A DNA stretch of 56,928 nucleotides from a virus: the IMG/VR virus record IMGVR_UViG_3300026097_000028, positions 1 to 56,928 of that record; one strand, 5' to 3'. Made by a program: the position numbers and the translations under genes. The notes beneath the pieces are model-generated. The model was given only the letters and a program-made list of their open reading frames with translations, was not told the origin of the DNA and did not search any database. Shown here piece after piece: positions 1 through 56,928 of this stretch; positions within the stretch are counted from its first letter, which is position 1; each line of letters starts with the position of its first letter.

Positions 1-2
1 AG

Positions 3-1031
3 TTAGATAAGTTTCATATAAATAAATTGTACTTAGATTCTATTCAATATAATATACCCAGAAATAAAATAATTATATTATCGAATAATTTTGGAATAGA
101 GGATAATATTAATAGATATAAATCAAAATATAAAATAAAAAATAGTAAGGATTTTTTGTGCATTATATATAATTTACATATGCTATATAAGGGTAATGAA
201 TTAATCGATTCTCAGACGGTTGACTTATTCTTAAAAGAGGATGATATTATTAGTTACAAAAAAAATAAACTTTTATTTTTAAATAGAAGGTTACACCCAC
301 ATAGAATATTAATGTTATGTTTATTAGCAGAATCTAATAATATAGAAAATAATTTGATATCGTTTGATATGAACTATACTAATACGGATTATTTTATAGA
401 TTATATAAAAACGCATAATTATCTTGGATTGGATGAATATTCTGAGCCAAATGAGATTATAAAAAATATAATAAAATCCAATGATATGTTAAAAATAACA
501 AAGGGTTATGATATTTTAACAAAAATTAATAAAAAATCATTAGATATAGAAAATTATGAATCAATAGAGGGTAGGTCTTTAGAAGTTGATGATGTTTCAT
601 TATATAAAGATAGTTATTTTAGCCTTGTTTCCGAAACAGAATTTTTTACAAAATGGAATATATATACAACTGAAAAAACAATAAAACCAATACAACAATA
701 TCATCCGTTTGTTATATTAGGAAACCCAAATACTTTAAAATATTTACAATCAATGGGATTTCAAACATTTTCATCCGTTTGGGATGAGAGTTATGATAAT
801 GAAATTATTGATTCTGTTAGAATATTTAAAGTAAGCAAACTCGTTAATTCTCTGATAAAAAAAACTGATGATGAGTGGGTGGATATATTAAAAAAAATAA
901 AACCAATACTTATACATAATCGAGAATTATTAAAAAAATATTCTGCAAATAATAATATTTTTAATATAGAACAAACCATATATAAAAATTTAACAGATGA
1001 ATCCATTCAAAATTATCAAAAATTATTTTAA
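3..1031 (+). CDS. Glycosyltransferase-like protein, 5' end outside window
   Basis: The reading frame is open to the left edge: no stop occurs between base 3 and the first possible start (TTG at 27), so the gene most likely begins before the window. The C-terminal half has the pattern seen in exostosin-like and related viral glycosyltransferases: SETEFFTKWNIY, then TEKTIKPI, then HPFVILGNP, then a GFQTF segment (base positions about 625-770). In such families the glutamate and lysine of the TEK..KP stretch belong to the sugar-nucleotide site. The gene is very rich in AT, more so than the head genes downstream, which suggests an accessory gene acquired separately. It resembles the gene at 16883 in this C-terminal block. 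The sugar donor and acceptor cannot be told from sequence; virion proteins or host glycans are possible targets. Confidence 0.55.
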   Translation, partial: LDKFHINKLYLDSIQYNIPRNKIIILSNNFGIEDNINRYKSKYKIKNSKDFLCIIYNLHMLYKGNELIDSQTVDLFLKEDDIISYKKNKLLFLNRRLHPHRILMLCLLAESNNIENNLISFDMNYTNTDYFIDYIKTHNYLGLDEYSEPNEIIKNIIKSNDMLKITKGYDILTKINKKSLDIENYESIEGRSLEVDDVSLYKDSYFSLVSETEFFTKWNIYTTEKTIKPIQQYHPFVILGNPNTLKYLQSMGFQTFSSVWDESYDNEIIDSVRIFKVSKLVNSLIKKTDDEWVDILKKIKPILIHNRELLKKYSANNNIFNIEQTIYKNLTDESIQNYQKLF

Positions 1032-1113
1032 TAAAAGAAAACAAGAAAAACTCTATAAAAAGAAGTTAGAAGAACTTCGTAAAAGAGACCCATTCATTTA
1101 CAAAAATCACTAA
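997..1113 (+). CDS. Tiny basic phage protein (38 aa)
   Basis: This short ORF starts at ATG 997, inside the end of the preceding gene, in another frame, and overlaps it by 35 bases. The product is 38 residues, strongly basic and probably one helix (NKRKQEKLYKKKLEELRKR), and ends in RDPFIYKNH. Short basic phage proteins ending in a similar RDPFIY segment are familiar to me from other T4-like phages, but I know no function. It stops just before the promoter-like motif of the next gene. Its length and amphipathic composition are the only support besides that resemblance, so the call is moderate. Confidence 0.5.
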   Translation: MNPFKIIKNYFNKRKQEKLYKKKLEELRKRDPFIYKNH

Positions 1114-1126
1114 ACTTTTTGTAACC

Positions 1127-1136
1127 CATATTTATA
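1127..1136 (+). promoter_or_regulatory. Late-promoter-like motif CATATTTATA
   Basis: This is a one-base variant of the recurring TATAYTTATA motif. It ends 21 bases before the start of the polyprotein gene at 1158 and lies in the short gap after the tiny ORF. Confidence 0.5.
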
Positions 1137-1157
1137 TACTGATAAGGTATATACTAA

Positions 1158-4100
1158 ATGAATGAACTTTCTAAATATCTCGTAGAGCAAATTCTACTCG
1201 AGGATGATAATCCTATTAAAAAGATAGTAGTTGTTTATGTTGGGAGATTTCAACCTTTCCATAAAGGACACTATTCTACTTACCAACATCTTGTAAAGAA
1301 ATTTGGTAAAAATAATGTCTTTATAGGAACTTCTAACAAAGTATCTAAACCGAAATCTCCATTTAATTTTAAGGAGAAGGTTCAGATAATGACATCGATG
1401 TTTGGTATACCTAAATCCAAAATACATCAAGTTAAAAACCCATACCAACCAACTGAAATCCTTAAAAAGTTTGATGAAACTACCACTGCCTTCATAACTG
1501 TTGTTGGTGAGAAGGATAAATCTCGTTTAGGTGGTAAATACTTTACTCCATTAAAAGGAACTCCAACTGAGGGGTATAGAGATAGGGGATATGTTTACGT
1601 ATCACCATCTCAATCCAACCCAATAAGCGGTACTGATGTTCGTAATGGATTATCATTAGGTTCAGATGAACAAAAACAATCTTTCTTTACAGATAGAGCA
1701 TACCCAAAATATAACAAAACCATATTCAACTTAATCACTTCTAAATTAAACGAAGGTATCTTTATTCCTAAAGAACGAATTGAAGAATGGTTAATCAATG
1801 AAGCATCTAATGTTGTTGGTAATATGGGTAGTGATGTTGATGATGGACCAAACAACTTTTTTCCTAACTTTGATATCTTTTCTAAAATAAACGTTAAAAG
1901 AGCTGCAAAGATTGGATATGAGATTGTTAATATGATATCATCTAAAGAATTAGAAGATTATTATGAACACCCAATTTATCCTAATGGGCCTGTAAAAGCA
2001 GTAACCCCATTCCCTGCTGGTGTTCTTGGTGCTAAAACTGCAACTAACCAAATTGATATCTATTCAAGTGATGCTTACTCAAAATGGTTTACTCATGTTA
2101 CTCGACAGGCAGCATTGGTAGGATATTCGGTGGTAAGTGGAATAGAATCTAATCAGACTGATAAAGAAACTGCACTTGGTTCTCAACAAGGAGATAAAGA
2201 ATCTCAATCGGAATATGAAAACTCACTTAAAGAGGCAATAAACTTACCAGTAGAAATTGGTGATACTTTATTAATGGGTAAATTTAAGAACAAAAAAGTT
2301 GTTGTTAAATCTATTGGTAAAGATGAACATGGTATGCCAACTATTAATGGTAAGAAAGTAGTTACATTCAGATATATGAATGAAAACTTTGTAGTAGAAC
2401 TCGCAGGAACTACAATCCAATGTGAAAAATGTAATCATTCATGGGAAATAGAATCTGATGATAACGAAAAGTATCTATGTCATTCGTGTGGTTGGGATTC
2501 TCAACAACAAGAATACGATTATGATGCATTTGATTCATGGCAAGAAAAGAATGGTATATTGGGAGAATCTGAAGATTTAGAAGAACGAGGTAAGATGAGA
2601 CCAGCTGATAAGTTGAGAAGAAAAGCTGCAATGGCTGGTAAGAGAGCTCAAATAGCAAGGAGACGAGCAAGAACAATGAAGAGAAGAAAACCTCTTTCTA
2701 AACTTAAAAAGATTGCTTACAAGATGGCATACCGACAAGTTTATGATGAGTTTGCAAAAGAATTATTTCCCGATATAAAGAAATCCGATTTATCTATCAA
2801 ACAATCTCAGGTAGTTCACAAGAATGTAGTTAGAAAAAAAGGTAGAATATTGAAACGAGCTAAGTTTAAGTTCTTACCTGTTTTACGTGCAAAGGAAGTA
2901 GAGAAATTCTCTCCTAAAAACGAACAAATTACAAAAATAAATGAAGGAATTGAAAATACTTTATCAAGTAAATATAAAGTTGATTTAGATATTTACGAAT
3001 ACCCAAATCACTTAGAGTTGAGAAGAGTTGTAGTACCACAAGACCAACGAAATAAAGGTATTGGTTCTAAGGTAATGCAAGACTTGATAAAATATGCACA
3101 ACAAAATAACAAAGATATTTTCACAACACCAAGTTCGGATTTTGGTGGTTCGAAATCAAGATTAGTTCAGTTCTATAAATCATTTGGATTTAAGAATAAC
3201 AAAGGTTCTAACCGAGATTTTAGAAGTAAAGAATCTATGGTTCGTTTAAGTGAAGGTAAGGAACTTGAAAAGTTAGGAATTACTAATTTCAAATCACTAT
3301 TCAAAAAAATGCCATCTGAATTACAAAAAAGGGTATATAACTTAAAAAACTTTGGACAGAGGTTGGATAAACATCCAGAGGGTAATGTTTTAAAACATAC
3401 AATTACAGTTGTAAATCGTTCTTTAAAAGATGATGATATTGATATTGCAATAGCAGCAATGTTTCACGATATAGGAAAAGATGAAACCGCAGGTATTCAT
3501 CCAAAGAAGGGTCATATTACACACTTTGGGCACGAAAAAGTTTCTGCTTCATTGGTAAAGAAATATAAAGATTGGATTAAGTCCGTTGGTGGTAATGTTG
3601 CTAATGTTTTATACGTTGTTAAAAATCATATGAGATACAAACAACTATCTGATATGAGACCAATAAAACAAGATAAATTAAAATCATTCAGAGCATATGA
3701 TAAACTAAGTAAATTCTCCAAACATGATAGAGGTGGATTGGGTGAATCTTTAAGTGAATCAACTGATAAATTAAAATTATCTATACCAACTGATATACAA
3801 AAGATGCATACTGCATTTAAAGAAAAATATAACGAAGGTATGAATGATAATATAGATAAGTTATTAGAGGATTTAGATAATCATATTGTTGAGATGTTTT
3901 ATCCAACAACTAAAACATCAGACCAGTTAATAAAAGAAAATATTAACGAATCTAATATGTTAATGGAAGGTGGTGCATATGGGCATATGAATCATCCATT
4001 TGATACTGAAATCAACTTAACCTTTGGACAACTTAAAGATATCGTTAATCGTGCATTGGAAGGTAACTTAGAATTTACACGAGAAAAAACTGATGGTCAA

Positions 4101-5165
4101 GCACTTGCAGTTTCTTGGGTAAATGGAAGATTAGTTGCTGCAAGAAATAAAGGACATCTAAAAAATAGTGGTGAGAATGCATTAGATATAAAAGCAGTTG
4201 CTGATAAGTTCGCTGGAAGGGGTGAATTGGAAAAAGCATACAACTTTGCTATGAAAGATTTATCTGATTCTATTAAATCACTATCATCAAAACAACGAGA
4301 GAAGATTTTTAAAGGAGGTTCGTGTTTTATGAACCTTGAAGTAATATATCCTACTTCAGTAAATGTAATTCCTTATGGTCAACCTCTATTAGTATTACAT
4401 GGAACAATGGAATATGATGAGAATGGTGTTGCAATTGGAGAAAATGCAGATGCTGGGAGAATCTTGGCAGGTATGATTAAACAAATCAACAAAGATGTAC
4501 AAAATAATTACACAATTCAAGGTCCACCTGTAATTAAATTACCAAAATCACAACAATTATCCTCTAAAAAAGGAAAATATACCTCACAAATTTCTAAATT
4601 ACAAAAAGAATTCGGTTTAAAGGATACTGATGGAGTTGCAGAATACCACCAAGAGTGGTGGAAACAATGGATTACTAAAAATTCACCAACAACACTCGAT
4701 AATAAAACTCTAATGGGGTTAGTTAAGAGATGGGCATTCATGGATAAGAAGTTTAGATTAGATAAAAAGAATATTGCTGATGAAAAAACTCTAATTTGGG
4801 CAAAGAAAATTGATTCACAAGACCAAAAGAAAATTTCAAAAGATAATTTAATGAAATTTGAAAATATTTTCTTAGGGGTTGGTGCAGATGTATTAGAATT
4901 TACATCATCAGTACTTACTGTAAACCCAGATGAAGCAGTTCGCTCGATAAAAAAGAGAATAGATAAGACAATTAAAGATGTTAAGAAATCAGGTGACCCT
5001 AAAAAGATTGAAAAATTAAAATTAGAGTTAAAACGATTACAATCTATTGGTGGTCCTTCTAAAATTGTACCAAATGAAGGAATTGTTTTCCAATATAAAG
5101 GAAATACTTTCAAATTGACTGGTGCATTCGCATCTGTAAATCAACTATTGGGTATATTCTTCTAA
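1158..5165 (+). CDS. Multi-enzyme head polyprotein: NMNAT-like, Zn ribbon, GNAT, HD, RNA/DNA ligase-like
   Basis: This 1335-residue protein is a string of separate domains. Residues 1-199 are a nucleotidyltransferase of the NMN-adenylyltransferase type, with GRFQPFHKGH at 29-38 and ISGTDVR at 156-162. Residues 216-359 are a conserved phage domain with SDVDDGP at 225-231. A small barrel-like part and a zinc ribbon (two CxxC pairs, 422-444) follow, then a very basic helical part (about 478-580). Residues 597-699 are a GNAT acetyltransferase (QRNKGIG at 630-636). Residues 700-863 are an HD phosphohydrolase (H747, H770-D771, H792, H824). Residues 938-1335 are a nucleotidyltransferase/ligase with KTDG (977-980, motif I), NLEVIY (about 1059, motif III-like), EGIVF (1307, motif IV) and FKLTG (1318, motif V). 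Glu-A/G/S sites of the gp21 type sit between these units (after 199, 215, 359, 470, 596, 699, 863/867, 893, 931 and 937). I infer a packaged precursor cut by the prohead protease. Domain calls are firm; packaging is inference. Confidence 0.8.
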   Translation: MNELSKYLVEQILLEDDNPIKKIVVVYVGRFQPFHKGHYSTYQHLVKKFGKNNVFIGTSNKVSKPKSPFNFKEKVQIMTSMFGIPKSKIHQVKNPYQPTEILKKFDETTTAFITVVGEKDKSRLGGKYFTPLKGTPTEGYRDRGYVYVSPSQSNPISGTDVRNGLSLGSDEQKQSFFTDRAYPKYNKTIFNLITSKLNEGIFIPKERIEEWLINEASNVVGNMGSDVDDGPNNFFPNFDIFSKINVKRAAKIGYEIVNMISSKELEDYYEHPIYPNGPVKAVTPFPAGVLGAKTATNQIDIYSSDAYSKWFTHVTRQAALVGYSVVSGIESNQTDKETALGSQQGDKESQSEYENSLKEAINLPVEIGDTLLMGKFKNKKVVVKSIGKDEHGMPTINGKKVVTFRYMNENFVVELAGTTIQCEKCNHSWEIESDDNEKYLCHSCGWDSQQQEYDYDAFDSWQEKNGILGESEDLEERGKMRPADKLRRKAAMAGKRAQIARRRARTMKRRKPLSKLKKIAYKMAYRQVYDEFAKELFPDIKKSDLSIKQSQVVHKNVVRKKGRILKRAKFKFLPVLRAKEVEKFSPKNEQITKINEGIENTLSSKYKVDLDIYEYPNHLELRRVVVPQDQRNKGIGSKVMQDLIKYAQQNNKDIFTTPSSDFGGSKSRLVQFYKSFGFKNNKGSNRDFRSKESMVRLSEGKELEKLGITNFKSLFKKMPSELQKRVYNLKNFGQRLDKHPEGNVLKHTITVVNRSLKDDDIDIAIAAMFHDIGKDETAGIHPKKGHITHFGHEKVSASLVKKYKDWIKSVGGNVANVLYVVKNHMRYKQLSDMRPIKQDKLKSFRAYDKLSKFSKHDRGGLGESLSESTDKLKLSIPTDIQKMHTAFKEKYNEGMNDNIDKLLEDLDNHIVEMFYPTTKTSDQLIKENINESNMLMEGGAYGHMNHPFDTEINLTFGQLKDIVNRALEGNLEFTREKTDGQALAVSWVNGRLVAARNKGHLKNSGENALDIKAVADKFAGRGELEKAYNFAMKDLSDSIKSLSSKQREKIFKGGSCFMNLEVIYPTSVNVIPYGQPLLVLHGTMEYDENGVAIGENADAGRILAGMIKQINKDVQNNYTIQGPPVIKLPKSQQLSSKKGKYTSQISKLQKEFGLKDTDGVAEYHQEWWKQWITKNSPTTLDNKTLMGLVKRWAFMDKKFRLDKKNIADEKTLIWAKKIDSQDQKKISKDNLMKFENIFLGVGADVLEFTSSVLTVNPDEAVRSIKKRIDKTIKDVKKSGDPKKIEKLKLELKRLQSIGGPSKIVPNEGIVFQYKGNTFKLTGAFASVNQLLGIFF

Positions 5166-5188
5166 ATTTATCGTTTTCTTCTTTTTTA

Positions 5189-5198
5189 TATATTTATA
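5189..5198 (+). promoter_or_regulatory. Late-promoter-like motif TATATTTATA
   Basis: This is an exact copy of the recurring motif. It lies in the 60-base gap between the polyprotein gene and the gene at 5226, and ends 27 bases before that start codon. Confidence 0.6.
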
Positions 5199-5225
5199 TA
5201 TCAAGGTATAACCTAATATGTAATA

Positions 5226-5882
5226 ATGAGTAAAGAATTCAAAAAGAAATACATGCACCCAACTCGTAGAAAGTTGGTAGATATGGTACAAACTGGTGTG
5301 TACGATAAAAATACCACTATTGGATACACTAAAACAAAGGAAACTCACGAAATTGGTGATGTATGGGAAGATGAACATTACAAATACGAACAAAAGGATG
5401 GATTTATCACTAAGACTGGTAAAAACTCCGATGCATTGCAAGAAATTCGTAATTATGTTCAGAAAAGAACTGAATGTAAATCTCCTAATTGTGAAACCAT
5501 AAAAAAAACTACAAAAGATAAAACTTTAATCAAAAAGACTGGGTTTTGTCTTGATTGTATGATAAAACAAGAACATATTATCAGAACAAGTGGTTTTTGG
5601 AAAGAATACGAAGAATATAAAGTATCAACTAACATGTTGGTCTATGGTAAGATGAGATTAGAAGAACTTAAACAAGCTCTTCTCGATGTTAAACCATATT
5701 ATGAATATGTAAACGAAGATGGTTCTACTGAAAAGTGGGAATTGCCAAAATCAGTTGAAGAAACTAAGGCAGATATTCAAGAAATGATTGATAATGGTAC
5801 CAAAGAGTTAGAAGAATTGGAAACCAAACGAATTATGGCCTTTGCAACATTAAAGAAAAACAATTTAGAACATTACTTATAG
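5226..5882 (+). CDS. Conserved phage protein with Cys4 zinc site
   Basis: The 218-residue product has a conserved N-terminal block (HPTRRKLVDMV, then a GDVWEDEHYKYE stretch at about residues 44-55). In the middle a cysteine cluster, CKSPNC (about 84-89) and CLDC (about 109-112), is consistent with one bound zinc ion. The C-terminal half is charged and helical, with INGT-like coiled-coil character (MIDNGTKELEELETKR). I recognise it as a type of protein found beside terminase and spanin-like genes in T4-like phages, but I know no assigned role. A part in packaging, such as a small-terminase equivalent, would fit the position but has no direct support. It has its own upstream promoter-like motif and runs three bases before the next start. 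Confidence 0.7.
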   Translation: MSKEFKKKYMHPTRRKLVDMVQTGVYDKNTTIGYTKTKETHEIGDVWEDEHYKYEQKDGFITKTGKNSDALQEIRNYVQKRTECKSPNCETIKKTTKDKTLIKKTGFCLDCMIKQEHIIRTSGFWKEYEEYKVSTNMLVYGKMRLEELKQALLDVKPYYEYVNEDGSTEKWELPKSVEETKADIQEMIDNGTKELEELETKRIMAFATLKKNNLEHYL

Positions 5883-5884
5883 TC

Positions 5885-6259
5885 ATGACGGGAGGACGAA
5901 ATCAATATTTAGTTTTAATCGTAATCCTTGGATTGCTGGTTTTTAATTTGTACAATATGAGACAGATTAAAACCGATATTGATGGGTTTAATGAAAAAAT
6001 TGAAAACATTGGTAAAGAAATAGATTCTATCCAAACTATGAATACTGAATTGGATAATTTAATAGAATCGTTACATACAGAACTCCAATTAATCGATGGT
6101 GATATAGATAGAGTTCAAAATAATATTTTTACAATAAGGAGAAACACAGATGAAAAAAGGAATTCTGTTAATAATTTTACTATTAGTGAGCTTCAAGAGT
6201 TTTTCGCAAAACGATACGATAGTATCATTGAAAAAACCAATAGCGAAACTAGTAATTAA
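5885..6259 (+). CDS. Inner-membrane spanin-like protein (N-terminal anchor plus coiled coil)
   Basis: The 124-residue product has one hydrophobic segment near the N-terminus (YLVLIVILGLLVFNLY, about residues 8-23). A long heptad-like region follows (about 27-105; IDGFNEKIENIGKEIDSI, with regular I/L spacing). This is the form of an inner-membrane spanin: an N-terminal anchor and a coiled-coil stalk in the periplasm. The last 110 bases overlap, in another frame, a gene for a secreted coiled-coil protein, as Rz and Rz1 genes do. Neither holin nor endolysin is visible nearby, so the lysis role rests on architecture alone. A structural membrane protein is the main alternative. Confidence 0.5.
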   Translation: MTGGRNQYLVLIVILGLLVFNLYNMRQIKTDIDGFNEKIENIGKEIDSIQTMNTELDNLIESLHTELQLIDGDIDRVQNNIFTIRRNTDEKRNSVNNFTISELQEFFAKRYDSIIEKTNSETSN

Positions 6260-6551
6260 AGATTTAATTGAAGGGGATGGTGTAAAGTTAGAATTACTAT
6301 CTCTTCAAGAACTTTTAAAATTAGAACAAAAGAAAGTTGTTCTAAAGGATTCTGTCATCGGTAACTTAAATTCTAAAGTTATCAACTTGGAAACTATTAT
6401 TTCAAAAAAAGATGAACAATTTGGTTTAGAATCAGAAAAATCTAAACAACTACTTAAAGAACTCAAACGAGAAAAGAGAAAAACATTTTTCTATAAAATA
6501 GGAACTTATGCAGCCGGTGTACTTGGGTTCCTATATCTTACTGCTAAATAA
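6150..6551 (+). CDS. Secreted coiled-coil protein overlapping the spanin-like gene
   Basis: The start at 6150 is set by a strong AAGGAG eight bases upstream and by a clear signal peptide (MKKGILLIILLLVSFKSFSQ), so this overlapped frame is real. The FSQ ending of the signal is typical of Bacteroidota exported proteins and is the best host clue in the window. After cleavage come a charged coiled coil (about residues 50-107) and a C-terminal hydrophobic segment (FFYKIGTYAAGVLGFLYL, about 111-128). Outer-membrane spanins are usually lipoproteins, but no lipobox cysteine is present here, and the C-terminal membrane segment is unusual. It may be a different spanin design or a periplasmic assembly factor. 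The stop overlaps the terminase start as TAATG. Confidence 0.55.
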   Translation: MKKGILLIILLLVSFKSFSQNDTIVSLKKPIAKLVIKDLIEGDGVKLELLSLQELLKLEQKKVVLKDSVIGNLNSKVINLETIISKKDEQFGLESEKSKQLLKELKREKRKTFFYKIGTYAAGVLGFLYLTAK

Positions 6552-8146
6552 TGGCTAAACAAACGTTAAAAGATATAATTAAATTAGAGTATCAGAAGTG
6601 TGCTGGTGACCCTATATACTTCATGAAGAAGTATTGTATGATACAACACCCAGTTCGTGGTAAAATTCCTTTTCAATTATATCCATTCCAAGAATCAACT
6701 CTAACACAATTTCACGAACATCGATATAACATCATTTTAAAATCTCGTCAAACAGGTATATCAACCTTAACTGCAGGATTTTCATTATGGAAGATGTTAT
6801 TCAATCAAGATTTTAACGTTCTTGTAATTGCAACCAAACAAGAGGTTGCAAAAAACTTGGTAACCAAGGTTCGAGTAATGAATCAGTATTTACCTTCTTG
6901 GTTAAAACAAACAACAGTAGAAGATAACAAATTATCTTTACGATATTCAAATGGTTCTCAAATCAAAGCAACATCTGCAGCAGGTGATGCGGGTCGTTCT
7001 GAAGCACTATCCTTATTAGTATTTGATGAGGCAGCCTTTATCGATAAGATTGAAGAAATTTGGGTATCTGCTCAATCTACCTTATCAACGGGTGGTAACG
7101 CAATTATCTTATCAACTCCAAATGGGGTAGGTAATTTCTTCCACAAAACTTGGGTAGGTGCAGAAGATGGTAGTAATGCCTTTAACACTATCCGATTACA
7201 TTGGTCAGTTCATCCTGAACGAGACCAAACTTGGAGAGATGAGCAAGAAGTTCTTTTAGGACCAAAAGGTGCAGCACAAGAATGTGATTGTGATTTTGTA
7301 AGTTCAGGTGATACTGTAATCGACCCACAACTTTTAATGTTCTACAAAGAAACTTACTGTCAAGAACCGGTAGAAAAGACTGGGTTCGATGGAAACCTTT
7401 GGAAATGGGAATACCCTAACTATCAGAAATCTTATATGGTCGTTGCCGATGTTGCTCGTGGTGATTCTGCTGATTTCTCTGCATGTCATGTTATCGATAT
7501 AGAGAACTCCGCACAAGTTGCAGAATATAAAGGTAAATTAGATACCAAAGATTTTGGAAACTTTCTCGTATCATTATCAACGGATTACAACAATGCACTG
7601 CTCGTAATTGAAAACGCAAATATTGGTTGGGCAGTAATTCAACAAGTAATCGATAGAGGATATCAAAACCTTTTCTATATGAGTAAGGATTTAAAGTATG
7701 TGGATGTAGAACATCAATTACATAATAAATACCGAGCAGAAGAACGAAATATGACCGCTGGATTTTCAACAACTTCTAAAACTCGTCCTTTGATTATTTC
7801 TAAAATGGAACAATACATCAGAGAGAAAGAAGTTCTTATACGTTCAACGAGAACCATAGATGAGTTATTTACTTTTATATGGAATGGAAATCGTGCTGAA
7901 GCAATGAGAGGATATAATGATGATTTAGTTATGTCCTTATCAATATCCCTTTGGGTTCGAGATACCGCACTTAGATTAAGGCAAGAAGGGATGGATTTAA
8001 CCTTAAACGCACTTGGTAGTATTTCTACTAACCAAACTTCTATTGGAAGTGGTGGAGGTGGGTTTGGTGGTAATTCATCATTGGAACAAAATCCATGGTC
8101 AATCGATGTTAATGGTTCCCAAGAAGATTTAACGTGGTTGTTGTAA
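6551..8146 (+). CDS. terL: Terminase large subunit (gp17-like)
   Basis: This is the ATP-driven motor that packages DNA into the prohead and cuts the concatemer. The 531 residues hold the expected parts in order. The ATPase has a Walker A-like SRQTGIST (65-72), Walker B LLVFDE with the catalytic glutamate (155-160) and the coupling motif LSTPNG (188-193). The RNase H-like nuclease has VVADVARGDSAD (first Asp at 300), LVIENANIGW (Glu at 354) and GYNDDLVMS near residue 457. The C-terminal tail is Gly-rich (SIGSGGGGFGG). Length is somewhat below T4 gp17 (610), the difference lying mostly in the N-terminal part. It is translationally coupled to the gene before it. No small terminase is recognisable in the window. 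Confidence 0.95.
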   Translation: MAKQTLKDIIKLEYQKCAGDPIYFMKKYCMIQHPVRGKIPFQLYPFQESTLTQFHEHRYNIILKSRQTGISTLTAGFSLWKMLFNQDFNVLVIATKQEVAKNLVTKVRVMNQYLPSWLKQTTVEDNKLSLRYSNGSQIKATSAAGDAGRSEALSLLVFDEAAFIDKIEEIWVSAQSTLSTGGNAIILSTPNGVGNFFHKTWVGAEDGSNAFNTIRLHWSVHPERDQTWRDEQEVLLGPKGAAQECDCDFVSSGDTVIDPQLLMFYKETYCQEPVEKTGFDGNLWKWEYPNYQKSYMVVADVARGDSADFSACHVIDIENSAQVAEYKGKLDTKDFGNFLVSLSTDYNNALLVIENANIGWAVIQQVIDRGYQNLFYMSKDLKYVDVEHQLHNKYRAEERNMTAGFSTTSKTRPLIISKMEQYIREKEVLIRSTRTIDELFTFIWNGNRAEAMRGYNDDLVMSLSISLWVRDTALRLRQEGMDLTLNALGSISTNQTSIGSGGGGFGGNSSLEQNPWSIDVNGSQEDLTWLL

Positions 8147-8168
8147 AATAGTTATAATTTAATTATTA

Positions 8169-8178
8169 TATATTTATA
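8169..8178 (+). promoter_or_regulatory. Late-promoter-like motif TATATTTATA with downstream CTAT
   Basis: This is an exact copy of the motif, followed by CTATAAGGAG, and it ends 18 bases before the start at 8197. The run TTTATACTAT has the same ending as the extended T4 late promoter (TATAAATACTATT). The ribosome site begins almost at the predicted transcript start, so the leader would be very short. Confidence 0.65.
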
Positions 8179-8196
8179 CTATAAGGAGAAGAAATA

Positions 8197-8577
8197 ATGA
8201 TAAATTTATCTAGCTTATTAGAAAATAATTCATATTGTGAAGAGTATGTGGTGGAAAACTACCATGACATCAAAGAATTTTGCGAATTCATGAAAGAATA
8301 CAAAGCTGATATGAACGAAGCTGAGTATCAAGGTAGAAAAGTAAAACTTGGTAAACCGATGCAAGGTGATGTCAAGAAATTCAAAGTATATGTTAAAAAC
8401 CCCCAAGGAAACGTTGTCAAAGTAAACTTTGGACATGGTGGAAGTTCTGCAAAAGGAAAAACGATGAAAATTCGTAAAAATAATCCTGATGCACGAAAAG
8501 CTTTTAGAGCAAGACACAATTGTGATTCACCAGGTCCAAGGCACAAAGCAAGATATTGGTCTTGTAGAAAATGGTAA
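8197..8577 (+). CDS. Basic head-cargo protein with C-terminal RARHNC domain
   Basis: The 126-residue product has two parts. Residues 1-41 are acidic and end in MNE before Ala 42, a gp21-type cleavage site. Residues 42-126 are basic and contain the blocks FKVYVKNPQGNVVKVNFG, KARKAFRARHNC-like spacing (ARKAFRARHNCDSPGP) and ARYWSC near the C-terminus. This second part belongs to a widespread phage family of small cationic proteins without known function. Two conserved cysteines could bind metal. I infer that the N-terminal part targets the prohead core and is removed, leaving a DNA-associated protein in the capsid. AAGGAG precedes the ATG by eight bases. Confidence 0.75.
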   Translation: MINLSSLLENNSYCEEYVVENYHDIKEFCEFMKEYKADMNEAEYQGRKVKLGKPMQGDVKKFKVYVKNPQGNVVKVNFGHGGSSAKGKTMKIRKNNPDARKAFRARHNCDSPGPRHKARYWSCRKW

Positions 8578-8614
8578 TAATACAATAAAGGTTATAATTT
8601 AAAGAAAAAACAAA

Positions 8615-10348
8615 ATGGCAGATACTTCATTTTTTGGGAGGTTAACTAAACTCTTTCGTTCTCAAGCAATAGTTACGGTTGATAAGGATGGTAAGAGAAA
8701 AGTATATGATACTGATGAAAGACAGCAAACTAACTTATCATCTCTAAGAGATAGATACACTAAGTTACAGAAATCTTTCTATGAACAAGCGGGTGGTGCA
8801 CAATCAATGGCATACCAACAAGTTCGTAGAGAAGTTTTCCGTGATTATGATGCAATGGATAATGACCCTATTCTTGCTTCTGCATTAGATATCTACGCAG
8901 ATGAATCTACTTTAAAAAATGAGTTTGGTGATATCCTATTAGTTCATTCAGATAATGAAAAAGTTCAAGATGTTCTTAATAACTTATTTTACGATGTAAT
9001 GAACGTAGAGTTTAATTTATGGCCCTGGGTTCGTAATATGTGTAAGTATGGAGATTTCTTTTTAGGTTTAGAAGTTGCAGAAGGTAAGGGTATCGTTAAC
9101 GTTACTCCACATTCTGTTTACAATACCGAAAGATTAGAAAGAACCGACCCTTCAAATCCAAACTCAGTAAAGTTTAAAATTACCGAGGACCCGAATGGAA
9201 AAGAAGAATACGAAAATTTTGAAATTGCACACTTCAGATTATTAGCGGATACCAATTGGTTACCATATGGAAAATCAATGATTGAAAATGGTAGAAGATT
9301 GTGGAAACAGATTTCTTTAATGGAAGATGCAATGTTAATCCACAGAATTATGAGAGCACCTGAAAAGAGAGTTTTCAAAATTGATATTGGAAACATTGCT
9401 CCTACTGAAGTTGATAATTACATGCAAAGAATTATCAACAAGATGAAGAAAGTTCCTTTTGTTGATAGAAACACCGGCGATTATAACTTAAAGTATAATA
9501 TGCAGAACCTAACAGAAGATTTCTTCTTACCGGTTCGTGGTGGAGATAGTGGAACATCTATTGAAAACCTACCAGGCTTAGATACACCTTCATTGGATGA
9601 TATCGATTACTTAAAGAACAAGATGTTTGCTGCATTAAAAATTCCTCGTGCTTATTTAGGGTACGAAGAAAATGTAAATGGTAAAGCAACCCTTGCTGCA
9701 GAAGATGTAAGATTTGCAAGAACAATTGAAAGAATCCAAAGAACAGTAATTTCGGAATTATCTAAAATTGCCATCGTTCACTTATACTCACAAGGTATCC
9801 AAGATTCAGAGATGACTAATTTTAGTTTATCATTAGTAAACCCATCTACAATTTACGAACAAGAAAAAGTAAATCTTTGGTCAGAGAAAATTAGATTGGC
9901 TCAAGATATCCAAGGTCTTAATATGTTATCCAAAGATTGGGTATATGAAAACATCTTTAAACTATCTGATGGTGAACAAGATGAACAACGAGTTAAAATG
10001 TTAGATGATTTAAAAGATAGATATCGTTTCCGTTCTATTGAAGATGAAGGTAATGACCCTGCAATGGATGATGAAGAACCAAATGATATTGAAGAATCAT
10101 TGGAACAACTAAAACAAGAAATTAAAGATAAGGGTGGTAGACCGAGAGAAGGTGGAACCTATGGAAAAGATAAACACCCTTATGGTAGAGACCCTCTTGG
10201 TGATGATGAAAGAACCTCAAAACGTTCTCGAACATCCGAAGAAAAAGCGTTGAAAATCATCAACGGAATTGCATCAAAGAGAAAATATTTACACGAAAAT
10301 GGGAGTATGTTGAGTGAGGACAATATTCTCGAAGATACAGAAAATTAA
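8615..10348 (+). CDS. Portal vertex protein (gp20-like)
   Basis: This forms the dodecameric ring at the one capsid vertex through which DNA enters and leaves, and it nucleates prohead assembly. The 577-residue product has the gp20 hallmark near the N-terminus (MDNDPILASALDIYADE, 81-97), a WPWVRNMCKYGD block and the crown-side segment KIPRAYLGYEE. Length is close to T4 gp20 (524), with an extra charged C-terminal tail rich in Lys, Arg and Gly (about residues 500-577; RPREGGTYGKDKHPYGRDP). It follows terminase and precedes the core and protease genes, the usual T4-like order. The start follows a gap of 37 bases without a clear promoter, so it is probably read from 8169. Confidence 0.93.
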   Translation: MADTSFFGRLTKLFRSQAIVTVDKDGKRKVYDTDERQQTNLSSLRDRYTKLQKSFYEQAGGAQSMAYQQVRREVFRDYDAMDNDPILASALDIYADESTLKNEFGDILLVHSDNEKVQDVLNNLFYDVMNVEFNLWPWVRNMCKYGDFFLGLEVAEGKGIVNVTPHSVYNTERLERTDPSNPNSVKFKITEDPNGKEEYENFEIAHFRLLADTNWLPYGKSMIENGRRLWKQISLMEDAMLIHRIMRAPEKRVFKIDIGNIAPTEVDNYMQRIINKMKKVPFVDRNTGDYNLKYNMQNLTEDFFLPVRGGDSGTSIENLPGLDTPSLDDIDYLKNKMFAALKIPRAYLGYEENVNGKATLAAEDVRFARTIERIQRTVISELSKIAIVHLYSQGIQDSEMTNFSLSLVNPSTIYEQEKVNLWSEKIRLAQDIQGLNMLSKDWVYENIFKLSDGEQDEQRVKMLDDLKDRYRFRSIEDEGNDPAMDDEEPNDIEESLEQLKQEIKDKGGRPREGGTYGKDKHPYGRDPLGDDERTSKRSRTSEEKALKIINGIASKRKYLHENGSMLSEDNILEDTEN

Positions 10349-10365
10349 GTTATCTTTTATAAATT

Positions 10366-10375
10366 TATATTTATA
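10366..10375 (+). promoter_or_regulatory. Late-promoter-like motif TATATTTATA
   Basis: This exact copy lies in the gap after the portal gene, 40 bases before ATG 10416, and is followed by ATAGGATAA. It would start the core/protease transcription unit. Confidence 0.6.
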
Positions 10376-10415
10376 ATAGGATAATTTTACCATATCATAA
10401 TTGGAATTAAACAAA

Positions 10416-11282
10416 ATGAAAAAAATTAGACATTCAAAATTTAAAAATACGGGTTTTCTTTTCGAACTATTAACTCGTCAAATTACACTTGAGGTGTTGA
10501 ATGGTAGTGAAGAAAAATCAAAGAATATTGTAAAAGAATTTTTTGGTGGAAAGACTGAATTATCTAAGGAGCTTCGTTTATTCAACATGCTGATTAACGA
10601 AAAGTATAATACAGAATCTAAATCTGAAAAGTTTGTTGATGCCATTTTAGAAGCACACACTCGTTTAGATTATACTAAGCTTAAAAAAGAAAAATACAAC
10701 TTAGTTAAAGCAATTAAGGAAACGTTGGATATTGATAATTTTTTATCATCTCCAGTAACTAACTATAAAGTCCTTGCATCTATTCATAAATTATTTGAAG
10801 CAAAGGCAATTAACGTTCTTGATGTTAAAGATGTATTTGATTCCAAACTAACTTTGATAGAACATATCTCAACATCTACTCCTTCAATTAAAGAAAAGGA
10901 AGATAGATTGGTAGAAGATTTCAAAAAACAAGAAAAAGATTTAAGGTTAATCACCTACAAAATTCTTGTGGAATCTTTCAACAAAAAATATACTAACCTT
11001 AATGATGACCAAAAAGGGCTTCTTCGTGAGTATATTAATAATGTTACTAACACTTCTAAGTTCGGTGAATATTATGAAAACCAATTAATAAAAACTATTA
11101 CAGAACTTCATACTATCTACAAAGGTATGAGTGATAAAATTACCAAAATTAAATTAAGAGAAACTATCAATGTTCTCAAGAAACAAAAAATTGGTAAGAA
11201 AATTACAGATGAGCAAGTTTCTGCATTGATGTTATCTTATGAATTAATTAAGGAAATCAAAAATGTCAATGAAACAAAATAA
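10416..11282 (+). CDS. Conserved T4-like head-cluster protein (TGFLFELLTRQIT family)
   Basis: I chose ATG 10416 over the in-frame TTG at 10401 because GGA lies about ten bases upstream and the conserved sequence starts just after it. The product (288 residues) begins with a basic stretch and the conserved block NTGFLFELLTRQITLEVL (about residues 11-28). The rest is mostly helical and highly charged. It lies between portal and protease, where T4 has the core proteins gp67 and gp68. I recognise the N-terminal block from other T4-like phages but cannot give a proven role; a core or portal-associated assembly factor is the best inference. The 3' end overlaps the next gene by 20 bases. Confidence 0.65.
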   Translation: MKKIRHSKFKNTGFLFELLTRQITLEVLNGSEEKSKNIVKEFFGGKTELSKELRLFNMLINEKYNTESKSEKFVDAILEAHTRLDYTKLKKEKYNLVKAIKETLDIDNFLSSPVTNYKVLASIHKLFEAKAINVLDVKDVFDSKLTLIEHISTSTPSIKEKEDRLVEDFKKQEKDLRLITYKILVESFNKKYTNLNDDQKGLLREYINNVTNTSKFGEYYENQLIKTITELHTIYKGMSDKITKIKLRETINVLKKQKIGKKITDEQVSALMLSYELIKEIKNVNETK

Positions 11283-12153
11283 TAAATCATACTTAGATGA
11301 AATCATAGATGAAGTTCAAAGTGAGATGGATGAAGTAACCACAACTGGTAATGTTGCTGGTTATCAAACCCCAAATGCTTTTTCTGATAAAGGTTCTTCT
11401 GATAAGAAACGTAAGAAGAAAATGGCTAAGAGAATTGGTTATACATTAGCTGGTAAAGTTGATGAATCTTTTATGTCCGATTTAAATATCATTAAAAAAG
11501 GTTCTAAGAATATAACTGATTTTATTAAAAAAGTATTATCAGATAAACAATATAAAGAAGTTAGAACTGATAAAGAATTTCACAAATACTTAAAATCATT
11601 CTATAATGAATCAGTAAACGAATCAGATTTTAAAGGACAACTTGCTGGAGATTCGGTAGATTCACTTATTAAATCCATTGGTTCTCGTTTTGTAGAAAAG
11701 GAAATAAAAAACACTACTCGCGATGGAAAAACTTACATCAAACTAAAAGATGAAAAGTTTGGTAGTGGTGTGGTTAAGATATTAAAATCAAGATTTGGTA
11801 TTGATGCTAAGGTAGATTACTTTGGTGGTAAAGGTAAGATTGCAGCAACACCATCTGTATCATTTAAAAAAGACCAAATCATTTCAGAAGCAAAACAAAA
11901 AAGACCAGTAAATCGTTGGTTAGAATTAAAAAACGATGATACAATGCATCCACATAAAAAGATGGCAATGGGTCTTAAAGAATTAAAGTATCAGTTGGCA
12001 GAAACAGAAAAGTTTTTCAATTGGTATAATAAGATTAAAACGATGAATGAGTTGGATTCCCAAAAATATTGGAAAAGAACCCAAAATCATATTTATAAGA
12101 TAAAGGAAAGACTAATAAACATCGCTAAGACAATACAGGAGATAGAGAAATGA
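11263..12153 (+). CDS. Head-core/cargo protein with GYQTPNAF motif and cleavage sites
   Basis: The 296-residue product opens with a helical acidic segment and then TTTGNVAGYQTPNAF (26-40) followed by a Lys-rich stretch (KKRKKKMAKR). The TGNVAGYQTPxAF block recurs in T4-like head proteins. Several gp21-type sites are visible: VDE before Ser 69, VNE before Ser 121 and ISE before Ala 210. They divide the chain into parts of roughly 50-90 residues. The section 121-209 holds a small alpha/beta domain (KTYIKLKDEKFGSGVVKIL). The C-terminal section is helical with aromatic residues (FFNWYNKIK). I infer a prohead-core component processed during maturation. It overlaps both neighbours by 4-20 bases, so translation is coupled. 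Confidence 0.65.
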   Translation: MSMKQNNKSYLDEIIDEVQSEMDEVTTTGNVAGYQTPNAFSDKGSSDKKRKKKMAKRIGYTLAGKVDESFMSDLNIIKKGSKNITDFIKKVLSDKQYKEVRTDKEFHKYLKSFYNESVNESDFKGQLAGDSVDSLIKSIGSRFVEKEIKNTTRDGKTYIKLKDEKFGSGVVKILKSRFGIDAKVDYFGGKGKIAATPSVSFKKDQIISEAKQKRPVNRWLELKNDDTMHPHKKMAMGLKELKYQLAETEKFFNWYNKIKTMNELDSQKYWKRTQNHIYKIKERLINIAKTIQEIEK

Positions 12154-12641
12154 AAATATCAAGAGATAGATTAAAAGAAATAGTTAGAGAAGTAATGGTT
12201 GAAGAAAGTGAATATCAAACTTTCTTCAAAAAAGCATTAGAAAAGACAGGAAAATCTATTCCTCAAATGTCTGATGAAGAAAAGAAAGCTTTCTTTAACA
12301 AAATCGATGCTGCTTGGAAAGGTAAAGGAGAAAAAAGAGAACAAGTTGAAGAATTAACTAAAGCTCAAGAGAAATTACCACCAGCACTTAAAAAGGCAAT
12401 CGAGAAAAAAGAAAAGAATGAATCAGTAAACGAAGCTCAACTTGGTAAGAAAGATGCGGAACACATGGAGAGAAATCTTCGTGGTAAAGGTCAAAGAGAA
12501 GTTAAATCATTTGTAGATAGAGTATATAAGTTTCAATCAAAGGATATTAGAAAATATATGGTTGATGCATTTTTGGATTATCAAAAAGGTAAGATATCTA
12601 AAAAAGAGTTTATATCAACACTTGATGATTTACACAAATAA
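12150..12641 (+). CDS. Small processed head protein
   Basis: The 163-residue product starts with a short amphipathic helix (MKISRDRLKEIVREVMVEE), the same style of N-terminus as several neighbours. A conserved block follows (KALEKTGKSIPQMSDEEKK, about 28-46, ending in a KIDAAWKGKG segment). A gp21-type site, VNE before Ala 96, splits it into an N-terminal and a C-terminal helical part of about 70 residues. The start codon overlaps the previous stop as ATGA. Function unknown; by position and processing sites it is a core or internal head protein. Confidence 0.65.
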   Translation: MKISRDRLKEIVREVMVEESEYQTFFKKALEKTGKSIPQMSDEEKKAFFNKIDAAWKGKGEKREQVEELTKAQEKLPPALKKAIEKKEKNESVNEAQLGKKDAEHMERNLRGKGQREVKSFVDRVYKFQSKDIRKYMVDAFLDYQKGKISKKEFISTLDDLHK

Positions 12642-12653
12642 TAGGAAAATAAA

Positions 12654-12830
12654 ATGACTAAATCAAGATTGTTAGAAATAATTAACGAAGAAATCACCAA
12701 CGTTAAGTGGGGGATGGTTAATGAAGAAATTACGAGTGAGGACGAAAAAAAGATTCGTGATATCATTCGTACCGAAGTTTCAGCAATATTTTTTGATTTA
12801 TTTAAGAAAAGAAAAACTTGGGGAGCATAA
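12654..12830 (+). CDS. Small head-cluster protein (58 aa)
   Basis: This ORF has ATG at 12654, preceded by AGGAAAATAAA, and ends in a TAATG overlap with the protease start at 12830. The 58 residues are helical and charged: MTKSRLLEIINEEI at the start, then a second half ending in FFDLFKKRKTWGA. The N-terminus matches the targeting-peptide style of its neighbours, and IINE occurs at residues 9-12. It sits in the slot of the small T4 core proteins before gp21. Function is not known. Confidence 0.65.
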   Translation: MTKSRLLEIINEEITNVKWGMVNEEITSEDEKKIRDIIRTEVSAIFFDLFKKRKTWGA

Positions 12831-13426
12831 TGAGTAACTTACTAATAGAAACCAGATTATTTGAAGGAAAGGTAAACGAGGACGAAGGTGGAAGAACCAT
12901 CGTTAAGGGTATCTTACAAAGAGCTGGCGCAGAAAACCAAAATGGTAGAATCTACCCAAAAGAAATCTTGGAGAGAGAAGCTAAGAAATACGAAACTCTT
13001 ATTAAAGAAAGACGTGCTCTTGGTGAATTAGACCATCCAGATTCATCGGTAATCAACCTAAAGAACGTATCTCACAATGTAAGAGAGATTCATTGGGATG
13101 GTGATGATTTAGTTGGTACCGTAGAGATACTCCCAACACCAAGTGGAAATATCCTTAAAGAACTTCTAAGAGCAGGTATCCTATTAGGTATATCATCAAG
13201 AGGTATGGGTTCAGTAACTCCAATGAAAGGTGCTGATAATGGAAAAGTTCAAGTAGGTGAAGATTTTGAATTGATTGGTTGGGATTTTGTATCTAACCCA
13301 TCAACCCACGGAGCATTTATGACACCAATGAACGAATCTGTGAACAAAGGAGTTCAAGGAGAAGTTTGTAATGAGTGGTGTAAGGCTCAAGATTTAATGA
13401 GAGAAATAATAACAGAAATATCATAA
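12830..13426 (+). CDS. Prohead core protease (gp21-like)
   Basis: This serine protease acts inside the prohead: it cuts scaffold, capsid and internal proteins, then itself. From ATG 12830 the product is 198 residues, close to T4 gp21 (212). A start at TTG 12818 is possible but lies inside the previous gene and adds nothing conserved. Visible family marks are NQNGRIYPKEIL (37-47), LDHPD with the catalytic His (69), GISSRGMGSV with the catalytic Ser (122 or 123) and GWDFVSNPSTHGAF (150-163), where Asp 152 may complete the triad. It carries likely self-cleavage sites, VNE before Asp 18 and MNE before Ser 170. The cleavage pattern seen in its neighbours fits the known T4 preference for a hydrophobic residue two places before Glu. 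Confidence 0.9.
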   Translation: MSNLLIETRLFEGKVNEDEGGRTIVKGILQRAGAENQNGRIYPKEILEREAKKYETLIKERRALGELDHPDSSVINLKNVSHNVREIHWDGDDLVGTVEILPTPSGNILKELLRAGILLGISSRGMGSVTPMKGADNGKVQVGEDFELIGWDFVSNPSTHGAFMTPMNESVNKGVQGEVCNEWCKAQDLMREIITEIS

Positions 13427-13428
13427 AA

Positions 13429-13617
13429 ATGGCATTTTCAATACAAGATTACTTAGCGAATAACAAAATATCTACTGGTACTATTACCCAAGAAGTGGGT
13501 GATACTCCATTTAAAGGTGGACATAACGATATTCGTAAAACAAATTACGAAGTTAAGATTACCGAAGATGGTAAACTTGATTTATACACACACAAAACAG
13601 TTACAACAACTAAATAA
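13429..13617 (+). CDS. Small conserved-looking protein (62 aa)
   Basis: The ATG lies two bases after the protease stop, so translation is probably coupled. The product is 62 residues, mostly beta-like, with a C-terminal segment alternating polar and hydrophobic residues (NYEVKITEDGKLDLYTHK). It has no membrane segment and no cleavage site. I do not recognise it. The gene position suggests a minor head protein. Confidence 0.5.
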   Translation: MAFSIQDYLANNKISTGTITQEVGDTPFKGGHNDIRKTNYEVKITEDGKLDLYTHKTVTTTK

Positions 13618-13627
13618 TATTACAATC

Positions 13628-14653
13628 ATGATAAAATTAGGTGGATTAGTATCATTAAAACGAATCAATGAGGCGGATTACGTTCACATTGGGTATGGTA
13701 AATACAAAGAGAAGGGTAAAGAGAAAGACCCTAATGCACAAACTTTTAAAAAAGATGATAATGATAAGTTTACACCTATCTCATCTGATGACAAGGCAGC
13801 GAAGGGAGGTGATTCCTCTGCCGGTAAAGACGTTCCTAAAGTGAACATCTTTGATAAACCGAAAGAAGAACCTAAATCAGATAAATCATCAGAACCTGAT
13901 TACGATAAATACACCAATAAATCACAAACTATGACAGATTTCTTTAAAGGGGGTTTGTCTATTGATGATTTACAAAAAGTTGCTAAGAAAAACTTTGATT
14001 CGGAAATTGCATCTGAAAACGATTTAGATGGATTCTTGAACAACAAGTTCATGCAAGATGTAATGGCAGATGAACATGGTGTAGATAAAGATACTTTAAT
14101 TTCTAAAGTAAAAGATTTAAAAACTGCTTTATTTGGTGGTGGAAAAGAAGAACCTAAATCAGAACCTGCTAAAGATTCAACTGGTGATAGAGCTGGTAAT
14201 TTAGAAGTAAACAAAAAGGTTCGTGCCAAAGCTAAGAAAATGGGTATCACTCCTGCTAAATTAGGTAAGGATGAATACAAAAAGAAAATGGCTCAAGCTG
14301 CAGTTGCTGCATTAACCGATGCTAACTTCCATAGTGAAGCAAGACAATTAGTTGCTGATTTAGAAGGTAAACCTGAAATGGCTGAGAAACCAGATTATCC
14401 ATCAATTGATGACCCTAAGTTCGATGAGAAGATGAAAGTTATCCGAGCTAAATACGATTCAGTATATAGTGAACCAGATGATGATGCTGAAGATTTAGGA
14501 ATCTCTGCTGCTAACGAAGCTAGTTGGGATGGTAGAGATGCATTAGATTCAATTGCATTTGATTTGAAGATGAACGGATTTAAAGATTTGGCATCAAAAT
14601 TACAATCAGTAATTAAGGAAAGTAAATCAACAAAATTAAAAGATTTAGTATAA
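13628..14653 (+). CDS. Head cargo protein with N-terminal targeting peptide
   Basis: ATG 13628 is chosen because the frame upstream of it overlaps the preceding gene and codes for nothing conserved. The 341-residue product starts with a 15-residue peptide, MIKLGGLVSLKRINE, followed by Ala 16. This matches capsid-targeting peptides of T4 internal proteins, which are removed by gp21 after a hydrophobic-X-Glu. After it comes YVHIGYGKYKEKGKEKD, then a low-complexity Lys/Pro/Ser-rich linker (about 45-100), a helical region, a second linker and a helical C-terminus. A further AANE before Ala lies near residue 298. Function unknown; likely an internal protein packed with the DNA. Confidence 0.65.
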   Translation: MIKLGGLVSLKRINEADYVHIGYGKYKEKGKEKDPNAQTFKKDDNDKFTPISSDDKAAKGGDSSAGKDVPKVNIFDKPKEEPKSDKSSEPDYDKYTNKSQTMTDFFKGGLSIDDLQKVAKKNFDSEIASENDLDGFLNNKFMQDVMADEHGVDKDTLISKVKDLKTALFGGGKEEPKSEPAKDSTGDRAGNLEVNKKVRAKAKKMGITPAKLGKDEYKKKMAQAAVAALTDANFHSEARQLVADLEGKPEMAEKPDYPSIDDPKFDEKMKVIRAKYDSVYSEPDDDAEDLGISAANEASWDGRDALDSIAFDLKMNGFKDLASKLQSVIKESKSTKLKDLV

Positions 14654-14665
14654 AGGAATTACAAA

Positions 14666-15418
14666 ATGAAACTAACTCAACTAATGAACGAAGGTGAAGA
14701 GAAAAGAGCTCTTTCTAACGAAGTTAAAAAACACTTCTTGGAAATCGTTTCTACTTACAACAAGTATCAAGAGATGATGGATAGAAAATCTGACATCGCA
14801 GAAATTGCTGAAACTCTTGGTGGTATAACTGAAGCAGCTAGAACTCTTGCAATCCACGAAGGTGATGATTGGTTCGACAAACATACAGTTAAACGAAACA
14901 TGAGTGAGTTAGATAAGTTAGGAAAACAATTCGATAAAGTTGCTCTTGAAGCTAAGGCATTAGACCAAAGAATGGCTGGATTATATGAAGATATGGGACA
15001 TATTCTTTCAAGATACTACAAAATAGGAGAAATCACAGAGGACCAAATGAAACAAAGATTGGGTATTCGTGAATCTAAAGAAGATTGTGGTTGTGGATGT
15101 GGTGGAGGATGTTCTGATTCTGTAAACGAAGAAACAATTGCAGAACAACCAGTAATGGTTTCTAAAAGAACTGAAAATGGAAACATCGTAACCACTCTAA
15201 AAGAAGTATCTGATTTAAACGAAGAAGAAATTAAACTTTATGAGTTCGGTCAGAAAGTAGAAAAACTAATGGAAAAAAGTTGTCCAACCGATAAAGGTAA
15301 ATGGGCAGCATCCAAAGCAGCAGCTAAAAAGAAATTTGATGTTTATCCATCTGCATACGCTAATGGTTGGGCAGCAAAAAATTACAAATCAAAAGGTGGT
15401 GGTTGGAGAAACTGTTAA
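14666..15418 (+). CDS. Head cargo protein with Cys/Gly cluster and C-terminal YPSAYANGWAAK domain
   Basis: The 250-residue product begins MKLTQLMNE before Gly 10, a clean gp21-type targeting peptide. Residues 11-135 are a long helical region. A remarkable CGCGCGGGC cluster (141-149) follows, with a VNE site just after it (152-155). The last 45 residues (KGKWAASKAAAKKKFDVYP, SAYANGWAAK, GGGWRN) form a small basic domain found alone or fused in many large viruses and phages. AAAGGAATT lies before the start. The cluster could bind a metal ion. I infer an internal head protein whose C-terminal domain touches DNA; no enzyme motif is visible. Confidence 0.65.
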   Translation: MKLTQLMNEGEEKRALSNEVKKHFLEIVSTYNKYQEMMDRKSDIAEIAETLGGITEAARTLAIHEGDDWFDKHTVKRNMSELDKLGKQFDKVALEAKALDQRMAGLYEDMGHILSRYYKIGEITEDQMKQRLGIRESKEDCGCGCGGGCSDSVNEETIAEQPVMVSKRTENGNIVTTLKEVSDLNEEEIKLYEFGQKVEKLMEKSCPTDKGKWAASKAAAKKKFDVYPSAYANGWAAKNYKSKGGGWRNC

Positions 15419-15431
15419 TAGGAGAATAGAA

Positions 15432-16232
15432 ATGGCATCAGTAGTAGGTAAAACAATTTTTTCAGATGGTAAAGGCAAGTTATTCTTTGGATACTACAAA
15501 GATAACGATGCGGTTGAGTTTGTTGATTACAAAACTTGGAAGAAACTTTCTTTCAAAGATGTATCCAAAGGTGATACCAACAAACAAAGAGTAATCAAAG
15601 CAATCGTAAAGAACCAAAAACAATTCAACAAGAAAGTTGATTTCAATATGTGGGCTAAGAAACAAAAAAGAAGTTTCGATGACACTATGGATTGGTTTAT
15701 CAAAAATGGTTGGATTTCTAACATTACCAAAAGAGGAATTAAAGAATCTGTTGATGTATTATCAGTAAACGAAGATAGAAATTCTAATATGTTCTATGTT
15801 CTATACCAAAAGAAAGGTGTCTTTGGTAAACCTGCAGCAGCTGGATATAAAGATAGAAAAGATGCTGAAAAATTTGCAAAGAGTTTAGGAAGTAATCACA
15901 ACACAATGATTCTTGATAAACAATCAATGAAGAATGTAAAGGGTGTTGATGTAAAAGAATCAGTAAACGAAGCTAAATTTGGATACAAAACTTCAACTGC
16001 ATCTTACATCAAGAAACACAAAGATGAGTATAAAAAAGCAGAGAAAATGAATAAAGGGAACGAAATGAAGTTCTACGATATGTTACAACAAATGGAAGAT
16101 AAAGTAGGACATCCTAAAACCATGTTATTCATTTCTAATGCACTTCGTGGATATGGTGTTGATATGTATAAAGACCCAAAGATTAAAAACCCTGCCGATG
16201 CACAAGAGGCTCTATTCTTATTAAGTAAATAA
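15432..16232 (+). CDS. Three-part head cargo protein with four cleavage sites
   Basis: The start is ATG 15432, preceded by AGGAGAATAGAA; the longer frame upstream overlaps the previous gene and is not needed. The 266 residues divide into three compact parts at IKE/Ser 106, VNE/Asp 115, VKE/Ser 177 and VNE/Ala 181. Part one (1-105) looks like a small DNA- or protein-binding fold with FNMWAKKQKR. Part two (115-176) is a short alpha/beta unit (MFYVLYQKKGVFGKPAAAGY). Part three (181-266) is helical. The repeated sequence ESVNEA in this and neighbouring genes is almost the same linker. No catalytic motif seen. It is another candidate polyprotein precursor of internal head proteins. Confidence 0.6.
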   Translation: MASVVGKTIFSDGKGKLFFGYYKDNDAVEFVDYKTWKKLSFKDVSKGDTNKQRVIKAIVKNQKQFNKKVDFNMWAKKQKRSFDDTMDWFIKNGWISNITKRGIKESVDVLSVNEDRNSNMFYVLYQKKGVFGKPAAAGYKDRKDAEKFAKSLGSNHNTMILDKQSMKNVKGVDVKESVNEAKFGYKTSTASYIKKHKDEYKKAEKMNKGNEMKFYDMLQQMEDKVGHPKTMLFISNALRGYGVDMYKDPKIKNPADAQEALFLLSK

Positions 16233-16233
16233 T

Positions 16234-16518
16234 ATGAAGGTAACTTTTAAAATGGGTAGAGAGAACCACACCGTACAATTCTCAATTGTTCCAACCAAAG
16301 GAAGTGGATTTTCTGCAATTGCAAAATCCTCAAAGGATTTGGATGTTTTACAAAGAGCAATTCCTATGGGTGTTAAAGGTAATGATTTAATTGGTAAAAT
16401 TCTCGCTGATAAATTTGAAAAGAAACTTGGTATTCCAGTTAATATAGATTATGATTACAAAGGTGCAGGATTTGGATTCAAATTAGATATGTACTCTCTT
16501 GTAAAAAAGCTAAAATAA
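16234..16518 (+). CDS. Small unknown head-cluster protein (94 aa)
   Basis: The ATG follows the previous stop by one base. The product is 94 residues with an alpha/beta pattern (TVQFSIVPTKGSGFSAIAK at 13-31, then a helix and two strands). It has no cysteines, no membrane segment and no gp21-type site. I do not recognise it. Its tight spacing on both sides (1-2 bases) places it in the head operon. Confidence 0.5.
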   Translation: MKVTFKMGRENHTVQFSIVPTKGSGFSAIAKSSKDLDVLQRAIPMGVKGNDLIGKILADKFEKKLGIPVNIDYDYKGAGFGFKLDMYSLVKKLK

Positions 16519-16519
16519 G

Positions 16520-16864
16520 ATGAAACTTCAATCCATCATAGATGAAATTATAGACGAAACCACCAACGAGGATTTACGTAATTGGTTCAAATCCAAGTGG
16601 GTAAATATCGGTAAGAAAGATAAGAGTGGTAAACACCCACCTTGTGGAACAAGTGGTAAAAAAAGAGGATATGCTAAATGTGTTCCTGCTAAGAAAGCTG
16701 CTTCAATGAGTAAAAAAGAAAAAGAGTCTGCAACTCGTAGAAAGAGAGCAGCACAAAACAAAGCTGGTAGAGGTGGTTCTCAATCTGCAGGGCAAGGTAA
16801 AAAACCAATCAATGTTTCTACTCACACTAAAGGTAGAAAATCGGGTACTGGTAAAGGTTCATAA
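16520..16864 (+). CDS. Basic zinc-ribbon-like head cargo protein
   Basis: The 114-residue product starts with an acidic targeting-style peptide (MKLQSIIDEIIDETTNE, ending before Asp 18). The rest is very basic. It holds LRNWFKSKWVNIGKKDK, a pair of cysteines (PPCGTSGKK and YAKCVPA, about 42 and 54), and then KESATRRKRAAQNKAG. This combination is a widespread family in phages and large DNA viruses, usually of unknown function. The processed form would be strongly DNA-binding by charge (glycine- and lysine-rich tail to the end). It sits one base after the preceding stop. Confidence 0.7.
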   Translation: MKLQSIIDEIIDETTNEDLRNWFKSKWVNIGKKDKSGKHPPCGTSGKKRGYAKCVPAKKAASMSKKEKESATRRKRAAQNKAGRGGSQSAGQGKKPINVSTHTKGRKSGTGKGS

Positions 16865-16882
16865 TAATTTAAATAAGTTTAC

Positions 16883-17878
16883 TTGGAATTAAATACAAAT
16901 ACAATAAATCTGATAAAATCTGAGTTAGATTTATTTTACAGCCCACACAATTATAAACTTGAATTATCAAATCGAGTAGAAACGTGGGAGTATGATATAA
17001 AAAAATATTGTGAATCTTCTGATATTGGTATAATTTCAATAGGACAAGAATGTATATATGAATATAACATAAATAAAATATTAAATTATATTAAAAAATA
17101 TAACTCAAAATTTAAACTACATCTCGGTACAAGTTCTTATAGTAAAGATACAACTCACCCATATACAAATGTAGCTCTCTTACATTCAACTTCATTCATA
17201 AATGATGTTAATTTTTTAAAATCAGATTATGTTATTGGTGAATATTATTCTAACTTAGCTAAACATATATTCTTATATGAAAATGTATCTAAAAAAACAA
17301 ATCCATATATAATATCATCTAGACGATATAACTTATCAAGATTTAAAATTTATAATAAATTAAATATAAAAAACCCAAGTGGTATTATACGATTTATATT
17401 ACAATCACCACAAATGAGTGCACTTGATATAAAAAACAATGGATATACTAAGACAAATTTTTTATTAAATGAATATGATAAAACATATATATCATTTATA
17501 TTAGAAACTGCCGTAGATGATAATAGAACATTGGGATATTTTAAAGCACTAACTGAAAAATCACTCATAGGATTTCATACAAAAACATTACCGATTATAT
17601 TGGGATGTAAGGGGTTAAATCGGGAATTATTAAATATGGGATTTTGGACTGGAAATGAATTGTTTAATATAGATGATAATGATATTAATGCGGAGGATAG
17701 AATAGTTGAATTAGTTAATAAATTCAATAATATGAATATTAATGATATTAAACGTATATATGATGATAATTTAGTAAATATTAATTCAAATTTTGAGCTC
17801 CTTCATAAATTATTTGATTTAGGTAAAGAATTTAATAAAGATTATACAGAATATAATCAACATATAACTATACTTTAA
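16883..17878 (+). CDS. Glycosyltransferase-like protein, TTG start
   Basis: A stop at 16874-16876 and the lack of any ATG before residue 175 leave TTG 16883 as the likely start, without a good ribosome site; a decayed 5' end is possible. The 331-residue product has in its C-terminal half the block SFILETAVDDNRTLGYF, TEKSLIGFHTKTLPII and LNMGFW (about residues 212-258), the same order as the gene at 3-1031 (SETEFF, TEKTIKPI, GFQTF). The N-terminal halves differ. The gene is markedly richer in AT than its neighbours and interrupts the head cluster, as an inserted accessory gene would. A role in decorating virion proteins or host glycans is guesswork. Confidence 0.5.
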   Translation: MELNTNTINLIKSELDLFYSPHNYKLELSNRVETWEYDIKKYCESSDIGIISIGQECIYEYNINKILNYIKKYNSKFKLHLGTSSYSKDTTHPYTNVALLHSTSFINDVNFLKSDYVIGEYYSNLAKHIFLYENVSKKTNPYIISSRRYNLSRFKIYNKLNIKNPSGIIRFILQSPQMSALDIKNNGYTKTNFLLNEYDKTYISFILETAVDDNRTLGYFKALTEKSLIGFHTKTLPIILGCKGLNRELLNMGFWTGNELFNIDDNDINAEDRIVELVNKFNNMNINDIKRIYDDNLVNINSNFELLHKLFDLGKEFNKDYTEYNQHITIL

Positions 17879-17890
17879 AAATAAAATATA

Positions 17891-17900
17891 TATATTTATA
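17891..17900 (+). promoter_or_regulatory. Late-promoter-like motif TATATTTATA
   Basis: This exact copy lies in the 52-base gap between the glycosyltransferase-like gene and the bS21 gene, 30 bases before the latter's start. Confidence 0.6.
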
Positions 17901-17930
17901 CACAATCAAGTTTACATTAAAAATTATATA

Positions 17931-18257
17931 ATGGCAAGACATACAACTAAGGTTAGAGTAGAAGTTAGAAAAGGTGATATTAACAGAGCCTTAAAAATCT
18001 TTAAAAGAAGAGGAATGGATTCTGGTCATCTTCAAGAACTAAAAGATAGAAAAGAATACACTAAACCAAAAACCGCTCGTAGAAAACAAAAGTTAGATGC
18101 GATACGTAGAAATAACAAAGAAGTTTTGTTTGAAAAATGGGAAAATGGTGATAATACTATAACTCTTTTTAACGAAAAGAAACAAAAATTCAAAAAATCT
18201 TCTAACTCAGAAGAAAAAACCATAGAAAATTATGGTTTACGTGTGGATAATAAATAA
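17931..18257 (+). CDS. rpsU: Ribosomal protein bS21 homologue
   Basis: The 108-residue product carries the bS21 signature in its first 65 residues: VEVRKGDINRALKIFKRR (10-27), then a helix with LKDRKEYTKPKTARRKQKL (37-55). bS21 sits on the small ribosomal subunit next to the 3' end of 16S rRNA and affects start-site choice. Cellular versions are about 60-70 residues; this one has an extra tail of about 40 charged residues without similarity I know. Phage-borne bS21 genes are known in aquatic phages. In flavobacterial ribosomes bS21 helps hide the anti-Shine-Dalgarno bases, so a phage copy could change which messages are translated. It has its own promoter motif but no strong AGGAG of its own. 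Confidence 0.85.
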   Translation: MARHTTKVRVEVRKGDINRALKIFKRRGMDSGHLQELKDRKEYTKPKTARRKQKLDAIRRNNKEVLFEKWENGDNTITLFNEKKQKFKKSSNSEEKTIENYGLRVDNK

Positions 18258-18262
18258 ATCAA

Positions 18263-19141
18263 ATGAAAGAACTCATCGTTACTGGTGATAGTTGGACATT
18301 TGGTAGTGAAATCCGAAATCCTGAATTATTTTCTAAATACAAAGATATACCTGATTGGGATGAAAGAAATGATGAGTATAGGATTTCACGTATTTGGCCA
18401 ACTTTACTATCTAAAAAATTAGGATTTGATTCTTGTAAAAACTTATCATTTGTAGCTGCATCTAATGATAAAGCAATACGAAATCTTATAAATTATTTAA
18501 CAAAAGAATATATTTCTAAAAATAAAGATTTAAGTGATATATTTGTTGTAATTGGGTTAACCTCACCTGAACGTAGAGATTTTTACTATAAAAATAAAAA
18601 AAGTAATTCAGGTTGGATAACATTATGGCCAGCATGGGAACATAACTATAATCAAGAAGGTGTAAATGATTTTGTAAAATCATACGTATCATATTTTTGG
18701 AATGAAGAAGAATTCCTAAACAGATATGTAAATCAATTATTATACTTACAAACTCTATTAGAATCGTATAATATACAATACTTAATATTCCAGTCCTTTT
18801 ATCAACCACAAATTGATTATTATAAAATAAATACGTGGAAAGATACACCATATGTAAATTTATGGAATAATTCTTTTCATGGTTCATCCGATACCATAGA
18901 TACTAAATATTATAATGGTTCATCTGAACGTGAAATTTGGGATATGATTAATCCTATAAAATTTATGAATAAAGATAAAGATATTCATTCTTTTCATGGT
19001 TATTTGGTTAAAAATGGTCAATGGTCTAATAAATCAAATACTGATTATAATATGTTACATCCAAATGAACATGGTCATAAACTATGGGCAGATGAATTAT
19101 ACAACTATATAGAATCTAATAATTTATATAGAAAAATATAG
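18263..19141 (+). CDS. SGNH-hydrolase-like protein
   Basis: The 292-residue product begins KELIVTGDSWTFGSE, the block I of SGNH esterases with the nucleophile Ser at 10 (GDSW), and ends with LHPNEHGHKLWADEL (about 265-279), the block V with the catalytic Asp/His pair replaced by Asn-Glu-His spacing (HPNEHGH). A middle part has IFVVIGLTSPERRDFY, like the block III region where the Asn or Gly lies. Such genes occur in T4-like phages among structural genes; a role in deacylating surface sugars is possible. It is AT-rich like the two glycosyltransferase-like genes. The start is five bases after the bS21 stop, so the two are likely co-transcribed. Confidence 0.6.
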   Translation: MKELIVTGDSWTFGSEIRNPELFSKYKDIPDWDERNDEYRISRIWPTLLSKKLGFDSCKNLSFVAASNDKAIRNLINYLTKEYISKNKDLSDIFVVIGLTSPERRDFYYKNKKSNSGWITLWPAWEHNYNQEGVNDFVKSYVSYFWNEEEFLNRYVNQLLYLQTLLESYNIQYLIFQSFYQPQIDYYKINTWKDTPYVNLWNNSFHGSSDTIDTKYYNGSSEREIWDMINPIKFMNKDKDIHSFHGYLVKNGQWSNKSNTDYNMLHPNEHGHKLWADELYNYIESNNLYRKI

Positions 19142-19158
19142 TTTTTATTTTTATTTAA

Positions 19159-19168
19159 TATACTTATA
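19159..19168 (+). promoter_or_regulatory. Late-promoter-like motif TATACTTATA of the scaffold/capsid unit
   Basis: This is the C-form of the motif, located 149 bases before the scaffold start. A stem-loop begins about eight bases downstream, so the transcript would start with a hairpin. The leader (19198-19317) holds no convincing ORF; an AAAGG lies before the scaffold ATG. Confidence 0.55.
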
Positions 19169-19175
19169 TACTAAT

Positions 19176-19197
19176 AACCCACTCAAATGTGGGTTTT
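19176..19197 (+). terminator. Stem-loop AACCCAC/GTGGGTT with T-run
   Basis: A 7-bp perfect stem with a 6-base loop and TTTT after it. It may end transcription from the hydrolase gene, or, because it lies directly after the promoter motif, form a protective 5' hairpin on the scaffold/capsid message. Confidence 0.6.
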
Positions 19198-19317
19198 ACT
19201 TATTGGTTAATGAATACCCACGAATCTTATATGTGAGGTCACCAAAAAACCGATTTAACTTAATCTACATTGAAAATCCCTAATATTTTCAGAACAAAAA
19301 AAATCGAAAGGTAAATT

Positions 19318-20484
19318 ATGGCAAATTCAAATTTGTTAAAAGAAGCCATCGCTGATGCTAAAGCTGTTAGAGAAACTGCTATTGCAAATGCTAAGATTGC
19401 TCTTGAAGAAGCATTTACTCCACGTTTACAATCTATCTTATCTCAGAAACTTCAACAAGAAATGGAAGAAGGTGATGAGCACGAAGAAGATGTAAATGAA
19501 GAGTATGGAGTAGAAGATACTTCTGATGCGGATTCATCAAAAATCGATGGTGACAACAAACAACCACAAGACAAGGTGAACAATTCATCTGATGTGGCAA
19601 AAACAAACCCAGACACAGATGTTGAAACTGCAGAAGTTGGTATGGAACCAGATGAAGTAGAAAAAGCAAAAGTATCTGAAGGTGAAGATTCTGATGATGA
19701 TAAAGAAGAAGTTGAGGAATCAACTGAAACTGTATCTGAAGAAGCAGAAGAAGTAACCGAAGGTGAGGAAGAGGAAATGGAAGAATCTTATCACGAAGGT
19801 GAAGAAGATGAAGAAGAACTCGACCTTGAATCAATCATCAGAGAACTTGAAGAAGAGCTTGATGATGAGGAAGAAGAAGAAGTTGAAGATATCGCTAAAG
19901 ATGTCGTTGATGGACACGAAGAAGAAATGCACGATGAAGAAGAAGAATCCGAAGAAATGGAAGAAACTTATTCTGAAGGAGACGAAGAATCTGATGATGA
20001 AGAAATCGACTTAGACGAAATCTTGAGAGAGATGGGATATGGGGAAGAAGATGAATCAGAAGAGGAAGTTGAAGAAGCAGTAGAAGAATCTAATGAATTG
20101 GAAGAAGCAAAAGCTGAACTTAGTGAAGCAATGTCTACTATCAAAGAATTGAAATCTACTATCAACGAAGTTAACTTGTTAAATGCAAAACTTCTTTACA
20201 CAAACAAACTATTCCGTTCTTACGAATTGACAAACGAACAAAAAATGAAAGTTGTTGAAACGTTAGACAGAACTAGTAACGTAAGAGAAGTAAAATTGGT
20301 ATTCAGTACATTAGCTGAATCATTCAAATTTACTGGAACTACGAAAAAACAAAAACAAACTGCTAAATTAACTGAATCATTCGCATCTAAACCAGTTGCT
20401 AGTACTGCTCCTAAAAAAGAAGTAATTACTGAATCAACTAACACGATGGCTGATAGATTCAAGCAATTGGCAAACATTAAGTAA
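19318..20484 (+). CDS. Prohead scaffold protein (gp22-like)
   Basis: The 388-residue product has the form of the T4 main core protein: a helical N-terminus (LLKEAIADAKAVRETAIANA, 6-25), a very acidic middle (about 50-265, long runs of Glu and Asp) and a helical C-terminal part with a coiled coil (about 270-300) followed by MADRFKQLANIK at the end. It sits directly before the major capsid gene, the gp22 position. It is predicted to form the internal core and to be cut into peptides by the prohead protease; LKE/Ala and LEE/Ala sites in the first 35 residues fit this. It is longer than T4 gp22 (269), because of the acidic middle. Confidence 0.85.
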   Translation: MANSNLLKEAIADAKAVRETAIANAKIALEEAFTPRLQSILSQKLQQEMEEGDEHEEDVNEEYGVEDTSDADSSKIDGDNKQPQDKVNNSSDVAKTNPDTDVETAEVGMEPDEVEKAKVSEGEDSDDDKEEVEESTETVSEEAEEVTEGEEEEMEESYHEGEEDEEELDLESIIRELEEELDDEEEEEVEDIAKDVVDGHEEEMHDEEEESEEMEETYSEGDEESDDEEIDLDEILREMGYGEEDESEEEVEEAVEESNELEEAKAELSEAMSTIKELKSTINEVNLLNAKLLYTNKLFRSYELTNEQKMKVVETLDRTSNVREVKLVFSTLAESFKFTGTTKKQKQTAKLTESFASKPVASTAPKKEVITESTNTMADRFKQLANIK

Positions 20485-20515
20485 TTAACAAAAACATAAC
20501 AAAGGAAAAATAAAA

Positions 20516-22117
20516 ATGGCAAATTTTGATTTATCTAAACTTATGGAAGGAAAGAACCCACAACAAGTAATGTTGGCTGAAACTCGCGAGTTGAGAAGCA
20601 AATGGGAACAAACTGGACTTCTTGAAGGTTTAAAAGAAAGAGAGCAATCTCAAATTAGTGTTCTTTTAGAGAACCAAGCAAAACAATTATTAGATGAAGC
20701 AACAGCAACTGGAACTTCTGCAGGTTCAGAAGAGTGGAGTGGTGTTGCATTACCATTGGTAAGAAGAATTTTCGGTGAAATTGCATCGAAAGAATTCGTT
20801 TCTGTACAACCAATGAACTTACCATCAGGACTTATTTTCTATCTTGATTTCAAGTATGGAACTGCTCAAGCAGGTAACCCAGCTTTCGATACTAAATCAC
20901 TTTTCGGTGGTACTGGAAATGATTTGGGTTCAACTGACTCTGCCGTAAATGGTTTATATGGTGAAGGTAGATTTGGATACACAGTAAATGATGTATCTGC
21001 TGCTGACGTAACTGTTATCTCTCAAGCTTCTGCTTCATGGGATGAAGTAGGATATGATTCAGCATTATCTGCATCTGTTGCGGATGGTTCTTTAGCTAAA
21101 ATTATCGTAGCTCAATCTGGATTAGAAGGAGCTGATTTAGATGCAGTTCGTTCATTCGTACTTGCAGATACTGCAATTGATGATTTCTACCCAGCACACT
21201 CTAAAGTATCTGGAGCTAACTTCGTATTCTTTGTATCTCAAACTGGTACAATCGCTGCAGTAGATTCTATTTCTTACTCTAAACAACCAACTGATATCAC
21301 ACGAGGTGATTTCGAAGATAAGAGTCCAGTAATGGGAGGTTCATCTCCTTCTGGTACTGCTTTGGATATTCCAGAAGTAGACTTAGAATTGAAGTCTGAG
21401 GCAATTGTTGCTAAGACAAGAAAACTAAAGGCTGTGTGGACTCCTGAGTTGGCACAAGACTTAAATGCTTACCACTCAATTGATGCTGAAGCTGAATTAA
21501 CTTCTATGTTATCTGAGTACATCTCATTAGAGATTGACTTAGAAATCTTAGATATGTTAAAAGCTAACGCTTTAACAACTGAGTACTGGTCGGTAACTTT
21601 AGGTGAGGAGTACAACTCTGCAACTGGTGCTTGGGTAGCTGGTGGTTCTGCTGCTGCATACAACAAAAACTCTTGGTTCCAAACTTTAGGAACTAAATTG
21701 AACAAAGTTTCTAACAAAATTCACCAATTAACATTAAGAGGTGGAGCTAACTTCGTAGTTGCTTCTCCTGATGTATGTACAATCTTAGAATCTATTCCAG
21801 GATTTACAGTATCTGCTGATAAAGATGCAATGTCTTTCGCAGCTGGTGTAACAACTGTTGGTGCTATTGCAAACAGATATACTGTTTACAAAAACCCTTA
21901 CATGACTTCTAATGAAATCTTATTAGGATTCAAAGGTTCTAACTTCTTGGAAACTGGTGCAGTTTATGCTCCTTATGTTCCATTAATCATGACGCCACTT
22001 GTTTATGACCCAACAAACTTTACACCACGTAGAGGGGTAATGACAAGATACGCTAAGAAAATGGTTAGACCAGAATTCTACGGAAAAATCTATGTTAAAG
22101 ATTTAGCTAACGTATAA
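20516..22117 (+). CDS. Major capsid protein (gp23-like)
   Basis: The 533-residue product matches T4 gp23 (521) in length and layout. The first 61 residues are a helical propeptide ending LLDE, followed by Ala 62 (ATATGTSAGSEEW), where the prohead protease should cut; T4 gp23 is cut after residue 65. Family marks include LPLVRRIFGEI and SVQPMNLPSGLIFYLDFKYG (near 98-118), and the C-terminal half has VASPDVCTILESIPGF and the end block RRGVMTRYAKKMVRP. AAAGGAAAAATAAAA precedes the start. A terminator hairpin follows the gene. Codon choice here looks more even than in the accessory genes, as expected of the most highly expressed protein. Confidence 0.95.
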   Translation: MANFDLSKLMEGKNPQQVMLAETRELRSKWEQTGLLEGLKEREQSQISVLLENQAKQLLDEATATGTSAGSEEWSGVALPLVRRIFGEIASKEFVSVQPMNLPSGLIFYLDFKYGTAQAGNPAFDTKSLFGGTGNDLGSTDSAVNGLYGEGRFGYTVNDVSAADVTVISQASASWDEVGYDSALSASVADGSLAKIIVAQSGLEGADLDAVRSFVLADTAIDDFYPAHSKVSGANFVFFVSQTGTIAAVDSISYSKQPTDITRGDFEDKSPVMGGSSPSGTALDIPEVDLELKSEAIVAKTRKLKAVWTPELAQDLNAYHSIDAEAELTSMLSEYISLEIDLEILDMLKANALTTEYWSVTLGEEYNSATGAWVAGGSAAAYNKNSWFQTLGTKLNKVSNKIHQLTLRGGANFVVASPDVCTILESIPGFTVSADKDAMSFAAGVTTVGAIANRYTVYKNPYMTSNEILLGFKGSNFLETGAVYAPYVPLIMTPLVYDPTNFTPRRGVMTRYAKKMVRPEFYGKIYVKDLANV

Positions 22118-22167
22118 TTCGTTAATTAAGTTTAAAACTTAGATATTCTTTAGAGTATCAATAAATT

Positions 22168-22196
22168 AGAGGGATTCCGAAAGGTTTCCCTCTTTT
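22168..22196 (+). terminator. Terminator after the capsid gene
   Basis: The stem AGAGGGA/TCCCTCT has an inner CC/GG pair around a GAAA loop and is followed by TTTTT. It lies 50 bases after the capsid stop and should end the head transcript. Confidence 0.85.
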
Positions 22197-22256
22197 TATG
22201 TCTAACTTTTAACAAAACTTTAACATTTGAAATTTGGTAAATATGAAAATATATTG

Positions 22257-22266
22257 TATATTTACT
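22257..22266 (+). promoter_or_regulatory. Promoter-like motif TATATTTACT (variant)
   Basis: This is an imperfect copy 27 bases before the gene at 22294. A TTTG lies 20 bases upstream of it (near 22233), which is the -33 element and spacing of Bacteroidota housekeeping promoters (TTTG then TAnnTTTG). It could therefore be read by the host polymerase. Confidence 0.4.
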
Positions 22267-22293
22267 ATGTAATAAGATTTAAAACTACAAGAT

Positions 22294-22605
22294 ATGACAA
22301 GTAAATTTCAAATTTGGTTAAACAAAGTAAACGAAGAAAGAAAAGATTATTGGAATAAGAACTTTTCTTATAAACAATACGAACCACTTCAAGTTGAAAA
22401 GGGTAAAAAGTATATTAAACTAATGGATGGTACCACCGTATGGGGATTTATCTCAATGGTAGAAGGTTCTATTCAAGGTTCTCCAATTACCAAGGGAGAT
22501 TTACTAAAACCAGCCAATTGGAGAACTCCTGCTAAACATAGTAGAGGTAATATCTTCAACGAAACCGATAGGTGGAATTTTTATGGACCGGATTATTTAA
22601 AGTAA
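22294..22605 (+). CDS. Unknown small protein (103 aa)
   Basis: The gene stands alone between the capsid terminator and the next promoter motif. The 103-residue product begins with a helix (SKFQIWLNKVNEERKDYWNK) and continues as a beta-rich domain (KYIKLMDGTTVWGFISMVEG, about 48-67). It ends in aromatic residues (RWNFYGPDYLK). I do not recognise it. It has a different style from the cargo proteins: it carries a VNE at 12-14 but followed by Glu, so cleavage there is unlikely. Confidence 0.5.
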   Translation: MTSKFQIWLNKVNEERKDYWNKNFSYKQYEPLQVEKGKKYIKLMDGTTVWGFISMVEGSIQGSPITKGDLLKPANWRTPAKHSRGNIFNETDRWNFYGPDYLK

Positions 22606-22643
22606 TTTATTTAAACTAATTTTATTCGTTCGTTATTTTACTT

Positions 22644-22653
22644 TATATTTATA
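22644..22653 (+). promoter_or_regulatory. Late-promoter-like motif TATATTTATA
   Basis: This exact copy lies 20 bases before the start at 22674 and is followed by TTAAATAGGAG, which supplies the ribosome site. Confidence 0.6.
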
Positions 22654-22673
22654 TTAAATAGGAGAATAAAATT

Positions 22674-22943
22674 ATGGAAGAAACAACTATCAATCCAATA
22701 ATAGAATTAAAACAAGAAGCATTTCAATCATTTATAGATGATGCTAAAAATTCTGAATTAGTAGCATCGGGTAAATATGGTATCCATGAATATGTAGATG
22801 GTGAATGGGTAACTAAAGAAATTGACCAAGCTGATTACATTAATTATAATCATCACCCATTATCAGAGGATTTTATAGTTAGTGAAAAATATATTCAACT
22901 GAACGCAGATTACCACGCATATCCATTTGTTGTATTAAAATAA
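22674..22943 (+). CDS. Unknown small protein (89 aa)
   Basis: A single gene with its own promoter motif, an AGGAG eleven bases before ATG and a terminator just after. The 89-residue product is acidic, with a helical start (ELKQEAFQSFIDDAKN) and an aromatic, His-rich C-terminal half (YINYNHHPL, YHAYPFVVLK). No known domain is visible to me. Its isolated, strongly signalled unit suggests a product needed in quantity late in infection. Confidence 0.55.
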   Translation: MEETTINPIIELKQEAFQSFIDDAKNSELVASGKYGIHEYVDGEWVTKEIDQADYINYNHHPLSEDFIVSEKYIQLNADYHAYPFVVLK

Positions 22944-22952
22944 TAAAAAGTT

Positions 22953-22979
22953 AAAGGGAACTTTGGTTCCCTTTTTTTA
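22953..22979 (+). terminator. Terminator AAAGGGAAC/GTTCCCTTT
   Basis: A perfect 9-bp stem with a TTTG loop and a run of seven T. It lies nine bases after the stop of the 89-residue gene. Confidence 0.88.
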
Positions 22980-23007
22980 TGTCGGATTCTCTCCTTTTTC
23001 TTAATCT

Positions 23008-23017
23008 TATATTTATA
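23008..23017 (+). promoter_or_regulatory. Late-promoter-like motif TATATTTATA of the neck unit
   Basis: This exact copy lies 32 bases before the gp13-like start. ATAAGGAGAG follows and supplies the ribosome site. Confidence 0.62.
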
Positions 23018-23049
23018 GTAGTATAATTGTATAATAAGGAGAGTAATAT

Positions 23050-24201
23050 ATGTCTCAAGCTCGTATTTGGACAGGTTCATCAACATTCACTTCTGGTTCT
23101 TCCACTCCCTTTGGTATTTATGATTCGGATTTAATCTTCCAATCAGACGCACCGAAAGTGGCATCGTGGTGTGCACAACGATTAGGTTATCCTATCATTG
23201 ATGTAGAATTAGAAGAACAAAACTTCTTCGCAGTATTTGAAGAAGCAGTTTCAGAGTATTCTGCACAAGTAAACCAATTCAACATAAGAAATAACTTAGG
23301 TTCCTTGGAGGGACAACCGACTGGAACAAACTACACTCACCAATCGGTAAATGGTTCGGAGTTAAACAATATCATTGCCATATCAGAGCAATATGGTTCA
23401 TTGGCAAATGTAGGTGGTAGAACTGATATTAAAAAAGGTAGTGTTGATGTAATCTCCGGACAACAAGAATACGATTTACAAACTCTTTGGGCAGATGTAA
23501 GTGAAAGTGGTGAGAGATTGGATATTACAACTGTATTTTACGAAGCAACTCCCGCTATACAACGTTTCTTTGACCCTTATTCGGTAAGTGGACAAGGGAC
23601 GTTAAACTTAATTGATGAATTTGGGTTTGGTTCATTCTCACCAGCTGCACAATTTATTTTAATGCCAATTTACGAAGATTTATTAAGAATCCAACAAATT
23701 GAATTCAATGACCAGATGAGAAAATCTGCTCATACCTTTAATATAGTAAATAACAAACTTCAGATTTTCCCTTTACCAACTTCTAATTTTAAAATGTATT
23801 TTGAATACATGGTTAAAAAAGATGTAAGAGAAGCTGGAGCAGTTATTTTACCAAATGTAGTATCTGATTATTCAAATATTGGATACAACTTTGCACAATA
23901 TACGAATATCAACGATGTTGGTAAACAATGGATTAGAAAATACACTCTTGCCCTTTCAAAAGAAATGTTGGGTGCAGTTAGAGAAAAGTATTCCACAGTT
24001 CCAATTCCAGGTTCAGATGTTTCTTTAGATGGTGCAGCTTTAAGAGCAGAAGCACAAACAGAAAAGGATAACTTAATAGAACAATTAAGAGAGAACCTCA
24101 ACGAAGTAAGTAAAAAAACAAGAATGGAAAACGAAGCAGCGATGGTTGACCAACAACAATCGGTGATGAACAAGGTTCCATTAGCAATATACGTAGGATA
24201 A
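23050..24201 (+). CDS. Neck protein (gp13-like)
   Basis: In T4, gp13 forms a ring below the portal and, with gp14, closes the filled head and accepts the tail. The 383-residue product has the typical block LGYPIIDVELEEQNFFAVFE (about 47-66) followed by EEAVSEYSAQVNQ. In the middle lies a FFDP/LMPIYEDLLRIQQIEF segment, then a strand-rich part (KLQIFPLPTSNFKMYFEY) and a helical C-terminus. It is longer than T4 gp13 (309). Position directly before a gp14-like gene supports the call. The N-terminal 40 residues (Ser/Thr-rich) are extra. Confidence 0.8.
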   Translation: MSQARIWTGSSTFTSGSSTPFGIYDSDLIFQSDAPKVASWCAQRLGYPIIDVELEEQNFFAVFEEAVSEYSAQVNQFNIRNNLGSLEGQPTGTNYTHQSVNGSELNNIIAISEQYGSLANVGGRTDIKKGSVDVISGQQEYDLQTLWADVSESGERLDITTVFYEATPAIQRFFDPYSVSGQGTLNLIDEFGFGSFSPAAQFILMPIYEDLLRIQQIEFNDQMRKSAHTFNIVNNKLQIFPLPTSNFKMYFEYMVKKDVREAGAVILPNVVSDYSNIGYNFAQYTNINDVGKQWIRKYTLALSKEMLGAVREKYSTVPIPGSDVSLDGAALRAEAQTEKDNLIEQLRENLNEVSKKTRMENEAAMVDQQQSVMNKVPLAIYVG

Positions 24202-24205
24202 GAAT

Positions 24206-24760
24206 ATGCCAAAGTTTTTCAATGCAAAAGATTTGGATTTCATCAAAACAATCGCTGAAGAAGTGGTTGATTATGTGGTAGAACAAGCAGTGGTTCTATT
24301 CAAAGTATCAGTTGGTGAAACAAAAACCAATTTATATGGAGAATCACTTGGTAAGGTCTGGCATGCACCTGCTACTCTAATGACAATTGTAGATAGAGAA
24401 CCTCAAAATGTAGTTTACGAAGGATTTGGTGCAGATAAATCTCAATTAGTAGAGTTCAGATTCAATAGACAAAGATTAAGAACTGAAACTCTTCCAAAAT
24501 TACGAGATATGAATGGTACTTTGATACCGGCGGATGCAATTCAAAACTCACAATATGGATATCCGGAGATTGGTGATGTTATTTTATTCGATGGTTCATA
24601 TTATGAAATCGATAATGTTAGAACTTCTCAGTTAATTGGTGGTTCAACTGAAATATACAACAAAGAAACTAATACTTTTGAAGATGCCCGAATGAACTTA
24701 ATCGCAACGGCAGTAAAAGTAAGAAAATCTCAAGTACAAATAGAAGATAGGACATACTAA
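24206..24760 (+). CDS. Neck protein (gp14-like)
   Basis: The 184-residue product contains a GEVILFDG-like motif, GDVILFDGSYYEIDNVRTSQ (about 122-141), followed by LIGGS, matching the gp14 pattern of a DNA-exit gate ring subunit (in T4, GD.I.YDN.YYEID..... QL.GG). The first third has HAPATLMTIVDREPQ and a FRFNRQRL stretch, also like gp14. It is shorter than T4 gp14 (256). It lies four bases after the gp13-like gene, and its stop overlaps the next start as TAATG. Confidence 0.75.
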   Translation: MPKFFNAKDLDFIKTIAEEVVDYVVEQAVVLFKVSVGETKTNLYGESLGKVWHAPATLMTIVDREPQNVVYEGFGADKSQLVEFRFNRQRLRTETLPKLRDMNGTLIPADAIQNSQYGYPEIGDVILFDGSYYEIDNVRTSQLIGGSTEIYNKETNTFEDARMNLIATAVKVRKSQVQIEDRTY

Positions 24761-25878
24761 TGGCAGTAGACCCACTAAAAAATACGAATATCAATCGTGG
24801 AGAACAGATAAAACGAGAACCTATTGAAAAAGGTAGAGGTGTTCGTTTATATGATGTGGATTTGGCAATAGCCGAACACATGATTGATACTGTTGTACCC
24901 ACCGTAGAGGTGTTTAGAGAGAAAACTAAGGTTCCTGTCATGTATGGTAACCCTGAACGTTGGAAAGCGGTTAGAAAAGATGGATATCTTCGTGATAAAC
25001 AAGGACAAATTCAAATCCCTCTTATTATGTTCAAGAGAAATTCAGTTGTTCGTGATGACCAGATGGCTTCTTCCATGAATCGTCATGTTTTTTACCCAAC
25101 TGTTACCAAATTCTCAAAAAAACATAAATACGATAGATTTTCTGCAATGTTCAACACTCAAAGGCCGGTTGAACACTATAATATAACAATGCCCGATTAC
25201 GTAACAGTTAGTTATGAGGTAATGATATGGACTGATTTTACAGAACATATGAATGAAATAGTTGAGGCATTCCAATATGCAACTGATGAGTATTGGGGAG
25301 ATAAAAGTGGATTCAAATTTAGAGTTCGTATTGATTCTTTTGATAATACTACCGAAGTTGGTGAAGGTTCTCAGAGAATTGTTCGTACTACTTTTACTAT
25401 GGTAGTAAATGCATATCTTTTACCCGAAAAATTTGATAATGAATTAACTCATATAAAATCCCTATCACCGAAAAAAGTAGTTTGGGGTATGGAAACTGAT
25501 TTAACTAGTGGATTGGGTAATCAATCTGCACAAACTCAAAAAATGTACAACGAATACTCGGATGTAATTGATTTTATGTCTATTCGTGGTTCTAAACAAG
25601 CAGAGTTTATTGATAGTGAAACTGTAAAATTAACAAATGTAGAATTACCAAAACTCCCACCTGAACTTCAAGGTTCGTTTGATACCAATGATTGGTTCAG
25701 AGTGTATATTAATGGAGTATTTATTCGAAATGGTATTTACACTTATTCTTATGATTATACAACTAAAGAAATAACATTTGTTTTTGATACTGCTTCACCA
25801 TCAAGTACTACTACTCTTGGTTATGTTCTTGAGAATACTGATGAAATAGGGGTAACTGGAAAGTTTATTGAACTATGA
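24760..25878 (+). CDS. Tail completion / sheath stabiliser (gp15-like)
   Basis: The 372-residue product follows the two neck proteins, the T4 order 13-14-15. The first half has TKVPVMYGNPERWKAVRKDG (about 56-75), then IQIPLIMFKRNSVVRDDQ; in T4 gp15 a similar order of VPI.YG and LP.MSFEL segments occurs. The C-terminal part (from about 290) ends in a beta domain, RVYINGVFIRNGIYTYSY and TTKEITFVFD, typical of phage tail attachment domains. The C-terminal domain is not in T4 gp15, so this would be a fusion. The start and stop overlap its neighbours by one and four bases. Confidence 0.6.
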   Translation: MAVDPLKNTNINRGEQIKREPIEKGRGVRLYDVDLAIAEHMIDTVVPTVEVFREKTKVPVMYGNPERWKAVRKDGYLRDKQGQIQIPLIMFKRNSVVRDDQMASSMNRHVFYPTVTKFSKKHKYDRFSAMFNTQRPVEHYNITMPDYVTVSYEVMIWTDFTEHMNEIVEAFQYATDEYWGDKSGFKFRVRIDSFDNTTEVGEGSQRIVRTTFTMVVNAYLLPEKFDNELTHIKSLSPKKVVWGMETDLTSGLGNQSAQTQKMYNEYSDVIDFMSIRGSKQAEFIDSETVKLTNVELPKLPPELQGSFDTNDWFRVYINGVFIRNGIYTYSYDYTTKEITFVFDTASPSSTTTLGYVLENTDEIGVTGKFIEL

Positions 25879-26207
25879 TAAAGGATTTACAAAAATTACT
25901 AAAACAAGTTCACGAACCAGACGAATATCAGTTGACACCACATAATATGTCCCATCCTTTATATTGGATATGGAAAATTGAGAATGGGAAGATGAAAGAT
26001 TTGGATGTAAAATTAAGACCATTTCGAAACGAACACGCAAGATTTGATATATTTATAAATGGTCAGTATATTTTAGAGAAAGATTATATTTTCGAACAAA
26101 GTGGTAAGGATTTTCATATAAAATTCATAAAAGCTAACTTTGTAGGGGCATATGATTTACAATTAACTGATGATATAAAATTAGAGGGAGATATTGATTT
26201 AGTATGA
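25875..26207 (+). CDS. Small tail protein with YINGQYI-type beta domain
   Basis: The 110-residue product is coupled to both neighbours by ATGA overlaps. Its second half carries ARFDIFINGQYILEKDYIFE (about 55-74) and a final strand region, the same type of beta domain as the C-terminus of the previous gene (YINGVFIRNG). The N-terminal part has HNMSHPLYWIWKIENGKMK. The function is unknown; a small connector at the tail or fibre base is plausible. Confidence 0.55.
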   Translation: MIKDLQKLLKQVHEPDEYQLTPHNMSHPLYWIWKIENGKMKDLDVKLRPFRNEHARFDIFINGQYILEKDYIFEQSGKDFHIKFIKANFVGAYDLQLTDDIKLEGDIDLV

Positions 26208-26569
26208 GTAAAGTTAAACCAAGTATCATAACACCCTTCAATGATAAACAGAGATTTAAAAATTTGGTAAATGAGGTAATCGAAGATTCGTGGATTTATA
26301 CTTTGGTACCGGAATCTATTTCTCTTAATCAAACGTTATTTACCTTAAATCTTATAAACAAGAAATTTGTTTTTGAGGATATCAAGGTTGATAATTTATC
26401 AGATTATATTGATGTTTACTTGATGGGAGTAAAGAAAACATCTGATATGTATGTGGTTACAGAGGTAGGAAATAATATAGTAATAACTTTTACTCAATCA
26501 ATTACACTACGTCCTCGTGATATAGTAAAAACTGATTTTATGGTAAAAGGAAAAATAGTGAGTAGGTAA
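26204..26569 (+). CDS. Small tail protein, beta domain
   Basis: The 121-residue product begins by ATGA overlap and ends three bases before the first fibre gene. Its C-terminal half (DVYLMGVKKTSDMYVVTEVG, NNIVITFTQSITLRPRDIV) is another version of the domain seen in the two preceding genes: a ...GVK..S.. strand followed by an ITF strand and a GD/RD.I turn. I do not know its role. Position suggests an adaptor between tail and fibre. Confidence 0.55.
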   Translation: MSKVKPSIITPFNDKQRFKNLVNEVIEDSWIYTLVPESISLNQTLFTLNLINKKFVFEDIKVDNLSDYIDVYLMGVKKTSDMYVVTEVGNNIVITFTQSITLRPRDIVKTDFMVKGKIVSR

Positions 26570-26572
26570 TAA

Positions 26573-29500
26573 ATGGCAACATTAATTCAATCAAAACAAA
26601 TAGAGGGAATTGTAACCGCCTCGGTCATTCAAGGTGATTTTCTAGTAACTGGTGACATCTCCGCATCTATAATTTCTGCATCACGGATTGTTGGTGTAAA
26701 GTATGGTGATATTGAAGGAACTCCTAATTTTGTAGGTGGTAGTGGAATAACTATTACTCAAGTTGGGGATACTTACACCTTTACCAATACTGGTGGTGAT
26801 GGAGTTGATGATGGTATATCCGATGCTGCCAGTATTTTACAAATAAATGCCTATACTGCTTCGAATGATTTAGTAATTCAACGTTTTGAACAAACTACTT
26901 CTTCATTACAAACTCAAATAACAAGTTTAAGTTCTTCACTATCTAATATTGAAGTAGGAACTACTGATTTTAGTGAACTTACTGGTGTACCAACTGGTTT
27001 AGTATCATCTTCCATACAAATTCTTGGTGGAAGTGAGATAGTTAGTGGTTCAGTATTAAGAACACTTGATGGTACCAATGTATTATCGGGTTCTAAAACT
27101 GATATAACTCATTTAAACCAATTTACCTCATCTATACAATCTCAAGTTGATGAATTAATCTTATCATCTTCAACTTTTATAACATCTGAAACAGATTCAC
27201 AAACATTAACCATTGTAGGTGACCAACTTACTATTTCAGATGGTAATACAATTACCATACCGACTGGTTCAAGTGGTGGTGTTTCTTCGTGGAATGAACT
27301 AACAGATATTCCAAGTGGATTAGTAAGTGGTTCTTATGTAGAATCTTTACCAAGTGGATTGGTATCCTCATCCGAACAAGTATTAGGTGGTAGTGGTATC
27401 CTAAGTGGTTCACGTACTGATATATCATCTCTAAACGATTTTACTTCATCATACTTAACTGATTCAGCATCTTTCGATACAAGAATTAGTAATATTGGTG
27501 ACCATGTTAATATTAGTAATCTAAATCAGTTTACTCAATCGGCTGAAAGTAGATTATCTGAATTAGAATCCCAAACTGGTTCATACCTAACATCTGAAAC
27601 CGATAACCAAACTCTTACTATTGTTGGTGACCAATTAACAATATCCGATGGTAATACTATTACTATACCAACGGGTAGTAATGTAACCTTACCAAGTGGA
27701 TTAGTATCATCTTCAGACCAAATTTTGGGTGGAAGTGGTATTCTTAGTGGTTCTCATACTGATATATCTCATTTAAATCAATTCACTTCTTCGGTACAAA
27801 CTGAAATAGATGGATTATCTGCACAAACTTCATCTTACTTAACTGAATTACCATCTGACTTAGTTAGTGGTTCAGTATTAAGAACATTGGATGGAACTGA
27901 TGTATTGAGTGGTTCTATTTTACCAGGTACTGGTATTACAATCAATTCATCGAGTGGTGATTATGTAATAACTTCTATTGGTAGTGATGGTGATACTTCA
28001 TTTGATGGTAACCGAGAAGTAACCAATACTTTATTAGGAGATTTATTCTCACAATCCTATAACGCAGGCACAAGTGGTTCGATACAAGATTTCTTAAATG
28101 AAATGTTCTTCCCATCTTATGCACCAACTGCAACCTTTAGTACTCAGACAAGTAATTTAAATACCAACTTAACCGCTGATGGTACGATAATCGAAACAAT
28201 TTCTATAACCGATACCGTTGATGATTCTCCATATGTGGTAACAATAAGTGGTGATAGTTCTGATGCATTTAGAGTAGTACCAACCAACGCAGCTTCATCT
28301 TCGTGGGAAATCCAATCAGTTGATAATTTAACTGCTGGTACTTTCACTTATGATATAGTTGTAACTGATAAAAATAATGCTTCACGTACATATAGTAGTA
28401 GAAGTATTGAGATTTTACAAGCAAGTAGTGGAACTTTATCAACAACTGGAACTTTATACGTAATCGAATCAGCAACATCTGGTCAAATTTATTTAGGTTC
28501 AAATGGTAGAAGTGGAGCTCAAGGTGGGGTAAGTGTTTCTTACTCACCAAACTATGGTACTCAAGTTGCACAAAACTTTACTTCATCTAACCCACTTATC
28601 TCGATTGCATCAACTGGTTTATTATCTGTTGGTTCTCCAATTAGTGGTAGTGGAAATGTAAGTGGTGATGTTATTACAAGTACAATTAGTTGGGTAGACC
28701 AATATGGAAATAGTAGTACAGATGATATTTCAGTTAATGTAACTCAAAATAACGCACCTGATATTGTATTTACTAACTCGACAAGTAACTTAAATACCAA
28801 TAATGCTAAATTAGGTGGTGGAACTTTGGTAACAATTTCTTTTAGTGATACTGAAAGTGATTCAATCAATCATGATTCGTTCCAATTCACAGATACAAGT
28901 GGTCAATTAACCACAACTAAAAGTGGTAATTCATATTTAGTAACTGCTAACTCTAATTTAAGTGGTTCAACAACATATACTATTGGTACAACAATTGAAG
29001 ATGTACATGGATTCCGTTCTAATACCGAATCTCATTCATTTACTATTACAGAATCATCTAATGGTGAATTGAATGGAGATACTACAATTTATGTTATAGA
29101 ATCTGCTTTTAGTAATTATGTATTTAGAGATGCTACTGGTTTTGGTGCAGGAAATGTTGCACAAGTAGGTGTTACATACTCACCATCGGCAGGAGGACAG
29201 AGTGTACAATCATTTAGTTCTTCTAATCCAGCAATATTAATTAATTCAAGTGGTAATATGACCCTTGGTGTTGATTTGAGTGGTTCTACTACACAAAGTG
29301 GTGATACTATTGAAACTTTGATTACTTTCCAAGACCAATATGGAAATATCGGTAGTGGTTCAGTAACTGCAAATGTTTTTGCTAACAATGCACCTTCAGT
29401 AACCTTTGTAGCTACTTCAAATTATGATACCGATGATGCTACTTCAAATTCTAACGCGGGTGTAATTACAATTTCAGATACAGAATCCAACTCACCATAT

Positions 29501-30262
29501 AACGTAACCCTTGGTGGAACGGATGGTGGTATGTTTATCGCAGTTCCTCAAAACTCGGTATCATCATCGTGGCAAGTACAACCTACGGGTTCGTTAACCG
29601 CTGATACCTATTCAATCGATATAACTGCTACGGATAACTATGGTGAAACTTCAACTTTATCTAACAAATCAATTATAGTTGATGAGGTAGTTTCGGGTGG
29701 AACTGTTTATGTTTACAACGTAGGTCACCAAGCAAATAATATATTATTTAATTTAGGTATAGAATCAATTGATGGTTCTACTCCTGCTAATGTAACTACA
29801 TATGATGGATATGGGTTCTTGGAACAAATTGAAGATGGTACATTGGGTGATTCTTCATTTACATATGATTGGGGTGGTACTAAAACTGCAACTTTAGTTG
29901 CAAGTGGTAATGGTTCGGATGTTCATTCGGTACTACAAGCTATGGGTGATATTTCACATACCAATTCAAATGCACTTGCAATTATAATACCATCTGATTT
30001 AGGAATGAATGGAGTACCAACTTCTATGACAGATGGATATGGTGATAATACACTTGGTAGATATGTTCTTGAAGTTGGATTAAATGGTGGAACTCCTGAT
30101 GGACTTAACACTATTGAACCATCAACAATATATTCGGTAACATTGGGTAGTAATGTAAATGGTACATCAAACTATTATGTAATTTCAACCATTGGAGCGG
30201 TAGCACCAGGAACATCAGTAAACTTTGCACTTAATTCAGCAAGTGGTTCTGGTGGAGTTTAA
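26573..30262 (+). CDS. Large tail fibre / adhesin with Ig-like repeats
   Basis: The 1229-residue product opens with MATLIQSKQIEGIVTASVIQ and a Ser/Gly/Thr-rich repeat region (to about residue 480, with repeated SGS and LYQ/TSS units such as LPSGLVSSSxQILGGSG). Then comes a region of about 600 residues built from repeats: three Ig/cadherin-like units (near bases 28126, 28750 and 29385) alternate with two copies of a YVIESA..S domain (28455 and 29089, about 630 bases apart). The C-terminal about 125 residues are unique (from VYVYNVGHQAN). It has no S74 domain. Such repeat-rich, cadherin-like proteins act as cell-surface adhesins. Confidence 0.8.
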   Translation: MATLIQSKQIEGIVTASVIQGDFLVTGDISASIISASRIVGVKYGDIEGTPNFVGGSGITITQVGDTYTFTNTGGDGVDDGISDAASILQINAYTASNDLVIQRFEQTTSSLQTQITSLSSSLSNIEVGTTDFSELTGVPTGLVSSSIQILGGSEIVSGSVLRTLDGTNVLSGSKTDITHLNQFTSSIQSQVDELILSSSTFITSETDSQTLTIVGDQLTISDGNTITIPTGSSGGVSSWNELTDIPSGLVSGSYVESLPSGLVSSSEQVLGGSGILSGSRTDISSLNDFTSSYLTDSASFDTRISNIGDHVNISNLNQFTQSAESRLSELESQTGSYLTSETDNQTLTIVGDQLTISDGNTITIPTGSNVTLPSGLVSSSDQILGGSGILSGSHTDISHLNQFTSSVQTEIDGLSAQTSSYLTELPSDLVSGSVLRTLDGTDVLSGSILPGTGITINSSSGDYVITSIGSDGDTSFDGNREVTNTLLGDLFSQSYNAGTSGSIQDFLNEMFFPSYAPTATFSTQTSNLNTNLTADGTIIETISITDTVDDSPYVVTISGDSSDAFRVVPTNAASSSWEIQSVDNLTAGTFTYDIVVTDKNNASRTYSSRSIEILQASSGTLSTTGTLYVIESATSGQIYLGSNGRSGAQGGVSVSYSPNYGTQVAQNFTSSNPLISIASTGLLSVGSPISGSGNVSGDVITSTISWVDQYGNSSTDDISVNVTQNNAPDIVFTNSTSNLNTNNAKLGGGTLVTISFSDTESDSINHDSFQFTDTSGQLTTTKSGNSYLVTANSNLSGSTTYTIGTTIEDVHGFRSNTESHSFTITESSNGELNGDTTIYVIESAFSNYVFRDATGFGAGNVAQVGVTYSPSAGGQSVQSFSSSNPAILINSSGNMTLGVDLSGSTTQSGDTIETLITFQDQYGNIGSGSVTANVFANNAPSVTFVATSNYDTDDATSNSNAGVITISDTESNSPYNVTLGGTDGGMFIAVPQNSVSSSWQVQPTGSLTADTYSIDITATDNYGETSTLSNKSIIVDEVVSGGTVYVYNVGHQANNILFNLGIESIDGSTPANVTTYDGYGFLEQIEDGTLGDSSFTYDWGGTKTATLVASGNGSDVHSVLQAMGDISHTNSNALAIIIPSDLGMNGVPTSMTDGYGDNTLGRYVLEVGLNGGTPDGLNTIEPSTIYSVTLGSNVNGTSNYYVISTIGAVAPGTSVNFALNSASGSGGV

Positions 30263-30272
30263 TATATTTATA
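30263..30272 (+). promoter_or_regulatory. Late-promoter-like motif TATATTTATA
   Basis: This exact copy begins directly after the fibre stop codon and ends 24 bases before the start at 30297. GTATAATAAGGAG follows. Confidence 0.62.
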
Positions 30273-30296
30273 GTATAATAAGGAGAATAAAATAAT

Positions 30297-30776
30297 ATGC
30301 CAGCGTTTAGTTCAAAATTAGTATTAAGTTCAGCAGCATCAGCATCGGGTATACCTTTAGCAGATGTAGATGCAATCAGAGGTGCGTTTAAGGTATATGA
30401 TACCTATGAACAAATGATAGCTCAGCCTGTATCTCTTATATCTAACAATCAAATTGTTTGGGTACAGGACGCTGAATCTTTGTACAAAGCAACGGTAACA
30501 TATGCAAATCCTCCTTTTTCATTTACTGATTCTGTAACCTGGAATGAATTCAACTTTCCTGGTGGAACTGGTGGAGTGGGTGATATCACGGCAGTAATTG
30601 CTGGAAGTGGTTTAACTGGTACTACTTTTAGTGGTACTGCAACTTTAAATATTGGAGAGGGTGATGGTATCACAGTATCAGCAGATACGGTATCTATTAA
30701 TACTGGTTCGGCACACTTTGAAGATGGTGTAGAAAAAGTTGTAATAGTTACCACTTTAGATGGTGGAGATATATAA
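30297..30776 (+). CDS. Short fibre-region protein with C-terminal LDGGDI
   Basis: The 159-residue product has an N-terminal part (VLSSAASASGIPLADVDAIR) followed by FKVYDTYEQMIAQ. The second half is a fibre-type beta repeat (GDITAVIAGSGLTGTTFSGT, then TLNIGEGDGITVSADTVSI), similar to segments in the big fibre at 33753 (GDITEVNAGPGLGGGSTIG). The last residues, TTLDGGDI, recur at the ends of two other fibre proteins (SVDGGDI at 41132, ELDGGTF at 33598). A structural spike or fibre-joint is a reasonable guess. Confidence 0.6.
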   Translation: MPAFSSKLVLSSAASASGIPLADVDAIRGAFKVYDTYEQMIAQPVSLISNNQIVWVQDAESLYKATVTYANPPFSFTDSVTWNEFNFPGGTGGVGDITAVIAGSGLTGTTFSGTATLNIGEGDGITVSADTVSINTGSAHFEDGVEKVVIVTTLDGGDI

Positions 30777-30792
30777 TAAATAAAATAAGTTT

Positions 30793-30802
30793 TATACTTA
30801 TA
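30793..30802 (+). promoter_or_regulatory. Late-promoter-like motif TATACTTATA
   Basis: The C-form of the motif, followed by TAAG, 102 bases before the fibre start at 30905. A stem-loop begins six bases downstream. Confidence 0.55.
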
Positions 30803-30808
30803 TAAGAT

Positions 30809-30830
30809 AAATCACTACATAGTGGTTTTT
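30809..30830 (+). terminator. Stem-loop AAATCACT/AGTGGTTT with T-run
   Basis: An 8-bp stem with one G-T pair, an ACAT loop and a T-run. Directly downstream of a promoter motif, it may be a terminator for the gene at 30297 or a 5' hairpin of the next message. Confidence 0.55.
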
Positions 30831-30904
30831 ATAATGGGGCAGATGACTCCGAAATAATCAAGGTTTTCGTAAGACTAATTTTAAAAACAAAATAGGAAAA
30901 AAAC

Positions 30905-33598
30905 ATGGCACAAATTATTAGACACAGAAAAGGGGTCTTGGAAAGTGTTGCATCTGCTACCAAAAGAAAAGCGGAATTACTTGTAGTAACAGGTTCTTCG
31001 GCTGGAGCAATAGACACTGGTCTATTATTCGTTGGTATTGAAGGTGGAGAAGTAACACCATCAAATAAAATATTAACCGGAACAACAACACCAGATTTAA
31101 CTGGAACTTCTTATGATACATCTGTTGATGGTATTCCATTTTATAATACCTCAGAAAATAAATATTACATCCTTAAAAAGGGTGGTAACGTAGAAATACA
31201 AGCAACCGCAAACACGGGTGGAACTGGTATCGTTTCTTCATCAGCACAGATTGATGGATTAGGATTCTTACAAGTTGATGGAGATTCAGTAGTATCTGGT
31301 TCTTCTCAAATTACAATTGGAGATACAACTGGTTTCTCTGCATTCTCTTCTTCATTAAAAGCAACTGATGATGCACAAGATGTAAGATTAGATAATTTAG
31401 AAACTTTCTCATCTTCATTAGGTGATGGTTTTGCAACTGATGCTGAATTATCTGCAGTTTCTGCTGCATTGGATTCTACAATCGATGCATTAACTACCGA
31501 TGAAATTGCTGAAGGTTCTAACCTTTACTTTACTGATGCAAGAGTAAAATTAAAGTTAGATGCTGACGGAGTTATCTCTGGTTCAGAACAAGTACAACTT
31601 GGTGATGTAAGTGGATTTACTACTTATTCATCTTCAGTTGATTCTCGTACTTCTGCATTAGAATCTGCAGTTGGTGAAGGTTCAAACATTGATGGTAGAT
31701 TATCTTCTTTAGAAGTATTCTCTGCATCTGCTGAATCAAATGATACTGAATTATTTGCAACGGCTTCTGACCACGAATCTAAATTAGATGCAATCTTATT
31801 ATCTGCTGATGCTGATAAAGATTCATTTGCTGAAATCGTATCATTGATTAATCAAGTAGATACAACTAACGATGAAGCATTTGCAGCATTTGCTACAGCT
31901 TCAAACGCAGCACAATCAGTACAAGATGGTAGATTATCTGCTTTAGAAGCTGAAACTGGTTCAATCCAATCAGACCAAGATGTTCAAGATGGTAGATTAG
32001 ATGATTTAGAATCATTCTCATCTTCATTGGATGCTAACTTTGAAACAACTGGTAGAGGAATTGCTTCTGGTTCTTCTCAAATTGTATCTTATTTAGATTC
32101 TGAAGATGTTAATTTGGGTGGTATCTCTGGTTCTTCTTTAGATATTACTGGAAACGCTAAGATTGATGGTAACCTTACATTAGGTGGAAACATTACTATT
32201 GGTGATGCAACTTCTGATACTATCGCATTCGGTGGTGAGATTACTTCTGATATGATTCCTTCAGTAAACGATTCTATTGATTTAGGTTCTGCTACTAAGA
32301 AATTGGCTGAAGTACACGCAACTAACTTCTTCGGTACTACTAATGGTACTGTAAACGCAACTAACAACATAGTTTCTTCTTCTGCTGCAACTGCAAACGT
32401 TGAAATGACTGTTTCTAATGGTGTTGTATCTGCTGAACTTAAAGGTGGTGTTGTATCTGGTTCTTCTCAAGTTGTTTCTTTACTTTCTGACCAAGCTACT
32501 GATTTCGGTACTGGTAGAGTAAGTGGTGATAACTTTGGTGATGAGGCAGGTACTTCAACTTTCACAGGTTCATTTAGTGGTGATGGTTCAGGATTAACTG
32601 GTCTTGTATCTGATTTAAGAATTTCAGGTTCAACTGGTAATGATACTATATCTTTACTTAATGACGATTTAACTTTCGCTGGTGGAACTGCAATTGATGT
32701 TGCAGTAACTGATAACACAGTTACAATTAATGCTTCTGATGCTTCTACATCTGCTAAAGGTATCGCTTCTTTCATAGGAGATGATTTCTCAGTAACAAGT
32801 GGTGCAGTTAGTATTAAAGATGGTGGTGTAAGAGCTACTAACTTAAACGCTGATGTTGTTGGAACTGGTGTATCTTTAAATGATGGTGATAACACTATTG
32901 AAGTAGATTATGGTTCAACTGCTGGAACTGCAGTACAAGGTAATACAACTATTTCTGTTAGTGGAACTGCTAACGAAGTAGAGATTACTGGAACAACTTC
33001 TCAAGCTTTAGGTGGTGGAGTTACTTACCAAGTAGGTTTACCTAATGATGTAACAATCGGAAACGATTTAACAACTACTAATGATTTAACGGTTGGTGGA
33101 AATGCAACTATTACTGGAAACCTTTCAGTATTAGGTACAACTACAACTGTTGATTCAACTACTGTACAAATTGGTGATAATGTAATCGAACTTAACTATG
33201 GTGGTGCACAAGACACAGCTGGTTTATTAGTTACTGATTCAACTGCACCAAACACTGCAAGTGGTTCATTAGTATGGAATGGTACAAACGATGTTTGGAC
33301 AGCTGGTCCTTTAGGTTCTGAAAAAGAACTTGCAAGATTAAACGCTGCTCCAACTGCTAACACAGTTCTTAAAGCTGATGCTAATGGATTGTTAGTTGAT
33401 TCCGTATTAACTGATGATGGTACTGATGCTACGTTTAGTGGTGATGTTATCGTTGATGGTTTAACTGCTTCTTCATTCTTATATGCAGATGCTAACAAAC
33501 AATTAACTGCAATCGCACCTTCTAACGCTGGTGATGTAATTCAATGGAATGGTTCATCATTCGTTGCTTCTAACGAACTCGATGGTGGTACATTCTAA
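30905..33598 (+). CDS. Tail fibre protein with LxRxG-type N-terminus
   Basis: The 897-residue product begins MAQIIRHRKGVLESVASAT, the attachment-type N-terminus shared with the genes at 33753, 40506 and 45245. The body is repeat-rich: VSGSSQITIGDTTGFSAFSS-type units, with ALESA..., SFSSSL... and coil-like segments (LDNLETF, LDDLESF) in the first half. The middle has SGSLDITGNAKIDGNLTLGG-like strands (GNLTLGGNITIGDATSDTIA). The end is SNELDGGTF. No S74 chaperone domain is present, unlike the two larger fibres. Composition is Ser/Asp/Gly/Thr-rich, with almost no Cys. It probably forms a trimeric fibre. Confidence 0.8.
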   Translation: MAQIIRHRKGVLESVASATKRKAELLVVTGSSAGAIDTGLLFVGIEGGEVTPSNKILTGTTTPDLTGTSYDTSVDGIPFYNTSENKYYILKKGGNVEIQATANTGGTGIVSSSAQIDGLGFLQVDGDSVVSGSSQITIGDTTGFSAFSSSLKATDDAQDVRLDNLETFSSSLGDGFATDAELSAVSAALDSTIDALTTDEIAEGSNLYFTDARVKLKLDADGVISGSEQVQLGDVSGFTTYSSSVDSRTSALESAVGEGSNIDGRLSSLEVFSASAESNDTELFATASDHESKLDAILLSADADKDSFAEIVSLINQVDTTNDEAFAAFATASNAAQSVQDGRLSALEAETGSIQSDQDVQDGRLDDLESFSSSLDANFETTGRGIASGSSQIVSYLDSEDVNLGGISGSSLDITGNAKIDGNLTLGGNITIGDATSDTIAFGGEITSDMIPSVNDSIDLGSATKKLAEVHATNFFGTTNGTVNATNNIVSSSAATANVEMTVSNGVVSAELKGGVVSGSSQVVSLLSDQATDFGTGRVSGDNFGDEAGTSTFTGSFSGDGSGLTGLVSDLRISGSTGNDTISLLNDDLTFAGGTAIDVAVTDNTVTINASDASTSAKGIASFIGDDFSVTSGAVSIKDGGVRATNLNADVVGTGVSLNDGDNTIEVDYGSTAGTAVQGNTTISVSGTANEVEITGTTSQALGGGVTYQVGLPNDVTIGNDLTTTNDLTVGGNATITGNLSVLGTTTTVDSTTVQIGDNVIELNYGGAQDTAGLLVTDSTAPNTASGSLVWNGTNDVWTAGPLGSEKELARLNAAPTANTVLKADANGLLVDSVLTDDGTDATFSGDVIVDGLTASSFLYADANKQLTAIAPSNAGDVIQWNGSSFVASNELDGGTF

Positions 33599-33620
33599 TT
33601 AGAATATACTTTTTAATACT

Positions 33621-33650
33621 AAACCCTCACAGAAATGTGGGGGTTTTTTT
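33621..33650 (+). terminator. Terminator AAACCCTCAC/GTGGGGGTTT
   Basis: A 10-bp stem with one G-T pair, an AGAAAT loop and seven T. It lies 22 bases after the fibre stop. Confidence 0.85.
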
Positions 33651-33667
33651 ATATCTTTTAGTTATTC

Positions 33668-33677
33668 TATACTTATA
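33668..33677 (+). promoter_or_regulatory. Late-promoter-like motif TATACTTATA (first of two)
   Basis: The C-form followed by TAAG. A weak stem-loop, GTGGT (33681) with ACCAC (33701), starts within four bases. A second motif lies 43 bases further on. Confidence 0.52.
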
Positions 33678-33719
33678 TAAGTGGTAATGTGATTTTTGGA
33701 ACCACAATTTCAATACATT

Positions 33720-33729
33720 TATATTTATA
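33720..33729 (+). promoter_or_regulatory. Late-promoter-like motif TATATTTATA (second of two)
   Basis: This exact copy lies 23 bases before the start of the giant fibre gene and is followed by TGTAATTAATTAGGAAGAA. Two motifs in tandem suggest strong or double control of this gene. Confidence 0.58.
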
Positions 33730-33752
33730 TGTAATTAATTAGGAAGAATTTA

Positions 33753-36700
33753 ATGGCAGCAATATTAAAATTAAGGAGAGGTACATCTACTCCCACCCTT
33801 GTAGAATCTGAGTTATTTTTTAACCAAAGCGATACTACACTAGAAGTAGGTACATCTTTAACAAATATAACATTAGTAAAAATAGGTGAAAACTCGGGTA
33901 GTATTTCATTTAGCGGTGATATCACCGCATCTAACTTATCACTAAGTGGTAATGCCAATATTAGTGGTAATGTGACCCTTGGTGGTAGTATTTATCTTGG
34001 AGATGGTGATTCGACTGATGAGATTATAGTAAATGCATCTTTAAGTGGTTCTTTAGTACCAGATACTGATGCATTATATGATTTGGGTTCAACTAGTTTT
34101 AGGTATAATAATTTACATGTAGTATCTGCTTCTATTGAAAACTTAATGGTTGGTGGTAGTGGTATTCTTTCTTCTTCTCAACAAATAACTGATTATAATA
34201 TATTCCTTGAAATTAATGGTGATAATGTAGTTAGTGGTTCTTCTCAAATTAATGTAAATAACACACAAAACTTTACTCCATTCTCATCTTCAGTAGATAT
34301 GAGATTGTTTCAGTTAGAAGGATTTAGTTCTTCATTAGATAGTATATATGCAACCGAAGATGAGTTAAATACTGCAACTCAATCTTTATCTGCGTCTATT
34401 ACTATTACCAATGATGAACAAGATGTTCGTTTGGATAATATAGAAACGTTTACCGCATCGCTTGATGTAACTTATGAAGAAATTGCTTCTTCAACGCATA
34501 CATTAGTTAGTGGTTCTTCACAAGTTGATTTAAATGATACACAAAACTTTACTCCATTCTCATCTTCAGTAGATACTCGTTTAGATAAGGTAGAATTTAC
34601 AAGTTCTTTGAATGAAACAAATATAACTGAATTATTTTTTACTACATCTAACCACGAAAGTAGAGTAGTTGATTTAGAATTAACAGGTTCAGACCACGAA
34701 GATAGAATTGATTTATTAGAATCATTCTCATCCTCATTGGATAATACTTTTGTAACTGAAACAGAATTGAATGATGCAACTTCTTCTTTATCTGCATCAT
34801 TAACCGAAACCGATGTTGATTTTGAAAGTAGAATTGATACTTTAGAAACAACTTTTAGTTCTTCAGTAGATTCAAGATTAACTGCACAAGAATTATTTTC
34901 AGAATCATTAGATAGTACATTCCTAAATACCAATGGTGATAATGTTATAAGTGGTTCAGACCAAGTAACTTCTTCATTAGATTTAAGATATTTAGAAATC
35001 AATGGTGATAATGTTATAAGTGGTTCAGACCAAGTAACTTCTTCATTAGATTTAAGATATGAAGAAAAGGCATCTGCTACTCATACTTTAATTAGTGGTT
35101 CAACTCAATTTACAAATGGAAGTGGAATACTTTCTTCTTCAAACGAAAACTTTACAACTTTCTCATCTTCAATTGATGATAGAGTTAATATAATTGAAAC
35201 AACTTTCTCAACTTCGGTAGATTTGAGATTAGATGAGATAGAAACAACTTTCTCAACTTCGGTAGATGACCAACTTACACAGATACATGCATATACTTCA
35301 TCACTTAAAACTTCAATTGATGTAAGTGGTACTGATTTAATTGTATTAGGAAACTTAACTGTTCAAGGAACTCAAACATCTTTGAATACTACTGAAACCT
35401 TTATTGAAGATAAAACTCTAACAATAGCAAGTGGTTCAACAACATCAGCAGAAGCAGATGGTGCAGGTATTATCATTGATGGTGCAAACAAATCAATTGT
35501 ATGGAATCATACAGAGCAAGTATTTGAATTAAATACGAAAGTATCTTCATCTGTTGGTTTCAAAGGTGATGGTTCTGAGTTAGAAAACGTAACTGCAGTT
35601 GATGTAGAATATCTTAATGTATTAAACAAACCAACATTAGTTAGTGGTTCTTCACAAATTTCATACCCACTAATTTCTAACATACCAAGTGGAATTGTAA
35701 GTGGTTCATCTCAAGTAAACGCAGATTCAATTACTAACTTTGATTCCAATGTAAAAGATAAAATGAATCTTGATAATGTAATATCAGGTTCATCTCAAAT
35801 ACTTAATGGTAGTGGTATTCTTTCATCTTCTAACGAAAACTTTACTACCTTTTCAAGTTCAGTAGATAATCGATTAGATACGATAGAAACAACTTTCTCA
35901 TCTTCGGTAGATTCACGATTGGATTTTATTGAAGGAGATTTCTCATCTTCGGTAGATTCACGATTAGAAGCACAAGAAATATTCTCGGCATCATTGGATA
36001 ATGAATTCTTAAACACGAATGGTGATAACGTAGTATCTGGTTCAGAACAAGTAACTTCTTCATTAGATTTAAGATATGAGGAAATTGGTTCATTAACTCA
36101 TACTTTAGTTAGTGGTTCATCTCAGATTGATGTAACTCAAACTAATAACATTGAAACTATTGCAACTACTGGTTCTAATATTTTTATCGGTAACCAAGAA
36201 ATTACAGGTTCAATTAAATCAAGTGGTTCAGTATCATTTGAGGGAATCCCATGGCCATCTATTGGTTCCGAATCTCATATCCTTAAAACCGAACCATATA
36301 CACTAAATTTATTATCTGGTGATAGAATATATGATTACGCTGGAATTGCATTAGAACACTATGAGGAATCCCCTGGTTATTATCATAATTCAATAGCTAT
36401 TTATTCATTTGATAACCATGATACTCCAAGTTATGGTACTGAATTTAATGTAGGTCCATTACGAAATCATATGAGAGTATATCCATCAAGTTCATCTGAA
36501 GTTTTAGATGAATCTCATATGGCTAATATCTCTATTGAAGATTTACAAAATGGTGAAACACGTGGGTTATTTTACGCAGATAATTTACAGATAGGGGTAT
36601 TTAACTCCGAGGCAATTACATTAGGTAATTCATCTTCACATATATACATAAACGGAACTGAACTTGTAACAGATACTCCGATTTCATCATCTAATTTTAT

Positions 36701-39700
36701 ATCGGCATCTTTCTTTATCGGAGATGGTTCTAAATTAGAAAATATTGTAGCATCGGAAATCACATACGAAAATATAACTGGTCTACCAAGTGGAATAGTT
36801 AGTGGTTCTTCACAAATTGATGTAACACAAACAACTAATTATAGTTCAATAAGACAGTATGATAATTCGGATAATACTGCACACTTAAATTCATTGGGTG
36901 TAATTTCTGGTTCAGTTTACTCATCTGATAATCAAGGTATTTTAATCTCAGATATCAATGGAATAGAAACAACAACTGATTTAGGGTTATCAATCACATC
37001 AGAACCAAGTTTTAGTGCAATATCTTTAACTTCATTGGCTGTTGATTTAAGTGAGACTGAATATACTGTATTACTATTGAGTTCATCCAACGAAGTTATT
37101 CAAGGAGAATTAGGTTCTGCTGCATTTTATCACGTATCTAACTCAATAGATGATGGTAACCCATTGGTTCTTGGTAATGCCGGTGCTGTTAAGACTTACG
37201 TAGATGCAAAAATTATTGCTGCATCCGCTGGTGATATTACTGAGGTAAATGCTGGACCTGGACTTGGTGGTGGTTCTACTATTGGAGCTGCAACTTTAAA
37301 TTTAGACACTGGTTCTCAACACTTTATTGAGGGTGTAAATGGTATTGCACCAACTTTACCTGAAGGATTGGTTAGTGGTTCAGACCAAGTAACCCAATCA
37401 TTAGATTTGAGGTATGTAACTAAAGAAGGTGATAATGTAATTAGTGGTTCTCTATTTGTTGAAGATATTGATGATGGACAAGAACGCGTTATATTTGAAG
37501 TTAATAACCGAGAAGCAACTATATTCCAAGTAAATAACGATATCTATGCAACTAATCATGGTGCGGAGATTATAATGAATCTTTCCAATGGATATGGTTT
37601 ACTTGATGGTGATATCACAATTACTGGTGATTTAACTGTAACTGGTACAACTACAACTATCAATACTACTAATTTAAATGTAGAAGATAATGTAATAGAA
37701 CTTAACTATGGTGGTTCTGCTACCAATGGTGGTATTTTAGTAAAAGATACTAATGGTACTCTAACAAGTGGTTCTTTATTGTGGGATAGTACAACTGATT
37801 CTTGGATTGCAGGTCCTTTAGGTTTTGAAACAAGAATCTTAACCACCGCAGATAATGTAATTACTGATTCAAATATTGATTCTAAGATAAAATTAAAATT
37901 AGATAATGATAATGTACATAGTGGTTCTTATTTAGGAACAGCAACTACATCTGATTTAGATGAGGGTATTAATTTATATTATAATGATACTCGTGTAAAG
38001 AATAAGTTAAATAACGATAGTGTTATTTCCGGTTCAACCCAAATTACCAACAATAGTGGTATCCTTTCTTCTTCAAATGAAAACTTTACAGATTTTAGTT
38101 CATCGGTTGATAGTAGATTTGGTGCACTTTCTACTGATTATAATGATTTACAAAATGTTCCAAGTGGAATTGTATCATCATCAACTCAAATATCAAACTT
38201 TAATACTTTCTTAGAAAAAAATAATAATGGTGTAATTAGTGGTTCCGAACAAATTGATGTATATGATATAGATAATTTTATTGTATATTCATCTTCGGTA
38301 GATGCAAGAATTGATTTATTAGAGTCATTCTCATCATCTTTAGATGCAGGATTTGTAACTGAAGCAGAATTAAACACTGCAACTCAATCATTAAAAGAAT
38401 TTGTTGATTTAAAATTAAATAATGATGATGTACATAGTGGTTCTTATTTAGGAACCGCAACTACATCTGATTTAAGTGAAGGTGTTAATTTATATTACAA
38501 TGATAATCGTGTAAAAACTAAATTAGATGCAGATGGTGTAATTAGTGGTTCTACTTTTACCACATTCTCATCTTCGGTAGATGCAAGAATTGATTTATTA
38601 GAATCATTCTCATCATCTTTAGATGCAGGATTTGTAACTGAAGCAGAATTAAACACTGCAACTCAATCATTACAAGATTCTATTGATTTAAAATTAAATA
38701 TAACATCTTATACAACTGATTCTTCATCGTTTGATAGTAGAATTGATTCGTTAGAAGGAGTAACTTCTGAAAACCCACTAACATTTAGTGATACATCTAC
38801 TATTGATTTAACAAGAGTAGGTGATACTATTACCGCAGATGTAATTGGTGGGGTAGTTAGTGGTTCTTCTCAAGTAATTGATATATTGAATTCTTTAAAT
38901 TCATACACATCATCAAATGATACTTTAAATACTACTCAAGATGGTAGATTGGATAGTTTAGAAACATATACTGGTTCAGTTGATTCTTTATATGAAGAAA
39001 AAGCATCCTCTACTCATACATTAGTTAGTGGTTCAACCCAAATTACCAACAATAGTGGTATCCTTTCTTCTTCAAATGAAGATTTCACCACATTCTCATC
39101 TTCAGTAGATACAAGAATTGATTCATTAGAGGGTGATATTCATACCCACGCTAATAAAGCAAACTTAGATACTATAAATCAAGACCTTTCTACAACATCT
39201 AATATAACCTTTGGTGATTTAAATATATTGGGTACCGGTTCATTTGGTACAGATGTAACTATTTATGGTGATTTAACTGTATTGGGTACAGAAACTATAA
39301 TCAATACTACCAACCTTGCTATTCAAGATAATATGATTTATCTAAATAGTGGTTCAATTGTAACTAATCCAGATTTAGGTTGGTCGGGTAACTATAATGA
39401 TGGTGTTTATGCTCACGCTGGTATGTTTAGAGATGCATCTGATAATGGTATCTTTAAAATCTACGATGGATATACTCCTGAACCAGAAGGTGATATTGAT
39501 ACTACACATACTTCATTTAACTTAGCAGATTTACGAGTTAATAACTCATATGTTAATAAAATTGATTTTATGGTTGGTGGAATCTCAAGTGGTTCTATTC
39601 AATCAATTGGAGATGATTTAGGTATTGTATCTAAAGGAGGTATATCACTTGTAACTTCGGGTGGTGGAGATGGTGTATTAATTGATGCAGCTGGTAACAC

Positions 39701-40493
39701 AACTATTTATGGGCAATTAAATTTACAAGAAGCGCCGGCTGCGGGTTCTACTCCATATGCATTAGTATGGGATAATACCGATGGTGGTGTTAAATATAGA
39801 ACACTTGGTTCAAATGCATTTAATTCTACTGATTATTTGTCAGTTAATGGTGATAATGTTATTAGTGGTTCATCTCAAGTAGATGTAACCCAAACAACTA
39901 ATTATAGTTCAATCAATCAATACTCCGATACAAAGGTAAAAACTAAATTAGATGCAGATGGTGTTATAAGTGGTTCGGATTTTACTTCCCCATCACAGGG
40001 AACCTTATCTGCGGTAATCAATGGAAATACTCAAAGTGTTGATTTAGGATTACAAACAACAGATGATGTTTCATTTAACACACTTAATATAGATGGTACA
40101 ACACAATCCACAAATATAACAAGTGGGGCATTAATTGTTGATGGTGGTGTTGGTATTGCAAAAACATTAAATGTGGGTGAAGATATTGTTGCATATGCAT
40201 CTTCAGATAGAAGATTAAAAGATAATATTTTACCAATTTCTAATCCTTTGCAAAAAATTAACTCAATTGGCGGATATAGTTTTGATTGGAATGTAGAAAA
40301 ACAACATATTTATAAAGGTAAAGATTACGGAGTTATTGCTCAAGAAATTGAAGAAATTCTACCAGAATTAGTAGATACTCGAGAAAATGGGTATAAAGCT
40401 GTAAAATACGATAAATTAGTATCACTTTTAATAGAGGGTATTAAGGAGTTATCAACAGAAGTAGAACAACTAAAACAACAAATTAACAAATAG
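33753..40493 (+). CDS. Giant tail fibre (2246 aa) with C-terminal S74 chaperone
   Basis: This is the largest gene in the window. The N-terminus MAAILKLRRGTSTPTLVESE is the attachment-type domain. Most of the chain consists of dozens of units such as NGDNVISGSDQVTSSLDLRY and VDSRLDTIETTFSSSV, giving alternating beta and short coiled-coil segments. A unique insertion lies at about residues 810-985 (bases 36180-36700; SHILKTEPYTLNLLSGDRIY), rich in Tyr, His and Asn, perhaps a receptor-binding or enzyme-like head on the shaft. At the C-terminus an S74 intramolecular chaperone begins at SSDRRLKDNI (base about 40200) with the Ser and Lys of its self-cleavage site; it ends in a coiled coil (LSTEVEQLKQQINK). 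S74 domains trimerise fibres and then cut themselves off. Confidence 0.9.
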   Translation: MAAILKLRRGTSTPTLVESELFFNQSDTTLEVGTSLTNITLVKIGENSGSISFSGDITASNLSLSGNANISGNVTLGGSIYLGDGDSTDEIIVNASLSGSLVPDTDALYDLGSTSFRYNNLHVVSASIENLMVGGSGILSSSQQITDYNIFLEINGDNVVSGSSQINVNNTQNFTPFSSSVDMRLFQLEGFSSSLDSIYATEDELNTATQSLSASITITNDEQDVRLDNIETFTASLDVTYEEIASSTHTLVSGSSQVDLNDTQNFTPFSSSVDTRLDKVEFTSSLNETNITELFFTTSNHESRVVDLELTGSDHEDRIDLLESFSSSLDNTFVTETELNDATSSLSASLTETDVDFESRIDTLETTFSSSVDSRLTAQELFSESLDSTFLNTNGDNVISGSDQVTSSLDLRYLEINGDNVISGSDQVTSSLDLRYEEKASATHTLISGSTQFTNGSGILSSSNENFTTFSSSIDDRVNIIETTFSTSVDLRLDEIETTFSTSVDDQLTQIHAYTSSLKTSIDVSGTDLIVLGNLTVQGTQTSLNTTETFIEDKTLTIASGSTTSAEADGAGIIIDGANKSIVWNHTEQVFELNTKVSSSVGFKGDGSELENVTAVDVEYLNVLNKPTLVSGSSQISYPLISNIPSGIVSGSSQVNADSITNFDSNVKDKMNLDNVISGSSQILNGSGILSSSNENFTTFSSSVDNRLDTIETTFSSSVDSRLDFIEGDFSSSVDSRLEAQEIFSASLDNEFLNTNGDNVVSGSEQVTSSLDLRYEEIGSLTHTLVSGSSQIDVTQTNNIETIATTGSNIFIGNQEITGSIKSSGSVSFEGIPWPSIGSESHILKTEPYTLNLLSGDRIYDYAGIALEHYEESPGYYHNSIAIYSFDNHDTPSYGTEFNVGPLRNHMRVYPSSSSEVLDESHMANISIEDLQNGETRGLFYADNLQIGVFNSEAITLGNSSSHIYINGTELVTDTPISSSNFISASFFIGDGSKLENIVASEITYENITGLPSGIVSGSSQIDVTQTTNYSSIRQYDNSDNTAHLNSLGVISGSVYSSDNQGILISDINGIETTTDLGLSITSEPSFSAISLTSLAVDLSETEYTVLLLSSSNEVIQGELGSAAFYHVSNSIDDGNPLVLGNAGAVKTYVDAKIIAASAGDITEVNAGPGLGGGSTIGAATLNLDTGSQHFIEGVNGIAPTLPEGLVSGSDQVTQSLDLRYVTKEGDNVISGSLFVEDIDDGQERVIFEVNNREATIFQVNNDIYATNHGAEIIMNLSNGYGLLDGDITITGDLTVTGTTTTINTTNLNVEDNVIELNYGGSATNGGILVKDTNGTLTSGSLLWDSTTDSWIAGPLGFETRILTTADNVITDSNIDSKIKLKLDNDNVHSGSYLGTATTSDLDEGINLYYNDTRVKNKLNNDSVISGSTQITNNSGILSSSNENFTDFSSSVDSRFGALSTDYNDLQNVPSGIVSSSTQISNFNTFLEKNNNGVISGSEQIDVYDIDNFIVYSSSVDARIDLLESFSSSLDAGFVTEAELNTATQSLKEFVDLKLNNDDVHSGSYLGTATTSDLSEGVNLYYNDNRVKTKLDADGVISGSTFTTFSSSVDARIDLLESFSSSLDAGFVTEAELNTATQSLQDSIDLKLNITSYTTDSSSFDSRIDSLEGVTSENPLTFSDTSTIDLTRVGDTITADVIGGVVSGSSQVIDILNSLNSYTSSNDTLNTTQDGRLDSLETYTGSVDSLYEEKASSTHTLVSGSTQITNNSGILSSSNEDFTTFSSSVDTRIDSLEGDIHTHANKANLDTINQDLSTTSNITFGDLNILGTGSFGTDVTIYGDLTVLGTETIINTTNLAIQDNMIYLNSGSIVTNPDLGWSGNYNDGVYAHAGMFRDASDNGIFKIYDGYTPEPEGDIDTTHTSFNLADLRVNNSYVNKIDFMVGGISSGSIQSIGDDLGIVSKGGISLVTSGGGDGVLIDAAGNTTIYGQLNLQEAPAAGSTPYALVWDNTDGGVKYRTLGSNAFNSTDYLSVNGDNVISGSSQVDVTQTTNYSSINQYSDTKVKTKLDADGVISGSDFTSPSQGTLSAVINGNTQSVDLGLQTTDDVSFNTLNIDGTTQSTNITSGALIVDGGVGIAKTLNVGEDIVAYASSDRRLKDNILPISNPLQKINSIGGYSFDWNVEKQHIYKGKDYGVIAQEIEEILPELVDTRENGYKAVKYDKLVSLLIEGIKELSTEVEQLKQQINK
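38289..38672 (+). repeat. 105-bp direct repeat in the giant fibre gene
   Basis: Copies at 38289-38393 and 38568-38672 differ at one base. Each encodes SSSVDARIDLLESFSSSL plus DAGFVTEAELNTATQSL. A less exact pair (VHSGSYLGTATTSDL) lies at about 37912 and 38426. Related sequences occur in the fibre gene at 41170 (near 43470 and 43590). Such repeats allow shaft length to change by recombination. Confidence 0.85.
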
Positions 40494-40505
40494 GGAAATA
40501 AGTAA

Positions 40506-41132
40506 ATGGCTCAGATTATCAAATTAAAAAGAAGTCTTGTACAAGGTTCTAAACCAACCACCTCCGATTTATCGGCAGGAGAATTAGCAATTAACGTCTA
40601 TGACGGTAAAGTATTTCTCCGTAAATCAGGTTCGGTAGATGAAGTACAAGAAGTAATTACTAACGATTATAGTGGTAGTATCACCATAGACGGTGCAATT
40701 ACCGCTTCCTTCTTCAAGGGAGATGGTTCGCAATTAACAAACATAACAGTTGACCAGGCTGCTACTATTAAATCATCATTTACAGATTCATCAACTTGGG
40801 TAGTAACTCATAACTTAGATACTAATACTCCGTTAGTTCAGGTGTATGATATAAATGACTACCAAATCATACCACAAACATTAAGAATTACTGATTCAAA
40901 TACAGTAACTATCACATTCCCTACTGTAGAAAGTGGACATGTTGTTGTTGGTAAAGGTGGACACATCGTTAGTGGTTCAATCTCTGCAGAGAACATTGAT
41001 GGATTTGATAACTTAGTAAAAACAAGATTAGATGCTGAAGAAGTAGTAAGTGGTTCAACTCAATTTTTGGGTGATGTTACTGGTACTCCTTTTGCAACTG
41101 TTATAGCTTCCGTTGATGGAGGAGATATTTAA
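40506..41132 (+). CDS. Short fibre/adaptor protein with attachment N-terminus
   Basis: The 208-residue product begins MAQIIKLKRSLVQGSKPTTS, then DLSAGELAINVYDGKVFLRK, the Mtd-type attachment domain with its GELAIN strand. The middle has a domain WVVTHNLDTNTPLVQVYDIN followed by ITFPTVESGHVVVGKGGHIV, repeated in the gene at 45245 (NHNF..., ITFPSVESGIVVVAKGGHII). It ends SVDGGDI. It lies 12 bases after the giant fibre and 37 bases before the next fibre. A connector between fibres is inferred. Confidence 0.65.
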   Translation: MAQIIKLKRSLVQGSKPTTSDLSAGELAINVYDGKVFLRKSGSVDEVQEVITNDYSGSITIDGAITASFFKGDGSQLTNITVDQAATIKSSFTDSSTWVVTHNLDTNTPLVQVYDINDYQIIPQTLRITDSNTVTITFPTVESGHVVVGKGGHIVSGSISAENIDGFDNLVKTRLDAEEVVSGSTQFLGDVTGTPFATVIASVDGGDI

Positions 41133-41169
41133 TAAATTAGTAATAAACAAAAAACAAGGATAAGAAAAA

Positions 41170-44100
41170 ATGATTATACACAGTCCCATAATTTCAGGTT
41201 CGTTAACGTTCGCAGATGGTTCTACTTTTACACTACCCGATGGTGGTAATTATAGTGGTTCTTTTAGTGGTTCAATACAAATCTCAGAAGTTCAATCACA
41301 TTTAATACCAGATACCGCAGTAGCATATGATTTAGGTTCTGAGGCATTCCCATTTAGAGATTTGTACCTAAGTACTGCTTCCATTTGGTTTGGTGATAAA
41401 GGAAAGATGTCTTTTGGTAGCACTTCAACAGGATTCTCTATATCGGATGATGAGGGTATAGCTGTACCATTTGTAGCATCTAAACTTAGTTTAGCACCTG
41501 CTAATTTTGAACCTATTTCATTCACCTCATTTGGTGGAGGATTTTCAGTAGTAAATACACTTACATCAGAACCTGCACCAGCACAATTCTCTAAGTTTAC
41601 TCTTAAACAAACAAGTGCTAGTTCAGGTAGTGTTGCTATACCTTCAAATGGTGGGGTTTCTTTCTTGAATGTGGGTGAATCGCAATGTACTTATTACTTT
41701 GTTGACAACGTATCTCTCTCTGAAAATTTGAATATTTCATATACAGATTGTAATGGTCAACCTCAAACTGCTAGTATAAATGCCAATACAAACAATCATG
41801 AAGTACAGGCACAAGAAGGTAGTATTGTACGAACTGGTGGAAGTGATAATTATAGAATAAAATTAGATAGATATGTAGGTGCAGAAGCATCTCCGATTGA
41901 GGTTGCTAAATTAACTGTAACTGGTTCCGCAGGAGGTGGTACAATTGTATCTACCGATTCTGGTATTAAGATAACAACCCCAGAAGATGAAACCCAACCA
42001 AAAGAATTACAAACTTCGGGATTAACATTAACTAATGATTCTGGTGTTGCTGGAACAAAAGTTACTGCTAATGCTGGAACTGGTCAAGTATCTTTTACTG
42101 ATTTATTTGATAATTCTGTTGGTATTGTAGCTGAACAAGTAACTATACCACCTGCAAGCGGTTCTTCATCAACTACAACAACTGTTATTAGACAAAAAGA
42201 GACTGCCGATGGTGGTGGTGTTTCTTTCTTTGAAGTTGGTAGTTCTCAATGTGCTAGATATAGAATAATAAACCATTCTACACAACAAAATTTATTTTTC
42301 AACTATACTGATTGTGATGGTAACCCTGTATCAAGTGCTCAGATTTTAACATCTACAAGTGATATTGTTACTATGCAAATGGGTTCTTTCCAAAGAACTG
42401 GTGGTGGCAGTGACCATTACGATATTAAATTACTTGATTACGTTAACGCAGATTACGCTGTTGCTGAAATTAAACAATTAGAAATAAGTACGACTGGTTC
42501 TTCTGATAATATTGTTATACGTCTTGATAATGATGTGGTAGATGGTACACCAAAACTAATACTTAATGTAAGTGGCTCTGATGATCCCGCAGAACTTCAA
42601 ACAGGTAATATAATAGTATCTGGTTCAAACGGAACTTCTACAATTACAAATGACTTACCAGGTGAAGGACTCGCTGTAACAGATGCAACTGGTTCTCTTA
42701 CTCCAGTTAAAGCAAAAACATTTGAACTTGAGGACCCTGATAGTGGTGATATAATTACACTTAGTGTATCAAGTGGTTCATTAAACACTACTGCTACTAA
42801 CTCAAGTGGTTCTACTATTGCTAACCCAAAATCTAATTTAAGTGGTTCATTCACGGGTTCATTCGGGTTAACTGGTGATATTACATCAGAAGCTGATTGT
42901 GTAAAAATTGGTACAGAATTAAATCCAATATGCGATATATATGCTACACGTATTACTGGTTCATTAAGTGGTACTGTAAATGGAATTAACATTGTTGATG
43001 TAAAAGCAAATGTTGATGCAATCTTATCTGGCTCTGCTGCTGATAAAGATTCATTCGCAGAGATTGTAAGTTTAATAAACTCAGTAGATACGACTAACGA
43101 CTCGGTATTTGCTGGATTTGTAACTTCTTCAAATGCTGCACAAGGTGTTCAAGATGGTAGGTTAACTGCGTTGGAAGCCGCTAGTGGTTCTATTATATCC
43201 GATTTATCTTCACACGAAGGTAGAACAGATAATCCACACTCTGTTACCGCTACTCAAGTTGGTTTAGGAAATGTAGATAATACATCAGATACTAACAAAC
43301 CAGTTTCAACTGCACAACAAACCGCATTAGATGCTAAATTAAATATTAATGATGATGGTGTAATTAGTGGTTCTTCTCAAGTAGATATTATAAATACAAG
43401 TGGATTTACTGTATTTTCTGGTTCATTAAAAGCAACTGATGATTCACTTACTAATAGAATTGGTGAGTTGGAATCATTCTCTTCTTCATTGGATGCAGGA
43501 TTTGTAACTGAAGCAGAATTAACTTCATTATCATCTTCAATAAAATTTACTACGGATTTTCATGATGGTAGATTAGATGATTTAGAATCATTCTCTTCTT
43601 CATTGGATGCAGGATTTGTAACTGAAGGAGAATTATCGAATCTATCTGGTTCAATTAACTCCACAATTAATGCATTAACTACATCTGATATTGGTGAAGG
43701 TAGTAACTTATACTATACTGATACACGAGTTAAAACTAAATTAGATGCAGATGGTGTAATTAGTGGTTCATCTCAGATAACCATTACAGAATCTCAAATT
43801 TCTGATTTAGTTCATTATACAGATTCTGATGTTAAATTGAAACTAGATGCAGATGGTGTAATTAGTGGTTCATCTCAAATATCTTATGTTGGATTATCAA
43901 ATATCCCAAGTGGAATTGTTAGTGGTTCATCTCAAATTGATATAACTGCAACTACGAACTACTCAACTGTATCTTCTCACATTTCATCTACTTCTAACCC
44001 ACATAGTGTAACTGCTACTCAAGTTGGTTTAGGAAATGTAACAAATGAGAGTAAAACTACAATGTTTAACAACTCTACATTAACCGGAACAACTACCGTT

Positions 44101-45126
44101 GATAGTATTAGTTTTGATTCTGGATCTATAACCACCGATAGTGGTGATTTAGGAATTGTTGCACAGGGTGGAATATCCCTCGTAACCTCAGGTGGTGGTG
44201 ATGGTGTATTGATAGATGCTAATGGTAACACTACTATTTATGGTGCACTTGCATTAGAATCTATTCCTCTATCTTCAGCTTCAACCAATATCTTAGTAGC
44301 TGGAGCAGGAAATGTTGTTTCATACAGAACTCTTGGTTCAAATGCATTTACATCTGATACTTACGCTCTTGATTCAGCATTAACTACTGAGAAAAATAGA
44401 ATTGATGCAATCTTAACGGGTTCACAAGCAGATAAAGATTCATTTGCTGAAATCGTAACCTTGATTAACTCAGTTGATACAAGTAACGATTCTGCATTCG
44501 CTGGATTTGTAACTTCATCAAACGCTGCACAATCAGTACAAGATGGTAGATTAGATGCATTAGAAATAGAAACTGGTTCATTAAGTACTTCGATATCTAA
44601 TCATATTGCTGATACTAATAACCCACATTCTGTTACTAAAGCACAAGTTGGTTTAGGAAATGTAGAAAATACGGCATTATCAACTTATACTGGTAATGGT
44701 GGAGCATTGGATAATCAATATATAACTAATGGCGCTGGATATACAACTTATACATCTAACCAAGCAACTGACACAACATCGAATGTAACGTTCGGTACTG
44801 TATCTGCTACGGGTGATGTTATTGCATACGCATCTTCTGATAAGAGATTAAAAGATAACATCGTAAACATTGAAAACCCAATTGAAAAAGTTCAGAAATT
44901 GAATGGTGTAACTTGGGATTGGAACTCTAACGCTGATGAATTACAACAATCTTTACCAAATGTAGGGGTTATTGCTCAAGAAGTTGAAGAAGTGTTCCCA
45001 CAATTAGTTCACGATAGAGAGAATGGATATAAAGGTGTAGATTACGCTAAATTAACCGGTCTTTTAATCGAAGCTGTTAAAGAACAACAAAAACAAATCG
45101 AGGAATTAAAATCCAAATTAGGATAA
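41170..45126 (+). CDS. Large tail fibre (1318 aa) with YTDC modules and S74 chaperone
   Basis: The N-terminus differs from the other fibres (MIIHSPIISGSLTFADGSTF). Two copies of a domain with a conserved Cys pair follow: SQCTYYFVDN...YTDCNGQ (residues 163-245) and SQCARYRIINH...YTDCDGN (349-430). Then come SGS-type repeats, TNPHSVTATQVGLGNVxN blocks (three copies), and a C-terminal S74 domain from SSDKRLKDNI (base about 44836) through GVIAQEVEEVFPQLV to a coiled coil (KEQQKQIEELKSKLG). The two S74 domains of this window are clearly related but not identical. The repeated Cys modules may carry disulphides, unusual for a cytoplasmically assembled fibre. This is probably a second receptor-binding fibre. 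Confidence 0.88.
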   Translation: MIIHSPIISGSLTFADGSTFTLPDGGNYSGSFSGSIQISEVQSHLIPDTAVAYDLGSEAFPFRDLYLSTASIWFGDKGKMSFGSTSTGFSISDDEGIAVPFVASKLSLAPANFEPISFTSFGGGFSVVNTLTSEPAPAQFSKFTLKQTSASSGSVAIPSNGGVSFLNVGESQCTYYFVDNVSLSENLNISYTDCNGQPQTASINANTNNHEVQAQEGSIVRTGGSDNYRIKLDRYVGAEASPIEVAKLTVTGSAGGGTIVSTDSGIKITTPEDETQPKELQTSGLTLTNDSGVAGTKVTANAGTGQVSFTDLFDNSVGIVAEQVTIPPASGSSSTTTTVIRQKETADGGGVSFFEVGSSQCARYRIINHSTQQNLFFNYTDCDGNPVSSAQILTSTSDIVTMQMGSFQRTGGGSDHYDIKLLDYVNADYAVAEIKQLEISTTGSSDNIVIRLDNDVVDGTPKLILNVSGSDDPAELQTGNIIVSGSNGTSTITNDLPGEGLAVTDATGSLTPVKAKTFELEDPDSGDIITLSVSSGSLNTTATNSSGSTIANPKSNLSGSFTGSFGLTGDITSEADCVKIGTELNPICDIYATRITGSLSGTVNGINIVDVKANVDAILSGSAADKDSFAEIVSLINSVDTTNDSVFAGFVTSSNAAQGVQDGRLTALEAASGSIISDLSSHEGRTDNPHSVTATQVGLGNVDNTSDTNKPVSTAQQTALDAKLNINDDGVISGSSQVDIINTSGFTVFSGSLKATDDSLTNRIGELESFSSSLDAGFVTEAELTSLSSSIKFTTDFHDGRLDDLESFSSSLDAGFVTEGELSNLSGSINSTINALTTSDIGEGSNLYYTDTRVKTKLDADGVISGSSQITITESQISDLVHYTDSDVKLKLDADGVISGSSQISYVGLSNIPSGIVSGSSQIDITATTNYSTVSSHISSTSNPHSVTATQVGLGNVTNESKTTMFNNSTLTGTTTVDSISFDSGSITTDSGDLGIVAQGGISLVTSGGGDGVLIDANGNTTIYGALALESIPLSSASTNILVAGAGNVVSYRTLGSNAFTSDTYALDSALTTEKNRIDAILTGSQADKDSFAEIVTLINSVDTSNDSAFAGFVTSSNAAQSVQDGRLDALEIETGSLSTSISNHIADTNNPHSVTKAQVGLGNVENTALSTYTGNGGALDNQYITNGAGYTTYTSNQATDTTSNVTFGTVSATGDVIAYASSDKRLKDNIVNIENPIEKVQKLNGVTWDWNSNADELQQSLPNVGVIAQEVEEVFPQLVHDRENGYKGVDYAKLTGLLIEAVKEQQKQIEELKSKLG
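41656..42459 (+). repeat. Duplicated Cys-pair (YTDCxG) module within the fibre
   Basis: Two protein-level copies (41656-41904 and 42214-42459) share VSF..VG.SQC..Y...N.S..xNL...YTDC.G and end in GS..RTGG. They are separated by about 100 residues. The motif resembles short Cys-pair domains seen in Bacteroidota surface proteins and in phage structural proteins. Confidence 0.7.
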
Positions 45127-45146
45127 TACTCAAATAAAGGTAGATT

Positions 45147-45179
45147 TACCCTCCCCATTTCATATAAGTGGGGAGGTTT
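45147..45179 (+). terminator. Stem-loop ACCCTCCCC/GGGGAGGTTT
   Basis: The GC-rich stem CCTCCCC/GGGGAGG has a loop of about 14 bases and is followed by TTT. It is the first of two hairpins after the S74 fibre. Confidence 0.7.
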
Positions 45180-45203
45180 AAATCCTTATATAAGGATTTT
45201 TTT
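45180..45203 (+). terminator. Terminator AAATCCTTATATAAGGATTTTTTT
   Basis: A perfect inverted repeat (AAATCCTTA/TAAGGATTT) with seven T after it. With the hairpin before it, it forms a double terminator. No exact promoter motif follows before the gene at 45245, which may depend on read-through. Confidence 0.85.
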
Positions 45204-45244
45204 ATTTCATATAATTATAATAAACTAAAATAGAAGTCATATAT

Positions 45245-46147
45245 ATGGCACAGGTAGTAAAACTAAAGAGAACCTCCGTACAAGGTAAAATACCGCTAAC
45301 ATCCAATCTCGAATTGGGGGAATTAGCAATCAATACCTACGATGGTAGAATATTTTTTGAAAAAGATGATGGTACATTATCCATTCAAGAAATTTTAACC
45401 ACAAATTCAACAGTAAGTGGTTCCTTAACACTACAAGGCCAAATATCAGCATCTTCATTAAACATTTCAGGTAATACTACCATTGATGGTAACCTAACTA
45501 TTGGTGGTAACCTAACCATTGGTGATTCAGATACTGATTCAGTTTCATTCAGCTCAGATATATCCTCATCATTTTTACCAGATTCCAATTTAGAGTTTGA
45601 CTTAGGTTCAGATATTAAAAAATGGAATAATTTATACGTAGGAACTGCTTCAGCAGATTTTTTCGTTGGTGATGGTAGTGGATTAACAAACTTACAAGTA
45701 TCATCAAGTATTGTAGAATCAACAACTGTAACTTCTTCATTTGATTCACAAACTTCAGTTGTGGTAAATCACAATTTTGATTCAAGAAATATAATAGTAT
45801 CTGTATATGATGATTTGTACGAACAAATCATACCACAATCGGTAGTACTTACTGATAATGATAATGTTACTATTACATTCCCTTCAGTAGAAAGTGGTAT
45901 TGTAGTAGTTGCTAAAGGTGGTCATATCATATCTTCAGATGCTCTAACAACATATCGTGTAGATGTTAGTGGTAATTCATCTTACGTAGTTTCTCATTCC
46001 TTAGATGAGAGTTATCCATTCGTACAAGCATGGAATACTGATACCAATAAGATGGAAGTTCCATCTGAAATAGAAACCACCTCAAATAATTCATTAACTG
46101 TTATGTTCTCCTCGAACTTTTCCGGAAAGATTATTGTGAAAAAATAA
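45245..46147 (+). CDS. Fibre/adaptor protein with duplicated C-terminal beta domain
   Basis: The 300-residue product begins MAQVVKLKRTSVQGKIPLTS, then NLELGELAINTYDGRIFFEK, closely similar to the gene at 40506. A GNLTIGGNLTIGDSDTDSVS segment matches the fibres at 30905 and 33753. The C-terminus has two related beta domains: VVVNHNFDSRNIIVSVYDD through ITFPSVESGIVVVAKGGHII (about residues 165-235), and YVVSHSLDESYPFVQAWN through the end, SGKIIVKK. The first is the same as in 40506. The gene is a paralogue with an added domain. Its stop is four bases before the next gene. Confidence 0.65.
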   Translation: MAQVVKLKRTSVQGKIPLTSNLELGELAINTYDGRIFFEKDDGTLSIQEILTTNSTVSGSLTLQGQISASSLNISGNTTIDGNLTIGGNLTIGDSDTDSVSFSSDISSSFLPDSNLEFDLGSDIKKWNNLYVGTASADFFVGDGSGLTNLQVSSSIVESTTVTSSFDSQTSVVVNHNFDSRNIIVSVYDDLYEQIIPQSVVLTDNDNVTITFPSVESGIVVVAKGGHIISSDALTTYRVDVSGNSSYVVSHSLDESYPFVQAWNTDTNKMEVPSEIETTSNNSLTVMFSSNFSGKIIVKK

Positions 46148-46151
46148 AAAT

Positions 46152-47153
46152 ATGTACGATGTTTATTATACTACTGGTGGAGGACCTTGGGTAAACGCGG
46201 GAACCGATACTTGGGTTAATATTTGGTTAGAAGAAATTGCACCAAAATTAAAAGTAAAACCAGTACTTCTTATACACAGAAACAAACCTAACAATTTTAG
46301 AGATTATGATTACCAATTTCCAATAGAAGCGCATTGGCATGGTGATGATATTAAAAAATTTGAAAAAATAATAAAAGATTGTAGAAGAATTCACATCCTT
46401 CACGGTCACTACAAACCAATGGGTGTAATTGAAGATAATAAAAAGAAAATATTTTCAAATGTTTTACATAATTCAGTAGACCATATTTTAAAATCTCAAT
46501 TAGGAACTGATGCATCGTTTGCACATCATCCTTATATTGATTCTGGTTGGGAGCAAAACGTAAATAAATGGGCAAAACACTCTATTTGGGTTGGATTATA
46601 TGATATCAGATATAAAAATAAAAATATACCTAACTTTTATGAGTTTAAGCAAAATAAACCCTTATTTGATTCAAATAACTTAGGATTTGCTGCAAGAAGT
46701 GAAGGAAGAAAAAACCCACATTTCTTAGATGGTAAAAAAGCATATGTTTTTACAGATTCTGTTGAATTTAATGGTGTATGGAAACAAGGTTTAAAAATGG
46801 ATACACGTAAAATGAGAATATATCATTTTAAAGCAGAATTTGCTGAAAAATTTTATGATATGGACTGGGGAATATCCCATTCTTGTTTTACTAACGAACC
46901 ATTTGGTTATTCTATATTCCAAGCAGTTGATTGGGGAAAATTACCAATTTTACATACGTCTTGGTGTAAAGATTTTGAATATCCATATCGAGCTTCATTC
47001 AAAAATGATTTCGATTATATTTATAAAGAGTTACAACAAACCCCCTACGAAGAAAAAAATCGGTATTTTTTATCATTAAAAGAATATATGGTTAAAAATT
47101 TTACTGATAAAGATAGATGGGTAAGGGAACTACTTAATATTTATAATGTATAG
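46152..47153 (+). CDS. GT-B-type glycosyltransferase-like protein
   Basis: The 333-residue product begins with YYTTGGGPWVNAGTDTWVN, a Gly-rich donor/acceptor loop of the GT-B N-terminal domain, then LKVKPVLLIHRN. The C-terminal half has SHSCFTNEPFGYSIFQAVDW (about 240-259) and GKLPILHTSW, the E..G...QA pattern that binds the sugar-nucleotide in GT4-like enzymes. It lies in the middle of the fibre cluster, four bases after a fibre adaptor and nine before the Hint protein. It could glycosylate the fibres or another virion protein; a change of cell-surface sugar is also possible. Family assignment is tentative because no whole-domain comparison was possible. Confidence 0.55.
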   Translation: MYDVYYTTGGGPWVNAGTDTWVNIWLEEIAPKLKVKPVLLIHRNKPNNFRDYDYQFPIEAHWHGDDIKKFEKIIKDCRRIHILHGHYKPMGVIEDNKKKIFSNVLHNSVDHILKSQLGTDASFAHHPYIDSGWEQNVNKWAKHSIWVGLYDIRYKNKNIPNFYEFKQNKPLFDSNNLGFAARSEGRKNPHFLDGKKAYVFTDSVEFNGVWKQGLKMDTRKMRIYHFKAEFAEKFYDMDWGISHSCFTNEPFGYSIFQAVDWGKLPILHTSWCKDFEYPYRASFKNDFDYIYKELQQTPYEEKNRYFLSLKEYMVKNFTDKDRWVRELLNIYNV

Positions 47154-47162
47154 GAAAGTATT

Positions 47163-48452
47163 ATGGCAACAAATTTATCATTAGCAAACCTCAGAGATTC
47201 ATCAGCAGCAACTACGGCAGCAATTTCAGATGTAATGGGTTCTACTCCATCTGCAGGTTCAAACATTAGTTTTTCATCGTTCGCAATCACTTCGGTTGGT
47301 TCAATCAGCGGTTTCACCTATGGTGTAGAAAATACCTCTGAAAATTACACACTATCTTTTAGTGGAGCGGGTGGAAATCATGATGCTAGATTGGCTAGTT
47401 ATGCACCAAATTTTACTTGGTCAGTTGCAGCTGGAACAACAATTAGTATTGGTGGTTCTCAAAATAAGACAGCAACGATAACATTCTCCGATAGAGCAAA
47501 TACGGATACTAGATTAGCTGTTGCTTCAAACACATTACGAGTATCTTATAGTGAACCATTTAACCTTAATAATGGTGATGCAACTGGATTAGGAACAAAT
47601 AAAGATAAAACTATATATGCAGTTGATTCTTACGATGGTAACTCAGCAGCATTATGTTTAACAGCAGATTCACCAATCCTTTTATCGGATGGTCAAATCA
47701 TAGATGCGGGGGATTTGGAAGAAGGTGATATCTTAAAAGGTTATTCATTATCTGGATTAGGACAAGATTCTGATAGTGATTTCTTAAAATGGTCATCTTC
47801 AGAATTAGGTGAAGTATCTAAAGATGTTGTTGTAACCAATCTTACATATTCATTCGCATCAAGATATTATAATGTAAATGATGGTGAAATTACAGGAACA
47901 GCAGACCACCCAATGTTGGTAAAGGATTCAGTAGATGGTTTATATAGATTTAAGGAATTACACAACTTAGTAGTTGGTGATAAACTGATTAAACAAGATG
48001 GTAGTTCATTACTTGAAGTGGATGTAACATCTGTTACCTCAACTGATAGTACGGTGGAAATTGTTTCCATTGATGTGGAACAGGAAGATACTTACTTAGT
48101 AAATGGGTATATTACTCATAATAAAGGTGGTAATACTTTTAGTGATTTCGCTGGACCTTCTGCACCAACTATTACATACAACAACCCAGCTGGGGCACAA
48201 AACTCTAACTTGAGTTGGACAACACCAACTGCAACGGGTACTACTGGTGTAACTGATTATGATTTGGATGTTGATAATAACTCTAATTTCTCATCACCAG
48301 ATGGAACTCACTCAGGAACATTTAGTGGAAACTCACTTAATGTATCTGGTCTTTCAACTGGTACTTGGTATGCTAGAGTAAGAGCAAGAGAAATGGGTGT
48401 ATATGGTCCTTGGTCATCTACATTAACATTCTCTCATACATTTGAAAACTAA
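47163..48452 (+). CDS. Hint (intein-like) domain protein with fibronectin-III-like C-terminus
   Basis: The 429-residue product has three parts. The N-terminal about 160 residues are a beta-rich virion-type domain. Residues 165-320 are a Hint domain: Cys 165 at the N-terminal splice position (CLTADSPILLSDGQ), a block B Thr-x-x-His (TADHPM, 246-251), and the C-terminal end VNGYITHN with His 319 and Asn 320. The residue after Asn is Lys, not Cys, Ser or Thr, so normal splicing is not expected. No endonuclease is inserted (156 residues). Residues 330-429 resemble a fibronectin type III domain (APTITYNN..., LSWTTPTATG, WYARVRARE). I infer self-cleavage or crosslinking of a virion protein. Confidence 0.8.
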   Translation: MATNLSLANLRDSSAATTAAISDVMGSTPSAGSNISFSSFAITSVGSISGFTYGVENTSENYTLSFSGAGGNHDARLASYAPNFTWSVAAGTTISIGGSQNKTATITFSDRANTDTRLAVASNTLRVSYSEPFNLNNGDATGLGTNKDKTIYAVDSYDGNSAALCLTADSPILLSDGQIIDAGDLEEGDILKGYSLSGLGQDSDSDFLKWSSSELGEVSKDVVVTNLTYSFASRYYNVNDGEITGTADHPMLVKDSVDGLYRFKELHNLVVGDKLIKQDGSSLLEVDVTSVTSTDSTVEIVSIDVEQEDTYLVNGYITHNKGGNTFSDFAGPSAPTITYNNPAGAQNSNLSWTTPTATGTTGVTDYDLDVDNNSNFSSPDGTHSGTFSGNSLNVSGLSTGTWYARVRAREMGVYGPWSSTLTFSHTFEN

Positions 48453-48488
48453 TAAGTAAAAATAAATTTTACGTTTGGGATAAATCCA

Positions 48489-48498
48489 TATATTTATA
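48489..48498 (+). promoter_or_regulatory. Late-promoter-like motif TATATTTATA
   Basis: This exact copy lies 43 bases before the start at 48542 within a TATATATATA-rich stretch, so its exact register is less certain. Confidence 0.5.
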
Positions 48499-48541
48499 TA
48501 TATATAACATTAACAAACACAAAATATTAAATTAAAAAGTT

Positions 48542-48826
48542 ATGGCGGAAGCAATTAAATTTACGGAAGAAGAAGTAAATTCAATCAATCAACTAAGACA
48601 AGATGTAGCAAGTGTGTTTACACAATTAGGACAAGTTGCTATTGAAAAGAAAAGAAGAATTACTGAAATTGAGGGAGTTGAATCTCAATTGTTACAAAAA
48701 CATTCGGATTTACAACAACAAGAACAAGAATTGTTCAATGGTTTGAATGAAAAATATGGAGACGGAAATTACGACCCTACAACAGGTGAGTTTACCCCAA
48801 CTCCAAAAGAAGATACTAAAGAGTAA
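48542..48826 (+). CDS. Small coiled-coil tail protein (94 aa)
   Basis: The product starts AEAIKFTEEEVNSINQLRQD and forms one long coiled coil to about residue 68 (LGQVAIEKKRRITEIEGV, LLQKHSDLQQQEQELF), then ends in YGDGNYDPTTGEFTPTP. This N-terminal FTEEE and C-terminal YG.G..DP.TGEFTP pattern occurs in a known small family of T4-like phages, function unknown. It lies between the fibre cluster and the tail sheath. Confidence 0.65.
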   Translation: MAEAIKFTEEEVNSINQLRQDVASVFTQLGQVAIEKKRRITEIEGVESQLLQKHSDLQQQEQELFNGLNEKYGDGNYDPTTGEFTPTPKEDTKE

Positions 48827-48849
48827 CTTTATTCTTCAGTATCTTTCAT

Positions 48850-48859
48850 TATACTTATA
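48850..48859 (+). promoter_or_regulatory. Late-promoter-like motif TATACTTATA of the sheath unit
   Basis: The C-form followed by TAAGAG, 44 bases before the sheath start; ACAAGGAGTAATAAAAC gives the ribosome site. Confidence 0.6.
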
Positions 48860-48903
48860 TAAGAGTATTATTATACAAAAATATTAACAAGGAGTAATAA
48901 AAC

Positions 48904-51201
48904 ATGGCAGAAAAGATTGTATCACCTGGTGTATTTACAAGAGAGAATGACCTTTCTTTCTTATCACAAGGGATTGGAGAAATCGGAGCAGCAATAATTG
49001 GACCATTCCATAAAGGACCTGCATTCGTACCAACCGTAGTAAACACCCAATCAGAATTTGAATCAATATTCGGTACACCGAATGGTGATTTCTACACGGG
49101 ATATACCGTACAAAACTATTTAAGAGAAGCTGGAACAGTAACTATCGTTCGTGTTGGACACGTTGGTGGTTATTCTCACGTTGACCCAATTGCTATTAAA
49201 GTAAGTGGTTCAAGTGGTATTCAAGTTGTTGGTACTCTTAATGTAACTCACAATGGTGATGAATCAGTTGGTTTGCCTGATACTATTATCGATTCTCAAC
49301 CATCTGCTTCCGCATTCTCTATTTCAGGTTCTGAATTAGGAACTGAAGTATCTGCATCTATCTTACCATCTGCTGGTAATGATTTATCAGATGTATTTGG
49401 TGAGAATGCTAGAGGTTCTAAAAATGCTTATGTTTACAATTACTATGAATCAGCAGCAACTAATCAATCTGATGAACTTACTGCAGGAGGACAAGTAATT
49501 TTAGAAACAATGCCAGAGCAAGATTTTGGTTATGATATCCAACATGCATCTACTCCTTGGATTCAATCACAACTAATTTCAGGTGAGAGAAGTAACTTAT
49601 TCAAATTACACACTCTTGGTGATGGTTCAAACTATAACAAAGAATATAAAGTATCTATCTTTAATGTAAAAGCAGCAGGAGAGACTAACTCTACTGACTA
49701 CGCTACATTCTCATTAATGATTAGAGGATATTCTGATACTGATAGAAGAAAATCTGTATTAGAAACTTACAATAACTTAACGATGGACCCTGCTTCACCA
49801 AACTATATCAAAAAGATTATTGGTGATATGAATGTTACTATTGATGCAAATGGTAAACAAACATTAAATGGTGATTATCAAAACCGTTCTCAATTCGTAC
49901 GAGTTGAAACGGTTGAAGAAGGTTCATTCCCAATCACAGCAGGACCTTTTGGACATGAAGCTTATGCTAATACAATATTAGTTGCTGATGAAACTGAAGT
50001 ACCTGCAGTAGTATTCTCAACAAATTCAGATGATAACACTGCTTCATCTGCTACATCATTTAGTGGTATTGATTTAGAAACTACTTTAGTTAAGATTGAT
50101 AACTCACATTACCTTAAACCAATTCCTGATGGAGCTGGTGTAGGTTCTAACGTTGCATTCGCATTCGATTCTGGTGAATTATCTTATGAATTAACCGGTT
50201 CTGATTCTGCAGATGTAAATAAAAGACAATTTACAGTAGGATTCCAAGGTGGATTCGATGGTGTATCTCCGACCGTATCTATTGATAAAGGTTCTGATAT
50301 GGCAGTTGGGAACTCCCAAGGATTTGATTTATCCACTTCAACCGCTAGTGGTTCAGTTGCATATGTAAAAGCAATTGCTTCTGTATCTAATCCAGATGAT
50401 TTTGATATTAACTTAGTATCGGTACCGGGTGTAATTAGACAGTATCATTCTTATGTATTTGATAAAGTAACTGATATGGTTGAATCTCGTGAAGATGCAT
50501 TCTTCATTGGTGATGTAGTTGGTGTAGATAGTACTATAACTGATGCAATAGAACAAGGTAATAATGTAGATTCTAACTATGTTGGAACTTACTACCCATG
50601 GGTTAAAACAATCGATTCAAGAACAAATAAACTAACTTCAGTTCCACCATCGGTATTGATGCCAGGAATCTACGCTTCTAACGATGCAGTTGCAGCTGAA
50701 TGGTTTGCACCAGCAGGTTTAAATAGAGGTGGAGTTGTAGGAGCAGTTTCTGTTCTAAACAGATTAACTCACGCTGAAAGAGATACACTATATGAAGGTA
50801 AGATTAACCCAATCGCGCAATTTCCTGGAGAAGGTATCGTTGCATTCGGACAAAAAACCTTACAAGATAGAGCATCTGCACTTGATAGAATCAATGTTCG
50901 TAGATTGTTGATTAAAGTTAAGAAATACATCGCATCTACATCAAGATACCTTGTATTCGAACAAAATACGGCAACAACTCGTTCTAAATTCTTGAATACT
51001 GTTAATCCTTATTTAGAAGGAATCCAACAAAGACAAGGTTTATACTCGTTTAGAGTAGTAATGGATGAATCTAACAACACACCAGATGTAATTGATAGAA
51101 ACATCTTGGCAGGGGCTATTTACTTACAACCTACTAAGACTGCTGAATTCATTGTAATTGATTTCAACATTCTACCGACTGGGGCTAGTTTCACCGCATA
51201 A
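48904..51201 (+). CDS. Tail sheath protein (gp18-like)
   Basis: This is the contractile sheath subunit; it forms the outer tube that shortens to drive the tail tube through the cell envelope. The 765-residue product begins IVSPGVFTRENDLSFLSQG, the typical sheath N-terminus (SPGV.T.E.D), followed by GAAIIGPFHKGPAFVPTVVN. The C-terminal part (from about 600) has WFAPAGLNRGGVVGAVSVLN, then QFPGEGIVAFGQKTLQ and a long helix with VRRLLIKVKKYIASTSRYLV, all sheath hallmarks. Length exceeds T4 gp18 (659), the extra residues lying in the variable middle domain (about 100-500), which is exposed on the tail surface. A strong ribosome site precedes it. Confidence 0.95.
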   Translation: MAEKIVSPGVFTRENDLSFLSQGIGEIGAAIIGPFHKGPAFVPTVVNTQSEFESIFGTPNGDFYTGYTVQNYLREAGTVTIVRVGHVGGYSHVDPIAIKVSGSSGIQVVGTLNVTHNGDESVGLPDTIIDSQPSASAFSISGSELGTEVSASILPSAGNDLSDVFGENARGSKNAYVYNYYESAATNQSDELTAGGQVILETMPEQDFGYDIQHASTPWIQSQLISGERSNLFKLHTLGDGSNYNKEYKVSIFNVKAAGETNSTDYATFSLMIRGYSDTDRRKSVLETYNNLTMDPASPNYIKKIIGDMNVTIDANGKQTLNGDYQNRSQFVRVETVEEGSFPITAGPFGHEAYANTILVADETEVPAVVFSTNSDDNTASSATSFSGIDLETTLVKIDNSHYLKPIPDGAGVGSNVAFAFDSGELSYELTGSDSADVNKRQFTVGFQGGFDGVSPTVSIDKGSDMAVGNSQGFDLSTSTASGSVAYVKAIASVSNPDDFDINLVSVPGVIRQYHSYVFDKVTDMVESREDAFFIGDVVGVDSTITDAIEQGNNVDSNYVGTYYPWVKTIDSRTNKLTSVPPSVLMPGIYASNDAVAAEWFAPAGLNRGGVVGAVSVLNRLTHAERDTLYEGKINPIAQFPGEGIVAFGQKTLQDRASALDRINVRRLLIKVKKYIASTSRYLVFEQNTATTRSKFLNTVNPYLEGIQQRQGLYSFRVVMDESNNTPDVIDRNILAGAIYLQPTKTAEFIVIDFNILPTGASFTA

Positions 51202-51219
51202 TTAAAAAAATAAAAAAAC

Positions 51220-51229
51220 TATATTTATT
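51220..51229 (+). promoter_or_regulatory. Late-promoter-like motif TATATTTATT
   Basis: A one-base variant of the motif, 23 bases before the tail tube start; AGTATAATAGGAG follows. Confidence 0.5.
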
Positions 51230-51252
51230 AGTATAATAGGAGAATAAACAAA

Positions 51253-51744
51253 ATGGCAGAAGTATTAGAATTTAACGATATGTTCTACACGAACTTCGAA
51301 CCGAAGATGAAGAACAGATACATCATGGAAATTGATGGTATCCAATCTTATCTTATCAAGGCTGCAAACAGACCTTCAATTACGTTCGAAAAGGTAACAC
51401 TTGACCACATTAATGTTAAAAGACAATTAAAAGGTAAAGGTGAGTGGCAAGATATCGAAATTACATTATTTGACCCAATTGTTCCAAGTGGAGCACAGCA
51501 GGTGATGGAGTGGATTAGAACCTCTCATGAATCTTTAACTGGTAGAGATGGATATGCGGATTTTTACAAAAAAGATGTAGATATCTATATGTTAGGACCA
51601 GTTGGTGATAAAATTGAAAATTGGAAAATCAAAGGAGCATTTATCCAATCAGCAAACTTTGGTAGTTTAGAATGGGCAAGTGCAACTGATGTAGCTGAAA
51701 TTACTTTAACTTTATCTTACGATTACGCAGTTTTAGAATACTAA
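51253..51744 (+). CDS. Tail tube protein (gp19-like)
   Basis: The 163-residue product equals T4 gp19 (163) in length. It has the tube-fold pattern MKNRYIMEIDGIQSYLIKAA (17-36), then PSITFEKVTLDHINVKRQLK, ITLFDPIVPSGAQQVMEWI and a C-terminal AEITLTLSYDYAVLEY. It stacks in hexameric rings inside the sheath. It has its own promoter motif, an AGGAG twelve bases upstream of ATG and a terminator behind it, so it is likely expressed at a high level. Confidence 0.93.
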   Translation: MAEVLEFNDMFYTNFEPKMKNRYIMEIDGIQSYLIKAANRPSITFEKVTLDHINVKRQLKGKGEWQDIEITLFDPIVPSGAQQVMEWIRTSHESLTGRDGYADFYKKDVDIYMLGPVGDKIENWKIKGAFIQSANFGSLEWASATDVAEITLTLSYDYAVLEY

Positions 51745-51768
51745 TACTCCTCAATACTAAATATTTTT

Positions 51769-51802
51769 AAAAGGGTTCTCTTTGTGAGAATCCTTTTTTT
51801 TT
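51769..51802 (+). terminator. Terminator AAAGGGTTCTC/GAGAATCCTTT
   Basis: An 11-bp stem with one G-T pair, a TTTGT loop and a run of nine T or more. It lies 24 bases after the tail tube stop. Confidence 0.88.
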
Positions 51803-51819
51803 CAACTTTTTTTAAATTA

Positions 51820-51829
51820 TATATTTATA
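51820..51829 (+). promoter_or_regulatory. Late-promoter-like motif TATATTTATA
   Basis: This exact copy lies 24 bases before the gp26-like start. No AGGAG follows here. Confidence 0.6.
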
Positions 51830-51853
51830 TACAAACAAATTAAATAAAAGTTT

Positions 51854-52621
51854 ATGGTGAATCATGATTTTCCAACGGAAGTAATCGAACTTCCATCACA
51901 GGGTAAAGTTTATCCAGAAGGACACCCATTATCAAAGGGCACAATTGAAATCAAGTATATGACTGCAAAAGAAGAAGATATACTTGCATCTCAAAATTTG
52001 ATAAGAAAGGGGGTGGTACTTGATAAGTTATTCGAATCTGTGGTTGTAGAGCCTGGATTAGATATTGGTGATATTTTTATCGGTGATAAAAATGCAATCT
52101 TACTTGCAACTCGTGTATTAGGATATGGTGCAGATTATCAAGTAGAAGTAACTGACCCGTTTACATTAGAACAACAAAAAGTAACAATAGATTTATCTAA
52201 AATTCAAATAAAGGAAATGGATACATCTATTCTCAACTCAGATAATTTATATGAACTAGAACTACCTGTTTCAAAGAAAAAAATTAAAATAAAATTACTT
52301 ACTCATAAAGATGAAATAAGTATCAATGCTGATATTCAAGCAATGAATAGATTGGCTAAAGGTAAAGATATTGTTTCTCAAGATGTATCAACTCGTTTAA
52401 GATATATGATACAAGAGGTTGATGGTAACACGGAACGAGGATTTATCAACAAATGGGTACAAAATAATTTACTTGCAAGGGATAGTAAAGCAATTAGAAA
52501 CTTTGTGAAAGAAATTTCACCTGATTTGGATTTAAAATATGAGTTCACATCAGAAATAACTGGTGAAACGGAGGCACTTGATATCCCATTTGGGGTAGGG
52601 TTTTTTTACCCTACCGAGTGA
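51854..52621 (+). CDS. Baseplate / tail-assembly protein (gp26-like)
   Basis: The 255-residue product has the T4 gp26-type pattern: IELPSQGKVYPEGHPLSKG (11-29), IEIKYMTAKEEDILASQNLI (32-51), RKGVVLDKLFESV, then NAILLATRVLGYGADYQVEV (about 80-99). The C-terminal part is helical with RNFVKEISPDLDLKYEFTSE. T4 gp26 is 208 residues and is a baseplate hub component or assembly factor. It lies between tail tube and tape measure, where many contractile phages have paired tail-assembly chaperones. The gene ends in a hairpin with a run of seven T; a frame change there would add 73 residues (next entry). Confidence 0.75.
   Translation: MVNHDFPTEVIELPSQGKVYPEGHPLSKGTIEIKYMTAKEEDILASQNLIRKGVVLDKLFESVVVEPGLDIGDIFIGDKNAILLATRVLGYGADYQVEVTDPFTLEQQKVTIDLSKIQIKEMDTSILNSDNLYELELPVSKKKIKIKLLTHKDEISINADIQAMNRLAKGKDIVSQDVSTRLRYMIQEVDGNTERGFINKWVQNNLLARDSKAIRNFVKEISPDLDLKYEFTSEITGETEALDIPFGVGFFYPTE
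52594..52615 (+). promoter_or_regulatory. Candidate frameshift site: T7 run in the loop of a perfect hairpin
   Basis: GGTAGGGT (52594-52601) pairs perfectly with ACCCTACC (52608-52615), and the loop is TTTTTT. In the gp26-like frame this reads GGG TTT TTT TAC. Moving +1 (or -2) here leads into the open frame that follows. Phage Mu uses -2 and many other phages -1 in tail chaperone genes. A single missing or extra T in the data would give the same picture. Confidence 0.45.
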
Positions 52622-52829
52622 TTATAGTATTCAACTCCATTCTCAGATATGGGAAATGGTTAATTATGGAAATGGGTTTACGTGGTCTGAAGTTTATACG
52701 ATGCCAATCCATTGGAGAAAGTTTTATTTTAAGAAACTTTTAGATGCTAAGAAAAAAGAAAAAGATGAATATGATAAACAAAATCGTTCATCTTCTTCAA
52801 AAGGACCTGGTGTAAGAGTGAGGAAGTAA
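52608..52829 (+). CDS. Frameshift extension / second tail-assembly ORF
   Basis: In the +1 frame relative to the gp26-like gene, the sequence codes for 73 residues with no stop until 52827. The conserved-looking core is HSQIWEMVNYGNGFTWSEVY, followed by TMPIHWRKFYFKKLLDAKKK, and the end is SSSSKGPGVRVRK. I recognise the pattern E..xx.YG.GGFxxxxVYxMPxxxRxFYxKxL from small proteins encoded after gp26-like genes. The first ATG (52656) lies inside the conserved core, so a separate start would lose part of it. The frame is open back to 52599, so a fusion of about 324 residues through the T7 run is likely. An ATT start at 52629 is the alternative. Confidence 0.6.
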   Translation, partial: TLPSDYSIQLHSQIWEMVNYGNGFTWSEVYTMPIHWRKFYFKKLLDAKKKEKDEYDKQNRSSSSKGPGVRVRK

Positions 52830-52847
52830 TTTCCTCACTTTTTTTTT
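52817..52847 (+). terminator. Terminator AGTGAGGAA/TTCCTCACT
   Basis: A perfect 9-bp stem with eight or nine T after it. The stop codon of the extension ORF (52827-52829) is in its loop. Confidence 0.9.
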
Positions 52848-52851
52848 ACCC

Positions 52852-52861
52852 TATATTTATA
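52852..52861 (+). promoter_or_regulatory. Late-promoter-like motif TATATTTATA of the tape-measure unit
   Basis: This exact copy directly follows the terminator and ends 31 bases before the start at 52893; AAAGGAGAAACTCCCT follows. Confidence 0.62.
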
Positions 52862-52892
52862 GTAGTATAAAACTATAAAGGAGAAACTCCCT

Positions 52893-53102
52893 ATGTCAAA
52901 AGAAAAGATAAATGAAGGATTATTTGGTTCTGCCAAAAGGTTTTCTGATGCATTTTTTGATGGATTAAAATCAAATGTAACTAATAATGCATTGAAAAAA
53001 GCAAAAAGTAGAAAAGATATACCAGTTCCTATTGTTAAAAAAATGGAAGAATTGGATAAGGCAGCCAAAGAATTGGAAAAGATGTTAAAAGACTTAGAAT
53101 AG
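52893..53102 (+). CDS. Small basic tail protein (69 aa)
   Basis: The 69-residue product starts MSKEKINEGLFGSAKRFSDA, with INE before Gly 9, the same sequence pattern as the head cleavage sites, though a tail gene would not meet the prohead protease. The rest is helical (SNVTNNALKKAKSRKD, then LDKAAKELEKMLKDLE). It follows a strong AAAGGAG and precedes the tape measure by 11 bases. A tape-measure chaperone or hub-associated protein is possible. I do not know a named family. Confidence 0.55.
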   Translation: MSKEKINEGLFGSAKRFSDAFFDGLKSNVTNNALKKAKSRKDIPVPIVKKMEELDKAAKELEKMLKDLE

Positions 53103-53113
53103 GAATTTTATAA

Positions 53114-55663
53114 ATGGCACTCTCTCAAGCAGAAATAAATAAACTATTACGTGATGCTAACACGATAAAAAATGATGCAAAAAAGATACTCGATGATGAG
53201 GTCAAACGAACGGGTGCACTTGCAGATGAGATTAAAAAATCAAATTCCGCATACAAAGAAAAGGTAAAATTATTAAGAGAAATAAACCAACAAATCCAAA
53301 GTTCTCGTACCATAAGTAAAGAACAGATTTCTGATTTAATGCAACAAGAGCAATCTTTAAAAGGATTGACAGGTATTCAGTCATCATTTGTTGATTCTGA
53401 AAGAAAACGATTAGAGTATTCCAGAAATGGGTTAGATATGTACCCTACTACTGAAGCTAAATTATCAAGTATAGCTTCTTTAAATCAAGAATTATTAGGA
53501 TTATCAGCAGAAGATGTAATATCAAGAGCAGAAATTATCAGACAGATAGAATCTCAAATGGGTTCTATGAAAAATCTTGGTAAAGATGCTCAGTATCTAT
53601 TGGATATAGAAAAGGATAAATTTGAAACTGCTAAAAACATATCTGCCTTAACTGAAGGTGAACAACAACAATTAGAAAAACAAATATCTGCTTATAAATC
53701 AATTAAAGATACAATTGGTGGTGTTCTTGATACTGCATCTGCGTTATCTAAAACCGTAGGTGGTGTAGTAGGTTCATTGATAGTAGGCGCCGGTCATATT
53801 ACTGAAGCTCTTGGTAAAACTACTCGTGAAATAGGTGGTTTTGTTGGTGGGTTAACTGGTGCAACTTCACAAGTTACCTTATTAGGAACTATATTTCCAA
53901 ATGCATTAGATTCTGCTAAAGGGTTACAAAGTGAATTTGGTGGTATAGAACAACTTTCTTTCAGAACTAAGTTAAATACCTCTCTAATGGCTACTAATAT
54001 GGGTATTAGTGGTCAAGAAGCAGCACAACTCACTGCTAATTTTGCAAGATTAAATGGTGGTTCTATTGAAACCGCACAAAATCTCGCCGAATCTACCAAA
54101 CAATTGGCAAAAGCAAATGGATTAATGCCATCTGTGATTATGGCTGATGTAGCTAGTTCAACAAAAGCATTCGCTGAATATGGTGCACAGGGAGGACAGA
54201 ATATAGGAGAAGCAGCAGTAGCTGCAGCTAAACTTGGGGTAAATATGGGTACCCTAACAAATGTAACTGATAACCTATTAGATTTTGAATCTTCAATTAC
54301 CAAAGAATTGGAATTAGGTGCAATGTTGGGCAGAAATATTAATCTTAACAAAGCAAGACAATTAGCATATGAGGGAAAGATAGGTGCATCTGTAAAAGAA
54401 GCACTGAATCAAATGGGTGGTATTGAGGCATTTAACAGAATGGATATTTTCCAAAAACGTCAAGCAGCAGCTGCGTTGGGATTATCTACCGAAGAACTTC
54501 AAAAAATGGCATCCAATATGGATAAGTTAAATGATGATGGTACCATACAACTATCTACATTTGATTCTATGAAAGAATCACTTACCGCTTTTGCAACTGG
54601 GCCTCTTGGTTCTACTCTTAAAGGATTTGGTTCAATGGTAATTGCAACAGGCCAGATGAATACGGGGTTAAAAGCAATGGGAACTTCTATTGGTGGAGTT
54701 GTTAAAAGTATATGGAGAGGTTTAAAGGGGTTGGTAATGTGGCCAATAAATCTGGCAAAAGCAGCTGCTATTAGAGTGGGTGGTAGTATGGGTATTGGTA
54801 GAAACGTTGGTGCAGCAAAACCACCTCCATTACCTGATGTAGGCAAAACAACCGATACAATATCAAAGGTAAAATCGCCAAAGGCTGGAATTGGAAAATC
54901 ATTAAAATCTCTTGCAGGTGGATTAAAAGCAATGGGTACTCCACAAGTTTTATTTGGTGCACTTAACTTATTACCAACTGCTTTAGGATTTGCGGCAATG
55001 ACTCTTGGAGCTATTGGATTAACTGCAGTTGCATTAGGTGGTTCTGCTGCAGGTATTGGATTAAGTGGACTTGCGGTAGGTTTATCAGCATTAGGTGCAG
55101 CAGCACCTGTTGGTATAGTTGGGGTTGGGTTATTAGCAGCACTTGGTGTTGCGTTAATACCATTAACTTACGGATTATCTCTACTATCACCATTATTAGA
55201 ATCGTTTGGAACGATAATAACGAGTGTTTTTAGTGGAGTTGGAACTATTATAGACCATGTAACTACAAGTATTGTAACTTTAATGGATAATATTACATTA
55301 GAAAAAGTTGCATCGATTGGATTATTATCTCTTGCATTCATGGGATTAGCAAGTTCGTTATATTTGTTAGGTTCTGCTGGTTTATTTGCTCTACCTACCT
55401 TATTAGGTATTGCTGCCGCATCTGCAGGAATTGCTATTGTAGCTGAATTATTTGGTTTAGGGGGGCAGAATGGTGGTGAAGAAGCTAGTGGTTTGGAAGA
55501 TGGTAGTTTATCAGATTATCAAACACAAATGTTAGAACAAATGAAACTATTGATTGCAGCTACCTCAGCACCAAAAGATTTCATAATAGATGGCCAGAAA
55601 TTTGGTAAATATGTGACTAAAAATCAAAGAAGAGATACAACTAATAACTTCCAAGTAGGATAG
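53114..55663 (+). CDS. Tape measure protein (gp29-like position)
   Basis: The 849-residue product has the features of a tape measure: long helical coiled coil at the N-terminus (1-200), several hydrophobic stretches (about 200-250 with Gly-rich SLIVGAGHITEALGK, and about 600-695 with long runs such as LGAIGLTAVALGGSAAGIGL) and an Ala-rich helical centre (ALGLSTEELQKMASNMDK). The C-terminal end is polar. Tape measures set the tail length and later enter the envelope. It is about 1.4 times the length of T4 gp29 (590), which suggests a tail longer than T4's if scaling holds. The gene position after tail tube and gp26-like genes fits. Confidence 0.8.
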   Translation: MALSQAEINKLLRDANTIKNDAKKILDDEVKRTGALADEIKKSNSAYKEKVKLLREINQQIQSSRTISKEQISDLMQQEQSLKGLTGIQSSFVDSERKRLEYSRNGLDMYPTTEAKLSSIASLNQELLGLSAEDVISRAEIIRQIESQMGSMKNLGKDAQYLLDIEKDKFETAKNISALTEGEQQQLEKQISAYKSIKDTIGGVLDTASALSKTVGGVVGSLIVGAGHITEALGKTTREIGGFVGGLTGATSQVTLLGTIFPNALDSAKGLQSEFGGIEQLSFRTKLNTSLMATNMGISGQEAAQLTANFARLNGGSIETAQNLAESTKQLAKANGLMPSVIMADVASSTKAFAEYGAQGGQNIGEAAVAAAKLGVNMGTLTNVTDNLLDFESSITKELELGAMLGRNINLNKARQLAYEGKIGASVKEALNQMGGIEAFNRMDIFQKRQAAAALGLSTEELQKMASNMDKLNDDGTIQLSTFDSMKESLTAFATGPLGSTLKGFGSMVIATGQMNTGLKAMGTSIGGVVKSIWRGLKGLVMWPINLAKAAAIRVGGSMGIGRNVGAAKPPPLPDVGKTTDTISKVKSPKAGIGKSLKSLAGGLKAMGTPQVLFGALNLLPTALGFAAMTLGAIGLTAVALGGSAAGIGLSGLAVGLSALGAAAPVGIVGVGLLAALGVALIPLTYGLSLLSPLLESFGTIITSVFSGVGTIIDHVTTSIVTLMDNITLEKVASIGLLSLAFMGLASSLYLLGSAGLFALPTLLGIAAASAGIAIVAELFGLGGQNGGEEASGLEDGSLSDYQTQMLEQMKLLIAATSAPKDFIIDGQKFGKYVTKNQRRDTTNNFQVG

Positions 55664-55675
55664 GGATAGAATAAA

Positions 55676-56928
55676 ATGGGAAAGACACTCTTAGAACTAT
55701 TTAAAGGTTCACCACAAGATAAAGCAGTTAAATCTGATACCGAAACACTCATCGAACAAGAAGTGAGTGGAATTCGTGTTAAATCACTTGTAGAGCTAAA
55801 TAATCCTCTTATCTATGGTAATGAAGCAACTCGTATTGCACTCCGCTCAACTCCTTTATTGGAAGATATTAAATCCAACGCTAATGGTGGAACTGCAGCT
55901 GGTGGTTTAATTGGTGGAAAAATAAATCAAGCAAGAGATTTTGTTAATTCTACTATTGGTATACCCGAAACCCAAACCCCCTCGAGATTAGTTGATAAAA
56001 TCGATGGAACCGCATCTAATGATAATCCATCTAAATCAATGCAAAAAAGATTGGATAAATTTGCTGAAAGAAATCCAAATCAGGTTAAAAACCCACATTC
56101 ACAGATTCCAATTACTAAAGATATAATTGGCTCAAATGGTACGGAATTTGGGAAGTTTTTAAAACAATCGGGTGGTGGTAATCCAAAGACAATTGGTAAA
56201 CAAGCACTTGGTAGTGGTATTGGTGTTGCAAAAGATAAACTAAGAGGTGTTTTATTTGGAGAAGGTCAAGAATCAGGAACTGCCAATGGTAATAAAGATT
56301 TTAAAGTAAATTATACAAGTAATGATAGAACGTATACTGATGTAAATAAATCCAAAAAATTAACACCCGATGAAAATAGTAGTGTACAAAAAGATTTAGA
56401 AGGAACTAAACTTGATTTATCATTAGTTTCTCCCATATATGGGACAGAACGAAAAGAAAGTATTGGTAGATTTGGTAAATCTGAATACGCATTTCAACAA
56501 TTAAACGATTCAAACGGAAATCCTATATGGAATCAACCACAATCTAACTACGACCCATCGAATAGATATTCTTCTAACATAAATAACGAAGGTGTTGTTA
56601 CACCATCACCCATCTCAACAAATAGTTTAGAAACTAAATATGGGATTGGTTCAAAAAATGATAAGTTAAATCAGTTATCTATAACTGATATTGAAAAATA
56701 TACAATAGATGAGTATGGTAATCTTAAAGATGGTGATACTACCATAGCTAAAGATTTAATTCCATTTAATATTGGTAAAAGGGGTCAAACTAAAATACCA
56801 TTTAGAGCAACTGTAACCGGAATTACAGAAAATGTATCTCCAACTTGGAACTCTAATAAATTTTTAGGAAATCCATTTAACTTCTACACTTATTCAGGAA
56901 TAGAACGTAGTGTATCTTTCAATTTTAA
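55676..56928 (+). CDS. Baseplate/tail structural protein, 3' end outside window
   Basis: The frame from ATG 55676 has no stop before the window ends (417 codons). It starts MGKTLLELFKGSPQDKAVKS, has a Gly-rich middle (GGTAAGGLIGGKINQARDF), a long polar region, and near the end IPFRATVTGITENVSPTWNS followed by GNPFNFYTYSGIERSVSFNF. The last block matches a pattern seen in baseplate hub or tail tube initiator proteins of T4-like phages (FRA.I......P.WN...F.G.....Y.YSG.ERS.SF.F). It lies 12 bases after the tape measure. Exact identity (such as a gp54 or gp48 equivalent) cannot be settled here. Confidence 0.65.
   Translation, partial: MGKTLLELFKGSPQDKAVKSDTETLIEQEVSGIRVKSLVELNNPLIYGNEATRIALRSTPLLEDIKSNANGGTAAGGLIGGKINQARDFVNSTIGIPETQTPSRLVDKIDGTASNDNPSKSMQKRLDKFAERNPNQVKNPHSQIPITKDIIGSNGTEFGKFLKQSGGGNPKTIGKQALGSGIGVAKDKLRGVLFGEGQESGTANGNKDFKVNYTSNDRTYTDVNKSKKLTPDENSSVQKDLEGTKLDLSLVSPIYGTERKESIGRFGKSEYAFQQLNDSNGNPIWNQPQSNYDPSNRYSSNINNEGVVTPSPISTNSLETKYGIGSKNDKLNQLSITDIEKYTIDEYGNLKDGDTTIAKDLIPFNIGKRGQTKIPFRATVTGITENVSPTWNSNKFLGNPFNFYTYSGIERSVSFNF

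What the first reader, a model, noticed from the sequence alone, without database searches (positions are those of the whole stretch)
17931..18257. Phage bS21 in a phage with many strong Shine-Dalgarno sites
The gene is a clear bS21 homologue with a 40-residue extra tail. Known: flavobacterial ribosomes hide the anti-Shine-Dalgarno bases with bS21, bS18 and bS6, and host genes rarely carry AGGAG. Seen: many genes here have AGGAG at good spacing (8197, 6150, 15432, 22674, 23050, 30297, 48904, 51253, 52893). Inferred: the phage bS21 may replace the host protein and free the anti-SD, switching ribosomes to phage late messages.
Basis: partly seen in the sequence, partly recalled or inferred. Interest (0 to 1): 0.68.

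Follow-up and report, generated by a model that had tools for sequence, protein, structure and literature searches.

The report
Phage ribosomal protein with SD-tagged late genes
A marine T4-like phage carries its own ribosomal protein bS21 without the tyrosine that hides the anti-Shine-Dalgarno in Flavobacterium ribosomes, and in its nearest relatives only the late genes carry Shine-Dalgarno sites, as expected if the phage re-tunes host ribosomes late in infection.

Summary
17931-18257 encodes a bS21 (PF01165). All nine cited AGGAG sites exist; AGGAG lies upstream of 9 of 44 starts against 0.35 expected. The idea that a phage bS21 enters Bacteroidota ribosomes and favours late phage messages is already published (Chen 2022; McNutt 2023). 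What is new here: (1) the phage protein has Arg59 where F. johnsoniae bS21 has Tyr54, the residue whose loss raises strong-SD translation; every phage bS21 in Chen 2022 kept an aromatic there. (2) The genomes have two initiation grammars. In the 276-kb relative G001, SD motifs precede 59% of structural-gene homologues but 16% of other genes. Across the clade the figures are 51% in late loci and 9% in DNA-polymerase loci. Early genes are as SD-poor as Bacteroidia genes, and G001 has Bacteroidota promoters. (3) Bacteroidota phages without bS21 have no late SDs. (4) bS21's own start never has a well-spaced SD. Best reading: phage bS21 replaces host bS21, frees the anti-SD and directs ribosomes to SD-tagged late mRNAs. 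The late SD regulon is shown; bS21 as its agent is inferred. Arg54 alone does not predict SD strength, and the host is not identified.

The parts
17931..18257 (+). phage bS21 gene (108 aa)
   Evidence: PF01165 E 3.9e-11; PHROG 21469
18105..18107 (+). codon of Arg59, aligned with Tyr54 of F. johnsoniae bS21 (PDB 7jil), the residue that stacks on A1534 and helps hide the anti-SD
   Evidence: alignment A1; 7jil sequence; role of Tyr54 from PMC9976891
18135..18254 (+). C-terminal extension of about 40 residues, kept in L003-L005
   Evidence: alignment A1
17891..17930 (+). bS21 translation-initiation region without SD (dG to anti-SD +2.0 kcal/mol)
6137..6141 (+). AGGAG SD of gene starting 6150
8184..8188 (+). 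AGGAG SD of gene starting 8197
12137..12141 (+). AGGAG SD of gene starting 12150
15420..15424 (+). AGGAG SD of ATG at 15432 (internal to the longest ORF 15336-16232, probably the true start)
22660..22664 (+). AGGAG SD of gene starting 22674
23037..23041 (+). AGGAG SD of gene starting 23050 (neck/head-tail adaptor)
30281..30285 (+). AGGAG SD of gene starting 30297
48890..48894 (+). AGGAG SD of the tail sheath gene
51238..51242 (+). AGGAG SD of the tail tube gene
52879..52883 (+). AGGAG SD of gene starting 52893 (69 aa)
6551..8146 (+). terminase large subunit
   Evidence: PHROG 2; 54.6% to Flavobacterium phage immuto
8615..10348 (+). portal protein
   Evidence: PHROG 213
12830..13426 (+). head maturation protease
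   Evidence: PHROG 207
20516..22117 (+). major capsid protein Gp23
   Evidence: PF07068 E 2.7e-77
48904..51201 (+). tail sheath; its SD is kept in all bS21-bearing SD-poor relatives whose contig covers the gene, absent in immuto
51253..51744 (+). tail tube; SD kept as for the sheath

Best explanation
The gene is a ribosome-modifying late-stage factor of a T4-like phage of Bacteroidota. Host ribosomes of the Bacteroidia keep their anti-Shine-Dalgarno folded away and read SD-less messages, so the phage's early genes are SD-less (shown in relatives). The phage bS21, whose own start is SD-less and therefore readable by unmodified host ribosomes (shown), is made and replaces host bS21 in 30S subunits (inferred). 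Because it has Arg instead of Tyr54 and a different C-terminus (shown), it no longer pins the 16S 3' tail, so the anti-SD becomes free (inferred). Structural and lysis messages, which carry AGGAG at standard spacing (shown), are then initiated preferentially over SD-less host and early messages (inferred).
For: bS21 identity. Arg59 at Tyr54; in F. johnsoniae Y54A or loss of the bS21 C-terminus raises strong-SD translation (PMC9976891). Two grammars within single genomes: G001 structural homologues 22/37 with SD vs rest 41/254, p 7e-8; G008 9/23 vs 19/215; G014 9/27 vs 13/241; G322 6/11 vs 6/89; G318 and G320 likewise. In G001 the module is the most extreme of 291 circular shifts, and SD marks 12/15 structural or lysis genes, including baseplate, hub-lysozyme and endolysin genes outside the module, vs 2/13 other labelled genes. 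Clade-wide, late loci 96/188 vs DNA-polymerase loci 31/337, p 3e-26, robust to gene length. Early genes match host level: dG -0.68 vs -0.66 for Bacteroidia genes. G001 carries TTG-N20-TAnnTTTG promoters before SD-less genes. Bacteroidota phages without bS21 lack late SDs: immuto 1/17, Colly_1 and FCL-2 6%. The window clade gained SDs inside a mostly SD-poor lineage. bS21 starts lack a well-spaced SD.
Against: Arg at position 54 does not by itself predict late SDs: outside the window clade, Arg54 and aromatic-54 loci have 21% and 22%. Some Bacteroidota of unnamed, probably non-Bacteroidia lineages have Arg54 themselves and use SDs, so the host could be one of those. Late genes have somewhat stronger SDs in ordinary SD-host phages too (39% rest vs 75% late in G012). 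No experiment or transcript timing exists for this phage. The window itself holds only the late half; the early half comes from relatives.
Confidence: 0.5

Rival explanations
1. The host is a Bacteroidota outside the class Bacteroidia, with Arg54 bS21 and partial SD use of its own. The phage bS21 simply mimics host bS21, and late SDs mimic highly expressed host genes; no switch is needed.
For: Many Bacteroidota bS21 sampled by score have Arg54 ('KAIRRNQRA', close to the phage 'DAIRRNNKE'), and 20-kb stretches of such genomes show SD cores in roughly 6-64% of genes. Mel-JY01, a related Arg54 phage, is SD-tagged throughout and has the same promoter type.
Against: Early genes of the window clade avoid SDs as strongly as genes of Tyr54 hosts (dG -0.68 vs -0.66), below the internal-ATG background; an SD-using host gives the Mel-JY01 pattern instead. 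The 29 confirmed host bS21 found with the phage profile were all from Bacteroidia and the ones aligned have Tyr54.
Confidence: 0.25
2. Late SDs are read by host ribosomes that lack bS21, because the phage removes or depletes host bS21 by another factor; the phage bS21 has a different job, such as restoring 30S assembly.
For: F. johnsoniae ribosomes lacking bS21 already prefer strong-SD messages, and the authors speculate that phages may encode a protease against host bS21 (PMC9976891). Residue 54 is not a sufficient predictor.
Against: Phages without bS21 but with Bacteroidota hosts show no late SDs. Loss of bS21 also lowers initiation on SD-less messages and the N-terminal part appears essential.
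Confidence: 0.12
3. Mosaicism: the structural module was recently imported from a phage of an SD-using host and keeps old SDs without function.
For: Most SDs sit in one contiguous module.
Against: SD-tagged baseplate, hub-lysozyme and endolysin genes lie far outside it. The capsid tree nests the window clade in an SD-poor lineage. Sheath and tube SDs persist across diverged relatives.
Confidence: 0.08
4. Late purine-rich leaders only keep start sites unstructured, as expected for highly expressed genes; no anti-SD pairing is involved.
For: Highly expressed phage genes tend to have A-rich leaders (own knowledge; immuto and G014 leaders are A-rich).
Against: AGGAG occurs in 46 late leaders; permutations other than its shift GGAGA (42) occur in 3-7, and AGGAG is positioned at -14..-11. 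Highly expressed structural genes of immuto, Colly_1 and FCL-2 manage without it.
Confidence: 0.05

Closest known systems
bS21-encoding Bacteroidetes phages of Chen et al. 2022 (PMC9723584)
   Same: Phage bS21 beside terminase, portal, protease and capsid genes; predicted Bacteroidota hosts; proposed late-stage selection of phage transcripts.
   Different: Theirs kept an aromatic residue at position 54 and lay on the opposite strand; no SD tag on late genes was reported in the passages read. Here Arg replaces Tyr54, the gene is co-directional and the late genes are SD-tagged.
bS21-deficient specialised ribosomes of Flavobacterium johnsoniae (McNutt 2023, PMC9976891)
   Same: Loss of bS21-Tyr54 contact with the 16S tail makes ribosomes favour strong-SD messages.
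   Different: There the only clear target is host rpsU (autoregulation); here a phage-borne bS21 would redirect ribosomes to dozens of phage late genes.
Pelagibacter phage HTVC008M bS21 (Mizuno 2019, PMC6375957)
   Same: Phage bS21, shown to be incorporated into E. coli ribosomes.
   Different: A phage of Pelagibacter, not of Bacteroidota; a hidden anti-SD is described only for Bacteroidia.
Flavobacterium phage immuto (MW353176) and Microcystis-labelled phage Mel-JY01 (PP395634)
   Same: Nearest named relatives by capsid and terminase (53-57% identity); Mel-JY01 has bS21 between protease and capsid genes.
   Different: immuto has no bS21 and no SDs; Mel-JY01 has SDs throughout.

Membership tests
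Ribosomal protein bS21 (PF01165) | match to the family profile above its cut-off | tested here: met
   42.9 bits against cut-off 27
Ribosomal protein bS21 (PF01165) | incorporation into the 30S subunit | not testable with these tools
   needs mass spectrometry or cryo-EM
Bacteroidia-type (anti-SD-hiding) bS21 | Tyr (or another aromatic) at position 54 | tested here: not met
   Arg59 in the window, Arg in L003-L005 and L009
Bacteroidetes bS21 phages of Chen 2022 | bS21 within the terminase-portal-protease-capsid region | tested here: met
Bacteroidetes bS21 phages of Chen 2022 | aromatic residue at position 54 | tested here: not met
Bacteroidetes bS21 phages of Chen 2022 | bS21 on the strand opposite to its neighbours | tested here: not met
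   same strand as the late operon
Phage of Bacteroidota | Bacteroidota promoter TTG-N20-TAnnTTTG in the genome | tested here: inconclusive
   met in near-complete relative G001 and in G008, G005, G014; not seen in the window itself, which holds almost only late genes
Phage of an anti-SD-hiding (class Bacteroidia) host | early genes depleted of SDs to host level | tested here: met
   in relatives only: dG -0.68, SD core 9%; host Tyr54 loci dG -0.66, 5.5%
Phage of an anti-SD-hiding (class Bacteroidia) host | direct host link (spacer, isolate) | not tested
   no spacer collection available
T4-like (Gp23) myovirus | Gp23 capsid, T4-type portal, terminase, contractile sheath | tested here: met

The most novel reading that the evidence does not exclude
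A virus switches the translation-initiation code of its host in mid-infection: a phage bS21 without the anti-SD-hiding tyrosine converts SD-blind Bacteroidota ribosomes into SD-reading ones, and the phage genome is written in two grammars, SD-less early and SD-tagged late. The bS21 start, SD-less or with AGGAG set too close to the ATG, would add feedback.
Probability: 0.45. Interest if true: 0.9.

Novelty: new variant of a known kind. Interest (0 to 1): 0.75.

Why it matters
Why phages so often carry bS21 is an open question. The two-grammar pattern gives a concrete, sequence-level mark of what such a bS21 could select, and it turns 'specialised ribosomes' into a test with one residue (Arg59Tyr) and one reporter pair (with and without AGGAG) in a laboratory flavobacterium. 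If true, it would be a translational analogue of the early-late transcription switch.

Tried and rejected
Host by nearest named phage: ambiguous (Flavobacterium immuto and Microcystis-labelled Mel-JY01 nearly equal), and Mel-JY01's own host label is doubtful. Host by closest bacterial bS21: only Bacteroidia, but the search pattern is derived from the phage query. Simple rule 'Arg54 means SD': rejected, since residue 54 and SD use do not track across all loci; it holds only as co-occurrence of late SDs with an Arg54 bS21 among SD-poor genomes. Late promoter: TATAAATA not clearly enriched. Y54-bearing SD-rich phages (L082, L090, L094, L011, L012) were looked at; G009 and G010, which hold L082 and L090, show no paired Bacteroidota promoters, and G009 is SD-tagged throughout. 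The Jha 2021 structure paper is not held, so only Tyr54 was compared, not the other contacts. Structure prediction was not run: a lone bS21 model cannot show the anti-SD pocket.

Full report
Observation. The ORF at 17931-18257 is a bS21 (PF01165, E 3.9e-11; PHROG 21469) inside the late module of a T4-like phage: terminase, portal, protease, Gp23 capsid, adaptor, sheath and tube. AGGAG precedes 9 of 44 starts against 0.35 expected by shuffling, and SD 5-mers precede 20% of genes against 3% of internal ATGs. The window is an IMG/VR fragment without tRNAs.

The protein. In alignment A1 the phage Arg59 falls on Tyr54 of F. johnsoniae bS21 (sequence checked against PDB 7jil). Tyr54 stacks on A1534 and turns the 16S tail towards bS18 and bS6; Y54A or loss of the C-terminal region raises translation of strong-SD messages (PMC9976891). 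All 61 phage bS21 of Chen 2022 kept an aromatic residue there. The window's nearest relatives L003-L005 and L009 also have Arg; L006-L008, whose N-terminal half is very similar, have Tyr. L006-L008 come from SD-poor phages. The C-terminal extension is kept in L003-L005; its role is unknown.

Two grammars. I scored the 20 bases before each start, choosing starts without regard to SD, against the anti-SD. In G001, the 276-kb relative that holds L101 (terminase 88.5% and capsid 79% identical to the window's), the 100-160 kb stretch with the structural genes and bS21 has mean dG -5.5 to -3.1 kcal/mol. Most of the rest has -0.4 to -1.4, weaker than the internal-ATG value of -2.0, that is, SDs are avoided; 40-80 kb (-3.1, -2.5) and 220-240 kb (-2.8) are intermediate. 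By homology to window late genes, 22/37 late genes have an SD core against 41/254 others (p 7e-8). The module is the most extreme of 291 circular shifts. SDs also mark late functions placed elsewhere, including in those intermediate stretches: two baseplate wedge genes, a hub-lysozyme and an endolysin. Helicase, SbcC, ribonucleotide reductase, DNA polymerase and methyltransferase have none; overall 12/15 against 2/13, p 0.002.

Replication. Thirteen late loci of the window clade against 37 loci around relatives of G001's DNA polymerase (82% identity or more) give 96/188 against 31/337 genes with an SD core (p 3e-26). The contrast stands at minimum gene lengths of 100, 150 and 250 aa. It is also seen inside single contigs G318, G320 and G322; G317 points the same way (dG contrast not significant; SD counts p 0.01). 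AGGAG is specific: 46 late leaders, against 3-7 for other orders of the same letters except its own shift GGAGA (42). It peaks at -14..-11. Genes of the early loci are as SD-poor as 418 genes of Bacteroidia host loci (dG -0.68 and -0.66).

Host. G001 carries TTG-N20-TAnnTTTG promoters with an exact 20-base spacer upstream of SD-less genes. G008, G014, G005 and Mel-JY01 show a sense-strand peak at spacer 20; G012, G011 and G009 do not. This motif is, from my own knowledge, the Bacteroidota housekeeping promoter. Class and species of the host are not settled. The scan of GTDB genomes with the phage profile confirmed only Bacteroidia bS21, and the ones aligned all have Tyr54, but the pattern was derived from the phage query.

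Controls. Phages SD-tagged throughout (G012, G011, Mel-JY01) have SDs in non-late genes too (30-43%), with a further rise in late genes (44-76%). Isolated Bacteroidota phages without bS21 (immuto, Colly_1, FCL-2; absence checked) have about 6% SD cores in structural genes; crAss001, also without bS21, has 19% against 15% at internal ATGs. G007, with Tyr at position 54, shows no late excess (2/13 against 18/140). Among SD-poor genomes, those with an Arg54 bS21 (G001, G008, G014, G322, G005, G018) pool to 50/111 late genes with SD; those with Tyr54 or no bS21 (immuto, G007, G006) pool to 3/31, p 0.0003. G002, also Arg54, shows no excess (2/11 against 12/81) and is left out of that pool only because its rest is 15% SD; with it the pool is 52/122. 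These are few lineages and not phylogenetically independent. In the capsid tree the SD-tagged window clade is nested in a mostly SD-poor group, so SDs were probably gained, not inherited from an SD-host ancestor.

Limits. Arg54 alone is not a predictor: in the SD-poor part of the tree outside the window clade, Arg54 and aromatic loci have 21% and 22% late SDs. Some Bacteroidota have Arg54 themselves and use SDs; a host of that kind is the main rival. Against it stands the SD avoidance of early genes, and Mel-JY01 shows what a phage of an SD-using host looks like. Only Tyr54 was compared; the paper on the other contacts of the 16S tail is not held.

bS21's own start. In the window and L003-L005 there is no SD. 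In L009, L097, L101-L103 and L106 an AGGAG lies at -6, one base from the ATG, while late genes have it at -14..-11; the five -6 cases in the pooled late set correspond to the five of these loci in that pool. A start readable by unmodified ribosomes is what a switch needs; the misplaced AGGAG could give negative feedback once the anti-SD is free. This is speculation.

Prior work. Replacement of host bS21 by phage bS21 and selection of phage messages was proposed by Mizuno 2019, Al-Shayeb 2020, Chen 2022 and McNutt 2023. None of the passages read reports an SD tag on the late genes of Bacteroidota phages or loss of Tyr54 in a phage bS21; the literature searches found no other such report. Verdict: observation confirmed, interpretation sharpened and supported in its predictions, mechanism still to be tested.

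Noticed in passing
PP395634.1 (Mel-JY01), L016, L247-L256: Labelled a Microcystis phage, but it carries 24 sense-strand TTG-N20-TAnnTTTG promoters, the Bacteroidota type, and its nearest relatives are Bacteroidota phages; the host label may be wrong.
   Followed up: partly
L009, L097, L101, L102, L103, L106, just before the bS21 start: AGGAG at -6, one base from the ATG, in bS21 genes, while other late genes have it at -14..-11; possible autoregulation.
   Followed up: partly
L391-L420 and L421-L439: Bacteroidota genomes with Arg54 bS21 often use SD sequences, unlike Tyr54 ones; one Arg54 rpsU (L397) still has a very strong SD of -16.6 kcal/mol.
   Followed up: partly
G019-G021 (genomes of L165, L174, L178): Bacteroidota genomes with two to four bS21 paralogues each.
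   Followed up: no
window 18263-19141: Gene next to bS21 hits DUF6071 (PF19547); relatives of it occur several times in G001.
   Followed up: no
window 1158-5165: 1335-aa protein with an N-terminal cytidylyltransferase-like part; 73% identical over 591 residues to a G001 protein.
   Followed up: no
G001 (L194-L207): Identical gene starts near 0.9 kb and 274.8 kb suggest the 276-kb contig is a complete genome with redundant ends.
   Followed up: no
window 48542 and 51854, and homologues in G001, G317, G318, G320: A few late genes never have an SD in any relative; they may be leaderless or coupled.
   Followed up: no
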